Below are positions 1-64,000 of a stretch of 64,000 nucleotides of DNA, piece by piece (positions within the stretch are counted from its first letter, which is position 1; each line of letters begins with the position of its first letter). Under the pieces are notes generated by a model. The model had not been told where the DNA came from. It worked only from the letters and a program-made list of their open reading frames with translations, and made no database searches. A program made the position numbers and the translations under genes. Origin of the DNA: a bacterium (GTDB lineage Bacteria > Oederibacteriota > CAKKQC01); NCBI GenBank assembly GCA_919901855.1, contig CAKKQC010000030.1, positions 1-64,000 of the forward strand, read 5' to 3'.

Positions 1-100
1 TGTACCTGTACTCGATGTCGAGCAGGACCGTCGTGGTCGTATCCGGCGTCACCGTGAGCCGCGTCACGTGCCCCGCCCGGTCTCTTTCGTATCGCTTCGT
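1..100. repeat. Direct repeat, left copy (partner 2552-2651)
   Basis: Positions 1-100 match 2552-2651 with one mismatch (56 versus 2607). Identity stops at 101/2652. The repeat may extend left of the window. Both copies encode the same Rhs core segment on the minus strand, so it is a potential site for homologous recombination. Confidence 0.95.
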
Positions 101-232
101 GGCCAGCTCCCGCGCGTCACTCATCGAGCCCAGCGCCCCATCTGCGTCGCAGAGGAAGAACCCTTGTTCTCCCGAAAAGTCGAAGGTCCGATGGGTGTCC
201 CCAATCCTGTTTACACAATCCTGTGCGGACAT
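1..232 (-). CDS. Partial second rhs fragment (orphan Rhs module), runs off the left edge
   Basis: An open frame starts at ATG 232, just after an in-frame TGA, and continues past the left edge (77 codons visible). The first ~43 residues are not Rhs-like. From LATKRYERDR onward (positions 1-100) the sequence is a YD-repeat segment with 99 of 100 bases identical to 2552-2651 in the main rhs gene. The switch from unrelated to near-identical sequence is abrupt. In known Rhs loci, displaced orphan tips with a stretch of core homology lie downstream of the main gene and can recombine into it; this arrangement resembles that. Whether the fragment is expressed, or is a larger second rhs gene, depends on sequence outside the window. 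The identity is seen; the orphan-module role is inferred. Confidence 0.6.
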   Translation of the reverse strand, partial: MSAQDCVNRIGDTHRTFDFSGEQGFFLCDADGALGSMSDARELATKRYERDRAGHVTRLTVTPDTTTTVLLDIEYRY

Positions 233-253
233 TGATCAATGACCGGGATTGGA

Positions 254-988
254 TCATTGGCCGTCCGCTCCTCCAGAACACGTGTGGGTCTCCACACCAG
301 TGCCCCGAGAGAATCTCTGTAGCAGGATCGTCACTTTGGTCTTCCTATCCAAGGAACTCACCTCGTAGCCCCCCCGCACCGCGTCGATGATGACCCCCCA
401 AACTACCGGCGTCCAAAGTGCATACAGTGCAAATCTCAGAACGCCCCATCGTCCACGCCAGCCCGAGGAGCTCTTGCTGCTGAAGAGGTGATTACGGAAC
501 AGGGGAAGCGCCGCTCGGATGAACCGGACACGCCAACCTTCTACTGCAAAGGCTATCGGCTTACCGCGCCAGATTGCCTCGTGTCCATCGTCAGAGAATG
601 ATGGGCCACCGATCACAAGAAAGCCGTCCGGAGCGAGCGCATCTGAATCGCGCCTATCGTGTTCTGGCGTTGGTGTTCCCTCAACCCAAATGGTCCCATC
701 CGCGTCAAGCCATTGAATGTGGTACCCAGACGCCACAGCGGTGAAAACAACAACCCACGCCAAGGGCGTCACGAGAGCCAAGGGAGCAAAAGGTACAACG
801 AACCATGAACGACCCATGGCCGACCTGGCAGAACCATCCGTCGGTGGATGGTAAAGGTGACGAACGAAGAGCGTCAGAGCAAGACGGGCAACGCTCACCC
901 GCCAGCCGCTCAGACGGAAACTGAAGGCCTCCCCGTGATCAACCGCCGCATTCCCATCTCTCAAGAAGGGGCGATCACGAAGGATCAT
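254..988 (-). CDS. Membrane protein of two repeated units; candidate Rhs immunity protein
   Basis: A 244-residue protein of no recognised family. It consists of two copies of a ~100-residue unit (about residues 1-100 and 127-222). Each has a GWRV(S/R)xxRxAL-LF-xHL segment, then one hydrophobic membrane span (VVPFAPLALVTPLAW and LRFALYALWTPVVWGV), then GY-x-LD. The start at 988 is chosen because GAGGA overlaps the upstream rhs stop codon and lies 8-9 nt before ATG; a longer frame reaching 1123 would overlap rhs. The gene begins 10 bp after the rhs stop and ends 21 bp before the second rhs fragment. Position directly after an Rhs C-terminal tip is typical of cognate immunity genes. That role is inference from position only. 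Confidence 0.7.
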   Translation of the reverse strand: MILRDRPFLRDGNAAVDHGEAFSFRLSGWRVSVARLALTLFVRHLYHPPTDGSARSAMGRSWFVVPFAPLALVTPLAWVVVFTAVASGYHIQWLDADGTIWVEGTPTPEHDRRDSDALAPDGFLVIGGPSFSDDGHEAIWRGKPIAFAVEGWRVRFIRAALPLFRNHLFSSKSSSGWRGRWGVLRFALYALWTPVVWGVIIDAVRGGYEVSSLDRKTKVTILLQRFSRGTGVETHTCSGGADGQ

Positions 989-998
989 ATGGTAATCC

Positions 999-3900
999 TC
1001 ATTGCGGGCCAATCGCCAAGACGCACGCGATGTAGATCGCCGTGACTGCGCCGCCGCAATATGATCGCATTCTCGCGTCCGGTATCCGGGAACAGGCGTA
1101 ATAGAGCGGACGTACCAAGACAAGGCAGACTCCGCCTCCTCGTACGCGGCTACCTATTGGTCCAGTCAGCAATGGCCTCGAACCGACCATTTCGACCCAT
1201 TGGGAGGGGTCACCCCATCCCAGGTTCATACGCCGCGGAGCCAACAGACTTTCAGGGCGATAACTCCTGCTCGCCCTCGACTCCATATATTCCTTAAGCC
1301 TCTCGCTCGAGTTCTCCGGGAGCACTCCGGGCCTGATTGCTGTTGGCAGCGGTGGCGCTTCTTTGTCGCTGGCCAGTTGCCCGCCAGGAAGCCCCGGAGC
1401 TCCGGAGGTGAAGTCCTCCCAACCAGCCTGAAGGCCCGTTACATCACTTCGGTTTGCAGGACTGTCGGCTACATAGACGTACCGATTCAAGGACGTGCCA
1501 TCTTCAGCGCATCCCTCGATGGGATCACGACTCACAAACCTCCCCACCGCCGGGTCATACCACCGGGCATTCATGTAGATCAGGCCCAGGTCGTCGTCCT
1601 GCTGAAGACCCACGTACCGGTACCGGTTGTGGGGATCCTTCCGGGGCGCATACTCGGCGTTCCCGAACGGTTCGTACCAGTATTCCTGCGTCAGGTTGCC
1701 CTGGGAGTCCGTGAGGTTCGCCACGGAGCCCAGCGCGTCCTGGAGGAAGTACTCGGTAAATGGATCCGGCAGATCGAGCCGCGTCTTGCACAGCCCAGGC
1801 ACGACCAGCGCCGTCGGCCACTTGTCCCCGTTCAGCTCCATAACCACGTTCAGGCCCTCATACACGAACCACCGCCGCGTGGCTCCAGCTCCCTCCCCTG
1901 TTACCTCCTCCACCCTTTCCCCGCTCGCGTCATACCCGAAGTACTTCGTCCCCGAGGGCGTCACCGCCTTCCGCATCCGCTCCCATCCGTCGAACTCGCA
2001 GCTGAGCCCGGTGCCGGGCCCCGCCAACACCCTCCGAGCCGCCAGATTTCCCCGCTCGTCCCATCCGTACTCCACCTTCGTCTCCGCCCCGACCCCACCG
2101 GTCAGGCTCGTCAACTGGTCGTCCGCGTCGTATTCGTACAGCTCTGGTGCCGCGAACGATTTCGGGTTCGTCGCCCCCGTCCGGTTCCCTCCCCGGTCGT
2201 ACGTGTACCCGAACTCCGGCCACACCGTCGCCGACGCCGCCTTCAGACGATTCAGCTTGTCGTACGTGTACGTCCACAACCCCGTGATGTCCCGCATCGT
2301 GGAGCGGTTACGGGCCAGATCGTACGAATAGTAGAAGTAGCTCAGGGCGGGACCGCCCGGTCCCCGTCCGTGCCAGATCTTCGTCACCTGACTCGCCTGG
2401 TCGTACGTCATAGTCGTCACGATCCCGTTCGGGCGAGAGATCGTCGCAAGGTTCCCTCCGCCACCGCCGCAGGAGGCGCAGGATCCGGCCTCGTATCCGT
2501 ACGTCGTCTCCTTTCCGTCGGTCGTGAGCCGATCCATCTGCGAAAGGTCGTTGTACCTGTACTCGATGTCGAGCAGGACCGTCGTGGTCGTATCCGGCGT
2601 CACCGTCAGCCGCGTCACGTGCCCCGCCCGGTCTCTTTCGTATCGCTTCGTCGCGAGGCCGGTGATGGATTCCTCCACCAGCCGATTTAGTGAGTCGTAT
2701 GTCGAGTTGACCACGTAAGGCGAGGCGCCACTCGACCCCGGCACCGTCGTCGCCGCATAGGTCCGATTGCCCACCTCGTCGTACCGGAAATCCTCCTCCG
2801 GCGTATTCGGATCGCCAGGCGCCCGCATCCGCCGCAGTCGCCGCAAGGAATCGTACAGGTAATCGGTCTCCAGTCCGCCCACGGTCCGCGCCGTCATATT
2901 TCCCACGGAGTCGTATTGCATGGTGTCTTGCGATCCGCCCGGATGGAGAATGCTGATCCGCCGGTTCAGCTCGTCGTAACCGTAGGTTGTAATGTGGCCG
3001 TTAGGGTCGGTGACGGTCGCGAGGTTACCGACGGGGTCATAGTCGAGGTAGATCGTGCCCCCCTCGGCGTCGTGGACTTCGGAGAGCAGACACGCCGAGT
3101 TGTACCGGTACGTCGTGGTATGGCCGTTTCCGTCCGTAACCGCGACCAGGTTGCCGGCCGAGTCGTAGTCGTTGTTCGTGATCAGACCTGCACCATCCGA
3201 CACGGTGTCCACCTGATCCCGCTCCGTGTAGGTGTATGCCGTGTACCGCCCCGTCGCATCTATCGCCTTCGACAGCAGGCCGGTGACGGGATAGTACTCG
3301 TTCTTGGTGCGCGCCTGCCACGTTCCATCCGGAGCCACCGCGAAGCGGGTCTCGACCAGACGGTTCTCAGGATCGTAAATGTGCTCCGTCCGGACGCCTC
3401 GCGGATCGCCAATAGCCGTTCGCCGTCCCCAGGCGTCAACTTCGTACCGCGTGAGGTAGTGATCGAAAACCCCGGGAGACGTCTCCAGCCACCGGTCGGT
3501 ACTCGTGAGCTGGCCGGTGCCGTTGTACGCGTACTCGGTGATGTTCCCCTTCGGGTCCTCGACCTTGATCAACAGACCCCGGTTGTCGTACGTCCGGTGA
3601 GTGACCAGAATCTTGGGGAGCTCGTTTAGTTCGGATATCGCGGCGATGTACTCCGTGGTCGTTGTGCAGTGCCCGGCCGCGTCATAGGCATGCTCCGTCC
3701 GATCGCCATTGGGGTCCGTGATATGCGTGACGCGGCTGAAGACCGGATCGTACATGAGCGTGGCACTGCCGCCACGGGCGTCGACTGCCAGCGTGAGATT
3801 GCCGCGGTTGTCGAACGTCCCCGTGGTCCGGTGGCCCAGCGCGTCCTCCGATGAGACCGGGTTGTAGCCAGCATCCCAGTTCAAGCGCAGGCTCCCCGAT

Positions 3901-6242
3901 CCGCAGTCCGCCACTTCGGTGAGCATACGACACCCTTCGTGCACGTAGGTCGTGACCTTCGCCCCGAAGAGGCCCGGTTCGGTCGCAGTGGTGATCTGCC
4001 GGGTCCCCGCGCGCTGGTAGCCGTAGAAGACGAGGGGAATACCGGACTCGGTCAGTTCCCGCTCGACCATCCCCTGGGTGTTGTAGACGACATGCCGCCG
4101 CTTGTCCCCGGCCGGCGCCCGCGCATCCACCCGGTGCGTCATCTTCCCCGTGACCAAGTCATACTCGTAGAGTGCGTTGTAGATTCCGTCTGGGCCCGTC
4201 ACATGCCAGAGCCGGCCGAGGCCGTCGTATGCGTATACCGTCTCTACGGTCCCGATCCCGGATGGGGTGGGCGCCGTTAGCTTCCAGAGCCGTCCTTCCG
4301 TGTCGTAGTTGAGGGAGACCTCTACGGTGGCCTCCTCCGCGACGGCGGAGCCGAACTCGACTATCGTCGTCGAGGCATACACGATCTGGACCAGCCGTGA
4401 GCCCAAGGCACCAGTCTTGAAAAGGGCGGTCGGGGTGTAGCTGAAGGTGAGCCGGTTGCCATTCGGGTCCCTCATCCGGATGAGCCGGCCGTCCGTGTCG
4501 AACTCGCGCTGGAGGCCGTGCTTGGACCGCAGGTTCACCCCCTGCCCCGTGATGGTGAAGGAATCAGAAATACCGGGCGGGTTGGCCGTCTCGCCCGTCT
4601 GCGAGTACGTGTATCCGACATCGCGCCCGTCGCCACGCGTCTCCACGTAAAGCATCGCCCCCGATGCGGGGTCCTGCTGTGGCCTGACCGCGGCTTCGTA
4701 GTTGAAGATCCATCCCGGCCCCAGCGAGGACTCGAACGGCGTCCCGCCGATGCCCTCTCCGGCGTCTCCCCCCACGGTGCCGTCCGGCGAGAACCGGCCG
4801 ATCGGCTGGGCCCGCAGGCTGTTGTACGTGCGCTGGAGGGTGAGCGTCAGCCCCGCGAAGGGCAGGGAGAGGTCGGTGACCGTGAAGACGAGGTTTCCAC
4901 TCAGGGCGTTCACCCCTCCGGGGCCCAGCGCCTGGTATCCATTCTGCGGATACCCCACACTCGTCACGCCGCACGGCTCGTTGCCCAGACGCGCGAGCAC
5001 GCCGTCCGCCGTGACCACAAAGAGCCCGGCTGACGTGACGGCGACTTCCCCGACTACCGGTCCCGCACCTACCGGAATCGCCTGCCGCTCAGCAAGCGTC
5101 GCGGGGTCGTAGACGTGCACGTTGCCTGCCGTATCACCGAAGAGGATCGCATCCCGCGCCATCGTAACGCCCGTCGACGGCGCCACCGTGAAGTCCGTCG
5201 CTCCAATGAAGCCACCCGACCCGGCTGTCAGCAGGCTGAGCCGATGTCCCGCCCGACTCAACGACACGACCCGGTTGTTGCCTTCCGTCACCGAGTTCTT
5301 GTCGACCGCGCCGGTGTCGGCATAGGACCAGAGGATGCTTCCAGTGAGCGGCTCCCGCCCCGCTATCCCGGCGCCGTTGACGAATACGCTCACAAGCTCG
5401 TACTGGCCAGCCAGCACGTGTACACCCATCTGGGCATTCCCGTAGTCGAAGAACTGGTCAACCACGCCTACATCGCACTCACTCGTCAGACCTTCGCACC
5501 AGCAGTCTGGAACGATGGTATCCGCATACCACTCAAGTTTCGGCTTCCAGTCGTACCAGTAATTGGAGATGAAACAGAGGTTCTGGAAGATGACCATTCT
5601 GGCTTTCCCCGTGGTCTCCGGGCCGACGTGGGAATAATCATCTGCGGTGAGAGCTTCTCCACACGGCGTATCCCGGGAATATCTAATGCGGGAGAAGGTC
5701 GGCTTTTCAAACAGGACGAGACCGTTCTCGGTAGGCGTCTCGGGCCAAACGAGCGCGGCAATACTTGGATCGGGGAGTGTGTTGGGGCCGGAGAACGAAC
5801 CGTCATCGGGCCACGGCGGGACGGCGAACTCCCGCTCGCCGGTCACTGCGTCGAAAGCTTGATACGCAACGAGATTGTTGTTCGTCGTGAGATATATCCG
5901 CCCCGCGCCCACGCCGACCACAGCCGACGTGAGGCCGGGCACGATCATCGCCGCGGCCCAGAGAGGAGTCCCGTCAGTGGCCGAGAACTTCTCGACCTGG
6001 CCCACGTCGCCGACGACTCCACGCTCGCTCACATACACGCCCCCATCCACGACCACGGGACTGCCGGGTGTGCCGGCCAACCCGGGAATACTCCACGTCG
6101 CTGCAATCGCATCGGGAACCGCGACATCGGCATATCCGTTGAACTGCGGATTGCCGCGGAACTGGGGCCAGTCCGCCGCCCAAGCCGGGCCGGCCGCCAT
6201 CGCGGCGACGCATCCGGCCAACAGGACGAGGGTGCGCAGCAT
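999..6242 (-). CDS. Rhs/YD-repeat protein with N-terminal PQQ-type beta-propeller
   Basis: A 1747-residue secreted protein. It has a signal peptide (MLRTLVLLAGCVAAMAAGPAWA), then PQQ-enzyme-like propeller repeats starting WPQFRGNPQFNG (about 25-420). A DUF6531-like Rhs entry region (ALSGNLVFTVTDLSLPFAGL, about 440-500) follows, then many YD repeats (GNLVAVTDGNGHTTTYRY type). The Rhs-associated core, containing GLIYMNARWYDPAVGRFVSRDPIEG-like sequence, lies near 1550-1575 and ends YVYVADSPANRSDVTGL near 1600. The last ~145 residues are a variable tip with a hydrophobic, five-cysteine end; I do not recognise its activity. In this family the core forms a shell around a C-terminal toxin. The start ATG overlaps the previous gene's stop by one base (TGATG), so the two are probably translationally coupled. 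Confidence 0.9.
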   Translation of the reverse strand: MLRTLVLLAGCVAAMAAGPAWAADWPQFRGNPQFNGYADVAVPDAIAATWSIPGLAGTPGSPVVVDGGVYVSERGVVGDVGQVEKFSATDGTPLWAAAMIVPGLTSAVVGVGAGRIYLTTNNNLVAYQAFDAVTGEREFAVPPWPDDGSFSGPNTLPDPSIAALVWPETPTENGLVLFEKPTFSRIRYSRDTPCGEALTADDYSHVGPETTGKARMVIFQNLCFISNYWYDWKPKLEWYADTIVPDCWCEGLTSECDVGVVDQFFDYGNAQMGVHVLAGQYELVSVFVNGAGIAGREPLTGSILWSYADTGAVDKNSVTEGNNRVVSLSRAGHRLSLLTAGSGGFIGATDFTVAPSTGVTMARDAILFGDTAGNVHVYDPATLAERQAIPVGAGPVVGEVAVTSAGLFVVTADGVLARLGNEPCGVTSVGYPQNGYQALGPGGVNALSGNLVFTVTDLSLPFAGLTLTLQRTYNSLRAQPIGRFSPDGTVGGDAGEGIGGTPFESSLGPGWIFNYEAAVRPQQDPASGAMLYVETRGDGRDVGYTYSQTGETANPPGISDSFTITGQGVNLRSKHGLQREFDTDGRLIRMRDPNGNRLTFSYTPTALFKTGALGSRLVQIVYASTTIVEFGSAVAEEATVEVSLNYDTEGRLWKLTAPTPSGIGTVETVYAYDGLGRLWHVTGPDGIYNALYEYDLVTGKMTHRVDARAPAGDKRRHVVYNTQGMVERELTESGIPLVFYGYQRAGTRQITTATEPGLFGAKVTTYVHEGCRMLTEVADCGSGSLRLNWDAGYNPVSSEDALGHRTTGTFDNRGNLTLAVDARGGSATLMYDPVFSRVTHITDPNGDRTEHAYDAAGHCTTTTEYIAAISELNELPKILVTHRTYDNRGLLIKVEDPKGNITEYAYNGTGQLTSTDRWLETSPGVFDHYLTRYEVDAWGRRTAIGDPRGVRTEHIYDPENRLVETRFAVAPDGTWQARTKNEYYPVTGLLSKAIDATGRYTAYTYTERDQVDTVSDGAGLITNNDYDSAGNLVAVTDGNGHTTTYRYNSACLLSEVHDAEGGTIYLDYDPVGNLATVTDPNGHITTYGYDELNRRISILHPGGSQDTMQYDSVGNMTARTVGGLETDYLYDSLRRLRRMRAPGDPNTPEEDFRYDEVGNRTYAATTVPGSSGASPYVVNSTYDSLNRLVEESITGLATKRYERDRAGHVTRLTVTPDTTTTVLLDIEYRYNDLSQMDRLTTDGKETTYGYEAGSCASCGGGGGNLATISRPNGIVTTMTYDQASQVTKIWHGRGPGGPALSYFYYSYDLARNRSTMRDITGLWTYTYDKLNRLKAASATVWPEFGYTYDRGGNRTGATNPKSFAAPELYEYDADDQLTSLTGGVGAETKVEYGWDERGNLAARRVLAGPGTGLSCEFDGWERMRKAVTPSGTKYFGYDASGERVEEVTGEGAGATRRWFVYEGLNVVMELNGDKWPTALVVPGLCKTRLDLPDPFTEYFLQDALGSVANLTDSQGNLTQEYWYEPFGNAEYAPRKDPHNRYRYVGLQQDDDLGLIYMNARWYDPAVGRFVSRDPIEGCAEDGTSLNRYVYVADSPANRSDVTGLQAGWEDFTSGAPGLPGGQLASDKEAPPLPTAIRPGVLPENSSERLKEYMESRASRSYRPESLLAPRRMNLGWGDPSQWVEMVGSRPLLTGPIGSRVRGGGVCLVLVRPLYYACSRIPDARMRSYCGGAVTAIYIACVLAIGPQ
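2552..2651. repeat. Direct repeat, right copy (partner 1-100), inside rhs
   Basis: This is the copy of the 100-bp repeat inside the main rhs gene; it encodes the segment from TKRYERDRAGHV to the following YRYN. One mismatch with the left copy. Confidence 0.95.
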
Positions 6243-7003
6243 CAGGGCGCTCCGAAGAGGGTGCCGGAGACCGGCGAGTTGATCCGAACGGCTTCGTACG
6301 TGTGAACGGCCTTGACCGTGTTATGCCGGCTGTGCGCCACGAGCACCACCGCCGACGGATGAGGGGTCCGGCCGACACGCGTCCAGGCAATCGTGTACTC
6401 GTCCATGACGCCACCCCGGATCCCGAAAGTCCTTACCGAGACGGGCAGACCGTCCACACCGAACACCACGTCCATGAACGGGGACGCGGACCGCCCTCCC
6501 GGGATCCGGAGGCTCGCCCGCGTGCGGCCGCTCTCCCGGCGGATACGGACATCCGCGGCTCGAAGGGTGTCGGCGAGCGCGTAGAGCCAGACGGGTTCGG
6601 GGCGCACTTGCGGCTGGACCACGACCTGCGGGCTCTCCCGAGGCGAGCGAGTCCTGCCCCGAGGGAGACCCTCAGGTGTCGCGGAGAACACGATCTCGTC
6701 CTTCCGTACCCGCCCTTTCGTGCGGCTGAAAAGGAAATGCGCCTTGACCGTGCTCGTGCGCAGGGGCGTGCCCTGCCACTGGTCTTCCACCTCGACGGTT
6801 TCCCGGAAATCCTGCGTAACGATCTCCCGCTCAATGTTCACGAGCCGCTGGATGAGTGCCTCGACGCCGGGGGAAGACTTGTGCGGACGCGTCGCCGGTC
6901 CGGCGTTTCCAGCTGACGCCCATCCGGGCCAGCAGAGAACGGCCAGGGCGAAAATCGCTGGTACCCCTAGGAGCGACCAAAATGCAGTGACTACACGGCC
7001 CAT
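6242..7003 (-). CDS. Secreted protein of unknown function, LolA-like hints, upstream of rhs
   Basis: A 253-residue protein with an N-terminal hydrophobic signal sequence (FWSLLGVPAIFALAVLCW, cleavage probably after GWASA). The mature part (IEREIVTQDFRETVEVEDQW... then VKAHFLFSRTKGRVRKDEIVFSATP) resembles the start of outer-membrane lipoprotein-sorting (LolA/LolB-like) beta-sheet proteins, and a later segment (FMDVVFGVDGLPVSVRTFG) fits that fold. I cannot assign a function. The start at 7003 is the first ATG after a canonical promoter (TTGACA at 7060-7055, TATGAT at 7036-7031). The stop overlaps the rhs start by one base, so it is probably co-translated with rhs; a role in exporting or anchoring Rhs is possible but unproven. 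Confidence 0.7.
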   Translation of the reverse strand: MGRVVTAFWSLLGVPAIFALAVLCWPGWASAGNAGPATRPHKSSPGVEALIQRLVNIEREIVTQDFRETVEVEDQWQGTPLRTSTVKAHFLFSRTKGRVRKDEIVFSATPEGLPRGRTRSPRESPQVVVQPQVRPEPVWLYALADTLRAADVRIRRESGRTRASLRIPGGRSASPFMDVVFGVDGLPVSVRTFGIRGGVMDEYTIAWTRVGRTPHPSAVVLVAHSRHNTVKAVHTYEAVRINSPVSGTLFGAP

Positions 7004-7030
7004 GCGATCCCCGGCGCGATGCACGCGCGG

Positions 7031-7060
7031 ATCATAGGCGGGTAGAAGGCTCCGTGTCAA
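7031..7060 (-). promoter_or_regulatory. Canonical sigma-70-type promoter of the rhs operon
   Basis: On the minus strand TTGACA (7060-7055) is followed after 18 bp by TATGAT (7036-7031). The start codon at 7003 leaves a 5' leader of about 20 nt with a weak GGGGAT ribosome site. This is the clearest two-box promoter I saw in the window; most other unit-leading genes have only a -10-like box next to the start codon. Confidence 0.75.
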
Positions 7061-7131
7061 GCGGCCCACCCTCACTTCGGGACGAGCTATTGGCGGATAG
7101 TGGCCGGGGTAGTCCGGCCCGGGACCGGCGG

Positions 7132-8847
7132 CTACTGCCCCGAGTCTCCGGGCAGCTCGGGCGCGGTCTCGTCCGCGCCGGCCGCGGGAGCTTCCGCGCC
7201 GCCCTCGGGCGCGCCGGCTGCGGGCGCTTCCTTGGCCGCGGGCGCGGCCGGCGTCTCCGCCTTCGCGCCCTCGTCGGCCGGGGCCGCCTCGCCTTCGGTC
7301 GCGGGCGTCTCGGCCTTGGCAGCCGGAGCCGCTTCGCCTTCGGTGGCGGGCGCTTCCGTCTTCTCGGCGGGAGCCTCCTCGCCGCCCTCGTCGATCGCTT
7401 CGTCGCCCTCGGCAGGATCCGGCTTCGGTTTGGCCTTCGGCGCCGGCGTCCCCTCGGCCGGCTCGGCCTCCGCGGACGTCGTGGACGAATCCGCCGGCTC
7501 CACCGGCTCCGTCGTCGCGGGCGCCGCCTTCGGAGCCACCGGCTTGATCAGGGGCTTCACGGGCGGCCGCGGCCCGGGCTTCATCCGCCCCTCGGCCCAC
7601 AGCTCCTTGACGACGAGCATCCCCTTGGTCGGCCGCTCCGTCGCCGGCAGGATCTCGAGCCGCCATCCGGAGACTTCCGCGAGATCGAGGAGGCCGTTGC
7701 CGACCACCGCGGGGGGAGTGCGGAGATTCTCGATCGGATCCCAGAGGAACTCCGCGAGCGGGATCCGGACGGGGCCCTCGGACGGCAGGACACGCAGGGC
7801 GCTGAACTGCTCCCCACCCGCCTCGACCAGGGTCCACTTCAATACGATGGCCGGCTGGGCGGGCTCGAGCCGCACCTGGGCGACGAGGGCGGTCGCCCCC
7901 TTGAGGCCCCGGGGCAGGTCGCTCCAGGTCGCGACGACCGGCCGGTGCGCGTAGGGCAGCTCGCCGGTCCAGAACCCGAGGACGAATCCCTCGGCCGCCG
8001 AGTAGCGCCCCGCGCAGTTCACGGCCCGGAAGTCCGCCGCCCAGTCGCCCGGGCCGGCGACGGGCGGCACGTTCAGCCCAAGCTGCATGGCGTCGGACGG
8101 CACGCGCTCCCGCCAGGCCGCGAGCGTGTCGACGGTCACTTCCACCGGCGACGTCAACTCGTGGGCCACCGCGAGGGCGATCGCGGTGACGCGCGCGGGG
8201 TTGAACCGGCCCCGCCCCGCGTCGCGCGCGAAGTCGAGCCGGACCTCCGTCCAGTCGGTCCCCAGGGGCACGGTCGTGAAGATCGATCCGCCGCCCGCGA
8301 CGCCGAGCCGCAGCTCCCCGACGGCCTGCGACGCCTTGACCCAGAGGCTGACGCCGCGCCACGCCGAGAGGTCGATGGGCGTGGCCGTAGCCGGCGTCCA
8401 CATCCACACGGTCGCTTCCGCGAACGAGGGCACGCCCGCGAGGGTCAGCGCCTGCGGGCCGTCGTGACCGGGGGCGGCGAGGCGCATCGCGAACTGGACC
8501 CCGGCCGCGCGCTGGAGGGCCCCCACGTCCTTGCCCGGCTCCGCCCGGTCGAAGTCCTCGATGACCAGCCACTCCCACGGGCTCTTGGGGATCACGGGTT
8601 TCGGCACCGGCTTGGGCTTGGGGGCCGGTTTGGGTGCCGGCTTGGGTACAGGCTTCGGAACCGGGGCGGGGACCGGAGCCGGCTTTGGCGGGGGCGGCTT
8701 GTCCTCCGACTCGATCGTCATCTCCTCGTTCTCGCCCGGGGACGTCAGCTCGATCTCGGAGGCCCCGTCCTCGTCGGCCGCGTACAGCCGGCCGGCGGGG
8801 GCCGCCGCCAGGCACAGGGCCAGGAGCAACGCGGCGGACGTCCTCAC
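7132..8847 (-). CDS. Secreted Pro/Lys- and Ala/Glu-rich protein with carbohydrate-binding-like sandwich
   Basis: A 571-residue protein with a signal peptide (RTSAALLLALCLAAAPAGRLYA). A Pro-Lys linker of about residues 50-90 (repeated PKP/PVP/PAPK units, TonB-like in composition) follows. A beta-rich domain starts WEWLVIEDFDRAEPG (about 91-410) and resembles galactose-binding/CIA30-type sandwiches: DLSAWRGVSLWVKA, EVRLDF. The last ~150 residues (420-571) are low-complexity Ala/Glu/Pro. The start is GTG at 8847, overlapping the upstream TGA as GTGA. It is read with the CBM9-type lipoprotein just upstream, so the two may work together at the cell surface on polysaccharide. Function is not known. 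Confidence 0.75.
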   Translation of the reverse strand: MRTSAALLLALCLAAAPAGRLYAADEDGASEIELTSPGENEEMTIESEDKPPPPKPAPVPAPVPKPVPKPAPKPAPKPKPVPKPVIPKSPWEWLVIEDFDRAEPGKDVGALQRAAGVQFAMRLAAPGHDGPQALTLAGVPSFAEATVWMWTPATATPIDLSAWRGVSLWVKASQAVGELRLGVAGGGSIFTTVPLGTDWTEVRLDFARDAGRGRFNPARVTAIALAVAHELTSPVEVTVDTLAAWRERVPSDAMQLGLNVPPVAGPGDWAADFRAVNCAGRYSAAEGFVLGFWTGELPYAHRPVVATWSDLPRGLKGATALVAQVRLEPAQPAIVLKWTLVEAGGEQFSALRVLPSEGPVRIPLAEFLWDPIENLRTPPAVVGNGLLDLAEVSGWRLEILPATERPTKGMLVVKELWAEGRMKPGPRPPVKPLIKPVAPKAAPATTEPVEPADSSTTSAEAEPAEGTPAPKAKPKPDPAEGDEAIDEGGEEAPAEKTEAPATEGEAAPAAKAETPATEGEAAPADEGAKAETPAAPAAKEAPAAGAPEGGAEAPAAGADETAPELPGDSGQ

Positions 8848-10892
8848 TCGCCCATCTCCTTGAGGGTGGCGTTCCCCCACGTCGCGGGGTGGTCGAGCCC
8901 GGCCTCGCCCCGCGTGATCGCCCAGAACGCGGACTCCTGCCGGGCGCCGCGCTGGAGGTGGACGATGACGTTGAGCCCAATGCGGACCTCGGGCCGCGGC
9001 TGGACGCCGACGGCGGCCCACGGGATCAGGGCCTCGAGGCCCCATCCGGGCTTCGCGAGCTTGAGCGAGGTCCCCTTCGAGGTCGAGAGCGCCGTCTTCG
9101 CCACGGACGACGCCACCTCGACCGGCGGGAACCCGATCACGGTTTCCTTCAGGGCGTCGCCGTCGTGGTGCACGGCGATGGCGACCGCGGACCGGCCAGT
9201 CGTCCCGCCGCCCCGCGGCAGGAGGGCGATGTGCAGGGACGAGGGCGTGTACCCCGCGCCGCGCGCGCCGGAGCCGTCGATCAGGACCTCGACGAAGTCC
9301 GCGTCGCGCCAGTAGACCCGCGGGTCCAGGAGCTCGACGGATTCGTCGTCCGGCGCGGACACGCCGATCACGAGCCCGCGGTCGTTCCAGCCGGCGCGGA
9401 CGGTGACGGGGGTGCGCGGATCGAGATCCTGGTCCGTCTTCAGCAGGCGGAGCTGGAACGCGTTCGGGGGCCAGTCCCCGAGCTCGCCGTCGATCGTGAT
9501 GGACGGCGGCACCCGGCCGATCCCCTGTTTGGGCGGCTCCGTCGCGAACCGGTCGGAGTCGTAGTACGCCGGGGCCTCGGCGGGAGTCGCGAGGTCCCGG
9601 TGGTGCTGCTGGGCCAGCCCGTTCGCCTCGCGGGCCGCCTTCACCACGATCTCGCGCGGCGCGGCGGCCCCGTCCAGGAGGCCGAAGGCTTCCGCCGGGT
9701 TGTCCCGGTACCCGGTCCAGCCGAACCCGACGACGAAGGGCAGGGACGCGCTGCCGAGCACGCCGCGCCGGACCGCCTCGCCCATGCCTTCCGGCGTCTG
9801 CACGACCGCGTCGCCGGTCCCCGTGCCGAGCTTCTCCCCGAACTCCAGGATCAGGATCGGCCGGCGGGTCTTCTCGTAGATCTCCTCGAAGTACCGGCGG
9901 GGCAGACGCCCGTCATGGCTCCAGACCGCGAAGGTGAGAACGTCGACGTAGAGCGCGAGCGGATGGATGACCGAGAGGGGCATCCCGGGATCGAGGAGTG
10001 GTCCGAGGTTGAGATAGTTCGGAAACCGGTTCTTGACCTCCTGCTGGACCCGCATGCCATACTCGGTCATGAGCTTGAGCGCGAAGGCTTCCCCGTCGGC
10101 GTCGATCTGCTCGTACTCGTCCCACGGAGAGCGCGCGAGGAGGTCCTCGAAACTCCGCGCCCACGGGAACCGTAGTTTAAGGAGCTTGAGGTCGTTGCGG
10201 CACTGATCGCGCACGACGGTCACGAGCTTGCGCTTCGAGAACGAGTCCGCGCGCATGGCCGAGTAGGCGAGGACGAGGGCCCGCGGCGAGGCGACGGGCC
10301 GGGCCTCCCAGAGGATGCCCGCGACCTCCTTCGAGTCCTTGAGCGGCCCCGAGAGCGCCTGGCACGCGCTGCTCACCTGCGCGACCGAGCCGTCGAAGAC
10401 CCCCTGGGTCAATCCGGCGCTGTACTTGTCGAGGGAGAGGTTCGCGATCGCCGGGACCTTGTCCGCGAGCGGCAGCCAGCCCGGGAGGTCGGCGCCGTAC
10501 CCGAGCCCCGTGAACCCCCAGTCGAGCGTCCACTGGACCGCCCGGGGCATGAACGACGCGGGGTCCGCGTCGCGGGAGTCGGGCGCCGCGAGGTTTACGA
10601 ACCGCATGAAGACCCGGGTGCCCGCCGGCGACACGTACCACCAGCGCTCGCCCTGGTAGCCGGGGTCCTTGAGGCGCGCGGCGATGAACCCGATCTTGTT
10701 GAGCCACTTCCATATCAGGGTCGTCTGCGCCCGCTCGAGGTGCCAGTAGCCGCTCGTGCCCGCATGCTCGGTGACCTTCTCCTTGCATCCGCCGCACCCG
10801 GTCAGGAGGAGCGCGGCGACCAGAATGACCCGGTGGCTCGGGCGAAGGCATGGCCGTGACGCCAATCGGGAGCGGACGTTTCCGTGGGGCAC
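8844..10892 (-). CDS. Lipoprotein with glycoside-hydrolase-like barrel and C-terminal CBM9-like domain
   Basis: A 682-residue lipoprotein: a short basic N-terminus, hydrophobic stretch VILVAALLLTG and lipobox cysteine near residue 33. Residues ~60-480 look like a TIM-barrel glycoside hydrolase of the agarase-like type (FVNLAAPDSRDADP, RAVQWTLDWGFTGLGYGADLPGW, RPILILEFGEKLG); catalytic acids are not certain. Residues ~490-680 match the CBM9/DOMON-like pattern (ITIDGELGDWPP, VTVRAGWNDRGLVIGVSAPDD, DADFVEVLIDG). GTG 10892 is chosen because it precedes a good lipoprotein signal and has TACACT/CACTAT 7-9 nt upstream; TTG at 10865 would also give a complete signal sequence. It overlaps the next gene by GTGA. 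Confidence 0.75.
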   Translation of the reverse strand: MPHGNVRSRLASRPCLRPSHRVILVAALLLTGCGGCKEKVTEHAGTSGYWHLERAQTTLIWKWLNKIGFIAARLKDPGYQGERWWYVSPAGTRVFMRFVNLAAPDSRDADPASFMPRAVQWTLDWGFTGLGYGADLPGWLPLADKVPAIANLSLDKYSAGLTQGVFDGSVAQVSSACQALSGPLKDSKEVAGILWEARPVASPRALVLAYSAMRADSFSKRKLVTVVRDQCRNDLKLLKLRFPWARSFEDLLARSPWDEYEQIDADGEAFALKLMTEYGMRVQQEVKNRFPNYLNLGPLLDPGMPLSVIHPLALYVDVLTFAVWSHDGRLPRRYFEEIYEKTRRPILILEFGEKLGTGTGDAVVQTPEGMGEAVRRGVLGSASLPFVVGFGWTGYRDNPAEAFGLLDGAAAPREIVVKAAREANGLAQQHHRDLATPAEAPAYYDSDRFATEPPKQGIGRVPPSITIDGELGDWPPNAFQLRLLKTDQDLDPRTPVTVRAGWNDRGLVIGVSAPDDESVELLDPRVYWRDADFVEVLIDGSGARGAGYTPSSLHIALLPRGGGTTGRSAVAIAVHHDGDALKETVIGFPPVEVASSVAKTALSTSKGTSLKLAKPGWGLEALIPWAAVGVQPRPEVRIGLNVIVHLQRGARQESAFWAITRGEAGLDHPATWGNATLKEMGE

Positions 10893-10957
10893 TTGCCTGA
10901 TAGTGTACCGTGCCGTCCGCGACTCGGGGAGGGGGCTCCCCCGGGCCTCAAGGAGCA

Positions 10958-11842
10958 TCAGAAATGAAGGAGGAACGAGACCTGGTGCCGGGTGCCGATC
11001 GAGTCGGGGTCGAAGGTGAAGGCATAGTCGAGCTCGTAAGGCTTCAGGACGTAGCTGGCTCCCGCCGCCGGCCGGCCGTCGTTCCACCCCGCCCGGACCG
11101 CCGCCATGGGTACCGCCCAGAACTCCGCCCCCGCGTGGAATGCCATCGTCGGCTGGTCCGGCCGCGAGACGGCGTCGGCCGCGATGAGCAGGCGGTCACG
11201 CCAGCCGCGCCACGCCACCCCGCCGCCCACCGCGCGCGCCGGCGTGTCGGTCGCCCCGCCCTTCCAGGCCACGGAGCCCGCCGCGTTCTCGATCGTCGCC
11301 GCCACCCACAGGTCCTCGGCGAGGAACGGCTGGAACAGCGCCCCCAGGTCGGCGGCGAACCCGCTGGCGGCGGCGTCGAAGACCGACTCGCGTAGGAGCT
11401 TGACCGTGAGACCCGCGCGGAGCTGGTAGAGCGGCGCCCAGCCGCCCGAGACCAGCAGCGCGTCGGCCGCGCTCGACGAGGTCTCCGTCACGGTCCCCTG
11501 GTCGTCCACGCGCTCGAGCCCCGATATCGACCGCCGGATCCACGTGAGCGCATAGGTCCCGGCGCGATCGGACTGCCAGGCGCCGGACAGCGAGGCGGTG
11601 GTCCGGCCCATGGACTGCAGGGAGAGCATGGAACCGACCTCCCACGTCTCGGCGCCGACGGCGGAGAGCGCGGCGGGATTCCAGTAGCCGGCGTGGACGT
11701 CCCGGGCGGCGGCGCGGGCCGCGCCCCCCATTCCGAGCCAGCGGGCGCCGACGCCGTCCTGGAGCCATGAGGCCCCCCCGGTCGCCGCGGGTGCCGGCGA
11801 GGCGAAGTTCAGCGCGGCGAGTGCCAGCCAAGCCAGGCGCAT
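10958..11842 (-). CDS. PorV/PorQ-type outer-membrane beta-barrel protein
   Basis: A 294-residue protein with a signal peptide (MRLAWLALAALNFASPAPA). The family signature LGMGGAARAAARDVHAGYWNPAALS follows at about 36-60, as in PorV/PorQ (UPF0164) barrels. Alternating hydrophobic strands fill the rest, and the last residue is Phe (VSFLLHF), the usual signal for the outer-membrane insertion machinery. PorV proteins are partners of type IX secretion in Bacteroidota, but relatives are common elsewhere with unknown partners. It heads the run of minus-strand secreted proteins down to rhs. A TAGTTTAGT-type AT-rich patch lies 6-9 nt before the start. Confidence 0.8.
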   Translation of the reverse strand: MRLAWLALAALNFASPAPAATGGASWLQDGVGARWLGMGGAARAAARDVHAGYWNPAALSAVGAETWEVGSMLSLQSMGRTTASLSGAWQSDRAGTYALTWIRRSISGLERVDDQGTVTETSSSAADALLVSGGWAPLYQLRAGLTVKLLRESVFDAAASGFAADLGALFQPFLAEDLWVAATIENAAGSVAWKGGATDTPARAVGGGVAWRGWRDRLLIAADAVSRPDQPTMAFHAGAEFWAVPMAAVRAGWNDGRPAAGASYVLKPYELDYAFTFDPDSIGTRHQVSFLLHF

Positions 11843-11877
11843 GGTGTGACTAAACTAGGACGACCGGTCCATCCATG

Positions 11878-12978
11878 TCAACCCCCCCGGAGCAGCCCCC
11901 CCAGAAAGGCCCGGGTCCCCGCCGCCACGGCCCCGTCCGTGAACCGGCGGAGGGCCCGTAGCCGCAACTCCGCGGGGGGGCGCCGGCCCACCACCGACCG
12001 GAGCCTCGCCGCGAGCCCCGGAACGTCACCCTCCCGGAAGACCAGCGACCGGCGGCCGAGGACGGCCGGGATCTCGCCCGAGGACGACCCAATAGCCCAC
12101 CGGCCGGAGGCGAAAGCCTCGGCCAGGACGCGCCCGAATTGCTCCTTCCACGCCGGAGTCGTTCGCGACGGCAGGACGAGGACGTCGAGGGCGCCCATGA
12201 CGACCCCGATCCGCTCCCGCGGCACGGCGGGCAGGAAGAGCGCCCGGTCCCCGAGACCCGCCGCCGCCGCCCGCAGCGCACCCTCGTTAGGGCCGCTCCC
12301 GACGACGGCGACGCGAAGGCCGGGAACCCGGGCCGCAGCGTGCAAGAGGGTCTCGATCCCCTTCTCGGGGATCAGGCGCCCGACGTAGCCCGCGATGGCG
12401 CCTTCGCGCGGCCAGCCCAACGCGCGCCGGCACGCCGCCCGCGGACGGGGCCGGAATACCGCGGGATCGAATCCGTACTGCGGCAGCACCGCGACCGGCC
12501 GGCGGAAGCCGTGCCCGCGCAGCACGCGCGCCGCCTCGCCGTTCCCCGCGATCGCCCCCGCGGCGCGTCCCAGCACGGAGGCGAGCAGGCGGCCCTGCGG
12601 CCAGCGGTACCCGCGCCGGATGTTCTCCCACGTGTAGAACGCGAAGGGCACGCGGAGCGAAGTTGCCGCGCCCATCGCGCGCCAGCACGCGATCCCGTAC
12701 GGCTCTTCCTCGGCGTACACGAGGTCGGGGCGGAACGCCGCGATCCTTCGGGTCAGCCCCAGCGGCGTCCAGCGCGCCAGCCGGCCGGCCGCGAAGCCGC
12801 GGACGACTTCCACGCGAAGCCGCGCCGCTCGTCCCGCCCGGGCGCGGACCAGCCGGCCCGCTTCCGGCCACGCGGGCGGGACAAGGAGCAGAACCTCCCA
12901 ACCGGCGCCCGCGACGAGCTCCCACTTGCGCCGGTGCGACGGCTCGACGGCGCTGTGCGAGAGGACCGCTATGCGCAT
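11878..12978 (-). CDS. GT4-type glycosyltransferase
   Basis: A 366-residue protein starting MRIAVLSHSAVEPSHRRKWE. It has a two-Rossmann GT-B layout: an N-terminal acceptor half, then IAGYVGRLIPEKGIETLLHAA, VVGSGPNEGALR and the nucleotide-sugar site AWKEQFGRVLAEAFASGRWAIGSSSGEIPAVL, with the E-x7-E type pattern of family GT4. It probably transfers a sugar to a glycan or small acceptor at the cytoplasmic membrane. It lies 41 bp downstream of the prepilin gene on the same strand. The divergent glycosyltransferase at 13641 shares the AWKEQF...SGEIP segment, so the two are likely paralogues. Confidence 0.85.
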   Translation of the reverse strand: MRIAVLSHSAVEPSHRRKWELVAGAGWEVLLLVPPAWPEAGRLVRARAGRAARLRVEVVRGFAAGRLARWTPLGLTRRIAAFRPDLVYAEEEPYGIACWRAMGAATSLRVPFAFYTWENIRRGYRWPQGRLLASVLGRAAGAIAGNGEAARVLRGHGFRRPVAVLPQYGFDPAVFRPRPRAACRRALGWPREGAIAGYVGRLIPEKGIETLLHAAARVPGLRVAVVGSGPNEGALRAAAAGLGDRALFLPAVPRERIGVVMGALDVLVLPSRTTPAWKEQFGRVLAEAFASGRWAIGSSSGEIPAVLGRRSLVFREGDVPGLAARLRSVVGRRPPAELRLRALRRFTDGAVAAGTRAFLGGLLRGG

Positions 12979-13019
12979 CGGACGGGCCGGATGACGCGTG
13001 GCGGCGGTCACCGGTCCGG

Positions 13020-13538
13020 TCAGGGCGTGAACGGGACCGCGTCGACAGGAGGGTACTTCAGCGGCCCCTCGAACATCCCGAGGGGCGCGATGATCCGGTA
13101 AAGCTCGAGCCCGCCGTCGCGGTCGAGGTCGCCGATCGCGCTGACCTCGAACCCGGTAGCCCACCCCGTCACCTGGTACTGGACGAGCACCGGGGTCTTG
13201 GACGGCGCCCACTGGATCTCGTCGAACCCCGGGGCCGGCCTAGGCCAGTCCCGGGGCGACCGCATCGGAATCTGGGCCGGGTAGGGGCCGATGTTCGGCC
13301 ACGACCCGCCCTGCGGCCCGTTGGACTGCACGATAATGTAGAGCCGGCGCAGGTCCTGCTCGTTCATCTGGCGGTACGCCTTGGCCGCCATGACGGCGGT
13401 GGCCTTGGCCCAATTCTTGATCCAGCTCGACACCATGATCATGAGGATGCCCATGATGACCAGCACGACCATCATCTCGACGAGGGTGAAGCCCCGCTCC
13501 CCCCGCGTGCCCGGGCCGCCCCTGCGGAATCGTCCCAT
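13020..13538 (-). CDS. Type IV pilin/pseudopilin-like protein
   Basis: A 172-residue protein with a classic class III signal. A basic 16-residue leader ends ERG, cleavage falls before F17, and the mature start is FTLVEMMVVLVIMGILMIMV with Glu at +5, which prepilin peptidase and pilus assembly need. After the N-terminal helix is a soluble domain with Asp-rich IGDLDRDGGLELY near the C-terminus, as in GspG/GspH-like pseudopilins with calcium sites. No pilus or type II secretion genes are nearby. A TAACAT hexamer lies 8 nt before the ATG. Confidence 0.85.
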   Translation of the reverse strand: MGRFRRGGPGTRGERGFTLVEMMVVLVIMGILMIMVSSWIKNWAKATAVMAAKAYRQMNEQDLRRLYIIVQSNGPQGGSWPNIGPYPAQIPMRSPRDWPRPAPGFDEIQWAPSKTPVLVQYQVTGWATGFEVSAIGDLDRDGGLELYRIIAPLGMFEGPLKYPPVDAVPFTP

Positions 13539-13640
13539 GGTTCCCTATGTTAGCAAGGGCCCACGCACTTCCGCTCCGCCCCAACGCCGCGGTCGCGGTT
13601 GCCCCCGGAGGGCGGAATCGCCTACGCTGACATCTGGAAC

Positions 13641-14801
13641 GTGAAGATCTTCTTCCTCTGGCACGCGGCGGCCGACCCGAACAACCATCCCCTGTTCGAC
13701 GCCATGCTCCGCGCCCGGAACCTGGAGATCCGGGTCCTGACCCTGCCCGGCGTCGAGGACCGCCAGGTCCGCTGGCGGCTGGCGCAGCCCGTCGAGCGCC
13801 GGAATCCCGCCACCGGCTCCCGCTACCGGATCGTGCCCGGCCGCGCGGTGTCGGCGGCAAGCCTCGGCCACCACTGGTACACCGACCTGCCAAAGCACCT
13901 GCGCGAGTTCCGGCCCGACCTCATCCACCTGGCGACCGGCGAGGCCGCGATGGCCGTCGCGGTGGAAATGGCGGCGGCGCGCCGCGTCTTCGCCCCGCGG
14001 GCGAGACTTCTTATTCATATAGTCCAGAATCTCCTCGTCGACTACCGCTGGCCATGGCCGCTCCTCGAGCGCTGGGTCCTGCGCCAGGTCGACGGCGCCG
14101 TCGCGTACAGCCCCGGCGCCGAGTGGCTCCTGCGCCGGCGGGGCTTCGGGAAGAGGATATGGGTCCAGCCCTTCGGCGTCGACGCCCGGCTATTCCGGCC
14201 GCGGCGCCTCCCCCCCAGGCGGTTCGGTCTGGCTACGGGGGTGCCGGTCATCGGCTGGGTCGGCCGCATCTTTCTCGGCAAGGGGCTCCACCTCCTGCTC
14301 GAAGCTTCCGCGCGGATGAAGCGGAATCACCAGATTCTCGTCGTCGGCGACGGCCCCCGGCGCGATGCCGAGCACGCCCGCGCCGCCCGGCTCGGGATCG
14401 CGGCGCGCGTACGCTGGGCGGGACCGGTCTCGCTGGCCCGCATCCCCGACTGCTACGCCGCCATGGACGTCTACACGCATCCGGGCGTGTCCCGGCCGGC
14501 GGACATGCCCGCGTGGAAGGAGCAGTTCGCGCGCACTCTCCCCGAGGCCATGCTCACGGGGCTCCCGGTCGTGGGCACGCGGTCGGGCGAGATTCCGTGG
14601 GTCGTCGGCGACGGCGGGATCATCGTGCCCGAGCGCGACCCCGCGGCATTGGCGCGCGCCCTCGACCGGCTCATGGGGTCGGCGGCGCTCCGGCGCCAGC
14701 TGGGCGGCTTCGGCCGCGCCCGGGCCCTTGAGCACTTCACCTTCGACGCGGCCGCGGCCGGGCTGGTCCGGATCTGGCGCGAGGCTCTGGCGAACCGATG
14801 A
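13641..14801 (+). CDS. GT4-type glycosyltransferase
   Basis: A 386-residue GT-B enzyme. Segments include VIGWVGRIFLGKGLHLLLEAS, ILVVGDGPRRDAEHAR, MDVYTHPGVSRPADMPAWKEQF and GLPVVGTRSGEIPWVVGDGGI, the C-terminal donor-binding half of GT4 enzymes. GTG 13641 is chosen because homologous proteins begin with a hydrophobic strand like VKIFFLWHAA; the frame stays open upstream to TTG 13599, with GGAGG just after that codon, so the start is uncertain. The stop overlaps the next gene's ATG by 4 bp, so it is coupled to the uroporphyrinogen-decarboxylase-like gene. The acceptor is unknown. Confidence 0.8.
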   Translation: MKIFFLWHAAADPNNHPLFDAMLRARNLEIRVLTLPGVEDRQVRWRLAQPVERRNPATGSRYRIVPGRAVSAASLGHHWYTDLPKHLREFRPDLIHLATGEAAMAVAVEMAAARRVFAPRARLLIHIVQNLLVDYRWPWPLLERWVLRQVDGAVAYSPGAEWLLRRRGFGKRIWVQPFGVDARLFRPRRLPPRRFGLATGVPVIGWVGRIFLGKGLHLLLEASARMKRNHQILVVGDGPRRDAEHARAARLGIAARVRWAGPVSLARIPDCYAAMDVYTHPGVSRPADMPAWKEQFARTLPEAMLTGLPVVGTRSGEIPWVVGDGGIIVPERDPAALARALDRLMGSAALRRQLGGFGRARALEHFTFDAAAAGLVRIWREALANR

Positions 14802-16042
14802 TGGCGACATCGCACGATCGTCTGATCGTGCGCGGCCTCTCGCTCCGGGTCGCCGAGGTCGCCGCGCTCCCCGGGCACGCGCAGACGCGCGAGCGGTGGA
14901 CGAAGATCAATCGGCTCGAGCGCACCGGCCCCCTGGTGTGGATCAACGAGATTCCGTTCTGGGAGTTCCCGGACCACCCGGAGCTGAAGTGCGAGTGCGA
15001 GGCCGAGTTCGCCCGCGGGGTGGAATGGAGCCTGCGGGAGAAACTCTGGCACTGGACCCACGCCCGATGCGACATGGTCGTCGACCCGGTCGTGTACTCT
15101 CCCGTCGCCCGGCATGACTCGGGATACGGCATCGGCCAGCAGGAGGTTCGGGGCCGGACGGACTACGGGATGAATGCCGCCGACTACCTGCCAATCCTCC
15201 GTTCCGAAGCAGACCTCGGGAAGATCCGGACCCCCGTGATCACGCCCGATCACGCCGCCACCGACCGCGCATACGCGGCCACCTGCGAGCTCGTCGGGGA
15301 CGCGCTCCCGGTCGAGCGGCGCGGTCTCGTCACGATCTGGTTTGCGCCCTGGGACGAGCTCGTCCGGTGGTGGGGCATCACCGAACTCTATGAGGACATG
15401 ATCGAGCGGCCCGCGTTCGTCCATGCCGGCATCCGGCGCCTCATGGACGCCTGGCTCGCCCGCCTCGACCAGCTCGAGCGGCTGGGCCTGCTCTCGGTGA
15501 GCAACGGCAACCACCGGGTCGGCTCGGGCGGACTCGGGATCACGGACGAGCTCCCGCAGAAGGACTATGACGGCGTCCACGCGCGCGCGATCGACCAGTG
15601 GGGCATGTCGACCGGGCAGATATTCTCCGAGGCCTCGCCGGCCATGCACGAGGAGTTCTGCCTGCGGTACGAGCTGGAATGGCTGTCCCGGTTCGGGCTC
15701 AACGCCTACGGTTGCTGCGAGCCCCTGCACTGCAAGATGCACATCGTGCGGGCGATTCCGCGGCTGCGCCGGGTTTCCATGAGCCGGTTCATCAACATCG
15801 AGCGGGGCGCGGAGGCCGTCGGCCGGGACTTCATCTTCTCCTACAAGCCCAACCCCGGCGTCTTCGCGGGCTCGTCGTTCGACCGGGCCGAGGCGGAGCG
15901 CGAGCTGCGGCGGGTGCTCGACGCCACCCGGGATTGCCACGTGGAGCTGATCATGAAGGACATCTCCACCTGCCGGGCCGACCCGGCCCGAATCACGGCG
16001 TGGTGCGACCTGGCCGTGGATCTGGCCCGGCAATACCGCTGA
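14798..16042 (+). CDS. Uroporphyrinogen-decarboxylase-like (corrinoid methyltransferase-fold) protein
   Basis: A 414-residue protein of the URO-D/MtaA-like superfamily. It carries DYGMNAADYLPILRSEADL in the middle, and the C-terminal barrel part GCCEPLHCKMHIVRAIPRLRRVSMS contains a C-E-x-x-x-C arrangement like the zinc-cysteine sites of corrinoid methyltransferases. VNF-type haem-pathway signatures are not obvious, so a true haem enzyme is unlikely. Relatives occur as orphan proteins in environmental genomes with unknown substrates. It starts inside the 3' end of the glycosyltransferase (ATGA overlap) and lies 20 bp before the polyketide synthase operon, so it may belong to the same transcript. 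Confidence 0.7.
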   Translation: MMATSHDRLIVRGLSLRVAEVAALPGHAQTRERWTKINRLERTGPLVWINEIPFWEFPDHPELKCECEAEFARGVEWSLREKLWHWTHARCDMVVDPVVYSPVARHDSGYGIGQQEVRGRTDYGMNAADYLPILRSEADLGKIRTPVITPDHAATDRAYAATCELVGDALPVERRGLVTIWFAPWDELVRWWGITELYEDMIERPAFVHAGIRRLMDAWLARLDQLERLGLLSVSNGNHRVGSGGLGITDELPQKDYDGVHARAIDQWGMSTGQIFSEASPAMHEEFCLRYELEWLSRFGLNAYGCCEPLHCKMHIVRAIPRLRRVSMSRFINIERGAEAVGRDFIFSYKPNPGVFAGSSFDRAEAERELRRVLDATRDCHVELIMKDISTCRADPARITAWCDLAVDLARQYR

Positions 16043-16062
16043 CGTCCGCGCGCTTGGTAGAT

Positions 16063-17130
16063 ATGGACCCCGGGTCGCTCCCTGCCGTGGCCGGACTCGG
16101 GACCGCGGTGCCCCCCTTGAGGATCTCGCAGGCGGACTCACTCGCGTTCATCCTCGCGAACTTCAGAATTCGCGAGGGCACCAAGAGCCTCTACCGCCGG
16201 GTCATGTCCCACCCCGGCGTCGCGTTTCGCCATGTCGCCCTCGCCGAGCCGGCGGAGATCATGGAGACCGACCTCGACCGCATCCACGCGCGGTTTCAGC
16301 GCTGGGCGGTCACGCTCGGCGCCGAGGCGCTGACCAGGGCGCTCGCCGCCGCGGGGAAAACTCCGGAGGAGCTGGGGTTCCTCGCCACGACCACCTGCAC
16401 CGGCACCCTCTGCCCCGGCCTCTCGTCGTACCTCGCCGAGTCGTGCGGCCTCGCCCGCGGCCTGGCCGCCGTGGATCTCGTCGGGATGGGGTGCGGCGCC
16501 GCTCTGCCCGCCCTGCGCCAGGCCGACTCCTGGGTCCGCACCCACCCGCAAGGCACTGCCGCCGTCGTGGCCGCCGAGATCTGCACCGCCGCGATGTTCG
16601 ACGGCGACTCGGCCGACCTCGTTATATCGAACTCGATCTTCGGCGACGGCGCGGCCGCCGCGGTCGTCGGGGCTCCGGCGGCAGGCCGGGTCTCACCCCG
16701 GCTCGTCGATTTCGCCTCCGCCACGTACCCGGAATGGCGCGAGTCGCTCCGGTTCCGCACCGAGGGCGGCCGGCTGCGCAACGTGCTCGCCCGCGACGTG
16801 CCCGCCCGCGCGGGCGAGGCGGTGCCGGCGCTGGTCCGCGAGCTTCTGGGCCGCCACAGTCTCGCCCCCGACGGCGTCGGCCACTGGCTCCTGCACCCGG
16901 GAGGCGCGAACGTGCTCGACGCGGCCCGCGACGGGCTCGGCGTGCCCGAGGAGCGGCTCGCGGCCTCCCGCCGGATCCTCCGCGACTACGGGAACATGTC
17001 GTCGCCGAGCTGTCTCTTCGTCCTCCAGGAGGAGATCGCGACCAGCCCACCCCGGGCGGGCGAACTCGGGGTGCTCGCCGCCTTCGGGGCGGGATTCTCG
17101 GTCCACGCCGCCCTCGTCCGGTTCGAATGA
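16063..17130 (+). CDS. Type III polyketide synthase (chalcone/stilbene synthase family)
   Basis: A 355-residue ketosynthase of the usual family length. The catalytic triad is recognisable: Cys144 in LVGMGCGAALPAL, His278 in HWLLHPGG and Asn311 in YGNMSSPS. GDGAAAAVVG is the conserved loop. Such enzymes condense a fatty acyl or other CoA starter with malonyl-CoA to give alkylpyrones or alkylresorcinols in the cytoplasm. The start ATG is 20 bp after the previous stop; the 3' end overlaps the methyltransferase (ATGA). The next two genes fit methylation and oxidation of the product, a combination seen beside bacterial type III synthases. Confidence 0.9.
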   Translation: MDPGSLPAVAGLGTAVPPLRISQADSLAFILANFRIREGTKSLYRRVMSHPGVAFRHVALAEPAEIMETDLDRIHARFQRWAVTLGAEALTRALAAAGKTPEELGFLATTTCTGTLCPGLSSYLAESCGLARGLAAVDLVGMGCGAALPALRQADSWVRTHPQGTAAVVAAEICTAAMFDGDSADLVISNSIFGDGAAAAVVGAPAAGRVSPRLVDFASATYPEWRESLRFRTEGGRLRNVLARDVPARAGEAVPALVRELLGRHSLAPDGVGHWLLHPGGANVLDAARDGLGVPEERLAASRRILRDYGNMSSPSCLFVLQEEIATSPPRAGELGVLAAFGAGFSVHAALVRFE

Positions 17131-17825
17131 AACGCGTCGACACCCCCGAGCTCATGGACACCACACCGGTGCCACCGGATGAGATGGCCCGGACATTCAA
17201 CTTCCTCGAGTTCATCAACAGCTGGTTCGGCGGCAACGGCGTAATGCTCCGGAAGCTCGAGGCCTGGTCCGCGACCTGGGCCCCTGGCCACGAGATCACG
17301 ATCCTGGATGCGGGCACCGGCTCCGCCGACATCCCGGTAGCCATCGCCGCCTGGGCGCGCCGCCGAGGTTTTCGGGTCCGGATCACTGGTTTCGAGCTCG
17401 TGCACGAGGCCGCCGCCATCGCCCGCCACCGCACGTCGGGAATCCCGGGAATCGAGATAGTCGAGGGCGACGTGTTCGCCAAGCTCCGGGCCGGGGCGGC
17501 GGCGGACTACGTTATCGCGTCCCTGTTCCTCCACCACAGCCCTGCGGCGCGCCACGTCGAGGTCCTTCAGGCCTTCGACCGCGCCGCCCGGCGCGGCGTC
17601 ATCGTCTCGGATGTCGAGCGCACGCCGGCAAGCTGGACGGCCGTCTGGTTCCTCGTCCACGCCATGGCCAACCGGATCGTGCGGCACGACGGCCCCCTCT
17701 CGGTCCGCAGGGGGTTCACGTTGCCCGAACTCGGCGCGCTGGCCACCGCCGCGGGATTGGGTTACCTCCGCGCGGCCCGCGAACCATGGTTCCGGGTCAG
17801 CCTCGCCGGGGAGAAGACGCCGTGA
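17127..17825 (+). CDS. Class I SAM-dependent methyltransferase
   Basis: A 232-residue enzyme. Motif I is ILDAGTGSADIP (about 59-70); later motifs are ITGFELVHEA and IEIVEGDVF, then VIASLFLHHSP at the motif IV/post-II position. The long C-terminal part resembles UbiE/quinone-type and polyketide O/C-methyltransferases. It overlaps the polyketide synthase upstream and the flavoprotein downstream by 4 bp each, so all three are coupled. It probably methylates the pyrone or resorcinol made by the synthase. Confidence 0.85.
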   Translation: MKRVDTPELMDTTPVPPDEMARTFNFLEFINSWFGGNGVMLRKLEAWSATWAPGHEITILDAGTGSADIPVAIAAWARRRGFRVRITGFELVHEAAAIARHRTSGIPGIEIVEGDVFAKLRAGAAADYVIASLFLHHSPAARHVEVLQAFDRAARRGVIVSDVERTPASWTAVWFLVHAMANRIVRHDGPLSVRRGFTLPELGALATAAGLGYLRAAREPWFRVSLAGEKTP

Positions 17826-18940
17826 CCCGCACCGCCCTCGTCGTCGGCGGCGGCCCGGCCGGCACCAGCGCCGCGCTGGCCTTGCGCGCGGCCGGATTCG
17901 AGGTCGTCCTGCTCGAACAGCGCGACCACTGGGCGGGCCGGGTCTGCGGCGCCTTCCTGAGCCCCGAAGCCGTCGCGAGCCTCTCGGCGCTCGGCATCCT
18001 GGACGCGATCCGGAACGCGGGCGCCGCCGACGTCGAGGCCGCGGTCGTGACCGCGCCATCCGGAAGCACGATCGAGCTCCCGGTCCGGGAAGGCGGCGCC
18101 GGCGCGCTCGCGCTCCCGCGCCACGCGCTCGAGGACACGCTCCTCGAACTCGTCCGGCGGGCGGGCGCGACGGTCGAGATGGGCACGCACGGCTCCTCGG
18201 TCCGGTGGGAGGACCCGGACTGGGCGGTCGACATCCGCAGCGCACAGGGAGGCCAGGGCCTTCGCCGCGCGCGGCTCGTCGTCATCGCCGACGGCCGGTT
18301 CACGATCGCAGCGCCCGTCAAGCAGAAACCAACGGCGGGATGGTTCGGGTGGAACGCCTCGTTCCGGGGCGTCCCCGGGAAGCCGGGCGCGCTCTCGCTT
18401 CATCTTTACCCGGGCGGCTACGTCGGCGTCCTCCCGTTCGCGGACGGCACCGCGAACGCGTGCGGGCTGGCATGGTTCCCCCGCGGAATCGGCCAGCCGT
18501 GGCAGGCAGTGTGGGAGCGCGTGCTCGACCGCTCGAAGCCGCTGCGGGATCTCATGTACGCCGCCGAGCGCATCGACGAGTGGCGCGGCGTCGGCCCCCT
18601 CCCCTTCCATCGCGGTATGAGGTCCAGCTTAGGTCCGCTCCTGGCCGGAGACGCGGCCGGCATCGGCGACCCGTTCATGGGCGAGGGGATCGGACGCGGA
18701 CTGGCGACCGGCCCGCTGCTCACGAAGACCTTCGCGGCAACCGGCCCCGACGATCCGGCCGCGATCCGCCGCGGGTACAACCGCGCGTGGAAGGCGCGGT
18801 ACGCGCGGCGCCAGTTGGTCGGCCGCGCCGCCCGGCGCGTCCTGCGGAGCCCCGTCCTCGCCCCGGCGGGAATTCGGCTTCTGATGCTCGGCTCACCGCT
18901 CCTGCGCCGCCTGCTCCCCCTCTTCCACGGCCCCCGGTGA
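17822..18940 (+). CDS. FAD-dependent oxidoreductase (geranylgeranyl-reductase/hydroxylase-like)
   Basis: A 372-residue flavoprotein starting with GTG, giving an immediate dinucleotide-binding strand: ALVVGGGPAGTSAAL at residues 5-19. VCGAFLSPEA at about 41-50 and the second FAD motif LLAGDAAGIGDPFMGEGI (about 273-290) are typical of the GG-reductase/PHBH group. It is the last gene of the type III polyketide operon (GTGA overlap with the methyltransferase) and probably hydroxylates or oxidises the polyketide product. The transcript would run into the long hairpin at 18957-19016. Confidence 0.85.
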   Translation: MTRTALVVGGGPAGTSAALALRAAGFEVVLLEQRDHWAGRVCGAFLSPEAVASLSALGILDAIRNAGAADVEAAVVTAPSGSTIELPVREGGAGALALPRHALEDTLLELVRRAGATVEMGTHGSSVRWEDPDWAVDIRSAQGGQGLRRARLVVIADGRFTIAAPVKQKPTAGWFGWNASFRGVPGKPGALSLHLYPGGYVGVLPFADGTANACGLAWFPRGIGQPWQAVWERVLDRSKPLRDLMYAAERIDEWRGVGPLPFHRGMRSSLGPLLAGDAAGIGDPFMGEGIGRGLATGPLLTKTFAATGPDDPAAIRRGYNRAWKARYARRQLVGRAARRVLRSPVLAPAGIRLLMLGSPLLRRLLPLFHGPR

Positions 18941-18956
18941 GGGGACGCCGGCGGTG

Positions 18957-19016
18957 AGGGGACGTATTTAAGTAATTAAGTTACGGGAGTAACTTAATTA
19001 CTTAAATACGTCCCCT
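18957..19016. repeat. Perfect 28-bp inverted repeat with GGGA loop (REP/MITE-like hairpin)
   Basis: Left arm 18957-18984 and right arm 18989-19016 are exact reverse complements, with a 4-nt loop GGGA. The arms begin AGGGGACGTATTTAAG and are AT-rich, unlike the surrounding GC-rich DNA. It fills the gap between convergent genes and its end overlaps the stop codon of the gene at 19015. A 13-bp direct repeat (cggtgaggggacg) occurs at 18935-18947 and 18952-18964. It could terminate transcription from both sides; its composition suggests a mobile palindrome of the type spread by REP-associated transposases. Confidence 0.95.
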
Positions 19017-19449
19017 AGGCGGGGCCGATGAGCTTGATCTTGCGCGCCTCGTCGAGCTGCCGCGCCATCGCCAGGCTCTCGCACACGAGGATCGCGACCT
19101 CGGCCAGGTAGAGGACCTGGCTCCCGTCCTCGAGGTGCCCGGCCCGGGCCGGCTGTTCCTTCATCGAGACGACGACGTGCAGGTGGGGCTCGCCGTCCGC
19201 AATCACGCCGTTGAGCGCCACCAGCTCCAGGGGCCCTTCGATCGAGCAGAACACGTCCTGCGGGGGAAACCCGACGTGGTCGACGTAATGCATACGGCAC
19301 GACTTCAGCGTTCCCGCACCCGAGATCACTGCCCCGTTCCGGATGCCCCTCGTGGCGATCGCCTTCTTGAGTGACTCCAGGAGCATCTCGTCCGGCGCCA
19401 GCCCCACAACCACCATCTCCATGGGCCCCTGGCCCGACATGATCTTCAT
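19015..19449 (-). CDS. PPC-domain (DUF296) DNA-binding-type protein
   Basis: A 144-residue protein matching the plants-and-prokaryotes-conserved domain. It contains LLESLKKAIATRGIRNGAVISGAGTLKSC (about 24-51), a PHLHVVVS strand with two histidines (89, 91) and ARAGHLEDGSQV with His105, which together form the usual metal site of bacterial PPC trimers. The function of bacterial PPC proteins is poorly known; regulation is often proposed. TAGTAT (19462-19457) ends 7 nt before ATG and there is no ribosome site, so the mRNA may be leaderless. Its stop codon lies in the right arm of the long hairpin. Confidence 0.85.
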   Translation of the reverse strand: MKIMSGQGPMEMVVVGLAPDEMLLESLKKAIATRGIRNGAVISGAGTLKSCRMHYVDHVGFPPQDVFCSIEGPLELVALNGVIADGEPHLHVVVSMKEQPARAGHLEDGSQVLYLAEVAILVCESLAMARQLDEARKIKLIGPA

Positions 19450-19456
19450 ACCCCCA

Positions 19457-19462
19457 ATACTA
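19457..19462 (-). promoter_or_regulatory. -10-like TAGTAT before leaderless start 19449
   Basis: The hexamer ends 7 nt before ATG 19449; no Shine-Dalgarno sequence fits between. Confidence 0.5.
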
Positions 19463-19524
19463 CCCTGACGCCACCCCCGGCGTCTGGAAACCGCCCCCCC
19501 GGGTAGTGGATAATCCCTCACGAC

Positions 19525-22500
19525 ATGGACACCCCCCGGTACCGTCTCGACGCCAACCAGGACTTCGTGATCGAACACTACAACGATGCCCCGCCGTTCG
19601 CGAGCTTCCTCCCGGGCATCGCGGGCCCCTGGGGCGTCCCCATGTGGACCTTCTACACGAACCGTGGCCAGGGCATCGCCTCGTTCGGCGTCCTCGACAA
19701 GGACGGCTCGATCATGGAGTTCCAGCCCGCGAACAAGGCATACCGGTGCACGGCCCTGCTGGGGTTCCGGACCTTCCTCAAGGCCGACGGGAAGCCGTGG
19801 GAGCCGTTCGCCGAGGGCACCGGCCTGCCGTCCGAGATGCGGACCACGCCGCACGACCTCCGGCTGACGGAGCGGAATCCCTCGCTCGGCCTCACCGTCG
19901 ATGTCGAGTACTTCACGGTCCCGAACGAGCGGTTCGCCGCGCTCGCCCGCCGCGTCCGGGTCACGAACACGTCAGGCAAGGCCCGCGCGATCGAGATCGT
20001 GGACGGGATGCCCGCCATCCTCCCGTGCGGCCTCGACAACGGCACCATGAAGACGCTGACCAACCTGATCCAGGCCTGGTGCTCGGCCGAGCGGCTCGAG
20101 CGCGGCGTCGAGTTCTACAAGACGAAGACCGCGCTGGGCGACGTGACCGAGATCCTGACCTTCCGCCGCGGCAACTTCTACGCCGCCAGCCTCTCCCACC
20201 GCGGGCGCGAGAGCCGGCCGGCCACGATCGTCTGCCCCAAGCACGTCTTCGGCCCCGTGACCGGGTTCGAGACGCCTAGCGCGTTCTTCAAGACCACCCG
20301 CTTCGTCCCGCCGAAGACCGAGCCGCGCGAGGGGTTCATCCCCTGCGCGTTCTCGCACGCCGCCGTCCGCCTCGCGGCCGGCGAGTCGTTCGACCTCGTC
20401 TCCTACGTGGGGCAGGCCGAGAGCCCCGACGCGATCCGGGCCATCGCGCGCCGTGCGTGCCGCCGGAGCTTCTTCGAGGCGAAACGCGCCGAGAACCGGC
20501 AGGTCATCGCGGACCTCACGGAGCGGACCAGGACGGTTTCCGCGTCCCCGGAGTTCGACCAGTACGTGCGCCAGAACTTCGTGGATAACGTCATGCGGGG
20601 AGGGCTGCCCATCGACGTCGCGGGGCGCCCCTTCTATGTCTATTACCGCGCCCACGGCGACACGGAGCGGGAGTACAACGACTTCAAGACCGTGCCGTCG
20701 TTCCTCTCGGAGGGCAACGGCAACTACCGCGACATCAACCAGAACCGCCGGAGCGACAACTTCTTCCACCCGGGCGTCGAGGGGATGAACGTCACCCGGT
20801 TCGTGAACCTGCTCCAGCTCGACGGGTTCAACCCCCTCGTCGTCCGCGGCCGGTTTCTCGTGATCGAATCCCGAACCGCCGCCGCCCTGCTCAGAAAGCA
20901 CCTGCGGTCCCCGTCGGACAGCGTCATCGGCCTCCTGACCCGGCCGTTCGTGGTCGGGGCCGTGCTCACGCGGGTCGAAGAGGAGGGCCTGCGCTACCGG
21001 ACGTCGCGGGAGGCGCTCGCGGGCGCCCTCCTAGACGCCGGCCGGCCGGTCGAGGAGTCGTTCTACGCCCAGGGCTACTGGACCGACCACTGGTTCTATA
21101 ACACGGACCTGCTCGAGAGCTGCGAGGGCGTCCACCCCGAGCGCATCCGCGCCATCCTGCACCGGAAGGATTGCACGTACTACGACAACGCCTGGGTGGT
21201 CGCGCCGCGGAAGGACAAGTACGTCCTCAAGAACGGGCGGATGTGGCAGTTTGACGCCGTGCGCGAGGACCGCGAGAAGCGGGCGATGATCGACGCCCGC
21301 CCGGAGGATCGCAACCTGGTCAGGACGAAGTACGGTAAGGGCGGGGTCTACCGGACCACGCTCGCGGCCAAGCTCCTGTGCATGGTCGCCAACAAGGCCG
21401 CCTCGCTCGACGCGCAGGGCATCGGGATGGAAATGGAGTCCGAGAAGCCGGACTGGTGCGACGCCATGAACGGGCTCCCGGGCCGGTTCGGGTCCTCGCT
21501 CTCGGAGACCCTGGAGCTCAAGCGGTTGTGCCAGTACCTCCTCAAGCACCTGCGGCCGGATGATTCCATCGGTCTCGCGGTCGAGGTCAAGGCCCTGCTC
21601 GACGGCGTGGTCCGCGAGATCCGGACGTGCCTCAGGACGAATAACTCGTTCGCGTACTGGGACCGGACCTACACGCTCAAGGAGGCCTACCGGGCAAGGA
21701 CGCGGCTCGGCGTTTCGGGCCGGGACGTCGCGGTGACCGGCGAATCCGCCATCGCGGCGCTGGAAGCCGTCGTCGCCCTGTGCGACCTCGGCACGAAGAA
21801 GTGTCTCCGGAAGTACGGCACCTACGTGACCTACTTCATGAACGAGCCGACCCGGTGGACGCCCATCAAGGGCACTCGGACGGCGAAGATCAGGGCATTC
21901 AAGCAGATTCCCCTCCCGCTCTACCTCGAGGGGTTCGTCCACGCGCTCCGCACCGAGGGCGACCGCCGCATCCCGGCCATGGTCCGGAAGAGCGGGCTCT
22001 TCGACCCCAAGCTCGGCATGTACCGGGTCAACGCGCCGCTCGGGAACTTCACCAACGAGATCGGGCGGGCCAAGACGTTCCCGCGAGGCTGGCTCGAGAA
22101 CGAGTCCATCTGGCTCCACATGGAGTACAAGTACCTGCTCGAGGTCCTGCGGGCCGGCTGTTACGAGGACTTCTTCCGCGACTTTCGCAAGTGCGTGGTC
22201 GCGTTCCTCGACCCCGCCGTCTACCGCCGGAGCATCCTCGAGAACTGCTCGTTCCTCGTCGGGTCCGGCTACCCCGACCCCGACCGGCACGGGGCCGGCT
22301 TCGTGGCGCGGCTCACGGGCGCCACGGCCGAGTTCATCGACATCTGGGTGAGGATGACGAGCGGCAAGTCGCCGTTCACGCTCGATAAGGACGGAGTCCT
22401 CCGGTTCCGGCTCTCGCCGGTCCTGCCCGCGTGGCTCTTCAAGGACGGCGTCTTCGAGTTCCGGTTCCTGGGCTCGATCGATGTCACGTACCTCAACCTC

Positions 22501-22656
22501 TCGCGGAAGAACACGTGGGAGGGCCTGCGTCCAATCTCCTACCGGATCGTGACCGCCGGCGGGGAGACCACGGTGGCCGGCGAGTCGCTCGGCGAGTCCT
22601 GGGCTTCCCGCATCCGCGACCGCCAGGTGATGCGGCTGGTCGTCACGCTGGGATAG
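19525..22656 (+). CDS. GH94-like glycoside phosphorylase-family protein
   Basis: A 1043-residue protein built like cellobiose-phosphorylase relatives: an N-terminal beta-sandwich (GPWGVPMWTFYTNRGQGIASFGV onward), then an (alpha/alpha)6 barrel. Asp643 in PDWCDAMNGLPG lies where the catalytic general acid DWND of GH94 is found (here DWCD). Unlike standard GH94 enzymes (about 800 residues) it is long and has no obvious partner. If active it would cleave a beta-linked glucoside or glucan with phosphate. There is no signal peptide, so it is cytoplasmic. GATAAT lies 10 nt before ATG. It leads the carbohydrate cluster up to 29151. Confidence 0.75.
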   Translation: MDTPRYRLDANQDFVIEHYNDAPPFASFLPGIAGPWGVPMWTFYTNRGQGIASFGVLDKDGSIMEFQPANKAYRCTALLGFRTFLKADGKPWEPFAEGTGLPSEMRTTPHDLRLTERNPSLGLTVDVEYFTVPNERFAALARRVRVTNTSGKARAIEIVDGMPAILPCGLDNGTMKTLTNLIQAWCSAERLERGVEFYKTKTALGDVTEILTFRRGNFYAASLSHRGRESRPATIVCPKHVFGPVTGFETPSAFFKTTRFVPPKTEPREGFIPCAFSHAAVRLAAGESFDLVSYVGQAESPDAIRAIARRACRRSFFEAKRAENRQVIADLTERTRTVSASPEFDQYVRQNFVDNVMRGGLPIDVAGRPFYVYYRAHGDTEREYNDFKTVPSFLSEGNGNYRDINQNRRSDNFFHPGVEGMNVTRFVNLLQLDGFNPLVVRGRFLVIESRTAAALLRKHLRSPSDSVIGLLTRPFVVGAVLTRVEEEGLRYRTSREALAGALLDAGRPVEESFYAQGYWTDHWFYNTDLLESCEGVHPERIRAILHRKDCTYYDNAWVVAPRKDKYVLKNGRMWQFDAVREDREKRAMIDARPEDRNLVRTKYGKGGVYRTTLAAKLLCMVANKAASLDAQGIGMEMESEKPDWCDAMNGLPGRFGSSLSETLELKRLCQYLLKHLRPDDSIGLAVEVKALLDGVVREIRTCLRTNNSFAYWDRTYTLKEAYRARTRLGVSGRDVAVTGESAIAALEAVVALCDLGTKKCLRKYGTYVTYFMNEPTRWTPIKGTRTAKIRAFKQIPLPLYLEGFVHALRTEGDRRIPAMVRKSGLFDPKLGMYRVNAPLGNFTNEIGRAKTFPRGWLENESIWLHMEYKYLLEVLRAGCYEDFFRDFRKCVVAFLDPAVYRRSILENCSFLVGSGYPDPDRHGAGFVARLTGATAEFIDIWVRMTSGKSPFTLDKDGVLRFRLSPVLPAWLFKDGVFEFRFLGSIDVTYLNLSRKNTWEGLRPISYRIVTAGGETTVAGESLGESWASRIRDRQVMRLVVTLG

Positions 22657-22682
22657 CCGGGACAAGGTATAACAGTGGCGTT

Positions 22683-24755
22683 ATGGATGCCGCGTCGACC
22701 CTCGTCGCCCTCGTCCTCCACGTGACCCCGGCCCTCGCCGCGCCGGATCGCCTGCCGGTCATGGCCCCGGGCGGCCGCCTGCACCACGGCCAGGACCCGC
22801 TCGAACTCAGCCGGACCGTCACGCTCCCAACCCCGGGCGTCTGGTACCTCTGGCTGAAGGTGACCGCCCGCGGGACGGAGCCGCTCGTTGTCGAGTACGA
22901 CCTCGACGGCGCGAAGCCCCGCCACCGGCCCCGCGCGCTCATCCCGATCGAGACCTACGCGAAGTCGCAGTGGATATCCAACACGCTCATGCCCGGGTTC
23001 CGGGCCGAGGTGCACGTGGCGAAGCCGGGGGCCCATGTCCTGCGGCTCAAGGTCGAAGGCGAGGGAGCGGACCTCGTGGTCGAGAAGATGGCGCTCACGC
23101 TCGCCTGGTCGGCCGTCCCCAAGGGCGACACGCTGGATCATCGCGACGACCCCGGCGGCGGACGGGCGTACTTCCCCGCCGACGACCTCGAGGCGAACGG
23201 GTTCCGGGAAGGCTTCGAGCTGCCCCCGATCACGGCGGTGCGCCGCTACCACGTCGATGCGGACGCCGGGGACGACGGCCGGGACGGGCTGACCCCGGCG
23301 ACCGCCTGGAGATCGCTCGCAAAGGCCAATGCCCGCGTCTTCGAACCCGGTGACGCGCTCCTGCTCAAGCGCGGCGGAAAGTGGCTCGGGACCATCTCCC
23401 CCGCCGGCAGCGGCACGGCCGGCGCGTGGATCACGATCGGCGCCTACGGCGACGGCCCGCGGCCCCTGATCGACGGGGGACCGGACAGCGCGGTAGACCT
23501 GCGCGATGTCTCATACCGCGAGATCCGGGACATCGAAGTCACGACCGATCCGCTGGGCGGGGGGTTCGGGATCACGGTCACGGCCAACCGCCCGGGTCCC
23601 CGGCCCAAGGGGCTCCGCATACTCAACATCGTGGCCTCGGACTGCGGTAATGCCGGGATACACGCGGGCGGGACCTGGGACGCGAACGACGGGATCGACG
23701 AGATCGTCATCGAGAACTGCCTCGCGTTCCGGAACCGCGGCGCCGGGATCGAGATCTACGGGTGGCACCAGGGCGGGTGGCGCGACGGGATCGTGCGCAA
23801 CTGCACGGCTTGGTCGAACGGCGGGATGGGGGGAATCTATGCCTGCTCCGGCCGGCACATCCTGATCGAGAACTGCCGGACCTACCACAACTATTTCCTC
23901 GGCACGTGGTTCTGGAACGCGCTGAACGTGACGATGCGTCGTTGCGAGTCGTGGCGTTGCCATACGAGCGGCGAGCGCGGGGGGTTCGACCTCGACTACC
24001 TCGTGAACGCCTCCGTGATCGAGGACTGCTACTCGCACCACAACGAGCACTACGGGTTCATGCTCATGGGGAACGGCAACCAGCCCATGATCGACGTGCC
24101 CAAGGTCAGCCGGCACAACCTCGTCCGGCGGTGCCTGGCCGAGGACGACCGGCCGCCCTTCTGGATCATCGAGACCTTCGAGGACTCGATCGTCATGGAC
24201 AACATCGCGCTCGCGACCGGGAAGGGAATCGCGGCCTTCGAGGTATCGGGCTGGCCGGACGGAATCCAGGACGGCGGATGGCCCGCCCGGTGCGCGTTCA
24301 CGAACAACGTCATGTGCGCGCGCGACGGCGCGGTGCCGCTCTCCGTGGACGACGAGCCCACGCGGCTGGCCAACGTCTTCGACGGCACCTGGCTCTGGCA
24401 GGCCGCGCGGGACAAGCCCCTGGTCCAATGGGGCGGGACGAACTACAACCCGGCGGGCTGGGGCGTGAAGTCCCCGAAGCGCCCCTGGCGCCGGTTCACG
24501 ACGATCGGCGCCTACCGCAAGGGTACGGGCCAGGACGCCCACGGCGGCGCGGGCGATCCGGGATTCGCGGGTAAGGCGTGGCAGGGCGCCATCGGGCTCG
24601 GCGCGCTCGAGACCTACCGGCCGAAGCCGGGCGGCCCGCTTTCGAAGTCCGCGCGCGCCGCATCCCCCGTCACGGCCGAGTGGCTCGCCGCCCGCGCCAA
24701 GTACCTGACCGACGCCCCCGGCCTCCCCGACATCCCCCTCGCCCCCGCGCCCTGA
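22683..24755 (+). CDS. Secreted right-handed beta-helix protein
   Basis: A 690-residue protein. It has a short signal peptide (TLVALVLHVTPALA), an N-terminal ~160-residue beta-domain, then RRYHVDADAGDDGRDGLTPATAWRSL, the usual entry of pectate-lyase-like helices. Repeated coils follow (IEIYGWHQGGW, RNCTAWSNGGMGG, IENCRTYHNYF, IEDCYSHHNEHYG) to about residue 570. Such folds act as polysaccharide lyases, hydrolases or epimerases; catalytic residues cannot be assigned here. TATAAC at 22668-22673 precedes ATG by 9 nt, although the gene is only 26 bp after the GH94-like gene and may also be read from it. Confidence 0.75.
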   Translation: MDAASTLVALVLHVTPALAAPDRLPVMAPGGRLHHGQDPLELSRTVTLPTPGVWYLWLKVTARGTEPLVVEYDLDGAKPRHRPRALIPIETYAKSQWISNTLMPGFRAEVHVAKPGAHVLRLKVEGEGADLVVEKMALTLAWSAVPKGDTLDHRDDPGGGRAYFPADDLEANGFREGFELPPITAVRRYHVDADAGDDGRDGLTPATAWRSLAKANARVFEPGDALLLKRGGKWLGTISPAGSGTAGAWITIGAYGDGPRPLIDGGPDSAVDLRDVSYREIRDIEVTTDPLGGGFGITVTANRPGPRPKGLRILNIVASDCGNAGIHAGGTWDANDGIDEIVIENCLAFRNRGAGIEIYGWHQGGWRDGIVRNCTAWSNGGMGGIYACSGRHILIENCRTYHNYFLGTWFWNALNVTMRRCESWRCHTSGERGGFDLDYLVNASVIEDCYSHHNEHYGFMLMGNGNQPMIDVPKVSRHNLVRRCLAEDDRPPFWIIETFEDSIVMDNIALATGKGIAAFEVSGWPDGIQDGGWPARCAFTNNVMCARDGAVPLSVDDEPTRLANVFDGTWLWQAARDKPLVQWGGTNYNPAGWGVKSPKRPWRRFTTIGAYRKGTGQDAHGGAGDPGFAGKAWQGAIGLGALETYRPKPGGPLSKSARAASPVTAEWLAARAKYLTDAPGLPDIPLAPAP

Positions 24756-24759
24756 TCTC

Positions 24760-24790
24760 GGTTTGAGGTGCCAAAATGGCACCTCAAACC
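24760..24790. repeat. Hairpin family copy 1: 14-bp stem, AAA loop
   Basis: Arms 24760-24773 (GGTTTGAGGTGCCA) and 24777-24790 are exact reverse complements. It shares the pattern TTGAGRTKCCA-NNN-TGGMAYCTCAA with copies at 24811 and 25608. Confidence 0.9.
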
Positions 24791-24810
24791 CCAGTCGATC
24801 GGCCTCTCCC

Positions 24811-24839
24811 ACTTGAGGTTCCAGATTGGAACCTCAAGT
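24811..24839. repeat. Hairpin family copy 2: 13-bp stem, GAT loop
   Basis: Arms 24811-24823 (ACTTGAGGTTCCA) and 24827-24839 are exact reverse complements. Relative to copy 1 the G-C pair inside the stem has become T-A on both arms, so the stem is preserved. Confidence 0.9.
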
Positions 24840-24858
24840 CACGGGACCTCGCGAACTC

Positions 24859-25275
24859 TTAGGCAAACGGGTTCAGAACCGCGATCCCGCATCCCTCGAA
24901 ATCGGACGCATTCCGCGACACCACCGTCAGCCCGTGAACAGAGGCAGTCGCGGCAATCAACATGTCGGCCTGTGACCTTGTTCGCCCCTTCCGCCTGAGA
25001 GAGCCCCGCAGATCTCCGGCGCAACGGGCAATCTCCTCGGTCACCGGGAGGACCACGCATCCCCGCCTGAGGAAAGCCTCAAACCATTCTGCCATTCGTT
25101 CGTTCGGCTTCCAGGAGAGCCCGTAGCGCACCTCCTCGACGGTCACCACGCCGATCCCCGTCTTGAGCACGCCCACAGCCCACGCCGCGACGCCCGCGTC
25201 GGGCTCGGGCTTCAGGAGCTCACTGAGGACGTTGGTGTCCAGCAGATGCGCGATGTCGTGATGCAGTGAAGGCAT
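24859..25275 (-). CDS. vapC: VapC-type PIN-domain toxin
   Basis: A 138-residue PIN-domain ribonuclease. Acidic residues are Asp13 in HLLDTNVLSEL, Glu47/48 in VTVEEVRYG, Asp104 in SQADMLIAATA and Asp125 in SRNASDFEG, the set that binds the catalytic metal ions. VapC toxins cut tRNA or rRNA and are held inactive by the partner antitoxin. The start at 25275 lies inside the antitoxin gene (56-nt overlap in another frame); a later CTG start just before LDTN would reduce the overlap. Confidence 0.9.
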   Translation of the reverse strand: MPSLHHDIAHLLDTNVLSELLKPEPDAGVAAWAVGVLKTGIGVVTVEEVRYGLSWKPNERMAEWFEAFLRRGCVVLPVTEEIARCAGDLRGSLRRKGRTRSQADMLIAATASVHGLTVVSRNASDFEGCGIAVLNPFA

Positions 25276-25546
25276 TAGGGCGGTCACGGCGTTTCGGGGT
25301 CTCGAGGACGTATCCTTCCCGCCGGCATATCTCACGGCCCTCCGCGAACAACTCGGCCAGGGTCGCGGATGACTTGCGGAGCGGGCGCTTGGCCAACTCC
25401 CGGTATGCATCGGGACCCACGACAACTGCAGCGACTCGTTCACGGTTGTAGACCGGCTGGGGCTCCCGCACGGCCGACTTCATCAGGTCGGCGAATCTCC
25501 GCCTGGCCTTCGCCACGGTCCACTTAATGGGCATTCCCTTGCGCAT
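25220..25546 (-). CDS. Phd/YefM-type antitoxin
   Basis: A 108-residue protein with the Phd/YefM N-terminal DNA-binding pattern (WTVAKARRRFADLMKSAV, then PVYNRERVAAVVVGPDAYREL), followed by a flexible C-terminal half (LAELFAEGREICRREGYVLE) that would wrap the toxin. The ATG at 25546 lies 1 bp from a perfect 12-bp inverted repeat that is the likely operator; an in-frame ATG at 25534 is an alternative. The gene runs 56 nt into vapC, longer than the usual 1-4 nt overlap, so translation of the two is tightly linked. The pair forms a toxin-antitoxin module. Confidence 0.85.
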   Translation of the reverse strand: MRKGMPIKWTVAKARRRFADLMKSAVREPQPVYNRERVAAVVVGPDAYRELAKRPLRKSSATLAELFAEGREICRREGYVLETPKRRDRPNAFTASRHRASAGHQRPQ

Positions 25547-25547
25547 G

Positions 25548-25585
25548 GTTCATGTACATCATGCCAGATCAATATGTACATGAAC
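25548..25585. promoter_or_regulatory. Operator of the toxin-antitoxin operon (12-bp inverted repeat)
   Basis: Arms GTTCATGTACAT (25548-25559) and ATGTACATGAAC (25574-25585) are exact reverse complements 14 nt apart, directly upstream of the antitoxin ATG. Each arm contains the smaller palindrome ATGTACAT. Phd-family antitoxins repress their own operon through such sites. Confidence 0.75.
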
Positions 25586-25607
25586 AACGGGGTGAGCCAG
25601 CGCGTCA

Positions 25608-25634
25608 CTTGAGATGCCAGAATGGCATCTCAAG
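25608..25634. repeat. Hairpin family copy 3: 12-bp stem, GAA loop
   Basis: Arms 25608-25619 (CTTGAGATGCCA) and 25623-25634 are exact reverse complements. It carries a G-to-A change in one arm with C-to-T in the other relative to copy 1. It overlaps the stop codon of the gene that ends at 25630. Confidence 0.9.
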
Positions 25635-26658
25635 ATTGCCCGGGGAACTCCTTCATATAGAGCTGTTCACTGCCGTAGAAGCCGGAGTTGTAGTAGAGCG
25701 CCCAGCGACCGTCGGGAAACACGAGGATGTGCTGGCGCCAGAGGTTCGTGCCCTCGCCGGCCGCGACCGCTTCGGGAGGAACCTTCTCGATCCACTCGAT
25801 CGGTTCCCGCTCGAACTGCCACCCCGTGACCGGCCACTCCTCGTCGCAGTACGAGAATCCGCCGAGACTGGGCGCGGGCTCCTCGCGAGCGACGGTCGAG
25901 TCTTTCGGATCGGGCGCCGTGGGCGAGGCGTTCACGATCACCTCCCACCGGTGCGTGCGGCCGGGCAAGAGCTGGACGCCGCCGACCCAGCCGGACGCCC
26001 AGTGGCCGCGCTCCGGCTCCGGCGGCAGGATGATCCCGAGCTTGCGCGCCGTCCGCTCCCCCAGCTTCTGGACGGCGGCCGCGGAGGCGTTGCCGTATGG
26101 GCTCACGGTCCGCGGCTGGGCGGTCCGCGGGTATCCCATATAGAAGTAGAGGAACTCGCCGCGGTCCTCGAACCAGAAGCCCGTGACCGCGTCCACGTGC
26201 TTCTCGTCGAACTCGCCCGGGCCGCCGACGTCGATCAGGATGCCCTCCTCGACGGTCCACGGTCCCGCCAGCTTCAGCGCCCAGGCCCGCTGCACGACCT
26301 TGGAACCGTTCTTGAACGACACGGTCACCAGCCAGTACCTCCCATCCACGCGAGCGGCCCGGTTGGGACGGAGCGCGTCCATGACGACGAACGGCTTGTG
26401 CGTCCCGCCCCCGGAGAGCGCGGAGGGGTTCGCGAACTTGAGCGGGCCGACGACCCGCCAACTGCCGGGCCCCGGATCGTCCGGATTCGTGCAGACGGCC
26501 TCCCCCGCCCCGGGCGGCGAGAAGAACAGGATCATGCGCCAGGAATTTATGTCGTCATCCCAGACGATGCACGGGTCCCCGACGACCTCGGAGCCCTCGC
26601 CCGAGCTCGCGCGCGGGAGAATGAGCCCCCGTCGCGTCCACGTCATCGCGTCGCTCAC
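25630..26658 (-). CDS. GH43-like five-bladed propeller protein
   Basis: A 342-residue protein of the GH43/GH117-like propeller type: MTWTRRGLILP, DPCIVWDDDINSWRMILFFSPPG, THKPFVVMDALR, YWLVTVSFKNGSKVVQRAWALKLAGPW, EFLYFYMGYPR, INDUCTIVE blade ends such as RWALYYNSGFYGSEQLYMKEF. GTG 26658 is used. It overlaps the stop of a 19-codon upstream frame by 4 nt (GTGA), and that upstream frame has the leaderless-type start. No signal peptide. Neighbours suggest a role in breaking down a plant-type polysaccharide. The catalytic Asp/Glu set is not certain. The N-terminus may be truncated by a frameshift. Confidence 0.65.
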   Translation of the reverse strand: MSDAMTWTRRGLILPRASSGEGSEVVGDPCIVWDDDINSWRMILFFSPPGAGEAVCTNPDDPGPGSWRVVGPLKFANPSALSGGGTHKPFVVMDALRPNRAARVDGRYWLVTVSFKNGSKVVQRAWALKLAGPWTVEEGILIDVGGPGEFDEKHVDAVTGFWFEDRGEFLYFYMGYPRTAQPRTVSPYGNASAAAVQKLGERTARKLGIILPPEPERGHWASGWVGGVQLLPGRTHRWEVIVNASPTAPDPKDSTVAREEPAPSLGGFSYCDEEWPVTGWQFEREPIEWIEKVPPEAVAAGEGTNLWRQHILVFPDGRWALYYNSGFYGSEQLYMKEFPGQS

Positions 26659-26714
26659 AGACGCACCCGGTACGCGTAGACCGGTCTGCCGCCGTTCCCT
26701 TCGATGATGAGCAC
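26655..26714 (-). CDS. 19-residue upstream frame (leader peptide or frameshifted N-terminus)
   Basis: GTG 26714 begins VLIIEGNGGRPVYAYRVRL and ends at TGA 26657-26655, overlapping the GTG of the propeller gene. TAGAAT (26726-26721) lies 6 nt before this GTG, the spacing seen at other putative leaderless starts. If two bases were removed at the junction the frame would continue into SDAMTWTRRG of the propeller gene, giving a natural N-terminal strand. Either a coupled leader peptide or a frameshift (real or sequencing error) explains this. Confidence 0.45.
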   Translation of the reverse strand: MLIIEGNGGRPVYAYRVRL

Positions 26715-26720
26715 GGGTTG

Positions 26721-26726
26721 ATTCTA
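26721..26726 (-). promoter_or_regulatory. -10-like TAGAAT before leaderless GTG 26714
   Basis: The hexamer ends 6 nt before GTG 26714. It sits back to back with the promoter-like box of the divergent gene at 26751. Confidence 0.5.
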
Positions 26727-26738
26727 CCCGTAGGCTGG

Positions 26739-26744
26739 TAGGAT
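26739..26744 (+). promoter_or_regulatory. -10-like TAGGAT before leaderless ATG 26751
   Basis: The hexamer ends 6 nt before ATG 26751; the spacer GGGCGC offers no ribosome site. Confidence 0.5.
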
Positions 26745-26750
26745 GGGCGC

Positions 26751-27884
26751 ATGAAGAACCCAGGCTTCCCGGCTCCCGAACGGCTCCCCCTCCGCCGTGG
26801 CTGGCCCGACCCGCTGGAGATGTTCCGGGGAGAGAGGGTGGCGACCCGCGCCGCGTGGGAGCACGTCCGGAAGCCCGAACTGGGCGCCCTGTTCCGACAC
26901 TACATGTACGGGTTCGAGCCGCCCGCGCCCCGGAATCTCCGGGTCCGGCTCCTGGACGAGATGCCGCACGCACGCGGCCGCGCCGTCCTACGCGAGTACC
27001 GGGTCAACTTTGGGCCCCGCGGCACCCCGGCGATGTCCCTCCTCATCGTCCGCCCCGCGCGGGTCCGCGGACCCGTGCCCATGTTCGTCGGCGTCAACTT
27101 CACCGGCAACGTGAACGTGCGTAGTGGAATGGACGGCCGGCCCGACGCGTGGCCCGCGGAGCTCGTGGTCCGGAAGGGCTTCGGGTTCGCGACCTTCCAT
27201 GCGTCCGACGTCGATCCCGACCGGCCGGACTTCACCGACGGCGTCCACCCCTGGTACTTCCGCCGCGGCCAGACGAAGCCGCGGCCGACGGACTGGGGCA
27301 CGATCTCGGCCTGGGCCTGGGGCCTTTCGCGCGCGGCCGATGCCCTTCTCAGGGCCCGCGAGACTGCGCCGGACCGGCTGATGGCGATCGGCCACTCGCG
27401 GATGGGCAAGGCCGCGCTCCTGGCCGCCGCGCTCGATCCCCGGTTCGCGCTCGCGATCGTGAACCAGGCCGGATGCGGCGGCTCCGCCCCGAGCCGGGGC
27501 ACGGTCGGCGAGAGTGTGCGCAGCATCAACAAGATGTTCCCGCATTGGTTCAATGACGTCTTCCCTCGATTCAGCAGGGCGGTGAACCGCCTCCCGTTCG
27601 ACCAGCACGGGCTCGTCGCCCTCGTGGCGCCCCGGCCCGTCCTCTTCCTCGCCGCCGAGGGCGACCAGTGGGCAAACCCCGACGGCCAGTTCGAAGTGCT
27701 CAAGCACGCGGAGCCCGTCTATCACCTCCTCGGTGCAAAGGGGCTGGGCGTGAACCGGCGTCCCCCCATAGGCAAGCTGGTCGGCGCCGATCTCGGCTAC
27801 CGGCTCCGTCCCGGCACCCACGCGCTCGGCCCCGACGACTGGGCCGTCGCACTCCGGTTCGCCTCAGCCCGGCTGAAGGTGTAG
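26751..27884 (+). CDS. CE15 family glucuronoyl esterase-like hydrolase
   Basis: A 377-residue alpha/beta hydrolase. The nucleophile is Ser216 in MAIGHSRMGKAALLAAALD, the G-x-S-R-x-G-K signature of CE15 enzymes; the catalytic His is probably His357 in RPGTHALGPDDW. Other family marks are FVGVNFTGN and TWGTISAWAWGL-like helix DWGTISAWAWGLSRAADAL. CE15 enzymes cleave the ester between lignin alcohols and 4-O-methyl-glucuronoyl groups of xylan. No signal peptide is visible at the chosen start, unusual for this activity, so the substrate may be a small imported ester. It has a leaderless-type start. Confidence 0.85.
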   Translation: MKNPGFPAPERLPLRRGWPDPLEMFRGERVATRAAWEHVRKPELGALFRHYMYGFEPPAPRNLRVRLLDEMPHARGRAVLREYRVNFGPRGTPAMSLLIVRPARVRGPVPMFVGVNFTGNVNVRSGMDGRPDAWPAELVVRKGFGFATFHASDVDPDRPDFTDGVHPWYFRRGQTKPRPTDWGTISAWAWGLSRAADALLRARETAPDRLMAIGHSRMGKAALLAAALDPRFALAIVNQAGCGGSAPSRGTVGESVRSINKMFPHWFNDVFPRFSRAVNRLPFDQHGLVALVAPRPVLFLAAEGDQWANPDGQFEVLKHAEPVYHLLGAKGLGVNRRPPIGKLVGADLGYRLRPGTHALGPDDWAVALRFASARLKV

Positions 27885-27887
27885 ACT
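27882..27887 (+). promoter_or_regulatory. -10-like TAGACT before leaderless ATG 27895
   Basis: The hexamer includes the TAG stop of the CE15 gene and ends 7 nt before ATG 27895. Confidence 0.4.
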
Positions 27888-27894
27888 GCGCCTC

Positions 27895-29151
27895 ATGAAC
27901 ACCTGGCACGAGCCCGCACGCGAGATTCCGGTAGCCCGCGACACCGACGTCGTTGTCGCCGGCGGAGGGCCCGCGGGCCTCGCCGCCGCGATCGCCTCGG
28001 CGCGAAACGGAGCGAAGACCACGCTCGTCGAGCGGTTCGGGTTCCTCGGCGGCGTCGCCACCGCGGGGCTGATGGCGAACCTCAACGGGTTCCGCAACCA
28101 GGTCGAACCGGACGCCACCCAGACCGTCCGCGGGATCGCGGAGGAGATCGTCCTCGAGCTCAAGAAGATGAACGGGCTGGGCAAGAGCCCGTACCCGCAG
28201 AAGGCGTACGCCGACGAGGCCGGGCAGATGGCCTACAGCTACGCGATCGACACCGAGAAGGTCAAGTACGTCGTCATGAAGATGTGCGCGGACGCGGGCG
28301 TGGACCTCCTCCTGCACACGTGGGTCGCCGCGCCCATCGTCGAGGACGCGAAAATGCGCGGCATCGTGGTCGAGAACAAGTCGGGGCGGGAGGCGCTCCT
28401 GGCCCGGGTCGTGATCGACGCCACCGGCGACGGCGACGTCGCCGCGCGCGCGGGCGCCCCGTTCTGGAGCTCGACGGACGAAAGCGAGCCCCGGCTGGGC
28501 GACTCGCTCATGTACCGGATCCGGTTCGGCGCGAAACACCCCGCGGACCTCGGCGGGATGGATTTCGGCGCCGACATGATCGTCTGGGGCCCGTTCTCGA
28601 AGACCATGGACGGCACGAATGCGGACGCGATCAGCAAGGCCGAGGTCGCCGCCCGCCTCGCGGTCTACACGAACTTCGCCGCGATGCAGGCCAAGCACCC
28701 GGACCTCGTGGACGCCAAGGTCGCCGAGACGCCGGTCATGTTCGGGGTCCGGCAGACCCGGTTCATCGAGGGCGAATACAAGGTCACGGGCGACGACGCC
28801 ATCGCGGGGACGAGGTTCCCGGACTCGATCGCGATGAGCTCCTGCGCGATTATCGGCTACTACGGCTACCGCCGGTACCTGACCCACCAGGGGTACGACA
28901 TCCCCTACCGGTGCCTGGTCCCCCGAGTCGTCGACCAGCTCCTGATCGCGGGCCGGTGCATCTCGAGCGACCAGCGCGCGTACGAATCCCACCGCGCCAT
29001 GATCCCGATGATGGCGATCGGCCAGGCGGCGGGCACGGCCGCGGCGCTGTCGGCCAGGCAGGGCGTCGCGCCCCGCCGGCTTGATGTCGGCCACCTGCAA
29101 CGCACGCTGACGGCGCAGGGCGCGGTGATCAGGATTCCGTCCGCCGGCTGA
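27895..29151 (+). CDS. FAD-dependent oxidoreductase (FAD_oxidored family)
   Basis: A 418-residue flavoprotein: TDVVVAGGGPAGLAAAIASARNG (about 17-39) binds the ADP part of FAD, FLGGVATAGLMANLNG is the typical second motif of this family (PF12831-like), and VVIDATGDGDVAARAGAPF lies at about 176-194. The end, LLIAGRCISSDQRAYESHRAMIPMMAIGQAAGTAAALS, is the conserved C-terminal FAD loop. Members oxidise sugars or sugar acids in catabolic clusters, but their reactions are mostly unknown. It follows the CE15 gene by 10 bp and precedes a membrane protein by 3 bp. Confidence 0.85.
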   Translation: MNTWHEPAREIPVARDTDVVVAGGGPAGLAAAIASARNGAKTTLVERFGFLGGVATAGLMANLNGFRNQVEPDATQTVRGIAEEIVLELKKMNGLGKSPYPQKAYADEAGQMAYSYAIDTEKVKYVVMKMCADAGVDLLLHTWVAAPIVEDAKMRGIVVENKSGREALLARVVIDATGDGDVAARAGAPFWSSTDESEPRLGDSLMYRIRFGAKHPADLGGMDFGADMIVWGPFSKTMDGTNADAISKAEVAARLAVYTNFAAMQAKHPDLVDAKVAETPVMFGVRQTRFIEGEYKVTGDDAIAGTRFPDSIAMSSCAIIGYYGYRRYLTHQGYDIPYRCLVPRVVDQLLIAGRCISSDQRAYESHRAMIPMMAIGQAAGTAAALSARQGVAPRRLDVGHLQRTLTAQGAVIRIPSAG

Positions 29152-29154
29152 GGC

Positions 29155-31536
29155 ATGCCAGCCAGCTTTCAACTGGCGGCAACCCGGCTGATCCTTCTCG
29201 GGATCGGAGCCGCCGTGCTGTGGGAGATGGCGGCCCGGATCGGCACCGGGCTGGTGGCCGGGCGCCGGAAGATCGCGGGACCGAGAGCGCTGGTCGTGTT
29301 CGGAGCCGGCCTCCTGCTGGGCTGGGGCATGCTCGGACCGGCCTTCCTCGGACTGGCCCTGACCGGCCTGCTCTTCCCCGGAGTCGTGGCGGGCGTCGTG
29401 GTCGTCCTGCTCGCCGCGTCTCCGGCTTCCAGATCCGCCCGGTGCCTGATCCTGGAGGCCGGGCGGACGTTCCTGGCGGTCCCCCTCCACGGCCGGCTCG
29501 CCATGGCGCTCCCGGCAGCCATGCTGGTCCCGTGGTTGCTGGTGCCGGAGAGCCAGCAGGACGTCTTCACGTATCATCTGGGGGCGCCGTGGCAGTTCCT
29601 TCAGGCGCACCGGGTTCTCCTCGAGCACGTGTTCATGGACTTCCACCTGCCCATCCCCGTCGAGATGACCTTCGTGATCCCGTTGGGCCTCGGCGTCGAG
29701 CGGCTCGGACGATGGATCGTCCTTTCCCATTTCGCGGCGGTGGCCGCGATCTGGGCCGGCATGTGTCTCGCACAAGGCCGGCGAACGGCCGCATGGCTCG
29801 GGAGCGTCCTGGCCCTGGGGACGGCCCACCTTCCATGGCTGATGACGATGAGCACGAACGATTCGGCGGCCGCCGCGCTCATCACGGCCGGCTGGCTGTT
29901 TCAGCGGCGGCGGGCCTGGGGCATGGCCGCCATCCTGTACGGCTTGGGCACGGCGGCCAAGCAGGTCTTCGGCCCGGTCGCCGCGGTCCTGTTGGTGCTG
30001 GATCCCCCGCCCCTGCGTCTGGCGATGCGCCTGGCCGCCCCGCTCGTACTTCCCACCGCCGTCTGGTGGATCAAGGCGTTCGTCGCGACGGGTAATCCCG
30101 TGTTCCCCCTGGCCACGGACCTGTTCCCCACCCTGGGCTGGGGTCCCCGGAACGACGCCGTGTTCCTCTCCTATATGCGGACCCTTCAGGCACCGGACAC
30201 GTTCAGCTGGGCGGAGATCCCGGGGGCCCTGCTCCAGTACCTGGACCGGGACGCCGTCTTTCTCCCGCTCTGCCTGCCGGGCCTGCTCCTGCTGGGAAGC
30301 CAGCGGCGGGAAGCCTGGGGATGCGCCCTGGGGGCGGCGATCGTCCTGCGCTACGGGCACTTCTCAAGGTTCCTGGTGCCGGCTGAGTGGATCCTGTGCC
30401 TGCTGGTCGCGACCGAAGTGTGCCGCCTGCGCACGGCCCCCCGCGTGGCCAGTGCCCTCGTGCTGGCCGCGTATGTCCTCTGCCGCGCGATCATGAACCC
30501 CGCCCTGCAGCCGGTGCCCTGGCGCGATGCGGGGAGGCCGCTCCCGCACGTCCGGACCGCCTATCTCGAGACCTTCCGCGACATGTACCTGGCCCTGAGG
30601 GAGACGGCTCCCCCGAACGTCATGACAATCGGGGAGTTGTCCTCCTACCGAATCCCCTCTCGCGTGATCTTTACCGGCATGCTTGGGCAGACTCCCGCCG
30701 TGTGGGACCTCGTGAGAACGTCATGGAGCCAGGACGAGATTTTCAAGCGATACCGCCAGCTTGGCGAGCCGCTCATCGTACACAACGTGGTGGGAGCGCT
30801 GACGCGGAGCACCCGCTACGCGGCGTTCTCCTGGGAAACGCGCATGCTGGTGTTGTACCGGGCCTTCTGCCTCCGGCGTCTGGAACTGGTTCGCGCTCCG
30901 CGCCGGAGTGATACCCGGGTGGGATGCTACTACCTATGGCGCATGCGGTCCACGCCGCGGCGGGGAGCCCCGAAGCCGGCCGAAGCCTACTTCCTGCCGG
31001 GGACGTCCAGCCTGCTGGCCCCGGTCATCATCCTGCGGAACCAGGGCCGGTACCGCGAAGCCATTGCGGAGTGCGAGCGCATCCTGCGTATCCTGCCCGG
31101 CCTGGGCTGCGTGGAGAGCGAACTGGGGACCATCTACGGCATGGCGGGGCAGTGGCGGGCCGCCTACGACACGCTCAAGCCGCTGGTGGATTCCGGCGTC
31201 CTGGACTCCAAGAATTTCGGCATGCTCGCGACCGCCGCGACGATGGCGGGCGAATACGAGACCGCCGACCGGGTCTATCCCCTGTGCCTTGACCGGTATC
31301 GCATGGCGCGCGCCGAGTTCCTCGTGGACTGGGGCGAGATGCTCCGGTTGTGGGCCGAGCGCGAGATGCGCGAGGGGCGCACCGGGCATGCCCGGCGCCT
31401 GCTGGGGCGGTCGCTGGAGATCCTGCGCTCGATCCCGCCTGTCACCGCTCCCGCGGTGAGCCATGCGCGCAGCACCAATCTCGCGCGGGTGACGGAGCTG
31501 ATCCAGGACCTGGAGGGGGACGAACCGCAGCCGTGA
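29155..31536 (+). CDS. GT-C-like polytopic membrane protein with C-terminal TPR-like tail
   Basis: A 793-residue protein with about ten to twelve hydrophobic spans in residues 1-450, then a soluble part and helical TPR-like repeats at the end (RNQGRYREAIAECERILRILPG). PESQQDVFTYHLGAPWQFL after the fourth span corresponds to the acidic first loop of GT-C glycosyltransferases, and YGLGTAAKQVFGPVAAVLL and KAFVATGNPVFPL match segments of the three tandem paralogues at 40036-47713. It probably uses a lipid-linked sugar to modify an exported molecule. The start ATG is 3 bp after the flavoprotein stop. Confidence 0.7.
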   Translation: MPASFQLAATRLILLGIGAAVLWEMAARIGTGLVAGRRKIAGPRALVVFGAGLLLGWGMLGPAFLGLALTGLLFPGVVAGVVVVLLAASPASRSARCLILEAGRTFLAVPLHGRLAMALPAAMLVPWLLVPESQQDVFTYHLGAPWQFLQAHRVLLEHVFMDFHLPIPVEMTFVIPLGLGVERLGRWIVLSHFAAVAAIWAGMCLAQGRRTAAWLGSVLALGTAHLPWLMTMSTNDSAAAALITAGWLFQRRRAWGMAAILYGLGTAAKQVFGPVAAVLLVLDPPPLRLAMRLAAPLVLPTAVWWIKAFVATGNPVFPLATDLFPTLGWGPRNDAVFLSYMRTLQAPDTFSWAEIPGALLQYLDRDAVFLPLCLPGLLLLGSQRREAWGCALGAAIVLRYGHFSRFLVPAEWILCLLVATEVCRLRTAPRVASALVLAAYVLCRAIMNPALQPVPWRDAGRPLPHVRTAYLETFRDMYLALRETAPPNVMTIGELSSYRIPSRVIFTGMLGQTPAVWDLVRTSWSQDEIFKRYRQLGEPLIVHNVVGALTRSTRYAAFSWETRMLVLYRAFCLRRLELVRAPRRSDTRVGCYYLWRMRSTPRRGAPKPAEAYFLPGTSSLLAPVIILRNQGRYREAIAECERILRILPGLGCVESELGTIYGMAGQWRAAYDTLKPLVDSGVLDSKNFGMLATAATMAGEYETADRVYPLCLDRYRMARAEFLVDWGEMLRLWAEREMREGRTGHARRLLGRSLEILRSIPPVTAPAVSHARSTNLARVTELIQDLEGDEPQP

Positions 31537-31582
31537 CCCGGCGCCCATCGCGAGGCGTCCCGGAGACCGGCCCTGTCAGGCT

Positions 31583-32413
31583 TCAGGCCCCCTGCCCGCG
31601 GCCGCAGCGCTCGAGTACCCGGGCCACGTCGACGCCGAGGGCGGCGGACGAGGGCGCCGGCGCACCGCCGATGGCGGACAGGAACTCGCCCAGGGCGGTC
31701 GTGAGCGGGGAGGCGGGCTGAAAGGGCGCCGGGGCGCCCGCGATCCGGAGTTTCACCTCCGCGACATCGTCCCAGACGGCCTCGGCCTTCGCGCCACGCA
31801 CCGCGGCGCGCCGCACCTTGGCCTTGAAATAGCTGCCGAAGTGCGCGCGCCAGACCGTCGTCCCAAAGGTCATCGTGACCCGGTGGTTCCCCTCGGGCGT
31901 CTTCGCGCACTCGACCTTCGACGGGGCCCCGCCCAGCAGGTCGATGGCCAGCGCGATGTCGTGCGGGCCCCAGTCCCAGAGCGGCGTGACGTCGCCCCGG
32001 AACGGCCCCTCCTGCCCCGCCTCGGACTCGACTTCGCGGACCGCGCCCAGCTCAGGCAGGCGCCGCTTGAGTTCCCGCCACGCGGGGTTGAACAGGTGGA
32101 TGTGGTCGATGACGACGGGAAGATGATTCGCGGCCGCCGCGTCACGGACCCGTTCGGCGTCGGCCACCGAGAGCGCCATGGGTTTTTCCACGAAGACAGG
32201 GAGGCCCTGCTCGAGAACGCGCACGGCGTGGGCGGCATGGAGCGAGGCGGGAGTCGCGATCGCCACGGCGTCGGGCCGGCGCGAGGTCAGCCAGCCGGGC
32301 CAGTCATCCTTCGACCCCGCCACCCACGCCACGCTCACGCCTTCGAGGCCTTCGAGGGTCCGGACGATGTTCCGGCCCCACTTTCCGGCGCCTCCCAGCA
32401 CGCCGACCTTCAT
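31583..32413 (-). CDS. Gfo/Idh/MocA-family oxidoreductase
   Basis: A 276-residue NAD(P)-dependent enzyme. Rossmann start MKVGVLGGAGKWGRNIVRTLE, then PDAVAIATPASLHAAHA and the family signature VFVEKPMALSVADAERV with the catalytic Lys of EKP. The C-terminal sheet contains WDWGPHDIALAIDLLGG. It is somewhat shorter than most members (about 330). It is the last gene of the nucleotide-sugar operon, 4 bp after the decarboxylase-like gene, and probably reduces or oxidises a sugar at C3 or a keto-sugar intermediate. Confidence 0.85.
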   Translation of the reverse strand: MKVGVLGGAGKWGRNIVRTLEGLEGVSVAWVAGSKDDWPGWLTSRRPDAVAIATPASLHAAHAVRVLEQGLPVFVEKPMALSVADAERVRDAAAANHLPVVIDHIHLFNPAWRELKRRLPELGAVREVESEAGQEGPFRGDVTPLWDWGPHDIALAIDLLGGAPSKVECAKTPEGNHRVTMTFGTTVWRAHFGSYFKAKVRRAAVRGAKAEAVWDDVAEVKLRIAGAPAPFQPASPLTTALGEFLSAIGGAPAPSSAALGVDVARVLERCGRGQGA

Positions 32414-32417
32414 GGGA

Positions 32418-33467
32418 TCAGCTTGCGCCGGTGTAGTGCCGGTCGGTCCAGGCCAGGTACCGCCGCAGCCCCTCCTCGAGCGGCGTGCGCGGAGCATATC
32501 CCAGCTCCGTCTTCGCCTTCGTGAGGTCCGGGCACCGGCGGCTGGGCTCGTCCGGCGGATAGTGATCCGGATACTTGGCGAACTCCTTCTTCACCGTCCG
32601 GCCCAGCACCTTCTCGATCACGGCCACGAGGTCGTTGATCGAGATCTCGGGGTTCGTGTTCCCGATGTTGTACGCCTCCCCGCCGCGCCCCTTGAGGAGC
32701 GCGCGGAAGAACCCGACCAGGCCGTCGGTCGCGTAGCAGTAGGTCCGCGTCTGCTTCCCGTTCCCGTACATGAGCAGTGGGCGGTCCGCCTTGATCGCGG
32801 AGGCGAAGTTCGGCAGGACCCGGTAGTCCTTTTCCTTCATCTCCGGACCATACACGTTGAACGGCCGCACCACCACGGCCGCCACCTGGAAGTAGTTCGC
32901 GTAGATGTAGCACAGGGTCTCGCAGACCCGCTTGCCCTCGTCGTAGCACGACCGCGGACCCATGGAAGAAACGTACCCCCGGTACGTTTCCGGGGTCGGC
33001 ACGAACTTCGGGTCGGGATCGCCGTAGATCTCGCTCGACGAGAAGCAGAGCATGCGCGCGCCGTCGCGCTTCGCGAGGTCGAGCACCTGCCGCGTGCCCA
33101 GGAACGAGACGTCCAGGGTCTCCAGGGGCTTTGCCCTGTAGTACGCGGGGCTCGCGATGCCGGCCATGTGCACGGCGAAGTCCACGTGGTCCTTGAAATC
33201 GAACCCCACGGAGAGGTCGTGGTGGATGAACGTGATGTCCCCGGGGCGCTTGACGCCCTCGCGGATGTCCTTCGCCGCCTCGACGGTGTCGAGCGCCAGA
33301 AGCCGGCAGGGCTTCGCCAGCACGGCCGCGTTCAGGTGGTCGACCGCACGGACGAACCAGCGGCCGAGGAAGCCGCCCGACCCGGTGAGCAGGAGGGTCT
33401 TGCCCTCCAGCGCCCGGGCCTCGGCCCCGAGCCCCGTCGCAATGTCTTTTAGGTCCTGTTCGTCCAT
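32418..33467 (-). CDS. UDP-glucuronate decarboxylase-like NAD-dependent epimerase/dehydratase
   Basis: A 349-residue extended SDR. TLLLTGSGGFLGRWFV (about 24-39) is the GxxGxxG nucleotide site; catalytic SCYDEGKRVCETLCY contains Tyr-x-x-x-Lys; RPFNVYGPEM and QTRTYCYATDGLVGFFRAL are typical of UDP-xylose synthase/UDP-glucuronate decarboxylase. It would make a nucleotide pentose or 4-keto sugar in the cytoplasm. A strong ribosome site AGGAGG (33479-33474) lies 6 nt before ATG. It is 18 bp after the C-methyltransferase. Confidence 0.85.
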   Translation of the reverse strand: MDEQDLKDIATGLGAEARALEGKTLLLTGSGGFLGRWFVRAVDHLNAAVLAKPCRLLALDTVEAAKDIREGVKRPGDITFIHHDLSVGFDFKDHVDFAVHMAGIASPAYYRAKPLETLDVSFLGTRQVLDLAKRDGARMLCFSSSEIYGDPDPKFVPTPETYRGYVSSMGPRSCYDEGKRVCETLCYIYANYFQVAAVVVRPFNVYGPEMKEKDYRVLPNFASAIKADRPLLMYGNGKQTRTYCYATDGLVGFFRALLKGRGGEAYNIGNTNPEISINDLVAVIEKVLGRTVKKEFAKYPDHYPPDEPSRRCPDLTKAKTELGYAPRTPLEEGLRRYLAWTDRHYTGAS

Positions 33468-33473
33468 CGGCGT

Positions 33474-33479
33474 CCTCCT
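33474..33479 (-). promoter_or_regulatory. Strong ribosome binding site AGGAGG
   Basis: AGGAGG with a 6-nt spacer (ACGCCG) before ATG 33467. The same 15-base string from AGGAGG through ATG occurs at the YhcG gene (50856-50842). Confidence 0.85.
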
Positions 33480-33485
33480 GTCGGT

Positions 33486-34706
33486 CTAAATCACGGTCGG
33501 GTCGGGCAAGGGCACGATAAGGTCCGGCGCCTTCAGGCCGCGCGCGGCGAATAGATCGCGGATCTTTTTCGCGATCGACTCGGCGAAGTTCCAGGCGAAG
33601 ATGACGACGGCCTGCGGGGGCCGCTCGAGGAGCGCCGACGGAGCGAGCACGGGGATGTGGAGGCCCGGGGAACGAAGGCCGATCTTCAGCGGCGAATCGT
33701 CGACGAGGTAATCGATCGAGGCGCTCGAAAGCCCCATCGTGTACATGAGCGTCGTCGTCTTGGCCGGCACCCCGTATCCGGCGATGACGGCCTTCCCCTT
33801 CTTGTAGTCCCCGAGGAGCGCCCGCAGGCGTTGCGAGGCCGCGTCGATCCGGCTCCGTAGGCGCTTGAACGCAACCGCCGAGGTCCAGGCCTCCTCCTTG
33901 AGGTCCCACTCGGGCCGCTCGAGGAACGGAGGCTCGGCCCGGACGAAGACCCGGATCGAGCCGCCGTGCGTGGGCACCGGCACCACGTCGAAGACCCCCA
34001 GCCCGTGCCGCTTGAAGAACGGAATGAGCGGGCCGACGGCGTGGTAGCTCACGTGCTCGGCGTAGATCATGTCCCAGAGGCCGTTCCGTACCATGTCGAC
34101 GACGTACTGGACCTCCATGACGAAGATGCCACCGGGCGCGAGAACCGCGTGCACGCCGCGCACGACGCCCGCGAGATCGTCGATGTGCGCCATGCAGTTG
34201 TTGGCGGCCACGAGGGCGGCGGGCCCGTACTTCCCGACCACCTGGCGCGCGGTCGCCTCGGTGAAGAAGTCGGGCCAGGTCTCGACTCCGGAGGCCGTCG
34301 CCGCCGCCGCGATCTTCCGCGCGGGGTCGATGCCGAGGACGTCGAGCCCCTTTTCCCGGAACGCCCGCAGCAGGACGCCGTCGTTGCTCCCGATCTCGAC
34401 GACGCGGTCGCCGGCCCCGAGCCCGAACCGCCGCGTCACTTCGTCCGCGTACGACTGGAAGTGCCGGACGAACACGGGACTCGTCCCGCTCGCGTAAACG
34501 TAGTCTCCGAACAGGACCTCCGCGTCGACGACGGCGCCGAGCTGGACGTGGCCGCACGCGCGGCACCGGAAGAGGTCCTGCGGGAAGACTTCCTGCGGCG
34601 CCGGCGTCTTCACGAATGCGTTCGCCGGCGGCGTCGGCGGCAGGGACAGGACCTGCTCGAGGTGTCCGGCGTCGCAGAGCCGGCAGATCTCGCGCCGGCG
34701 CACCAT
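33486..34706 (-). CDS. Sugar C-methyltransferase (TylCIII/NovU type)
   Basis: A 406-residue three-domain enzyme. An N-terminal zinc module holds CRLCDAGHLE and FRCRACGHVQ; a SAM-binding core has VVEIGSNDGVLLRAFREKG (about 98-116) and VAANNCMAHIDDL; a C-terminal Rossmann-like domain has AVIAGYGVPAKTTTLMY and IDYLVDDSPLKIG. This layout belongs to C-methyltransferases that add a methyl to a 4-keto nucleotide sugar, often at C3. It lies between a cupin and a decarboxylase-like gene, so the operon probably makes a branched deoxysugar. Confidence 0.9.
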   Translation of the reverse strand: MVRRREICRLCDAGHLEQVLSLPPTPPANAFVKTPAPQEVFPQDLFRCRACGHVQLGAVVDAEVLFGDYVYASGTSPVFVRHFQSYADEVTRRFGLGAGDRVVEIGSNDGVLLRAFREKGLDVLGIDPARKIAAAATASGVETWPDFFTEATARQVVGKYGPAALVAANNCMAHIDDLAGVVRGVHAVLAPGGIFVMEVQYVVDMVRNGLWDMIYAEHVSYHAVGPLIPFFKRHGLGVFDVVPVPTHGGSIRVFVRAEPPFLERPEWDLKEEAWTSAVAFKRLRSRIDAASQRLRALLGDYKKGKAVIAGYGVPAKTTTLMYTMGLSSASIDYLVDDSPLKIGLRSPGLHIPVLAPSALLERPPQAVVIFAWNFAESIAKKIRDLFAARGLKAPDLIVPLPDPTVI

Positions 34707-34716
34707 GCCCGTCAGC

Positions 34717-35154
34717 TCACCGGGCGATCAACGGCGGATTCAGCCGGATGAGGTCCTTCTCGTAATCCGCCTGGTCGCGATGCCGGTCGGCCACCGTGAT
34801 GAAGATGCTGTCGGCGAGGAACTTCATCGCGTGGTCGATCCCGGGCGGCGTGAAGACCGCCTGGCCCGCCTTCACGATCAGGCGCTTGCTGGGCCGCGCG
34901 GCTCCCGGCTTGCGCTCGACGTAGAGCATCCGCCCCGTGACGAAGTAGCAGAGGTGGCTGTCCTGGCGGTGCCGGTGGTTGGCGCGGATCGTGCCCTTCT
35001 TGCTCGATATCACGACGACGGACCCGAACCGGGTCCCCAGCGTGCGCGAGGACGCGATGACGTGGAGACTGCCCCGCCGGTCGACGTGGGGCCGCTCGAG
35101 TTTGGGGACGGTTGGGACCTTCTTCCACCACTTGGTGCGCTTCGGGATGTCCAT
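34717..35154 (-). CDS. Cupin-domain sugar isomerase/epimerase-like protein
   Basis: A 145-residue single cupin. HRHRQDSHLCYFVTGRMLYVE (about 60-80) is the first cupin motif with histidines, and FTPPGIDHAMKFLADSIFITVAD (about 101-123) the second. VDRRGSLHVIAS near the start resembles the D-x-R-G-x-L strand of dTDP-sugar ketoisomerases and WxcM-like proteins. In this operon it may shift a keto group or epimerise the nucleotide sugar before C-methylation. GATAAT lies 9 nt before ATG, but the gene is only 18 bp after the epimerase, so it may be read from both. Confidence 0.75.
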   Translation of the reverse strand: MDIPKRTKWWKKVPTVPKLERPHVDRRGSLHVIASSRTLGTRFGSVVVISSKKGTIRANHRHRQDSHLCYFVTGRMLYVERKPGAARPSKRLIVKAGQAVFTPPGIDHAMKFLADSIFITVADRHRDQADYEKDLIRLNPPLIAR

Positions 35155-35172
35155 GGTTCGGCTATTATCCCC

Positions 35173-36234
35173 TCAGTAGAGCTTCCGCGTCCACGTCGGG
35201 GGCGCGCCCGTCGCCAGCTCGAGCCCGTGCTTGAGGTAGGCGAAGGGCTGGGGGCCCACCGTCAGGGCCCAGGCGACCATGCGCCGGACGCCTTCCCGGA
35301 TGGGGACCGTGGTCCGGTAGCCCAGCAGACGCTGGGCTTTCCGCTGGGAAGAGAAGGCGTCCGAGACCTCGAGCGGCCGGCCGGCCCGCCAGGTCCTCGG
35401 CTTGAGGTAGGCCGGCACGGCGCGGTCGCCCCCGAAGAACTCCCGGAGCACGAGCGTCGCGAGGTGGTTGAGCGAAATATCCTCCTCGGGGCCGATGTTG
35501 AAGATCTCGCCGTGGCATCGCTTCGACAGCCCGGCCCGGATCACGTAGGGCGTGAAGTCCTCGATGTACGTGAACGCGCGCTTCTGCGTGCCCTGGCCGT
35601 AGATCCAGAAGGGCTTCCCGTTCATGAGGGCGTTGATCCAGATCGCGATGACGTTGCGGTAGGGGTCCCGCAGGTTCTGGCGAGGCCCGTAGACGTTGTG
35701 CGGGCGGATGATCGTGTACTGGAACCCGTGGACCCGGGACAGGATCTCGGTCACGTGCTCCATCGCGGCTTTGGACACCGCGTAGACGTCCTCGGGCTTC
35801 CGCTCCATCTCCTCGGTGAACGGGGGCTTCTGGCGCCCGTAGACACTCATGGAGGAGGCGAGGACGATCTTCTTCATCCCGGCCCGGAGCCCCGCGACGA
35901 GCGTGTTCGTGTACATCATCAGGTTGCGCTCGGTTGTGCGCACCGGTGTGAACTGGGACCCGCCCTCGGTGGCATAGGCGGCGTCGTGAAAGACGAGCTC
36001 GGGGCGGACCCGGCGCATGTACCGCTCGACCGAGGCGTGGTGGCGCAGGTCGAGCTCCGTGAATCGGACGCCCTCGGGCACGTTGGAAATGTACCCGCCC
36101 GAGAGGTCGTCCACGCCGTACACGTCGTAACCCAGCCGCACGAGCGCCTCCGCCTCGTGGCTCCCGTGCAGGCCGGCCACGCCTGTCACGAGCACGCGGC
36201 GGACGCGCAGGCGGTCGGGCCCGATACCCAGCAT
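35173..36234 (-). CDS. NAD-dependent nucleotide-sugar epimerase/dehydratase
   Basis: A 353-residue extended [40 protein letters not shown] has a slightly altered GxxGxxG site (GVAGLHG; usually GxAGFIG). [13 protein letters not shown] carries Tyr-x-x-x-Lys and [13 protein letters not shown] and RAFTYIEDF are family marks of UDP-glucose 4-epimerase relatives. It probably opens the operon for the branched sugar. I use ATG 36234 because GATAAT (36247-36242) ends 7 nt upstream; ATG 36243 overlaps that box. Confidence 0.85.
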
Positions 36235-36241
36235 GTCCGGC

Positions 36242-36247
36242 ATTATC
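36242..36247 (-). promoter_or_regulatory. -10-like GATAAT before start 36234
   Basis: The hexamer ends 7 nt before ATG 36234. It lies 24 bp from the divergent box of the sigma-factor gene. Confidence 0.45.
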
Positions 36248-36270
36248 GCACGCGGCACGCGAAATGCGCG

Positions 36271-36276
36271 TAGGAT
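36271..36276 (+). promoter_or_regulatory. -10-like TAGGAT before leaderless GTG 36284
   Basis: The hexamer ends 7 nt before GTG 36284 with no ribosome site in between. Confidence 0.5.
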
Positions 36277-36283
36277 AGACCAC

Positions 36284-37216
36284 GTGCTAACCCGGAACCG
36301 AGCCCGCCCCCACGCCGCTCGGGCGGAACGGCTCCGGTCCCTGATCGTCGAGTCGATCCGCTCCCTCGGCCTCTCCCGCAAGGAACACAACCGTCTCGCG
36401 GGCCTCCTGCGCGAGGAGGCGACCCGGACGGAATCCCCCGCGCTCGCCTGGCTCGTCCGGGAAATGGACGAGGGCGAACACCAGATGCTCACTTCCCGGA
36501 CCAAGCTCGTCGAGGCGAATCTCCGCCTGGTGGTCTCGATCGCCAAGCGCTACGCGAACCGCGGCCTTCCCTTCCTCGATCTGATCCAGGAGGGCAACCT
36601 CGGCCTGATCCGGGGAGCGGAGAAGTTCGAATTCCGGCGCGGCTTCAAGTTCTCGACCTACGCCACGTGGTGGATCCGGCAGGGGATCACGCGCGCGCTC
36701 GCGGACCAGGCGCGGACCATCCGGGTCCCGGTCCACATGATCGAGGCCATCCACGAGCTCGCGAACATAACCCGCGACCTCACGCGCGTCCTCGGCCGGG
36801 AGCCCACGGAAGAGGAGCTGGCGACCAAGCTCCACGTGCCCGCGGAACGCATACGCCTCCTGCGCAAGGTCGCGCAGCAGCCGGTTTCCCTCGAGACGCC
36901 CGTGGGCGAGAACGGCGACACGCTCCTCGGCGACCACGTCATCGACCGGCATGCGGCCTCGCCGGCGGCGACGGCCGCCGAGGCCATGCTCCGGCGCCGG
37001 GTGGAACGGGTGCTCGGCACCCTCAAGGACCGCGAGGCCGAAGTGCTCCGCCTGCGGTTCGGCCTCGGCACGAACGACCGCGCGCACACGCTGGAGGAAG
37101 TCGGCACCGTGTTCCGGGTGACCCGGGAGCGGATCCGCCAGATCGAGGCGAAAGCCCTGCGCCGCCTGCGACACCCCTCAAGAGCGCGCCACCTGCGAGG
37201 CCTGCTCGAGAACTGA
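36284..37216 (+). CDS. RpoD-family (group 2-like) sigma-70 factor
   Basis: A 310-residue sigma factor. Region 2 spans about 70-150: [46 protein letters not shown] and [20 protein letters not shown] include the core-binding and -10-recognition helices. Region 3 is about 150-230 and region 4 about 235-305, with [15 protein letters not shown] and [28 protein letters not shown] (-35 helix-turn-helix). Region 1.1 is missing, as in group 2 or short primary factors. GTG 36284 is chosen for the leaderless spacing; the frame extends to ATG 36233. Two hairpins follow the stop. Confidence 0.9.
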
Positions 37217-37263
37217 CATCCGAAGACGGATGTCTCTGGGTCTCCGCAGACGCGGAAACCCAG
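37215..37263. terminator. Tandem hairpins between convergent genes
   Basis: GACATCCG (37215-37222) pairs with 37227-37234 around loop AAGA, starting in the sigma gene's stop codon. Next, CTGGGT-C-TCCGC (37236-37247) pairs with GCGGA-A-ACCCAG (37252-37263) with one C/A mismatch. There is no U-run. They could stop transcription from either side, or be another palindromic repeat. Confidence 0.5.
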
Positions 37264-37276
37264 CGGCTCGAGGACG

Positions 37277-38503
37277 CTAGCCCTTCCCGAGGGTCTCCAG
37301 GCAGGCGCGCAGGACCTGATCCACCGTCACCTTCCGCAGGCACGCCTGGTCGAACGGACACGTCGTGCTTGCGCACGGCTTGCACGGCACCCTGCGCTCG
37401 ACCACGCGCACGCGCGTCCCCACCGGCATCCACTCGGACGCCTCGTTCGTCCCGCTGAACACGATCACGGAGGGCGTGCCGATGGCCGCCGCGACATGAC
37501 CGGGCCCCCCGTCGTTGCCGACGAAGAGCCTGGCCCCCTTGATGACTGCCGCGAGCTCGAAGAGCCCGAGCCGGCCACGCAGGTCCAGGCAGGACGCCTT
37601 CGGCAGGGCGCGGACGAGCGGCTCGCCGTGCGACTCCTCCCCCGGGCCCGCGAGGACCGCGACGGGGGCGCGAAGACGCGCCGCGAGCTCGCGGCCCACC
37701 CACGCGAAACGCTCCGGCATCCACCGCTTGACCGCGTTCCCGGCCCCCACATGGACGGCAACGTATCCGCCCTTCCGGCCGGCCCTGTGGGCGGCGGCGG
37801 CCACGTCCGCGGCGGTCACCGGAAACTCCGGCGCGAGATCCTCGACGGGAACGCCGAACTCGCGGAGGGCCCCCGCCATCCGCCCGGCCTCGTGTCCCTC
37901 CCGCGGCCAGCGCGCGCAGTGGCTGATCCCGAAACCGAACCCGCCCGCGTCGAATCCGAGCCGGGCCCGGGCGCCGGAGAGCGAGAGCAGGAGGCTGTCC
38001 AGCCGGTTGTGGTACCGGAGATCCACGGCGAGGTCGAACCGCCGCGCCCGAAGCGTCCTCGCGAGCGCGAGACAGGCGCCCAGGTTCGCGGAGACTCCCG
38101 AGCCCGGCCGAATCCAGGGGACGTCCGCCGTCAGGACCTCGGCCACGCCCGGCAGGCGCGCCGCGAGGTCCGCGGTCGCGGGCCGGACGACCATCGTGAT
38201 GCGGGCCTCCGGAACCCAGGCGTGGAGGGCGCGCAGGATGGGCGTGGCCATGATGACGTCCCCGAGGTGATCGAGCTTGATGAAGACGAGGCTGCGCACC
38301 CGGGCTCCCTGGAGCATGGAGTTCCGCCGCGCGGGCCCCAGGAGGGCCCGGGCCAGGATGGATGCGGGACGGAGCCCCGCCGCGAGCACGGCCTTCGTCC
38401 ACCGGCGCGGCTGGGGCCGGACCGCCGGTTCGAGTTCGTGCACGGGCGGAGCCTGCACGCGGGCAAGAAGAAGCTCCCCGGGGCCCAGCGGGCCGTCCTT
38501 CAC
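37277..38503 (-). CDS. GT9 (heptosyltransferase-type) glycosyltransferase
   Basis: A 408-residue enzyme. After a ~62-residue N-terminal extension the core starts VRSLVFIKLDHLGDVIMATPILRALHAWVP, the GT9 signature. HVGAGNAVKRWMPERFAWVGREL and LFVGNDGGPGHVAAAIGTPSVIVFSG are the donor-binding parts. A four-cysteine segment near the end (VPCKPCASTTCPFDQACL) is common in this family. It adds a sugar to lipopolysaccharide core or a similar glycan. The GTG start overlaps the previous stop (GTGA); ATG 38319 (MLQGARVRSL) is an alternative. Confidence 0.85.
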   Translation of the reverse strand: MKDGPLGPGELLLARVQAPPVHELEPAVRPQPRRWTKAVLAAGLRPASILARALLGPARRNSMLQGARVRSLVFIKLDHLGDVIMATPILRALHAWVPEARITMVVRPATADLAARLPGVAEVLTADVPWIRPGSGVSANLGACLALARTLRARRFDLAVDLRYHNRLDSLLLSLSGARARLGFDAGGFGFGISHCARWPREGHEAGRMAGALREFGVPVEDLAPEFPVTAADVAAAAHRAGRKGGYVAVHVGAGNAVKRWMPERFAWVGRELAARLRAPVAVLAGPGEESHGEPLVRALPKASCLDLRGRLGLFELAAVIKGARLFVGNDGGPGHVAAAIGTPSVIVFSGTNEASEWMPVGTRVRVVERRVPCKPCASTTCPFDQACLRKVTVDQVLRACLETLGKG

Positions 38504-39975
38504 GGCTGAAGCCGCACGAGGAAGGTCGCCCCGTCGTCGATCACGATCCGGTGCCGGGCCAGGACCCGGCGCACGAGCGCGGTCCGGTCGGGCGTCATGA
38601 ACTCCTCGTGGCGGGCCGCCAGATACCGGGCGCCCCGGGCCACGAAACCCAGCAGGAACGCGTCGCCGCCCGCCGCGAGATCGTTCACGTGCGCGTTCCA
38701 GCCATGGCGCCGGGCGTGGTACAACGCCGTGGGGTCCTTGTGGTCCAGCGAGACGATGAGGGCGTCCGGCTCCGTGTGTTCGCGGATCGTGATCGCGAGG
38801 CGCCAGCTCCCGGACTCCTCGGGACTCTCGGACGCCGACACCTCCGCGTAGCGGTACGCCGAGAACACGAGACAGGCCCCGAGCAGGATGGTCGCCACGG
38901 CCGCCCCGGGCGCCCGCCACATGCGCGCCCGCCACTTCCGCCCGAACGTCCGGCCCATGACCGCGGCGGCGGGCGGGAGGAACCAGACCTGGTAGTGCTC
39001 GTGCACCCAACTGCCGCGCGACGCGACCACGGTCGCGATCAGGGCCCCGAGGAGCCACGCGTCGAACACGTCCTCGCGCCGCCGCCGTCCGAGCATCATC
39101 CCCCAGCCGAAGATCAGGAATCCGGGCCAGGTCAGGTGCTTGCCCGCGAGGCGCTCGAAGATGATCCGGTTCCAGAACCCGAGCGTCGCCACGAGCCGCC
39201 AGTCTCCCCACTTGTCGGTCCCGTACCGCCAGTCGCCCATGAGCGAGAGCCCCGACTCCACCAGGAGGGTGCCGGACCATCCGTACCACCACGCGACGGG
39301 CGCGAGCACGAGCACGACGAAACCCCAGAGCGCGGGACGCCGGACCATCCGCCACCCGTGCCGGTGCCAGGCGAGCAAGGCCAAGGGCAGGCCGATGTAG
39401 AGGGACACGATCTTGAGCAGGCACCCGAGGGCGATACACAAGGCCGCCAGCCAGAAGGCGTGCACCTTTCCGCGCGCCAGCCACCGGTCGAACGCCCAAA
39501 CGCCGCCGATGAGCGCGGCGAGCATGGGCGACTCCACCATGAAGGCGCGGCCGTAGTAGGCGTTGAGCGGCAGGATCGCGAGAAAGAACGCGGCCCAGGC
39601 GGCGGCGCGCCGGCTGGCGACGCCGGCGACGAGGCCGTGGAGGAAGACGATAGCGAGCAGGGAGCACAGGATCGAGAGCCACCGGCCCAGCCAGTCGTGC
39701 TCGCCGAACACCCGGTAGAGGCAGGCCACCGAGAAATGGTACGCCGGAAACTCCATCTGTACGACCCCGCCGGGCGGACTCCCGACGCCGCCCCAGTCCA
39801 CGGTGGGCCGCATGAACTGAAAGCCGTGGGCCGCGTAGTTGCGCGCGATCGACGCGTTGTCGCATTCCCGCCACGAGTTCGTCCCCAGCAGGGGCGCGTC
39901 GCTGTGGAAGAAACGGATCGCCAACGCCACCCCCAGCACCCACCGGAGATCGCGGGAGGCCCGCCAGAGCGCCAT
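38500..39975 (-). CDS. ArnT/GT39-like membrane glycosyltransferase
   Basis: A 491-residue polytopic membrane protein. The first loop SDAPLLGTNSWRECDNASIARNY contains the acidic R-E-x-D-x-A pattern typical of GT39/ArnT-type lipid-sugar transferases. About ten spans follow (FSVACLYRVFG, ILCSLLAIVFLHGLVAG, AAWAAFFLAILPLNAYYGR and so on), then a periplasmic C-terminal part. ATG 39975 is chosen for TATCCT 7 nt upstream; an earlier ATG at 40029 would collide with the divergent gene. It overlaps the GT9 gene by GTGA, so both probably act on the same surface glycan. Confidence 0.8.
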   Translation of the reverse strand: MALWRASRDLRWVLGVALAIRFFHSDAPLLGTNSWRECDNASIARNYAAHGFQFMRPTVDWGGVGSPPGGVVQMEFPAYHFSVACLYRVFGEHDWLGRWLSILCSLLAIVFLHGLVAGVASRRAAAWAAFFLAILPLNAYYGRAFMVESPMLAALIGGVWAFDRWLARGKVHAFWLAALCIALGCLLKIVSLYIGLPLALLAWHRHGWRMVRRPALWGFVVLVLAPVAWWYGWSGTLLVESGLSLMGDWRYGTDKWGDWRLVATLGFWNRIIFERLAGKHLTWPGFLIFGWGMMLGRRRREDVFDAWLLGALIATVVASRGSWVHEHYQVWFLPPAAAVMGRTFGRKWRARMWRAPGAAVATILLGACLVFSAYRYAEVSASESPEESGSWRLAITIREHTEPDALIVSLDHKDPTALYHARRHGWNAHVNDLAAGGDAFLLGFVARGARYLAARHEEFMTPDRTALVRRVLARHRIVIDDGATFLVRLQP

Positions 39976-39982
39976 GCGCAAC

Positions 39983-39988
39983 AGGATA
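39983..39988 (-). promoter_or_regulatory. -10-like TATCCT before start 39975
   Basis: The hexamer ends 7 nt before ATG 39975, again without a ribosome site. Confidence 0.35.
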
Positions 39989-40035
39989 CTGGATTCCCCC
40001 CCAGGCTGTACCATGGAGCCCTGGTACAACGACCC

Positions 40036-42663
40036 ATGGCGAAACGTCCGAAATCCGCACCCGCCGCCCCGGCTCGCCCCGGCGGCCCGGCGCGCCCCCC
40101 GCGGGAGTTCGCGCTGGCCGCCATGCTGGCCGCCTCCCTCGCCTGGGCCTGCGTCGCCGTGTTCTGGGCCGTCCGGACCTGGCCCCAGAACTTCCCGACG
40201 GCCCGCATGCTCGTCGTGATCTGGGCCGGGCTTCCCGGCTGGACGTGGTCGGGAGCCATGATCCGGGTGGGCACCTACGCCGCGACCGCCCTCCTAGTGC
40301 TCGGCGCTCTCGGCCTCGCGCTCGGCGCCGGCCAGGCCGTGGCCCGGCTCGCCGCCCCGCGAGGGAACCGCGCCTCGTTCGCCCTCACCCTCGCGCTCGG
40401 GTTCGCCGGCCTGTCGCTCGCAGTGACCGGGTGCGGGTTCGCGGGGCTCATGTCCCGCCTGCCCCTGCGCCTGCTGGCCCTCGGCGCGCTCGGCCTCGGC
40501 CTCCGCGAGCTGGCCGCCCGCCGCGCCGTCCTCGGCGAAGCCGGGGGGACATTCCGCGACCAGCCCGCCTCCACCGCCTTGTCGCTCGCCGCGGCCGTGG
40601 TCCTCTGGATCGTCTTCACGGCCCTCCCCGACACGCACGAGGACCCCCTCGTCTACCACTGGGCCGCGCCCGAGTACTTCCTCCGCGTCGGCCGCCTCGT
40701 CGGCGTGCCCTGGCACTTCCAGTGGCACAACCCCCTCGGGATCGAGATGCTCTTCGGCTTCGGGCTCGCGCTGGCGGGGCCTTTGGGCATCAAGGCCATG
40801 AACCTCGCGCTCGTCGTGACCGCGCTCCTCGCGACCGCGGCCCTCGCGCGCCGGTTCGACCCGCGGGCCCGGGGCTGGGCCGCCGCGACGATCCTCGCCC
40901 TCTCCCCCGCCGTCGCCGAGCAGGTCTGGATCGCGAAGAGCGACCTCGGGCTCGTGACGTTCTGGGCCGCCGCGTTCCTCGCACCGCTGGAATGGCCCCT
41001 CTCCCGCCCCGGCGGGGCCATCGCGGCCGGCGTCCTCGCGGGATTCTGCGGAGCCGTCAAGTGGACCGCCGTCTTCCCGCTCACCGGGCTCGCGGCCTGG
41101 CTCCTCCTCAAGGGGCCGCGCCGAAACGGCGTCGTCCTTATCGCCGTCGCCGCCCTCGTGACCGCGATCGCTTGGCCGCTGCGGAACTGGCTCACGGCGG
41201 GCAATCCCGTGCTGCCGTTCCTCTCGCGCTGGTTCGACGTCCCGTGGTGGGGCCCGGATTTCGAGAAGGCCGTCCACACGTACGCGGGGCGCGTGACCCC
41301 CGCGGGCCAGATCTCCCAGATGTACTGGCTCCTCGCGTGGCGCGACGTCTTCGGCGAGCCGAACGCGCTCGGCCTCGCTCTCGCGGCGCTGGCCCCCTTG
41401 GGGCTCGCGGCGTTTCTGCCGCCCGCCGCCGCGGCCGCTTGCGCGGTGAGCGTGCTGACCTTCCTGATCCTCTTGACGGAGCGGAACGCCCGGTTCCTCC
41501 TCCCCCTCGTGGCGCTGGTCGCCGCCGCGGGCGAGGCCGCCGCCCTGACCCTGCGCGGCACCTGGCCGCGGGTGGGCCGCGCGGTCTGGATCGTCCTGCT
41601 CGGAGGATCGGTCCTGCACCTCGGCGCCAAGGTCGTGGGCTTCATCTCGCCCTACGGCTGGTGCTGGACCTTGGGGTTGATGACGAACGGGGAGCTCCAC
41701 CGGGCGGAATCGACCGTGCTCGAGGAGGTCCGGACCTGGTCCGCCGCCAACCTTCCCGCCGACGCCCGGATCCTGCTCGAGGGCGAGCAGAAGCGGTTCG
41801 GGTGGCGCCAGCCGGTCGTAAGCGCCCACGTCGTCGTCGTTCCGCTCCCGTGGCGCTGGGCGAAGGCGTCGTGGAGCGCGGACGACCTGGCCAAGAAGTG
41901 GCGCCAGGCGGGAATAAAATACGTCGCGCACAACCTCGTCTCGGCCCGGTTCCGGCACCAGATATGGTTCTCGGGGCCCGGGTGGGACGACCGGGCCCTG
42001 AAGATCTACCGCGCGTTCGGCCTCCGCTACCTGACCGAGGTGCACCGCTCGGCGCACCTCGACTACCTCAACGGCTTCTACTACGTCCTGCGCGTCGACG
42101 CCCGGCCCCATCCCCCCCGGCGCACGGTGCCCGTCCTCCCTTGGACGGAGGCGCTCTTCGCATACGCCAACGCGGCCTCCAAGCCGGCCACCGCCGCGCT
42201 CGGGCGGCAAGCCACGCTCGAGACCCTCGCGCGGGTGCCTGACGTCGAGGACGCGGTCGAACAGGCGGCCATGAACCTGCACTCGCTCGGCGACAACCGA
42301 AGCGCCATCGCCCTGAACCGGGCGCTGGCCGGGGTCGGGTACGACGGCGAGGCGGCCTGGTTCAACCTCGCGGACGAGGAGAGCCGGGCCGGATTCCGGC
42401 GCGCCGCCTTCGTCGCCCTGCGCCAGGAGAACCGCCTGTCGCCCTCGTTCAACGACAAGATCCTCGAGCTCGAAGCCGTCCTCTTCTATAACTGGATGCT
42501 CGAGCGGGCGAAGGTGGGCGATCTCGAGGGATGCTGCCGCCTGCTCGACATGTGCCTTCGCGCCAACCCCGGCTTCCAGGCCGCCGTTTCCGCGTCCGAC
42601 CAGCTCGGGTGCGAGCACGGACGGTCGGTGCGCCCGGTCGGGAAGTTCCTCTTCACCAAGTGA
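40036..42663 (+). CDS. GT-C-like membrane protein with TPR-like tail, tandem copy 1
   Basis: An 875-residue protein and the first of three head-to-tail paralogues. A basic Pro/Ala N-terminus leads into roughly twelve membrane spans. ALPDTHEDPLVYHWAAPEYFLR, at about 197-218, is the acidic first loop expected of a GT-C transferase active site, and CGAVKWTAVFPL and AGNPVLPFLSRWF follow. A soluble periplasmic region holds VSAHVVVVPLPWRWAKAS and KKWRQAGIKYVAHNLVSARFRH; the last ~130 residues are helical repeats. GTGA overlap with copy 2. Probably transfers sugar from a lipid carrier; acceptor unknown. Confidence 0.75.
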   Translation: MAKRPKSAPAAPARPGGPARPPREFALAAMLAASLAWACVAVFWAVRTWPQNFPTARMLVVIWAGLPGWTWSGAMIRVGTYAATALLVLGALGLALGAGQAVARLAAPRGNRASFALTLALGFAGLSLAVTGCGFAGLMSRLPLRLLALGALGLGLRELAARRAVLGEAGGTFRDQPASTALSLAAAVVLWIVFTALPDTHEDPLVYHWAAPEYFLRVGRLVGVPWHFQWHNPLGIEMLFGFGLALAGPLGIKAMNLALVVTALLATAALARRFDPRARGWAAATILALSPAVAEQVWIAKSDLGLVTFWAAAFLAPLEWPLSRPGGAIAAGVLAGFCGAVKWTAVFPLTGLAAWLLLKGPRRNGVVLIAVAALVTAIAWPLRNWLTAGNPVLPFLSRWFDVPWWGPDFEKAVHTYAGRVTPAGQISQMYWLLAWRDVFGEPNALGLALAALAPLGLAAFLPPAAAAACAVSVLTFLILLTERNARFLLPLVALVAAAGEAAALTLRGTWPRVGRAVWIVLLGGSVLHLGAKVVGFISPYGWCWTLGLMTNGELHRAESTVLEEVRTWSAANLPADARILLEGEQKRFGWRQPVVSAHVVVVPLPWRWAKASWSADDLAKKWRQAGIKYVAHNLVSARFRHQIWFSGPGWDDRALKIYRAFGLRYLTEVHRSAHLDYLNGFYYVLRVDARPHPPRRTVPVLPWTEALFAYANAASKPATAALGRQATLETLARVPDVEDAVEQAAMNLHSLGDNRSAIALNRALAGVGYDGEAAWFNLADEESRAGFRRAAFVALRQENRLSPSFNDKILELEAVLFYNWMLERAKVGDLEGCCRLLDMCLRANPGFQAAVSASDQLGCEHGRSVRPVGKFLFTK

Positions 42664-45200
42664 CGGCGGTCCTCGCGGCCGGGCTCGGATGGGCTGCGCT
42701 CGTCCTCGTCCAGGCGTCCGCGGGCTGGCCGGAAGCCGGAGGCGCGTTCCATAGCCTGCTCGCCGCCTGGGCCCAGGGCCCCGACGGTTCGTGGGGCGGC
42801 GTGCTGACCCAGGCTGCCCGGGTCCTGGCCGCGGCGGGGCTCGTCCTCGGCGCCCTCGCGGCCGCGCTGGGGACGGGCGACGCGGCGTCGCCGCTCATAG
42901 GGCGGCGGCGGCTTCCGCTCGCGCTGTCGCTGCCCTTGGGGCTAGCCCTGCTCTCGGCCGCGACGGCGGGTCTCGGGCTCGCCGGGGCCATGACGCCCGG
43001 GGTCCTGCGCGGCCTCGCCCTGGCCGCATGCCTCAATGGATTCCGCGCCATTCGCGCGCGGGGGCCGGAGCTCGCGGCCGCCGGCCGCTCGTTTGCCTCC
43101 GAGCCGGTCTCGACGGCCGTCGCGTGCCTCCTCGCCGCCGCGCTCTGGCTCGCGCTCGCCACCCTCCCCGATTCCCACGAGGACGCGCTCGTGTACCACT
43201 GGGCCGCGCCCGAGGCGTTTCTGCGCGCGCACCGCATCCACGCCGCCGTCCAGCACTTCCAGTGGCACGGTCCCCTCGGCGTCGAGATGCTCTTCGCGCT
43301 CGGACTCGCGGTCGCGGGCGTGGCCGGACTCAAGGCCGTCAACCTCGCCCTGCTCGCCGCCGCCGTCGCCGGGGCGGGCGCGCTCGCCCGCCGTCTCGAC
43401 CCCCGGGCCCGCGGCTGGACGGCCGTCGCCCTGCTCGCCCTCGCGCCGGCGCTGGTCCGCTACGTGTGGATGGCCAAGAACGATCTCGGGGCGGTGGTCT
43501 ACTGGACCGCCGCGGCCCTCTCCATGCTCGCGGGGTCCGCTGGATCCGGGCGCGGCGCGCAACGCAGCACGCGACGCGCTGCGCTATTGGCCGGCCTGTT
43601 CGCGGGCGCCTGCGCGGCGACGAAGTACACGGCGATCTTCCCCCTCGCCGGGCTGGTCGCCTGGTTCGTCCTGCATCGTCCGAGTCCGCGGACGATCCTC
43701 CTCGCGGTCCTTTCGGCGGCGGCGACCGCCGCCGTGTGGCCCGCGCGGGACTGGCTGGTCACCCGCGACCCCTTCTACCCGCTGGGTCCCTCTTCCCTGC
43801 ACGGGCTTTTCTGGAGCCCCGAGTACACGGACTGGCTCCACCGGTATGCCGAGCAGGTGACCCCCGTCCTGACCGAGCGGCCCTCGTACTGGCTGCTCGC
43901 CTGGCGCGACTCGCTCGCGGACCCGGCCCAATTCGGGATCGCGCTCGCCGCCCTCGCCCCGCTCGGGCTGGTCGCCTTCCTCCCGGGCGGCGCGGGGCTG
44001 GCGTGCGCCGTGGCGCTCCTCGTGTTCCTCGCCCTGCTCGGGGAGCGGTCGACGCGGTTCCTCCTGGCGCTGGCGCCGCTCCTGGCGGCCGGCGGCGAAC
44101 TCGCCCTGCTCGCCCTCCGGTCCGCCCGGCCCCGGCTGGCGGCGGCCGCCTGGTTGGTCCTGGTCGCCGCCGGCGCCGTCCACCTGGCCGTCGGGACCGC
44201 TCTCGAGCTGCCGGGCGACGACTGGGGCTTCCTCGCTGGCCGGCTGCATGGGCCTAAGTTCTTCGCCCGCCGGTACACGGCCGAGGAAGAGCTCCGCGCC
44301 TGGTGCGCGGACCGGTGCCCCGCGTCCGAGCGGATCCTGCTGACCGGAAGCGACCGGCGGTTCGGGTTCCGCCAGCCCGTCGTGAGCGCCCACCCGGTCA
44401 CGATGCCGCTTCCCTGGCGCTGGGCGAAGGAGTCGTGGACCCCCGGGGAGCTCGCGAAGAAGTGGCGGCAGGCGGGCATCGGGTGCATCGCGCACAACCT
44501 CGTCTCCGGACGCTACCGGCACGAGGCGTGGTTCCCGTGGCCCGCGTGGGACGACCGCGCGCTGGGCGTCTACCGCGCATTCGCCCGCCGGTACCTCGTC
44601 GAGGTCCATCGCACGCCGTACCTCGACGCCCTCAACGGCCTGTTCTACGTCCTGCGGGTCGACCGGCGGCCCCACCCGGCGGCCGCCACGGTGCCGGTCC
44701 TGCCGTGGACCGAATCGCTCTTCGCCCGCGCGAACCAGACCGCGCGCCGGAGCTTCCTGCGCGACGAGAGCCTCGCCCTCACGCGCGACGCGCTCGCGCG
44801 GCTGCCCGACGTGAACGACGCCATGGAGCAGGCCGCGACCCTGTACCACCAGCTCGGCCGGCTCGACCTCGCGCTCGCGCTCAACCGCGCGCTCGCCCGC
44901 GACGGGTTCAACGGGGAAACCGGCTGGTACGAGCTCGCGGTCGAGGAGAGCTACGCCGGCCGGCGCGCTCCCGCGTTCGCCGCGCTCCGGCACCGGTCGC
45001 GGTACGCCGCGTATTTCAGCGAAGATACGGACACTCTCGTGGCCGGGCTCTTCCTCAACTGGGCGGAAGCGCGAGCGCGGGCCGGAGATTCGGCGGGCGC
45101 CTGCCGCCTGCTCGGCATCCTGTTCCGGACCGCGCCCGGCCACGGCCCCGCCACCGCGCTTGCCCGCCGGCTCCGGTGCGCCGGAAGCGGCGCCCCATGA
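42660..45200 (+). CDS. GT-C-like membrane protein with TPR-like tail, tandem copy 2
   Basis: An 846-residue paralogue of its neighbours with the same layout: LPDSHEDALVYHWAAPEAFLRAHRI as first acidic loop, CAATKYTAIFPLAGLVAWF, TRDPFYPLGPSSLHGL, then VVSAHPVTMPLPWRWAKESW and KKWRQAGIGCIAHNLVSGRYRH. The start is GTG 42660 overlapping the stop of copy 1. It lacks the basic N-terminal extension of copy 1. It is closer to copy 3 than to copy 1 (shared RDPFYPLGP, LLTGSD, RYTAEEELR/RYTADEEIR). Confidence 0.8.
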   Translation: MTAVLAAGLGWAALVLVQASAGWPEAGGAFHSLLAAWAQGPDGSWGGVLTQAARVLAAAGLVLGALAAALGTGDAASPLIGRRRLPLALSLPLGLALLSAATAGLGLAGAMTPGVLRGLALAACLNGFRAIRARGPELAAAGRSFASEPVSTAVACLLAAALWLALATLPDSHEDALVYHWAAPEAFLRAHRIHAAVQHFQWHGPLGVEMLFALGLAVAGVAGLKAVNLALLAAAVAGAGALARRLDPRARGWTAVALLALAPALVRYVWMAKNDLGAVVYWTAAALSMLAGSAGSGRGAQRSTRRAALLAGLFAGACAATKYTAIFPLAGLVAWFVLHRPSPRTILLAVLSAAATAAVWPARDWLVTRDPFYPLGPSSLHGLFWSPEYTDWLHRYAEQVTPVLTERPSYWLLAWRDSLADPAQFGIALAALAPLGLVAFLPGGAGLACAVALLVFLALLGERSTRFLLALAPLLAAGGELALLALRSARPRLAAAAWLVLVAAGAVHLAVGTALELPGDDWGFLAGRLHGPKFFARRYTAEEELRAWCADRCPASERILLTGSDRRFGFRQPVVSAHPVTMPLPWRWAKESWTPGELAKKWRQAGIGCIAHNLVSGRYRHEAWFPWPAWDDRALGVYRAFARRYLVEVHRTPYLDALNGLFYVLRVDRRPHPAAATVPVLPWTESLFARANQTARRSFLRDESLALTRDALARLPDVNDAMEQAATLYHQLGRLDLALALNRALARDGFNGETGWYELAVEESYAGRRAPAFAALRHRSRYAAYFSEDTDTLVAGLFLNWAEARARAGDSAGACRLLGILFRTAPGHGPATALARRLRCAGSGAP

Positions 45201-47713
45201 ACGCGCTCCTGGCCGTCGCGATTGGCTGGAGCCTGCTCGTGGTCGCGCAGACCCTCGGCAGTTGGACGGAGGCAGCCGATCCGCTGCGCGCGCTGATTCG
45301 TGCCTGGGCGATCTCCCCCGAATGGACCATGGCCGGAGGGTTGGCGCAGGCCGGCCGGGTCGCGGCCACCGTGGGGCTGACCCTCGCCGCCCTCCTCGCC
45401 GCACTCGGGGCTGGCGAGGCGGTCGCCGGACCCGTTACGCCGCGGCGCGGGAGGCTCCCGCTCGTCGTATCGTTTGCGCTCGGGCTGGGCACGCTCTCGG
45501 CGCTGGCGGCGGGGCTCGGATTCGCCGGCCTCCTGGCGCCCGGGGCCCTCCGGGTCCTCGTGGTCGGCGCCATCGCCCTCGGGCTGCGCGCCGCGCACGC
45601 CCGCCGCGCGGAGTTCGCCGCCGTCGCGCGGTCGTTCGCGGGGGAACCCGTGGCCACCGCCGCCGCGCTGGTCGCGGCAGCCGTTCTCATGGCCCTCCTC
45701 GCCTCGCTCCCCGACACGCACGAGGATCCCCTCGTCTACCACTGGGCGGCTCCCGAGGCATTCCTGCGCGCGCACCGGATCTACCCCGCCGTCCAGCACT
45801 TCCAGTGGCACTGGCCGCTCGGCGTCGAGATGGTCTTCGCCTGCGGCCTCGCGACCGGCGGTGTGGCCGCGGTCAAGGCCGCGACTCTCGTCTTCCTCCT
45901 CCTCGGATGCGCCGGCGCCTCCTCGATCGCGCGGCGCCTCGATCGCGGGGCGGCCGGCTGGACGGCCGCCTGCCTCGTCGCCCTCGCCCCCGCGATCGCG
46001 TACCACGCATGGCTCGCCAAGAACGACCCCGGGGTCACGGCTTTCTGGGCCGCAGCCGTCGTCGCCATGCTCGCGTGGCCTCCCCGCTCGGCGCGCGGCG
46101 CCCTCATCGGGGGCATTCTCGCCGGCTTCTGCGCCTCGACGAAGTACACGTCGTTCCTCCCCCTCGCCGCGCTCGCCGTCTGGTTCGGCCTCCGGCGTCC
46201 GGGCCTCCGGGCGCTCGGGCTCGCGGTCGGCGCGGCCGTGGTGGTGGCCGCGCCCTGGCCCGCGCGCGACTGGCTCCTGACGCGCGACCCGTTCTACCCG
46301 CTGGGACCCGAAGCCCTGCACGGACTCTGGTGGGCGCCCCCGTACACCCGCGCCCTTCATCTGTACGCCCAGCAGGTGACCGCGATCCCGGCGGGAGGTC
46401 ATCCCGGCCTGTGGCTGTCCTGGCGCGACGCGTTCGCGGACCCCGGCCAGGCCGGCCTCCCGCTGGCCGCCCTCGCGCCGCTCGGACTCGTCCTCTGCCT
46501 CCCCGGAGCCGCGGGCGTTGGCGCCGCCGTCGCCCTCGCCCTCTTCCTCGTGACGCTCACCGAGTGGGACTTCCGGTTCCTGCTCCCGCTCGCGCCGCTC
46601 ATCGCCGCCGGGGGCGAAGTCGCGCTGCGGCGTCTCCGGGATCTCGCGCCCCGCTACACTTCCGCGGGCTGGGCGATCCTTGCCGCCGTTGGGAGCGCGC
46701 ACCTGCTCGTCCGGGTCATCGTCCAGCTCCCGCCGGACGACTGGAGCTTCCTTACCGGCCGGCTCGCCGGCCCCGCGTTCTTCGCCCAACGGTACACGGC
46801 CGACGAGGAAATCCGCCGGTGGTGCGCGGACCGCCTACCCCCCTCTGAACGGATCCTGCTGACCGGGAGCGACAAGCGGTTCGGGTTCAGCCAGACGGTC
46901 GTGAGCAGCCACGTCGTCACGATGCCGCTCCCGTGGCGCTGGGCGAAGGAGTCGAGGACCCCGGAGGAGCTGGCGAAGAAGTGGCGGCAGGCGGGCATCG
47001 GATGCATCGCCCACAACCTCGTCTCCGGCCGGTTCCGGCACCAGGGCTGGTTCACGGGCCCGCCGTGGAGCCCGCGCATGCTCGGCGTGTACCGCGCGTT
47101 CGCCAAGCGGTACTTCACCGAGGTCCACCGCTCCCCCCGGATGGACTACGCCAACGGCTTCTTCTACGTCCTGCGCGTCGAGGCCCGCCCGCATCCCGAG
47201 GCCCGCACGGTGCCCGTCCTGCCCTGGACCGAGGCGGTCACCGTCGATGTCCGCATCGCCGGAAACACGGGCGCCTCGAAGGCGAAATGCCTCGACCTGA
47301 CAGACCGGGCCCTCCGGCTGCTGCCCGACGTGGACGACGCGGTGGAGACGGCCGCCTACGCGTGCGCGCAGACGGGCGCCTTCAACAAGGCGCTCGAGCT
47401 GAACCGCGCGCTCGCCGCCCGGGGATTCGACGGCGAGATCGGATGGTACGAGCTCGCCGTGAGCGAGAGCTTCCTCGGCCGCCGTCCCGCCGCATTCGCG
47501 GCCGTGCGGCGGTGGACGGGGCTGGTCGGCGGGCTCGATCCCCGCGCCCACGAGCTGGCCGCGACCGTCTTCGTCAACCTCGCGGGCGCCCGCGTGCACG
47601 CCGGCGACGGGGCCGGCGCCTGCCGCCTGCTCGCGATCGCGCTCCGGGTCAAGCCCGGCTTCCCGCAGGCGCTCGCGGGCCTCGCCGATCTGCGCTGCCC
47701 GCCTGTGAGGTAG
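45197..47713 (+). CDS. GT-C-like membrane protein with TPR-like tail, tandem copy 3
   Basis: An 838-residue paralogue. Segments: LPDTHEDPLVYHWAAPEAFLRAHRI, CASTKYTSFLPLAALAVWF, TRDPFYPLGPEALHGLWW, RYTADEEIRRWCADRLPPSERILLTGSDKRFGFSQ (in several pieces), VVSSHVVTMPLPWRWAKES, KKWRQAGIGCIAHNLVSGRFRH. Around 46977 and 44457 the DNA of copies 3 and 2 is nearly identical over tens of bases, so the duplication is fairly recent or under conversion. ATGA overlap with copy 2 makes all three genes one coupled unit. Confidence 0.8.
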   Translation: MNALLAVAIGWSLLVVAQTLGSWTEAADPLRALIRAWAISPEWTMAGGLAQAGRVAATVGLTLAALLAALGAGEAVAGPVTPRRGRLPLVVSFALGLGTLSALAAGLGFAGLLAPGALRVLVVGAIALGLRAAHARRAEFAAVARSFAGEPVATAAALVAAAVLMALLASLPDTHEDPLVYHWAAPEAFLRAHRIYPAVQHFQWHWPLGVEMVFACGLATGGVAAVKAATLVFLLLGCAGASSIARRLDRGAAGWTAACLVALAPAIAYHAWLAKNDPGVTAFWAAAVVAMLAWPPRSARGALIGGILAGFCASTKYTSFLPLAALAVWFGLRRPGLRALGLAVGAAVVVAAPWPARDWLLTRDPFYPLGPEALHGLWWAPPYTRALHLYAQQVTAIPAGGHPGLWLSWRDAFADPGQAGLPLAALAPLGLVLCLPGAAGVGAAVALALFLVTLTEWDFRFLLPLAPLIAAGGEVALRRLRDLAPRYTSAGWAILAAVGSAHLLVRVIVQLPPDDWSFLTGRLAGPAFFAQRYTADEEIRRWCADRLPPSERILLTGSDKRFGFSQTVVSSHVVTMPLPWRWAKESRTPEELAKKWRQAGIGCIAHNLVSGRFRHQGWFTGPPWSPRMLGVYRAFAKRYFTEVHRSPRMDYANGFFYVLRVEARPHPEARTVPVLPWTEAVTVDVRIAGNTGASKAKCLDLTDRALRLLPDVDDAVETAAYACAQTGAFNKALELNRALAARGFDGEIGWYELAVSESFLGRRPAAFAAVRRWTGLVGGLDPRAHELAATVFVNLAGARVHAGDGAGACRLLAIALRVKPGFPQALAGLADLRCPPVR

Positions 47714-47756
47714 GACACGGCGCGCAGCGCGCTCGCGGGAGTATGATCGGGGCGTC

Positions 47757-48455
47757 ATGGCACCACGGAAACCGGCACGCAGGAAGAAAGTCAGGGACCT
47801 GAGGCGGTCGCGTAGCTTCTATCCGATCGGAACCCGGATCGCGGACGGCTATGGGCTGGACCTCGACCGCGAGGCCCGGGACGGAGTCCCGGGCACCCGA
47901 CTCGGGATGCCGCCAGAAGAGCCGGAGACGGTGCGGTTCACGCCCCTTCATCCTGCCGCCGTCCTCGCGCTTGTCGCAGTCGTGGCGGGGATGATCATCC
48001 TCCTGCCGCATCACCAGCGCCCCTCGCCACCCGCCAATCCCGAGGTAACCCGCCACTACGCGGACATGCGCGCCGCAGGCCATGCCGGGGCGCTCGCCGC
48101 CGGCTGGGTCCCTTCGTTCGTTCCAGCCGGTGCGACCGACATCTATGAACGGCACAATGATTCGACCAGCGAAGGATGGCTCGCCTTCAGATTCCCGCCC
48201 GACGAGGGCCCGCGGATGACCGACCGCTTCCATCTCTGGAAGTTGTCCGAGGGACGCCTCGAGATCCTCTCTGTTCTCGGCCCCCCGGATGCCTGGTGGC
48301 CCGACAAGCTTCGAGGCCGGATTGCGGTAGATGCGCGCCTTCCCCCTTGGGAGATCTACTACACTGGCCGGTGCGCCACCGGTAAACCCATCCGCGAGCG
48401 CATTGCCGTCGACTGGAAGAACTCCCGCGCCTACCTGTGGCGCGAGGCGCGGTGA
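47757..48455 (+). CDS. Single-pass membrane protein of unknown function
   Basis: A 232-residue protein. The first ~60 residues are basic and cytoplasmic-like (MAPRKPARRKKVRDLRRSR), one span lies at about 64-84 (HPAAVLALVAVVAGMIILL), and the rest is a soluble domain (WLAFRFPPDEGPRMTDRFHLWKL, VDARLPPWEIYYTGRC) that I do not recognise. TATGAT lies 9 nt before ATG. It is followed after 4 bp by the nuclease-domain fusion gene, so the two are likely co-transcribed. Confidence 0.65.
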   Translation: MAPRKPARRKKVRDLRRSRSFYPIGTRIADGYGLDLDREARDGVPGTRLGMPPEEPETVRFTPLHPAAVLALVAVVAGMIILLPHHQRPSPPANPEVTRHYADMRAAGHAGALAAGWVPSFVPAGATDIYERHNDSTSEGWLAFRFPPDEGPRMTDRFHLWKLSEGRLEILSVLGPPDAWWPDKLRGRIAVDARLPPWEIYYTGRCATGKPIRERIAVDWKNSRAYLWREAR

Positions 48456-48459
48456 CGCC

Positions 48460-49656
48460 ATGACCACGCCCGACCTGCACGAGATGACCGTCAAGGAGAT
48501 CCGGATCGACGGCGATCAAGCCGCGATCGTGTTCGCGGACGCCGGGACCGGCGACATCCTCCCGTACCCGGCCGAACCGGCCGCGGCCCATGCTCTCCAG
48601 CTCGAGCTGGACGGCACGCCAGGCGGGAAGCTGACAGTATCGAGCCTGCTCGAGAACACGATCGCGCATCTCGACGGCAAGTTCGTCCGCGCCGAGATCG
48701 CGTTCAGCCCGCGCCCCGGTCCGTCCGCCCATCTCGTCCTGTCCCAGGAGGGCCGCGAGGGGAAGATGCCGGCCCGGATCACGGACGCGGTCGCGCTCGC
48801 CCACCGGCACCAGGTCCCCGTCTGCGCAACCGCCGAAGCCCGGCAGCGGATGTGCGTCCACGCGGGCGAGACCGGGGCCTCGACGGCCACCATGGATTGG
48901 AACGAGACGTACCGCCTCGTGATGGGGTTCACCGCGCTCGGCCGTGTGGACGACGCGATCCCCGGGCTACTCCGGCTCCGGGAGCTCGAGCCTTCCCGCG
49001 AGAGCTGGTGCGCGCCGCTGGGCGCCTTGTACCGGAAGAAGGGCTGGCTCACGCACGCGGCCGCCGGGTACGCAAAGGCCCTCGCGTGGAGCGTTCGGGA
49101 AGGCTACCTCACCAGCGCGGCCGAGATCGCCCGGGAGATGGGGATGATCGCCTTCGGCGCCGTACCCCCGATGACGCTCCAGGCCCCGGCGGTCATCGAG
49201 GACTTCGCCAGCCCGCAGTTCAACAACGAATGGTGGGGCGCCGGCGAGGTCGTGCCCGCGCCCGGGGGGCACCCGGGCATGGCGTACCGGCTCGGCCTCG
49301 ACCGTAAGTGGATGATCGTCAGGCTCCTCGGCGGCCATACATGGGAGGGAGCCCGGGCCGTCTGCCTCGACGTCTTCGTCGCGCCCGAAGCCGTGGCGGC
49401 CCAGCCGCTGCCCGTCGGCGTCTCGCTCTCGCTCGCGGGTCCGCGGCAGGGCTGGTATCACGTGGCCCCCCGTAATCTCGGCCCCGGATGGAACCGGCTC
49501 ACGGTCCCGCTGGGCGACCCCATTTGGAACGAGGGGGAACGCAAGGCCCTCCGGCTCGACGGGAATCCGCTCGCGACGGTCACGGAATTCCAGATCGGCA
49601 TGGATGATCGGCCGCCCTGCGGCGCCCTCTACCTCGCGAACATCCGGCTGGAGTAA
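48460..49656 (+). CDS. Bifunctional-nuclease-domain (DUF151) protein fused to carbohydrate-binding-like domain
   Basis: A 398-residue protein. Residues ~7-125 match the BFN/DUF151 pattern: VKEIRIDGDQAAIVFADAG, LPYPAEPAAAHALQLELDG, TVSSLLENTIAHLDGKFVRAEI and PARITDAVALAHRHQVPVCAT (in the family, P-S-D-A-I-A-L-A-x-R). Residues ~145-240 look like helical TPR-type repeats (FTALGRVDDAIPGLLRLRELEPS). From ~245 a beta-sandwich (VIEDFASPQFNNEWWGAGEVV ... RLTVPLGDPIW ... LYLANIRLE) resembles galactose-binding domains. No signal peptide. BFN proteins have reported RNase/DNase activity; this three-part fusion is unfamiliar to me. The 3' end is duplicated at 50948. Confidence 0.65.
   Translation: MTTPDLHEMTVKEIRIDGDQAAIVFADAGTGDILPYPAEPAAAHALQLELDGTPGGKLTVSSLLENTIAHLDGKFVRAEIAFSPRPGPSAHLVLSQEGREGKMPARITDAVALAHRHQVPVCATAEARQRMCVHAGETGASTATMDWNETYRLVMGFTALGRVDDAIPGLLRLRELEPSRESWCAPLGALYRKKGWLTHAAAGYAKALAWSVREGYLTSAAEIAREMGMIAFGAVPPMTLQAPAVIEDFASPQFNNEWWGAGEVVPAPGGHPGMAYRLGLDRKWMIVRLLGGHTWEGARAVCLDVFVAPEAVAAQPLPVGVSLSLAGPRQGWYHVAPRNLGPGWNRLTVPLGDPIWNEGERKALRLDGNPLATVTEFQIGMDDRPPCGALYLANIRLE
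49636..49655. repeat. 20-bp direct repeat, left copy (gene 3' end)
   Basis: GCGAACATCCGGCTGGAGTA, the ANIRLE-stop end of the preceding gene. It matches 50948-50967 in 19 of 20 bases and flanks the YhcG gene. Confidence 0.9.
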
Positions 49657-49698
49657 TGGTGCCGTTACACGTGACATCCCATTCCGCCGGTCGCTCGT

Positions 49699-50844
49699 TC
49701 ATCGGTTCCCGTTCTCCCGATCCAGTCTTGCCCGGTCCACCTCGAGCAGGTGCCGGATGTCATCGGGCTTGGGTAGTGAGACCAAATAGCGGGAAACAAA
49801 GAGGGATTTGTCCAATCCAGCAGTGGCATACTCAACCTTCGCCTCGTCCTTGTCACTGCACAGGAGCAGGCCCACGGGAGGCTGGTCGCCCTCGGCCATC
49901 ATCCGGTCCTTCCAGTAGTTGAGGTAGAAGTTCATCTGGCCGGCGTCCGCGTGCCGGAAGGCACGGATCTTGAGGTCGATGAGGAGATGACAGCGGAGAA
50001 CGCGGTGGTAGAAGACAAGGTCAATGTAGTCGTGCTCGTTGCCAACCGTGATGCGCTTCTGGCGCGCCTCGAAGCAGAAACCGGTGCCCAGTTCGAGCAG
50101 GAACGCCCGCAGGTGGTCCAGTAGCGCCGTCTCGAGATCGCTCTCGCGGAGATGATGCTGTTCGGCCAGGCCCACGAACTCGAGAACATAGGGATCACGA
50201 ATCAGGTCTGCAATTCCATCGCGCGCGCCATCCGCCTGTCGCCGCGCGGCGTCGATGACTGCGCGCTTATTCGTGGACAAACCGGTGCGCTCGAACAGAA
50301 GCGAGCCGATCTGACGTTGAAGCTGGCGCTTGGACCAATTCCCCCTGAGGATCTCGTTCTCGTAGAAAGCCCGCTTCCAGGGATCCTCCAGGCGTACGAG
50401 TTCCGCCAGGTGAGTCCAGGAAAAGCGCAACACGGCATCCCTGCTCAACGGTGTCGGGGACGAGACGCAGGAATTCCGCGCCGACGGTGCGGGTTTCCCT
50501 GCCTTCAGCGATTTCCGCACCGCCGGTGCGGAAATGGGAGCCAACTGCGGGTAATGGAGGTGGAGCAAACGCATCCGCTCCAACATGTCGGGACTTGTCC
50601 CCGCAACCCCCTTGCGCACGAGATCCTCCGAAAGCCGGGTCAGGAGCCCCGCCCCATACGCCGCGCGATCCTTCCCTTCCTGTTGATACTCGACGATGTG
50701 ACCGCCGATAATCCAGTTGCGCAGGACCAGCGCCTGGTTGACCGCCACCACGGCGCGCGCTGCGGATTCCCGGTGAACCGCGGTGATGGCCTTGATGAGT
50801 GTCAGGTAGTTCATGCGTCCCGTTCCCACCCGAGTCGCTCTCAT
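49699..50844 (-). CDS. YhcG-family (DUF1016) PD-(D/E)XK nuclease
   Basis: A 381-residue protein. The N-terminal DUF1016_N helical domain (RNWIIGGHIVEYQQEGKDRAAYGAGLLTRLSEDL) is followed by the linker and LRFSWTHLAELVRLEDPWKRAFYENEILRGNWSKRQLQRQI. The C-terminal nuclease domain has FCFEARQKRITVGNEHDYIDLVFYHRVLRCHLLIDLKIR, with the D-(x)n-D-x-K active-site pattern. Family members accompany restriction or defence genes but are often solitary; their role is uncertain. Strong ribosome site AGGAGG, 6 nt before ATG. The gene lies between 20-bp direct repeats and opposite to its neighbours, suggesting acquisition. Confidence 0.9.
   Translation of the reverse strand: MRATRVGTGRMNYLTLIKAITAVHRESAARAVVAVNQALVLRNWIIGGHIVEYQQEGKDRAAYGAGLLTRLSEDLVRKGVAGTSPDMLERMRLLHLHYPQLAPISAPAVRKSLKAGKPAPSARNSCVSSPTPLSRDAVLRFSWTHLAELVRLEDPWKRAFYENEILRGNWSKRQLQRQIGSLLFERTGLSTNKRAVIDAARRQADGARDGIADLIRDPYVLEFVGLAEQHHLRESDLETALLDHLRAFLLELGTGFCFEARQKRITVGNEHDYIDLVFYHRVLRCHLLIDLKIRAFRHADAGQMNFYLNYWKDRMMAEGDQPPVGLLLCSDKDEAKVEYATAGLDKSLFVSRYLVSLPKPDDIRHLLEVDRARLDRENGNR
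50512..50534. repeat. 10-bp-stem hairpin inside the YhcG gene
   Basis: TTTCCGCACC (50512-50521) and GGTGCGGAAA (50525-50534) are exact reverse complements around GCC. It lies in the variable linker between the two YhcG domains. Confidence 0.8.
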
Positions 50845-50850
50845 CGGCGT

Positions 50851-50856
50851 CCTCCT
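50851..50856 (-). promoter_or_regulatory. Strong ribosome binding site AGGAGG
   Basis: AGGAGG with spacer ACGCCG before ATG 50844 fixes the start of the YhcG gene. Confidence 0.85.
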
Positions 50857-50947
50857 GATTCAACCGTAGCGCCCCAGCCCCGGCCTGGAACATGTAAAAT
50901 GGCCGCCTTGCCAACAGGTGGGCAAACGGATCTCGACCTCCACCCCA

Positions 50948-50967
50948 GCGAATATCCGGCTGGAGTA
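50948..50967. repeat. 20-bp direct repeat, right copy
   Basis: GCGAATATCCGGCTGGAGTA, one mismatch from 49636-49655. It still reads ANIRLE-stop in one frame but is detached from any gene, as if the 3' end had been duplicated when the YhcG cassette arrived. Confidence 0.85.
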
Positions 50968-50993
50968 GCCGGGCGCCCGAGCCGGGTTCCCCA

Positions 50994-50999
50994 TATACT
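50994..50999 (+). promoter_or_regulatory. -10-like TATACT before leaderless GTG 51006
   Basis: The hexamer ends 6 nt before GTG 51006, the start of the ECF sigma gene. Confidence 0.5.
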
Positions 51000-51005
51000 C
51001 GTGGG

Positions 51006-51584
51006 GTGGCGGACGCCGAAGAAGTCCTGATTCGCGCGCAGGCCGGGGACCCGGAGGCCTTCCGGGAGCTCTACCTGGCGCATCACGCCGCGCTCTACCG
51101 CTGGGCACTGGGCGAGCTGGGCAACCCCGAGGACGCCCGGGACGTCGTGCAGGAGGCCTTCGTCCGCGCCTGGGGTGCGCTCGCCGGGTTCCGCGGGGAA
51201 TCCTCGTTCCTGCACTGGCTCTTCCGCATAGCCCGCAACCTCATCATCGACCGGGCCCGCTGGCGCCGCCGCCACCCGCAGGTCTCGCTCGACGAGCCGC
51301 TGGGACCGGATTCCGAGGAGACCCGCGGCGACGGAATAGCGGCGCGCGGCCCCGGGCCGGCCGAGGCCGCCGAGCACGACGAGCGCCTGTCCCGGTTCCG
51401 CCGGGCCCTGGCGTCGCTGCCCGAGGCCCAGCGCGCGGTCCTGCTCCTGCGCGAACAGGAGGGCCTCGCCTACGAGGCCATCGCGGTGCGGCACGGGCTC
51501 AACGTCGGGACCGTGCGCTCCCGGCTCGCCCGCGCCCGCGGGGCGCTCGCGGGCCTCATGCGGGACGGGGAGGAGCCGTCATGA
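51006..51584 (+). CDS. ECF-type sigma factor
   Basis: A 192-residue extracytoplasmic-function sigma factor. Region 2 (about 20-90): FRELYLAHHAALYRWALGELG, DARDVVQEAFVRAWGALAGFRG, LHWLFRIARNLIIDRARWRRR. A short linker follows, then region 4 (about 130-185): FRRALASLPEAQRAVLLLREQEGLAYEAIA and LNVGTVRSRLARARGAL. It has no N- or C-terminal extra domains. The GTG start has a leaderless-type upstream box. The anti-sigma gene follows after 61 bp, so the pair probably controls an envelope response. Confidence 0.9.
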   Translation: MADAEEVLIRAQAGDPEAFRELYLAHHAALYRWALGELGNPEDARDVVQEAFVRAWGALAGFRGESSFLHWLFRIARNLIIDRARWRRRHPQVSLDEPLGPDSEETRGDGIAARGPGPAEAAEHDERLSRFRRALASLPEAQRAVLLLREQEGLAYEAIAVRHGLNVGTVRSRLARARGALAGLMRDGEEPS

Positions 51585-51630
51585 GCGCGATCCCGTGGAA
51601 CTTCCGCGCGCCTGCGACGTCTGGTCCATC

Positions 51631-51637
51631 AAGGAGG
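51631..51637 (+). promoter_or_regulatory. Ribosome binding site AAGGAGG
   Basis: AAGGAGG lies 8 nt before ATG 51646 and sets the anti-sigma start. Confidence 0.8.
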
Positions 51638-51645
51638 ACTCTGCC

Positions 51646-52458
51646 ATGAGCCAGGCCCACTTCAGCCTCGACGAGCTGTCCGCGTACCTGGACGGCGAAC
51701 TCGAGCTCGACGAGTCCGGCCAAGCGCACGTGCGCGAGTGCCCGGCGTGCGCCCGCCTGTACCAGGAGCAGCTCGAGCTGCGCCGGCTCGCGCGGGCCAC
51801 GGCGGAGCCCGTGCCGACCGGGACCATGTGGACCGAAATCGAGACCCGGATCGCGAAGGCGAAGCAGGCACCGGCTCCCCGCCGGTTCGGCTGGGTCCCG
51901 CGCGCGGGGTTCAGCCTCGCCGGCGCCCTGACCGCCGCCGGGCTGGCATTCATCCTCGTCCGGCCCGGCGGGCGGCGCGATGTGGCGGTCCCGGCGGCGC
52001 AGGAGACTCCTCCCGCGAATCAGCTCGCGTCCGCCCCGGCCGCGGACCGGAAGGCCGAGCGGGTCCCGGCCGCTTCGGCCGCCCGCGCTCGCCGCGCGAA
52101 GGCCGAGCGCGTCGCGGACGAGCCGGCCGCCCCGGCGTCCGAACCCGCCCCGGCGGCGACCGCTTCCGCTCCCGCCCGGGCTCCCGCGCCCGCCCCGGCC
52201 GCGCGGCCCGTCTTCGCCGCCCGCGCCTTCATCCTCACCGCCGACGCGATCCGGACGGAGAACCGCCGGCACATCCTCGCCGCGGGCCGGGTCGTCGTCG
52301 CGGCCAGGGTTCCCGGCCAGCCCTTCGTCGCGACCGTGGACGGGATCACGCGGACGGTCACCGGCAGTCTCGCGGCCGGGTACGCCGAAATCCTGAACCC
52401 GGGCGAGCGGCTGATCCTGACCACCGGATCAGCCGCCCCCCGGGTTACGAAACCCTGA
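51646..52458 (+). CDS. Membrane-anchored anti-sigma factor with zinc-finger (ZAS-like) domain
   Basis: A 270-residue protein. The N-terminal anti-sigma domain (LDELSAYLDGELELDE, then HVRECPACARLY with the H-x3-C-x2-C zinc site at about 28-35) binds the sigma factor. One span, GFSLAGALTAAGLAFILV, lies near 88-105. A long Ala/Pro-rich stretch (about 115-190) would cross the periplasm or wall, and the C-terminal ~75 residues (HILAAGRVVVAARVPGQPFVATVDG ... EILNPGERLILTTG) form a small beta domain, perhaps FecR-like. It is co-transcribed with the ECF sigma gene. Confidence 0.85.
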   Translation: MSQAHFSLDELSAYLDGELELDESGQAHVRECPACARLYQEQLELRRLARATAEPVPTGTMWTEIETRIAKAKQAPAPRRFGWVPRAGFSLAGALTAAGLAFILVRPGGRRDVAVPAAQETPPANQLASAPAADRKAERVPAASAARARRAKAERVADEPAAPASEPAPAATASAPARAPAPAPAARPVFAARAFILTADAIRTENRRHILAAGRVVVAARVPGQPFVATVDGITRTVTGSLAAGYAEILNPGERLILTTGSAAPRVTKP

Positions 52459-52467
52459 CCTGACCCG

Positions 52468-52485
52468 CGGGCTCAGCCGAGCCCG
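52468..52485. terminator. Hairpin between convergent genes
   Basis: CGGGCTC (52468-52474) pairs with GAGCCCG (52479-52485), loop AGCC. It overlaps the stop codon of the gene ending at 52473 and has no U-run. A bidirectional terminator is possible. Confidence 0.4.
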
Positions 52486-54143
52486 GCTACCGACCTCCCC
52501 TTCGGGGACCGGACCGTGTACCCGAACTCGACCGTCGCCGGCGTGCCCGGGGCCACCTCGATCCGCCACCGCTTGAGCCCCGGCAGGTCCGGGTCGTCGG
52601 GCAGGAGCCCGGGCGACACGTCGCCGAGCCTGATCTCGACGTCGGTCTGGCGCGACTCGGGGACGCGCTCGCGGACCTCGATGGTCCGGGTTCCCGCGTG
52701 GCCGCTCACGAGCGTCGTGACCCAGCGGTAACGGCGGTGCATTGTGCCGCGCGATCCGAAGCCGCCCTCCGTCACCTTCTGCTCCACGAGCCGGCGCTCG
52801 ATCCGGAGCGAGGCGTCCTGGCCGAACCCGAGCGTGACCTCCTCGCCGGGAGCCACGGCCTTGAGCATGGTCGTTCCCACGAACTCGCCCCCCTGGAAGA
52901 GGTGCGCGGGGCCCGCGAGGAGCGGCGCGTCGGCCTGGTAGGTGAGCTTCGCCTCGACGAAGGCCGCGAGCGACCGCCGGGGTTCCGTCACGATCGAGAG
53001 CGCCGCCGGGTGGCTGGACTCCGAGATGCCCACCCGCCGCGCCTCGGCCCCGGACTTGACCGACACCGGCCGGGCGATCTCGAACCGCGCCGCGTACTCG
53101 GCCGAAGCCACCGTCGCCGGGTCGAACCCGATGGTCACCGGGTTGTCGGCCGGCCCGTCCCCGTCGGACGCTTCCCGGCGGGCGCGGGGCGCCGCCGACA
53201 GCACGACGCCGCCCCGGCGCTGGCCGGAGGCCTCCACCGCCCATCCCTCCCGGGGGTCCGGCGCCTGGGTGACCCCGGCCGGACGCGCGGTCGATAGCGC
53301 GAGCTTGACGCCGTCCCAGGACTCGCCCGTCTGCTGGCAGACCCGGGCCCCGAACGATACCCCCACCGCCGGCTCCTTCGAGGCCGTGTCGAGGGTGAGG
53401 TCGTACACGGGCTCCCAGCGCGCCTCCCGGACCGTGTACGCGAGCCGGAACGAGACCGGGCCCTCGACGGCGGCGTCGAGCTCGACCTCGACTACCCTAC
53501 GGTCGGTCTGCGCCGACCCCGCCGCCTGGACGTCGCGTTGGAGCACGCCGATCTGCTCGGAAAGGTCCCGGGACTCCATCGAATCCTTGCGCGTCTCCGC
53601 GAGCAGGACCCCGATCCGGCGGCCGATGGCCTCCGCGCCCTGCGACAGCTCCGTGAACGGCAGGTCCTTGCCGCCCGTACCCTTCCGGGTCTTGGCATCC
53701 CACCCGCGCAGGATCCTGAGCTCGTCGGCCCGGGCCGTGTTCCGGTCGTCGATCACGGCCTTCCGGTCCTCGAGTTCCCGGATGCGGCGCCGCAGCTTCC
53801 GGACCCTGGTCTCGACCGCTTCCGACCCGTGCATGGTGACCACCTCGACCCCGTGCAGCCGGGTGCCCTTCGGACCCTTGAGCCACACGCGGAGCGACCC
53901 CTCGTCCGCGGACGCGGGCAGGTCCCCGAACACGACGGTCGAGGGGCCGGCCCCCAGCCGGCAGACGCCCTCGCGCTCGACGCGCGCCATCTGCTGGTAC
54001 ACGGTCACGGCGACCGGTTTCGCCACGAGCTCGCGCCGCCCCGTCGTCGCGGCCGCCGGCGTCCCGGCCCCCGCGGCGCCCGCCGTGGCCAGCGCCAGCG
54101 CCATCCCCACCCCCCGAATCCACGGACTGCTCCCTTGGCCCAT
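52473..54143 (-). CDS. MuiA-family (DUF4139) protein, copy 1
   Basis: A 556-residue secreted protein of the mucoidy-inhibitor A family. It has a signal peptide (RGVGMALALATAGAAGAGTPAAA) and an N-terminal DUF4140-like domain (KPVAVTVYQQMARVEREGVCRLGAGPSTVVFGDLPAS). A coiled coil follows (RVRKLRRRIRELEDRKAVIDDRN), then the DUF4139 beta-rich region (VSFRLAYTVREARWEPVYDLTLDT, ARVCQQTGESWDGVKLALSTARP). The biochemical role is unknown; the name comes from an effect on exopolysaccharide. ATG 54143 has AAGGAG upstream. A second copy is at 59257. Confidence 0.85.
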   Translation of the reverse strand: MGQGSSPWIRGVGMALALATAGAAGAGTPAAATTGRRELVAKPVAVTVYQQMARVEREGVCRLGAGPSTVVFGDLPASADEGSLRVWLKGPKGTRLHGVEVVTMHGSEAVETRVRKLRRRIRELEDRKAVIDDRNTARADELRILRGWDAKTRKGTGGKDLPFTELSQGAEAIGRRIGVLLAETRKDSMESRDLSEQIGVLQRDVQAAGSAQTDRRVVEVELDAAVEGPVSFRLAYTVREARWEPVYDLTLDTASKEPAVGVSFGARVCQQTGESWDGVKLALSTARPAGVTQAPDPREGWAVEASGQRRGGVVLSAAPRARREASDGDGPADNPVTIGFDPATVASAEYAARFEIARPVSVKSGAEARRVGISESSHPAALSIVTEPRRSLAAFVEAKLTYQADAPLLAGPAHLFQGGEFVGTTMLKAVAPGEEVTLGFGQDASLRIERRLVEQKVTEGGFGSRGTMHRRYRWVTTLVSGHAGTRTIEVRERVPESRQTDVEIRLGDVSPGLLPDDPDLPGLKRWRIEVAPGTPATVEFGYTVRSPKGRSVAGLG

Positions 54144-54244
54144 GATGATCTCCTTGTCCCGGCCGCCTGGGCCGGCTGTGTCTGGGTGCCGGTTTCCGGC
54201 CCCCGTATACCTGACGCCGTAGGGGGAGATAAGTTCCACGGGGC

Positions 54245-54250
54245 TATAAT
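54245..54250 (+). promoter_or_regulatory. -10 TATAAT before leaderless ATG 54257
   Basis: A consensus TATAAT ends 6 nt before ATG 54257 with no room for a leader. Confidence 0.55.
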
Positions 54251-54256
54251 CGCGGT

Positions 54257-56392
54257 ATGCGAGGCCGCGCGTGCCTGCCCCTTGCCGCCGTCACAGCCCT
54301 CCTCTGCACGGGTGCCGCCTTCGGCCGCGGGGTCTGGAACGACCTGGCGGGCACCTACTTCGACGAGCTCGAGGACACGGCCGGCCTCTCCCTGATCCAG
54401 GCGGTCTCCGTGGACGCGCCGACGACGTCCGTGCGGGTGGCGGCGACCTGGACCTGGGTCCAGCCGGGACCGGCGTCCGACACCGCCACCGACACCCGGT
54501 TCTCCTATCCCGGGGCCGCCACGCTCTTCGTGCAAACGGCCTCCGCCACGCCATACGGTGAAAGCCTCCAGCTCTTCCAGCGGTTCTTCTCCGCGGCCAA
54601 CAACATGGAGTGGACGAACGACTGCGTGACCGGCGTTTCCACGTCCCCGAAGTGCCTCGTGTATCCGATCGACGCGGCCGGCGCGGAGGCCTCGCGCGGG
54701 GCGCGGTCGAGCCGGGTCCTGCTCGTCCCCGACGTGGCGCGGTTCAACGACTGCCAGACCAGCCTGCCATGCAAGGGATCGGGCGACTACACCATCGCGT
54801 CACTCAGCCTCGACCAGGCCGTGAACCGCGACCTCTTCGTCTCCGGCTACGGGTACAACGCGACGTGGTGGATCCGCTCTCCGGGGCAGGGCCCCAATCC
54901 TCCCGCGAGCGCGGGGGCGTACAACGACCGGCTGGCGGGATTCGAGATCGGGTACACGTACACGGTGGCGAGCATCCTGCGCACGGACTACTTCGGCGGG
55001 GCGACCGGCGGGTGCCAGGACCTGGGGCTCGGGCCCCCGTGCCTGGACCGCTCCCGGGGTTGCCCGGTCCACCTCCGGCTCGCCGACCCTCCCGAGACGG
55101 GATCCGCGACGCTCTACCTGAACGACCCCGGCGCTCCGGCGGAATCGCCGTACACGCCCCTCTCGTTCAGCTTCGCGGCCGGGAGCCTGAACGGCGCCGT
55201 GGATTCGTGGGACGTCAAGAGTTGCACGGCCGACCCTCCCGGCGGGATGAACTCCGCCATGTGCCACGATCCGCCGCAGGGGACGTGGACGTTCGCGGTC
55301 AACACCTCCGGCACATCCGGAACCAGCAACGCGGCCGCCTCGTCCTGCGGCACTCCGGCCGTCCCATGCGTGAACGCGCGCGCGTCGGCGTCGGCGTACA
55401 TCGACGGGCTCATGATCACGGCGGCGTCCGGCGTCTTCCTCTCCCCCGCCTTCGACTCACTGAGCCCGAAGACGCAGTGGACGATGGTGTCGTGGTTGAC
55501 GGACCTCAACCCGGACTCGTCAGGCATCCGCACGCCGGCGCAGTTCGACTGGCGGGTGGCCGACGACCCGGGGGGGTTCGTCTTCTCCTCCACGATCTTC
55601 GACGCCGGGGTCGTCCCCGCGGCCGAAGCCGGGAACCTGCCGTTCGCGGGGCCGCCGGTCACGGGCCGCTACTTCCAGTACCGGGCGGTGCTGACCTCCT
55701 GGGACCTGAACGCGGCCAACCCGCCGCCCGCGAGCGGCACCACGGACTCCTGCCTGCGGTTCTCGATGGCCCACGACGGCTCGCTCACGCCCCGGGTGCG
55801 CCAGTTCGCGGTTGCGTACGAGCCCGACGCGGGCCGGATCGTGTCCAAACCCATCGCCCCGCCGCGCCTCTGGCGCTGGGGCCGCGTGGAGTTCCTGAAG
55901 GACGACGGCGCGGGCGGCCGCGTCACCTGCGGCATCCTCGACGAGGCCGGCGGGGTCATCCTGCCGTCCGTCGTCTCCGGATCATCGCTGGCCGGGCTCG
56001 ACCCCGGGCACAACCCCTCGATCCGGGTGCGGTTCACGCTCGAGCGCAACGGGACGAGTGCCGCGCCGAGCGTCTCGTGGTTCCGGGTGACGTACAGCCC
56101 GCTAGCGGGCTGCCTCGCCCTCAACCGCAACGCCGCGAGGCTCTCCAACGGCGAGGACGTCTCGGTGCGGTTCTGCACGCGGAAGGACGGGATGGTCGAG
56201 GTGACGGTCCACGACGCGGCGGGCCAGATCGTGCGGCGGCTCTTTCACGGGGAGCTCAAGCCGGGCGACGTCACCCAGCGGAGCTGGGATGGCACGTCGG
56301 GGCGGGGAACGCCGGTGTCGCCAGGGCTCTATTTCGTGACGGTGTCCACCCCCGCGGGGCGCGAGACGGCCCGCGTGGCCGTCTCGCGCTGA
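54257..56392 (+). CDS. Large secreted protein with FlgD-like C-terminal domain
   Basis: A 711-residue exported protein. Signal peptide RGRACLPLAAVTALLCTGAAFG; long middle part of unknown type, with cysteine pairs (NDCVTGVSTSPKCL, NDCQTSLPCKG, GCQDLGLGPPCLDRSRGC). The C-terminal ~65 residues (MVEVTVHDAAGQIVRRLFHGELKPGD ... GRGTPVSPGLYFVTVSTPAG) match FlgD-like Ig domains, which act as cell-surface anchoring or type IX sorting tails in other phyla. Whether this organism uses such sorting is not known, but a PorV-type protein is encoded at 10958. Function not recognised. Confidence 0.75.
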   Translation: MRGRACLPLAAVTALLCTGAAFGRGVWNDLAGTYFDELEDTAGLSLIQAVSVDAPTTSVRVAATWTWVQPGPASDTATDTRFSYPGAATLFVQTASATPYGESLQLFQRFFSAANNMEWTNDCVTGVSTSPKCLVYPIDAAGAEASRGARSSRVLLVPDVARFNDCQTSLPCKGSGDYTIASLSLDQAVNRDLFVSGYGYNATWWIRSPGQGPNPPASAGAYNDRLAGFEIGYTYTVASILRTDYFGGATGGCQDLGLGPPCLDRSRGCPVHLRLADPPETGSATLYLNDPGAPAESPYTPLSFSFAAGSLNGAVDSWDVKSCTADPPGGMNSAMCHDPPQGTWTFAVNTSGTSGTSNAAASSCGTPAVPCVNARASASAYIDGLMITAASGVFLSPAFDSLSPKTQWTMVSWLTDLNPDSSGIRTPAQFDWRVADDPGGFVFSSTIFDAGVVPAAEAGNLPFAGPPVTGRYFQYRAVLTSWDLNAANPPPASGTTDSCLRFSMAHDGSLTPRVRQFAVAYEPDAGRIVSKPIAPPRLWRWGRVEFLKDDGAGGRVTCGILDEAGGVILPSVVSGSSLAGLDPGHNPSIRVRFTLERNGTSAAPSVSWFRVTYSPLAGCLALNRNAARLSNGEDVSVRFCTRKDGMVEVTVHDAAGQIVRRLFHGELKPGDVTQRSWDGTSGRGTPVSPGLYFVTVSTPAGRETARVAVSR

Positions 56393-56407
56393 GGGCGCGG
56401 CCAGGGG

Positions 56408-56833
56408 CTACTTCTTCGCGGGACCCTGGCCGGCGGGCGCCTTGCCGTCCAGCCAGCCGAGAATCGCGGCCCGGTCGTCCGCCGTCAGCTTCGCGCTCCA
56501 CTTGAAGAGCCGGTACATGAACGGCGGCATGGCGCCCGTCTCCACCTCGTGGCGCAGGTGGCCGAGCCGCTGCTCCAGCGTGTCCGCGCTGTTGAACGGG
56601 AATCCGCCGGTCATGTCGAAGGCCTTGCGGGGCCGGGAGAGCTTGGCCTCTTTCCCGGGTGTCGCCGCATGGCAGGGGAAGCACTTGGCCTCCAGGATCG
56701 GCCCCACTGCCGCGGGATAGGCGGCCTTGAGGGCCTTGACCGCTTTCGGCTTTAGGGGTGCGGGTGTCGTGTCGGCGGGCTTGTCGGCCGCCATGGCGAT
56801 GGATGCAATGAGAAGGACCAGCATTGGTTTCAT
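56408..56833 (-). CDS. Small secreted monohaem c-type cytochrome
   Basis: A 141-residue exported protein. Signal peptide MKPMLVLLIASIAMA; one haem site CFPCH (residues 51-55); likely axial Met at 102 or 106 in GAMPPFMYRLF. LSRPRKAFDMTGGFPF lies between. The pattern resembles the haem domains of planctomycete-type cytochromes. It would carry electrons in the periplasm; the partner is unknown. TACAAT (56845-56840) ends 6 nt before ATG, with no ribosome site. It converges with the gene to its left. Confidence 0.85.
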   Translation of the reverse strand: MKPMLVLLIASIAMAADKPADTTPAPLKPKAVKALKAAYPAAVGPILEAKCFPCHAATPGKEAKLSRPRKAFDMTGGFPFNSADTLEQRLGHLRHEVETGAMPPFMYRLFKWSAKLTADDRAAILGWLDGKAPAGQGPAKK

Positions 56834-56839
56834 GAGCTA

Positions 56840-56845
56840 ATTGTA
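56840..56845 (-). promoter_or_regulatory. -10-like TACAAT before leaderless ATG 56833
   Basis: The hexamer ends 6 nt before ATG (spacer TAGCTC). Confidence 0.5.
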
Positions 56846-56931
56846 ACCTGACGGCTCCCTCGCGAGTGGCGGACTGAAACAACCAGCCGGGACAGCCGGT
56901 TATAGCGTACAAACGGGGGGAGGCAGACACC

Positions 56932-57216
56932 ATGAAGACGAAACACAACGGCGCTGGCGGGACGACTGTGGCGCTGCCCGGCTGGACCAGGACGCCGGAC
57001 GGGCTGACCAAGACCTTCGTCCAGCCCAACTTCCGGGCGGCAGTCGCGCTCGTGAACTGGATCGCGGAGCTGGCGGAAGCGATGGACCACCATCCGGATA
57101 TCCGCCTCCACGACTACAAGCGGCTGACCGTGACGATCATCACCCACAGCCCGCGGGCGATCACGGAAAAGGACTACGAGCTGGCGGAACGTATCGAGCA
57201 TCTGGGCTCAGCCTGA
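56932..57216 (+). CDS. Pterin-4a-carbinolamine dehydratase
   Basis: A 94-residue enzyme of standard length. Residues ~18-90: LTKTFVQPNFRAAVALVNWIAELAEAMDHHPDIRLHDYKRLTVTI-type sequence, then THSPRAITEKDYELAERIE; the histidines of MDHHPD (53-54) and T-H (72) are the active-site set. It dehydrates 4a-hydroxytetrahydrobiopterin in the pterin recycling of aromatic hydroxylases, though many bacterial copies stand alone, as here. A ribosome site GGGGGAGG lies about 9 nt before ATG and TATAGC further upstream, so unlike many neighbours the mRNA has a leader. Confidence 0.9.
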   Translation: MKTKHNGAGGTTVALPGWTRTPDGLTKTFVQPNFRAAVALVNWIAELAEAMDHHPDIRLHDYKRLTVTIITHSPRAITEKDYELAERIEHLGSA

Positions 57217-57233
57217 CCTCCCGCGACGGGAGG
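57217..57233. terminator. 7-bp hairpin directly after the stop codon
   Basis: CCTCCCG (57217-57223) pairs with CGGGAGG (57227-57233), loop CGA, starting right after the dehydratase stop, between convergent genes. No U-run. Confidence 0.4.
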
Positions 57234-57243
57234 CCGCCACCGG

Positions 57244-58341
57244 TCAAGGCTGGACGCGCTCCCAGTCCCGGAAGAGGCGGCCCCATTTCGTCTTGAGGGC
57301 GCGGCGCGCGCGCCAGTAGCCGACGAGCGTGTACCAGAAGACGTCGTGGTACAGGATCGACGCCACGTACGACCACGGAACGATGATGGTGCGCAGGAGC
57401 AGCTTCTCGAACCGGTGGAGCGGCCCCCAGTAGATGAGCTTCTGGCCGCGGGACGCGAACGTGTCCCCGCGGCGGAAGCCCCAGTTCACGCCCGCGATGT
57501 CCTCCCCCACGACCTCGATCTCCCGGGGGTCGCCCACGCCCAGCCCCGCCTCGTGCGCGAGCCGGATGAACTTGAGGGAGAGCGGATCGAAACCCATGAT
57601 TTTGGCCGCGATGGCGTCGATCGCGACCTGGTCGGCGCTCGCGAGGATCAGGTCCTTCTCGTGCCAGCGCATGGCGCGCGGTCCCGCGCCGTCGCCTGCG
57701 AAGGTCCCGTCCATGACCGCGAAGACGCCCGGGTGGATCTCCTTCTGGATCGCGAGCAGGTCCACGAGCGTCTCGTGGATGACCGAATGCGTCCAGTGCC
57801 GCTTCTCGAAGAGGAGCCCGCCGAACGCGTTCTTCATCGCGCCCGTGATCCCGGTGAAGACGTGCGTCTTCATCGTCGGCAGGTGGATGATGTTCGCCCC
57901 GATCAGGCGCTTGGGGATCATGAGCCCCTCCGGGAACATGCCGCCCAGGACGCGCATCTTCGCCTTTGGCTCGTATCGGACCCACTCCTCCCCCGGCTCG
58001 TACAGGTGAACGTCCGCGATCCCCATCCTTTCGGTCACGATCCGGTGCTTGTTCAGCCTTTCGCCCAGCCGGGCCGAGACCACGACCGTCCGGTTGTGCG
58101 CCGCGACCAGGGACTCCCGCGGATACCCGGCCCCGAGGAGGGCCTGCGCGACGCCCGCCAGTTGCCACGGGGTCGTGTTGCACGCCGGGTACCAGAAGTG
58201 CCAAGTGATGTTCACCTTGAGGATGACGGGCGAGCCCTTCGGCAGCGCGCGCTCGAACCCCGCGAGCGTCATCGCCCGGCCGACGTCGGCGAGGACGGTC
58301 TCGGGGGTGGCGCGGACGACGGCGACGGTCGCGCGGGCCAT
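57244..58341 (-). CDS. DUF362-family protein
   Basis: A 365-residue protein of the DUF362 type: SPVILKVNITWHFWYPACNTTPWQLAGVAQAL, HLPTMKTHVFTGITGAMKNAFGGLL and ASADQVAIDAIAAKIMGFDPLSLKFIRLAHEAGLGVGDP are the conserved blocks. The usual C-terminal ferredoxin cysteines are absent. A hydrophobic segment near the end (LLLRTIIVPWSYVASILYHDVFWYTLVG) suggests membrane attachment. Function unknown. It starts 4 bp after the UbiA-family gene, so they form an operon. Confidence 0.8.
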   Translation of the reverse strand: MARATVAVVRATPETVLADVGRAMTLAGFERALPKGSPVILKVNITWHFWYPACNTTPWQLAGVAQALLGAGYPRESLVAAHNRTVVVSARLGERLNKHRIVTERMGIADVHLYEPGEEWVRYEPKAKMRVLGGMFPEGLMIPKRLIGANIIHLPTMKTHVFTGITGAMKNAFGGLLFEKRHWTHSVIHETLVDLLAIQKEIHPGVFAVMDGTFAGDGAGPRAMRWHEKDLILASADQVAIDAIAAKIMGFDPLSLKFIRLAHEAGLGVGDPREIEVVGEDIAGVNWGFRRGDTFASRGQKLIYWGPLHRFEKLLLRTIIVPWSYVASILYHDVFWYTLVGYWRARRALKTKWGRLFRDWERVQP

Positions 58342-58345
58342 GAGG

Positions 58346-59215
58346 TTACCGGACGGCCAGGAGCACGGCGAGCACGTACAGGAGGACCGTCCAGCGGATG
58401 GGCGCGTCCCGGACCAGCAGGGCCTCGGGCTCGCCCCCCAGGTCGCGCCGGTATATGAGATGGAGGTAGCGGAAGAGCCCGAACCCGACGAACAGGCTCG
58501 TGAGCGGCATCAGGTGCGACGGGAACTTGCGCGTTGTCTGCTCCGAGAACGTGTACAGGACGTAGGCCATGAGCGTGCACGAAGCCGTGACCGCGATCAT
58601 CTGGTCGACCAGCGCCAGCGTGTACTCGCCGAGGACGGGCCGCTGGGCCGCGGGAGTCTTCGCCTGCAGGAGTTCGTGCCGGCGCTTGGCGACGGCGAGA
58701 AACAGGGCGAGCAGCATGGTGCAGATCAGGAGCCACGGCGAGATCTCGACCTCGATGGCGAGCCCGCCCGCGGCGGCCCGGAGCACGAACCCGAAAGCGA
58801 CGACGAGGACGTCGAGGACGACGACGCGCTTGAGGAACAGGGAGTAGGCGGCGCCGAGCCCGAGATACCCGATCAGGCACTCGTGCGCGGCCGCGGGCAG
58901 GTTCCACGCCGCCGCGAAGGCGCCGAGCGCGAGGCTGAGCGAGAGCGCCAGGGCGGCGGCGGGCGACACGGCGCCCGACGCCACGGGCCGCAGCCGCTTG
59001 CGCGGGTGCCGCCGGTCGGCCGCGCGGTCGAGACAATCGTTGAGGGCGTAGAGGGCGGAGGAGGCGAGGCAGAACGCCGCGAACATGGCGACCGCGCGGA
59101 GGGCCTCCCCCGGCTCCGCGTACCGGCGCGCGAACAGGAGCGCGGCGAAGACGAGCAGGTTCTTCGTCCACTGGAGCGGACGCAGGAGGGCTATCAGCGA
59201 AACGGCCCGGGACAT
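58346..59215 (-). CDS. UbiA-family prenyltransferase, decaprenyl-phosphate phosphoribosyltransferase-like
   Basis: A 289-residue polytopic membrane enzyme. LLRPLQWTKNLLVFAALLFA opens it, and NDCLDRAADRRHPRKRLRPVASG (about 59-81) is the first Asp-rich motif with the K-R-x-R-P tail typical of the phosphoribosyl-transferring subgroup (as in arabinan precursor synthesis). The second motif region is GAAYSLFLKRVVVLDVLVVAFGFVLRAAAGG. It probably links phosphoribose or a similar group to a polyprenyl phosphate. TAGACT (59227-59222) ends 6 nt before ATG. Confidence 0.85.
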   Translation of the reverse strand: MSRAVSLIALLRPLQWTKNLLVFAALLFARRYAEPGEALRAVAMFAAFCLASSALYALNDCLDRAADRRHPRKRLRPVASGAVSPAAALALSLSLALGAFAAAWNLPAAAHECLIGYLGLGAAYSLFLKRVVVLDVLVVAFGFVLRAAAGGLAIEVEISPWLLICTMLLALFLAVAKRRHELLQAKTPAAQRPVLGEYTLALVDQMIAVTASCTLMAYVLYTFSEQTTRKFPSHLMPLTSLFVGFGLFRYLHLIYRRDLGGEPEALLVRDAPIRWTVLLYVLAVLLAVR

Positions 59216-59221
59216 ATGGCC

Positions 59222-59227
59222 AGTCTA
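59222..59227 (-). promoter_or_regulatory. -10-like TAGACT before leaderless ATG 59215
   Basis: The hexamer ends 6 nt before ATG; spacer GGCCAT. Confidence 0.5.
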
Positions 59228-59242
59228 TCACCCGTCGTGCGG

Positions 59243-59248
59243 TAGAAT
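59243..59248 (+). promoter_or_regulatory. -10-like TAGAAT before start 59257
   Basis: The hexamer ends 8 nt before ATG 59257, back to back with the box of the divergent UbiA-family gene. Confidence 0.45.
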
Positions 59249-59256
59249 GGGGCACC

Positions 59257-60942
59257 ATGACGAACCTACTCGCGCTCTGTCTCGCCTGCACCACCGCAGC
59301 CGCGGCCGACCTTACCCCTCCGAGCCGCGTCACCGCCGTCGTCGTCTACGCCGACCGCGCGCTCGTGACCCGGACGGTCAAGGTCCAGGTCGAGGCCGGG
59401 GAATCCTCCGTCCTCCTCACCAACCTCCCGGCCACGCTCGTCGAGGACTCGCTCTCGGCGTCGGTCAAGTCCGGCCCCGCCCGGCTGGGCGGGATCGAGC
59501 TCCGCCGGACCTTCCGGCCCGAGTCCTCGGACGGGCGCGTCCGGGCGCTCGAGCGCGAGATCGAGAAGCTCCAGGACCAGCAGACCGAGCTCATGAGCCG
59601 GATCGAGGTGGACAAGAAGGCGCTCGACTTCGCGGACCGCCTCCAGGCGCTCGAGGCCGAGAAGGCGGGCCGGGACGCGGGATCCCGTCCGCTCAACCCC
59701 GCCGAGTGGGAGGCCGCGGTCAAGTACCTGTCCTCCCTGCGCTCCACCCGGATGGCCGCGATCCTGAAGACGTCCGCGGATCTGCGCGAACTCCAGCGCA
59801 CGCTCGAGGCGAAGAAGCGCGAACTGGACCTGATCCGGAGCGGCGGCGGGCGGGAGACGCGCACGGCGGCCCTGCTCCTGACCGCCAGGGACGGCGGCGA
59901 ATCCTCCATCGAGGTCCGCTACGTCGTGCCGGGCGCGGGCTGGCAGCCCGCCTACGACGCGCGGGGCGACGTACAGAAGAAGGAAGTCGAGCTCACGTTC
60001 TTCGGGCTCGTGACCCAGCAGACGGGCGAGGCGTGGGAGGACGTGGACCTCGCGCTCTCGACGGCGCGGCCGAGCCTCGGGGCGTCGATGCCCGAGCTGC
60101 CGCCCGTCTTCCTCTCGTCCGCCGGGTTCGCGTACCGCCCCCAGGTCCGGGCCAAGGCGCCCCGCGGCGGCGCCAAGATGATGTCGGCGATGCCCGCGGC
60201 CGCCCCGGCGGCCCGCGATGCCGGCTACGAAGCGGTCGCGGCCCCGGAGCCGGAGCAGGGCGGCTGGGAGACCTCCGAGGTCGAGTCGTCGGGCGTGAGC
60301 GCGCTCTACAAGCTCCCGCGCCGGCAGACGGTCGCCTCGGGGGACACGGCGCGGCGGGTCACGATCGACGTCGTCAAGCTGCCCGCGGCGCTCACCTACG
60401 AGACCACCCCCAAGATGGCGCCGCTCGCGTTCCTGCGCGCGCTGTGCAAGAACAACACGGCGGCCCCCTTTCTCGCGGGCGCCGTGAACGCGTTCCTCGC
60501 CGGGGACTTCCTGGGCCAGTCGCGGATCGAGACGACCGCGCCGGGGCAGGAGCTTCCGCTCCAGCTCGGGGCGGACGAGCGGATCAAGGTGAAGCGCGAC
60601 CGGCTCGTGGAGAAGACCAAGGAGAGCTGGTGGGGCAAGAAGCTCGTCCTCACCCAGTCGTTCCGGCTCACGATCGAGAACTTCACGGGCGCCCGGCAAA
60701 CGGTGACCGTCATCGACCAGATCCCGGTGAGCCAGGAGTCGGGCATCGAGGTGCGCGCGTTCAAGTCCGAGCCCGACCCGGCCGAGAAGCGGGAGGAGAA
60801 GGGCGAGCTGCGGTGGAAGCTCGACCTCGGGGCCGGGGAGAAGCGCGTGATCGAGTTCGGCTACGAGGTCGTCTTCCCCGAGGCGCTCGCGGCCCAGCCC
60901 GCGGTGCGCGAGCTGATCCTCCGCCGGTCGGCGTCGTTCTAG
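59257..60942 (+). CDS. MuiA-family (DUF4139) protein, copy 2
   Basis: A 561-residue secreted protein with a short signal peptide (TNLLALCLACTTAAAA). The DUF4140-like part is VTAVVVYADRALVTRTVKVQVEAGESSVLLTNLP; the coiled coil is VRALEREIEKLQDQQTELMSR. The DUF4139 part contains IEVRYVVPGAGWQPAYDARGDV, VTQQTGEAWEDVDLALSTARP and a C-terminal KRVIEFGYEVVFPE. It shares domain order and the QTGE-W-x-V-x-LALSTARP block with the copy at 52473, so they are paralogues, but overall divergence looks large. It is followed 13 bp later by the kinase-transferase fusion. Confidence 0.85.
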   Translation: MTNLLALCLACTTAAAADLTPPSRVTAVVVYADRALVTRTVKVQVEAGESSVLLTNLPATLVEDSLSASVKSGPARLGGIELRRTFRPESSDGRVRALEREIEKLQDQQTELMSRIEVDKKALDFADRLQALEAEKAGRDAGSRPLNPAEWEAAVKYLSSLRSTRMAAILKTSADLRELQRTLEAKKRELDLIRSGGGRETRTAALLLTARDGGESSIEVRYVVPGAGWQPAYDARGDVQKKEVELTFFGLVTQQTGEAWEDVDLALSTARPSLGASMPELPPVFLSSAGFAYRPQVRAKAPRGGAKMMSAMPAAAPAARDAGYEAVAAPEPEQGGWETSEVESSGVSALYKLPRRQTVASGDTARRVTIDVVKLPAALTYETTPKMAPLAFLRALCKNNTAAPFLAGAVNAFLAGDFLGQSRIETTAPGQELPLQLGADERIKVKRDRLVEKTKESWWGKKLVLTQSFRLTIENFTGARQTVTVIDQIPVSQESGIEVRAFKSEPDPAEKREEKGELRWKLDLGAGEKRVIEFGYEVVFPEALAAQPAVRELILRRSASF

Positions 60943-60955
60943 AGCCGGCCCGCTG

Positions 60956-64000
<3,045 letters not shown>

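What the first reader, a model, noticed from the sequence alone, without database searches (positions are those of the whole stretch)
1..6242. Rhs locus with orphan module organisation
A complete rhs gene with a unique tip is followed by a small downstream gene and then a second rhs fragment. The fragment changes abruptly from unrelated sequence to 99/100 identity with the main core. This is the layout that lets Rhs loci swap toxin tips by recombination. The tip, the downstream protein and the fragment's leading sequence are all unfamiliar to me, so this may be a new toxin-immunity pair.
Basis: partly seen in the sequence, partly recalled or inferred. Interest (0 to 1): 0.75.

Follow-up and report, generated by a model that had tools for sequence, protein, structure and literature searches.

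The report
Rhs toxin locus with orphan modules
This is a bacterial weapon gene whose last piece (probably a toxin) is swappable: next to it lie a likely protector gene and spare tip modules joined to copies of the gene's core. The layout is known from other bacteria, but this toxin-protector pair matched nothing in the collections searched and comes from a poorly known lineage.

Summary
The window starts at a contig end, so the fragment is cut by assembly. A 1,747-aa Rhs protein (999-6242, minus) has a signal peptide, a BamB/PQQ-like N-terminus, DUF6531, YD repeats and an Rhs-associated core. It ends in a unique 145-aa tip, followed by a 243-aa internally duplicated membrane protein (254-985) and a second fragment (1-232) that rejoins the core at 103/106 nt. 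The same genome holds a 3.5-kb contig (C78) with two more core copies, another Cys-rich tip, its own downstream gene and an ATG-started orphan core. The contig ends share exactly 55 nt with the main core, as expected of a k=55 repeat break. G+C at third codon positions drops from 0.80 (core) to 0.63 and 0.59 (tip, partner). In the same phylum, similar loci carry lysozyme, cell-wall-hydrolase, NlpC/P60, VanY-like and phospholipase A2 tips, and in one array like tips pair with like downstream genes. I conclude: a polymorphic Rhs toxin-immunity locus with orphan modules. Tip and 243-aa protein are probably a new pair acting at the cell envelope; toxicity is untested. No T6SS markers were found, so delivery is unknown. 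New member of a known kind.

The parts
999..6242 (-). Main rhs gene, 1,747 aa
   Evidence: ORF; RHS_repeat E 5.6e-61, DUF6531 3.7e-9; TIGR03696 Rhs_assc_core 1e-19, YD_repeat 1.1e-33; solved Rhs relatives such as 8qja, 7q97, Tse5 and Tse15
6174..6242 (-). N-terminal hydrophobic signal-peptide-like segment MLRTLVLLAGCVAAMAAGPAWAA
   Evidence: Hydropathy 1.86 over residues 1-23; Sec signal inferred from its form
5829..6074 (-). BamB/PQQ-like propeller stretch (aa 57-138)
   Evidence: PF13360 E 7.1e-6, 26.3 bits, slightly below the 27.6 cut-off
1431..1676 (-). Rhs-associated core domain, end of the conserved part (aa 1523-1604)
   Evidence: TIGR03696 1e-19
999..1436 (-). Variable tip CT1 (145 aa plus stop), putative toxin; Cys at tip residues 104, 115, 127, 138
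   Evidence: No Pfam, NCBIfam or PHROGs family above cut-off; GC3 0.63 against 0.80 in the core; single-sequence AlphaFold2 gives helices 93-116 and 121-142, pLDDT of 10-residue blocks 82-95 over residues 101-140
254..985 (-). Putative immunity gene: 243 aa, two tandem repeats, each with one predicted membrane segment
   Evidence: Repeat alignment score 152 against a maximum of 45 in 1,000 shuffles; hydrophobic segments 60-88 and 182-203; GC3 0.594; no relatives in 384 genomes, plasmids, viral contigs or GTDB contigs
2..232 (-). Orphan rhs fragment ORF, open at the contig end; about 104-232 leader, about 1-103 core
1..106 (-). Core copy in the orphan fragment; the last 55 nt are identical to the main core
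   Evidence: 97% over 106 nt; exact 55-nt end overlap
2552..2657 (-). Counterpart of the fragment inside the main core
2057..2591 (-). 535-nt stretch identical to C78:842-1376, the likely collapsed repeat where the assembly breaks

Best explanation
This is a polymorphic-toxin (Rhs) locus with a chained array of orphan tip modules, cut by the contig end. The main Rhs protein is exported by a Sec-type signal (inferred). Its core carries a variable C-terminal tip, CT1, and the next gene encodes a two-repeat membrane protein that is the cognate immunity protein (inferred). Downstream lie 5'-truncated core copies, at least one of which leads to another tip and another partner gene; homologous recombination between core copies can put a new tip and immunity gene behind the full-length core (known for this layout elsewhere, not seen here). 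The most likely action of CT1 is at the target cell's envelope, through its hydrophobic helical hairpin, with immunity provided in the membrane by the 243-aa protein. The array architecture is shown; pairing is supported by comparison; toxicity and the membrane mechanism are inferred (about 0.45 for the mechanism).
For: Domain architecture. Further core copies in the same genome, in one case followed by a different tip and a different partner gene. Tight spacing: in C78 the tip gene and its partner overlap by GTGA, and the partner and the next orphan overlap by ATGA. The composition drop at tip and partner in both contigs, GC3 0.80 and 0.79 in the cores against 0.59-0.68. Contig ends share exactly 55 nt with the core. 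Same-phylum arrays G012 (L049) and G023 (L050) have repeated [core fragment, tip, partner] units. In G012 like tips pair with like partners: lysozyme tips m1/m5 (64%) with NHL propellers p1/p5 (69%), m2/m3 with p2a/p2b/p3, m4 with p4. Recognised tips in the phylum are Phage_lysozyme 2.6e-15, NlpC/P60 5.9e-7, Phospholip_A2_2 1.6e-8, cell-wall Hydrolase_2 4.2e-6 and VanY-like 2.7e-5, i.e. envelope enzymes. The partners examined mostly carry N-terminal membrane or lipoprotein-like segments.
Against: CT1 has no recognised toxin domain and no relatives, so its toxicity rests on position and analogy. The AlphaFold model is single-sequence (mean pLDDT 61.7), and only the last ~45 residues are confident; Foldseek found nothing with E<=0.001. 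The 243-aa model is unusable (pLDDT 41.6). The genome has no TssC/VipB and no PAAR match, so delivery to a target cell is unexplained. The continuation of the window's own fragment is missing.
Confidence: 0.75

Rival explanations
1. The tips are not toxins but variable surface or adhesive tails of a secreted YD-repeat protein, and the array is debris of tandem duplication.
For: CT1 and the C78 tip have no catalytic domain; CT1 is short and hydrophobic; no T6SS markers; C78 contains a core copy that ends abruptly and is followed by the start of another PQQ-type gene.
Against: Each new tip comes with a new downstream gene, tip and partner share a foreign composition, like tips pair with like partners in G012, and several phylum tips are known lytic enzymes.
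Confidence: 0.14
2. C78 belongs to a co-binned strain rather than to the same chromosome, so the 'array' in this genome is one orphan fragment plus another strain's locus.
For: The genome is a draft of 91 contigs, 93.5% complete; C78 is an isolated 3.5-kb contig; a strain mixture also gives shared k-mers.
Against: C78 carries tip and partner genes that are not alleles of those of C30, and three entries into and three exits from the shared 535-nt repeat balance if all copies lie in one genome. The window's own fragment shows at least one orphan copy next to the main locus in any case.
Confidence: 0.12
3. The left fragment is a misassembly: a chimeric join of a core read to unrelated sequence.
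For: It sits at a contig end and ends exactly 55 nt into sequence identical with the core.
Against: It differs from the main core at 3 of 106 sites and keeps the reading frame across the junction, and C78 shows an independent junction of the same kind, in frame, with 1.2 kb of core.
Confidence: 0.04

Closest known systems
rhs-CT/rhsI loci with orphan modules in Enterobacteriaceae (Poole et al. 2011, PMC3150448; Koskiniemi et al. 2014, PMC3967940)
   Same: Full-length rhs, variable tip, downstream small gene, then core fragments that share high identity with the main core and lead to other tip/partner pairs; recombination between core copies is documented there (95% over 522 bp in Salmonella).
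   Different: Those orphans usually lack start codons, whereas here the fragment and the C78 orphan begin with an in-frame ATG, in C78 overlapping the partner's stop. Those systems are T6SS-linked in several species; no TssC or PAAR was found here. The tip junction is DVTGL or DLAG rather than DPxGL.
Polymorphic toxin systems with membrane immunity (Zhang et al. 2012, PMC3482391: W-TIP pore-forming tips; two-TM Imm17 and Imm-CdiI)
   Same: Small hydrophobic tip with two helices; partner made of two predicted membrane segments.
   Different: No RxxR/Wx[ST]IP pair was seen by eye in CT1; the partner is a tandem duplication with no match to any Pfam immunity family.
Same-phylum arrays G012 (L049) and G023 (L050)
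   Same: Repeated core-fragment, tip, partner units ending at contig ends; Cys-rich tips in G023.
   Different: Two of five G012 tips are recognisable lysozymes; no sequence relation to CT1 or to the 243-aa protein was found.

Membership tests
Rhs/YD-repeat polymorphic toxin | YD repeats and Rhs-associated core domain | tested here: met
   PF05593 5.6e-61, TIGR03696 1e-19
Rhs/YD-repeat polymorphic toxin | Variable C-terminal tip beyond a conserved core | tested here: met
   Two core copies in one genome with unrelated tips; 58 diverse tips elsewhere
Rhs/YD-repeat polymorphic toxin | Adjacent cognate immunity gene | tested here: inconclusive
   A tightly spaced downstream gene is present for both tips; cognate pairing was shown only by comparison in G012
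Rhs/YD-repeat polymorphic toxin | Tip is toxic and is neutralised by the partner | not testable with these tools
   Needs expression in a laboratory strain
Orphan rhs-CT/rhsI module array | Downstream core fragments homologous to the main core | tested here: met
   C30:1-106 at 97%, C78:443-1653 at 95%, C78:2923-3525 at 86%
Orphan rhs-CT/rhsI module array | Fragment leads to a different tip and partner | tested here: inconclusive
   Seen on C78; the window's own fragment is cut by the contig end
Orphan rhs-CT/rhsI module array | Contiguity of all modules in one locus | tested here: inconclusive
   55-nt end overlaps fit adjacency of C30 and C78, but no spanning read is available
T6SS-delivered Rhs effector | PAAR domain or T6SS genes in the genome | tested here: not met
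   No PF05488 and no PF05943 in the own genome, 93.5% complete
W-TIP pore-forming tip | RxxR in helix 1 and Wx[ST]IP in helix 2 | tested here: not met
   Motifs not seen in the CT1 sequence by eye

The most novel reading that the evidence does not exclude
CT1 represents a class of short Rhs tips built as cysteine-stapled hydrophobic alpha-hairpins that act in the target membrane, neutralised by duplicated membrane proteins. CT1 has Cys at 104, 115, 127 and 138, mirror-symmetric about the predicted hairpin turn. An unrelated tip in the same phylum (G023, L050:5998-6825) has ten of eleven Cys symmetric about one point.
Probability: 0.2. Interest if true: 0.6.

Novelty: new member of a known kind. 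Interest (0 to 1): 0.42.

Why it matters
It extends orphan-module Rhs arrays to a little-studied phylum, in a genome without T6SS markers, gives two candidate toxin-immunity pairs that match no family in the libraries searched, and suggests that tips in this lineage often attack the cell envelope. The missing delivery route is a testable open question.

Tried and rejected
1) The fragment's leader as an IS or transposon end: AACAGGATTGGGGACACCCATC with up to 3 mismatches occurs only there in the genome, so not supported. 2) CT1 as a FrhB_FdhB_N domain: E 0.016, below cut-off, covers 26 residues; rejected as chance. 3) Weak CT1 hits in ten other genomes (E 0.001-0.008 per genome, 384 genomes searched, most with internal stops) are at chance level. 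4) Fold search of the CT1 model: best E 1.3, nothing usable. 5) The 243-aa model is too poor to search. 6) Core search in GTDB contigs and 243-aa searches in viral contigs, plasmids and GTDB contigs found nothing; the contig scans reach close relatives only. 7) The second rhs-like gene of the genome (C75) has no DNA similarity to this locus. 8) Cys symmetry as a general rule of Rhs tips: strong for one tip (5e-5), modest for CT1 (0.014, many tips tested), absent for most; kept only as the novel case.

Full report
OBSERVATION. The window is bases 1-64000 of contig C30 of a 4.68-Mb, 91-contig draft genome, so window base 1 is a contig end. On the minus strand the order is: main rhs gene 6242-999 (1,747 aa), downstream gene 985-254 (243 aa), then a fragment ORF that starts at ATG 232 and runs off the contig. 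The fragment matches the main core over 106 nt at 97% (1-106 versus 2552-2657).

THE MAIN PROTEIN. It has a signal-peptide-like start, a weak BamB/PQQ-like propeller match, DUF6531, twelve RHS-repeat stretches and the Rhs-associated core at aa 1523-1604. Its solved relatives are Rhs effectors such as Tse5, Tse15 and Tre23, and teneurin-like proteins. The conserved part ends at 'NRSDVTGLQ', followed by the 145-aa tip CT1.

WHY THE FRAGMENT IS SHORT. The last 55 nt of the contig are identical to the main core, and the first 55 nt of contig C78 (read on its minus strand) are also identical to the main core. An exact overlap of 55 at both ends is what a de Bruijn assembly with k=55 leaves at a repeat (the choice of assembler is an inference). 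The main core and C78 share a 535-nt identical block, window 2057-2591. Counting paths, three core copies enter that block and three leave it, and the only unpaired ends are the left end of C30 and the right end of C78. The simplest reading is that C78 follows the window's fragment.

CONTIG C78 (3,525 bp, locus L017). On its minus strand it reads: core copy at 86% to the main core; tip CT2 (100 aa after the junction, 10 Cys); a 252-aa partner with an N-terminal membrane segment, overlapping the tip gene by GTGA; an orphan core that starts at an ATG overlapping the partner's stop (ATGA) and is 95% identical to the main core over 1,211 nt; an abrupt end after 'EPFGN'; the start of another PQQ-type gene; and a short palindrome found at five places in the genome, where the contig stops. 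So the genome has partial core copies beside the main one, and unrelated tips behind different copies.

THE TIP AND ITS PARTNER. Neither has an above-threshold match in Pfam, NCBIfam, PADLOC or PHROGs. The 243-aa protein had no relative in 384 genomes, plasmids, viral contigs or GTDB contigs. It is a tandem duplication (alignment score 152, best of 1,000 shuffles 45) with one predicted membrane segment per repeat. GC at third positions falls from 0.80 in the core to 0.63 in CT1 and 0.59 in the partner; on C78 from 0.79 to 0.68 and 0.63. This fits modules imported separately from the core. CT1's last ~45 residues are predicted as a hairpin of two helices even without an alignment (pLDDT of 10-residue blocks 82-95 over residues 101-140). 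The four cysteines are placed symmetrically about its turn (chance 0.014 in shuffles, uncorrected for the 17 tips tested).

COMPARISON WITHIN THE PHYLUM. Of 45 genomes of the phylum, 22 carry core relatives. G012 contig C6 has five [core fragment, tip, partner] units in 11.2 kb, and G023 contig C31 has three, with overlapping or near-overlapping genes. In G012, tips that resemble each other are followed by partners that resemble each other, which is the expected rule for toxin-immunity pairs. Recognised tips in the phylum are lysozyme, NlpC/P60, cell-wall hydrolase, VanY-like and phospholipase A2. The examined partners mostly begin with a membrane segment or a lipoprotein-like signal. The common theme is the cell envelope, which is why an envelope action is the best guess for CT1.

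MECHANISM. Shown: architecture, repeated cores, different tips behind different cores, compositional mosaic. Supported by comparison: tip-partner pairing. Inferred: export by Sec, toxicity, membrane action, and swapping by recombination, which is documented for the same layout in Salmonella (PMC3967940) and proposed for CDI/Rhs loci (PMC3150448). Delivery is unexplained: no PAAR and no TssC/VipB were found in the genome. A small hydrophobic two-helix tip with a two-membrane-segment partner has precedent in the polymorphic-toxin survey PMC3482391 (W-TIP tips; Imm17 and Imm-CdiI), though CT1 is not a member of W-TIP.

NOVELTY. The kind is known. New here are the host lineage, two unfamiliar tip/partner pairs, and orphans that keep an in-frame ATG, in one case overlapping the stop of the preceding partner gene; orphans described earlier usually lack start signals.

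Noticed in passing
L050:5998-6825 (G023): Rhs tip with 11 Cys, ten of them mirror-symmetric about one point (shuffle probability 5e-5), suggesting a disulfide-stapled helical hairpin.
   Followed up: partly
L049 (G012:C6, 11.2 kb): Array of five rhs tip modules, including two lysozyme tips each followed by an NHL-repeat protein with an N-terminal membrane segment; the contig breaks at both ends.
   Followed up: yes
L101 (C78:1-55), L098 (C15:1-55), also C22, C43, C89: A ~53-nt palindromic element (CCATAAGCCGTACCAGGGAACCCCGGGCTTCAGCCCGGGGCGGAATGGTACCCC) occurs at five places in the genome, four of them at contig ends. On C78 it lies inside the start of another PQQ-type gene.
   Followed up: partly
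L018:3672-5621 (C75): A separate YD-repeat lipoprotein-like gene of 649 aa without the Rhs-associated core end, with no DNA similarity to this locus.
   Followed up: no
L028, L029, L088: Phospholipase A2-like Rhs tips (CxxHDxC motif) in two phylum members and another lineage.
   Followed up: partly

Follow-up and report, generated by a model that had tools for sequence, protein, structure and literature searches.

The window analysed here, a 64,000-nucleotide stretch of bacterial DNA, contains a gene for a YhcG nuclease with a perfect 25-bp palindrome inside its coding sequence. The explanation that best accounts for the observations as a whole, to which we assign a probability of roughly 0.6, is that this is an acquired YhcG combining a ParB-like helix-turn-helix (HTH) with a PD-(D/E)XK nuclease, and that its own gene encodes the site that the ParB-like domain would read. 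The wider proposal, that nearly every YhcG gene carries in frame a site read by its own ParB-like domain, with reader and site co-evolving and being swapped as a block, we hold at slightly better than even odds.

The yhcG gene and its two domains

The gene and its parts, in the numbering used throughout, are as follows.

49699..50844, minus strand: yhcG, encoding DUF1016_N and a PD-(D/E)XK nuclease; 381 residues in the numbering used here
49750..50208, minus strand: PD-(D/E)XK nuclease domain, residues 213-365 (YhcG_C in Pfam; EndoMS/NucS fold match with Z 12.3)
50554..50598, minus strand: predicted HTH recognition helix, residues 83-97 (aligned by hhalign with ParB GKSR..VAN..R; co-varies with the palindrome arms)
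50284..50424, minus strand: segment aligned by hhalign with ParB 'LSxGHAR...LSVR', residues 141-187, holding residues 144, 147 and 172, which co-vary with inner arm positions

The identification as YhcG in the initial annotation is borne out by Pfam matches to DUF1016_N (2.7e-27) and YhcG_C (1.8e-54), both above their cut-offs, and by a D..DxK active site, present as D275 and D290-L-K292, with D275 and K292 invariant in the family alignment. The window gene thus shares both domains and the active site with the YhcG/DUF1016/COG4804 PD-(D/E)XK family (E. coli YhcG; PDC-S02), and the PADLOC profile PDC-S02, a phage-defence candidate, matches it at 6.6e-119. The true start is probably Met11 (50814), because homologues begin MNY. 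In a structure search the nuclease domain proved similar to EndoMS/NucS and to further PD-(D/E)XK enzymes.

The GC content of the cassette is 61.7% compared to 71-75% in the flanking genes, and the best homologues, 60-75% identical, belong to Gammaproteobacteria, Verrucomicrobiota and Omnitrophota, while relatives inside its own phylum reach at most 50% identity. Because the GC content is below that of the flanks and the closest kin are in other phyla, we regard yhcG, on composition and kinship, as a horizontally acquired single gene. The family as a whole has a horizontal, multi-copy distribution over chromosomes, plasmids and proviruses; the K-12 yhcG is matched, at least partly, by 4,417 of 5,426 E. 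coli genomes. Elsewhere in the window, 42531-47713 holds a pair of large, mutually similar ORFs in tandem, one of 889 aa at 42531-45200 and the other within 44303-47713; by appearance they are membrane-protein paralogues.

Comparison of the N-terminal domain with ParB by hhalign gave a probability of 82.8% and a score of 43.5, against scores of at most 20.7 in 25 column shuffles and 13.1 for the reversed profile. In the helix part, GFS..NL..MR.FY of YhcG pairs with GKSR..VAN.LRLL of ParB, and in the second part LSWTH..LL.I.D..R.FY.....WSVRQL pairs with LSxGHAR.LL.I.D.......LSVRE.E. The structure search matched the Noc DNA-binding domain over residues 42-186 with Z 6.8, a value that is weak alone for a helical domain, and Pfam HTH_ParB gave a sub-threshold match in one YhcG member that did not reach the cut-off. 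The best reading by profile is that the N-terminal half is a ParB/Noc-like HTH domain. In our own reading of the hhalign alignment, YhcG residues 83, 84, 90, 144 and 147 correspond to ParB K171, S172, N178, G201 and R204, which are reported parS contacts; in ParB the recognition helix contacts the outer base, and G201 is a specificity residue for the inner base, by which parS and NBS are told apart (PMC7383237). No ParB CTPase (ParB/Srx) domain was found in YhcG, for which Pfam gives DUF1016_N and YhcG_C only. The protein would thus work like ParB-parS and yet is not a ParB, since it has no CTPase domain and does not reach the HTH_ParB cut-off.

An in-frame palindrome and the residues that vary with it

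Two palindromes lie within the window gene.

50511..50535: perfect 25-bp palindrome ATTTCCGCACCGGCGGTGCGGAAAT (in yhcG sense), 12+1+12, codons 104-112, in a low-confidence linker
50472..50496: second, degenerate palindrome, 9/12 pairs, in the same frame as the first and 39 bp further on

The first is laid out as ATTTCCGCACCG-G-CGGTGCGGAAAT. BLAST comparison of the cassette with distant YhcG loci gave exact or near-exact matches of 25-29 bp in mid-gene, between genes otherwise about 69% identical. At up to three mismatches the palindrome has a single copy in its own genome, with no dispersed copies there, and the genomes of ten homologues gave few matches. A palindrome at the same place and in the same frame occurs in about 85% of 153 distinct yhcG genes from several phyla, proviruses and E. 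coli K-12, a clear one being missing in about 15%. In the first set, 60 of 64 YhcG ORFs form at least 10 of the 12 pairs, 46 at least 11 and 29 all 12. Synonymous-codon shuffles that keep the protein (1,280 in number) reached at least 11 pairs in 1.1% of cases and 12 pairs in none, and 15 of 530 control ORFs reached 11. The independent sets (Verrucomicrobiota and Pseudomonadota genomes; viral contigs) reached at least 11 pairs in 32/54 and 26/35 genes, compared with 3/540 and 0/350 shuffles, and 91 of their 93 palindromes fall in one reading frame.

The general form is ATT-N7-CASTG-N7'-AAT, with the end letters ATT/AAT and the centre conserved. The arms differ from gene to gene with complementarity kept: mutual information is 0.9-1.45 bits at paired arm positions and at most 0.49 off the diagonal. 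The encoded peptides vary (ISAPAVRKS, ILQSLTEEF, ISQTVSAKF), and the segment forms a linker in the structure model, with pLDDT 59-68 between neighbours above 90 (the first model had pLDDT 54, which a deeper alignment raised to 81.5). Since the peptides differ, complementarity stays and the segment is a low-confidence linker, the encoded protein does not explain the palindrome. This linker lies exactly between the two halves of the ParB-like domain.

Across 107 genes, the arm letters depend on residues 86, 89 and 90 in the recognition helix, 144 and 147 in the 'GHAR' equivalent, and 172 in the 'LSVR' equivalent. For these six residues z ranges from 5.7 to 14, falling from 14 to 8.7 over 86, 90, 89, 144 and 147, relative to a null in which arms were permuted solely among genes of the same cluster, the clusters being based on the nuclease domain. 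The map is ordered, with residue 89 assigned to arm positions 8-9, 86 to 7, 90 to 5-6, 147 to 4, and 144 together with 172 to 3; the polarity is that of ParB, recognition helix outer and 'GHAR' equivalent inner. Between protein pairs less than 40% identical the correlation is r=0.32, while 300 random sets of residues did not exceed 0.13. With residues selected from half of the data, the remaining half is predicted with r=0.50, the best of 1,000 random sets giving 0.467. In the second set by itself, several columns from outside the ParB-like domain rank too, so the list of co-varying residues is inexact. Because the arm letters change with the DNA-reading residues, the pattern suggests that each nuclease reads the site in its own gene.

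Two comparisons illustrate the dependence. Homologues L053 and L058 differ from the window gene, among the six residues, only at 172 (K to V), and their arm position 3 changes from C to T. Between the yhcG genes of E. coli K-12 and 2022N21-074-17, identity is 97.9% before, 58.9% across and 97.1% after a block of about 190 bp that contains the recognition helix and the palindromes. The two alleles differ at residues 86 (K/R) and 89 (R/W) and at arm positions 7-9 in both arms of the first palindrome, whereas arm positions 3-6 are unchanged, and of the residues mapped to these positions 172 alone differs (V/A). From this comparison, the E. coli reader and its site appear to have been exchanged together. 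Since helix and palindrome lie close, exchange of such blocks alone yields part of the correlation. If reader and site co-evolve and are swapped as one block, the protein and its address would be inseparable.

From the profile alignment and the co-variation we infer that a YhcG dimer would bind both arms of the duplex palindrome in its own gene, recognition-helix residues 86/89/90 reading the outer arm positions 5-9 and residues 144/147/172 the inner positions 3-4. Weighing against such self-reading are genes with two to four palindromes whose arms differ, as one protein should not read all of them equally well. A query of 2.9 million viral contigs with three exact 25-mers recovered two of them, solely within yhcG genes, and the third was absent. 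This confinement to yhcG fits self-recognition and gives no pointer to foreign targets.

The arms within one gene differ and still remain complementary, with 36 paired against 16 single changes, which is also what would be expected had the palindrome been selected as a hairpin, in mRNA or in single-stranded or cruciform DNA, and were it read by shape, for example by a nuclease domain like that of Holliday-junction resolvases. The nuclease domain has indeed been placed near YraN/Holliday-junction resolvases (PMC1189080), and in E. coli deletion of yhcG is synthetically lethal with dnaB, dnaN and parE hypomorphs (PMC2672614). Reading by shape, however, has no need for particular DNA-reading residues to track particular arm positions, and we consider the hairpin rather unlikely. 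Its mRNA form was rejected, as the sense strand has no excess of G.U-type pairs: such mismatches are not favoured over A.C, at 62 to 77 overall and 19 to 44 at inner positions. Single mismatches in the inner arm favour A.C over G.T on the sense strand by 44:19, against a codon expectation of about 55%, as if pairing of the antisense strand mattered more; this slight excess beyond the codon expectation was noted post hoc. It is very improbable that an old, functionless palindrome has stayed perfect through template switching or the correction of quasi-palindromes, a known process that would produce paired changes, given that frame, place and length are constant across many phyla, that the end letters and centre are conserved, and that the arms co-vary with HTH residues on either side of the linker.

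Several further observations concern the palindromes and their surroundings. The E. coli K-12 yhcG has three palindromes, and four other YhcG genes (L062, L069, L071 and L072) have three to four each, with different arms and spaced by multiples of three bases. A second DUF1016 gene in the window's own genome (L212, G000 C14:22459-23308) is broken and retains the N-terminal domain only; its palindrome, ATTCAGCACGCAGTGCGTGCTGAAT, is perfect with arms that differ from those of the window gene, and homology ends directly behind it. In E. coli O157:H7 AC-5 (L096) and ERL04-3476 (L098), yhcG is frameshifted by a deletion of about 80 bp that removes two of the three palindromes. In E. coli FDAARGOS_401 (L093) and others (H50-H59) the gene is cut directly behind the third palindrome and a transposase gene adjoins; this break recurs across many genomes. 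Alignment breaks at the palindrome in E. coli resembled cleavage but were set aside as evidence for it, since in those read the partner is IS1, a remnant of IS629 or a different transposase gene.

The 20-bp repeat and the arrival of the gene

The surroundings of the gene include the following features.

48460..49656, plus strand: upstream gene, with a BFN (bifunctional-nuclease) domain (Pfam BFN_dom, 1.5e-07) and a C-terminal region ending NIRLE
49636..49655, plus strand: direct repeat copy 1, GCGAACATCCGGCTGGAGTA, the final 20 bp of the upstream gene (ANIRLE-TA)
50948..50967, plus strand: direct repeat copy 2, GCGAATATCCGGCTGGAGTA, with one mismatch to copy 1, upstream of yhcG

The initial annotation had noticed that the upstream gene's closing 20 bp, encoding ANIRLE-stop, recur with one mismatch beyond yhcG in a copy attached to nothing. 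Both copies were located as described (19/20 identity, spacing 1312 bp). Copy 2 stands beyond the minus-strand yhcG, at a distance of 103 bp upstream from its annotated start, and extends no reading frame of the upstream gene. The repeat score of 17 compares with a maximum of 13 when the two 200-bp flanks were shuffled 1,500 times and of 16 in 1,500 cross-locus flank pairs; the repeat is real and above local chance. That yhcG is alone, without a recognisable integrase, holds as well, as it is the sole gene between the repeats. Insertion of yhcG behind the upstream gene by illegitimate recombination, leaving a 20-bp target duplication, is the probable course of events.

Among orthologues of the upstream gene the nearest, from a genome of the same family and a sister genus (G001), is 35% identical in amino acids and has one copy of the end, matching at 17/20. 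That genome has no YhcG, and at an orthologue identity of 35% the agreement with an empty site is weak. The sigma-factor gene downstream has no orthologue in this one same-family genome compared. If the target duplication is true, a yhcG-free site in the same genus would consist of one 20-bp copy joined to GCCGGGCGCCC.

The upstream gene has paralogues in its own genome on contigs C28, C54 and C6. The 3' end of the C28 paralogue, whose protein is about 30% identical, matches the 20-mer with one mismatch (19/20), and a conserved protein C-terminus alone can therefore mimic the repeat. For this reason it is a live alternative, if a somewhat unlikely one, that copy 2 is what remains of a paralogue once present in tandem, with the same NIRLE C-terminus, the body of which was replaced by yhcG. 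Upstream of copy 2, however, there is no trace of a paralogue, and a degenerate NIRLE-stop pattern is found only at these two sites in the whole 4.68-Mb genome.

The initial annotation had also likened the cassette to an integrating element settled in a gene's 3' end. On this reading the gene end would serve as the attachment site, and the integrase would act in trans or have been lost. A foreign single gene is indeed bounded exactly by a repeat that restores the gene end, but neither an integrase nor a tRNA was found at the cassette, nor any terminal inverted repeats of note, and outside the ORF the flanks of YhcG homologues have no conserved ends in common. The further cassettes at the same site for which it had proposed a search were not found, and the 20-mer on C28 is unoccupied. 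In a survey of 141 YhcG loci in two sets, the first set had an excess of flanking direct repeats (13/56 vs 5/81 control genes, p=0.004), but this was not replicated in the second (3/85 vs 6/121 control genes). Flanking repeats were accordingly rejected as a general YhcG trait and are a minority one. The best fit is an insertion that duplicated a short stretch of target. Site-specific integration is unproven, because integrase, tRNA and inverted repeats are missing, the enrichment was not replicated and illegitimate insertion suffices; we judge it distinctly improbable. Eight YhcG genes of other genomes (L075, L079, L015, L010, L046, L034, L120 and L123) are bounded by long direct repeats of 36-108 bp (59 bp at L075, 49 bp at L015, 44 bp at L010), which could be either genuine target duplications or repeats of local origin.

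Known systems and possible purposes

The protein family is known, and the literature searched on it makes no mention of an in-frame palindrome or of a ParB-like DUF1016_N; we found no paper on this link. With ParB-parS and Noc-NBS, YhcG shares an HTH followed by 'LSxGHAR..LSVR' segments, a palindromic site, and corresponding residues assigned to outer and inner bases (PMC7383237). It differs in having a nuclease in place of the CTPase domain, and in a site of 25 bp, compared to 14-16 bp, with hypervariable arms and in frame in nearly every member's own gene. The parS of B. subtilis likewise lies inside parB. Restriction-modification genes can insert with long target duplications, according to Nobusato et al. 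2000 as cited in PMC3031569; like them, the window nuclease gene is bounded by a putative target duplication without a transposase, but its duplication is only 20 bp and the nuclease is alone. Rickettsia palindromic elements and REP sequences also place palindromes in coding sequence, whereas the YhcG palindrome is not dispersed, is private in sequence to each gene and is fixed in place. As in the exchange of target-recognition domains in Type I restriction HsdS, a specificity block is swapped between near-identical flanks, but in YhcG the reader and its own DNA site would travel together in one gene.

As to purpose, YhcG may sit on its own coding sequence and repress or sense its own gene, and thereby be held in check. 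Given binding, the most likely purpose is self-control of this kind, in which an intragenic operator or tether would restrain a dangerous nuclease, a tentative preference that falls short of even odds. We favour it in view of the EndoMS/NucS-like nuclease fold, the family's standing as a phage-defence candidate (PDC-S02) and the synthetic lethality of yhcG deletion with the replication-gene hypomorphs mentioned above. Recognition of kindred or related incoming copies is a secondary possibility, and conditional cutting an alternative; cleavage at the site would be conditional or absent, since the site lies uncut in its own gene.

YhcG is among the commonest uncharacterised bacterial nucleases, and a co-varying site in its own gene is a concrete clue to what it reads. 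If the proposed reading is true, the family would constitute a natural library of matched protein-DNA specificities, from which a recognition code might be read, and its coding sequence would be at once a message and the binding site of the protein that it encodes.
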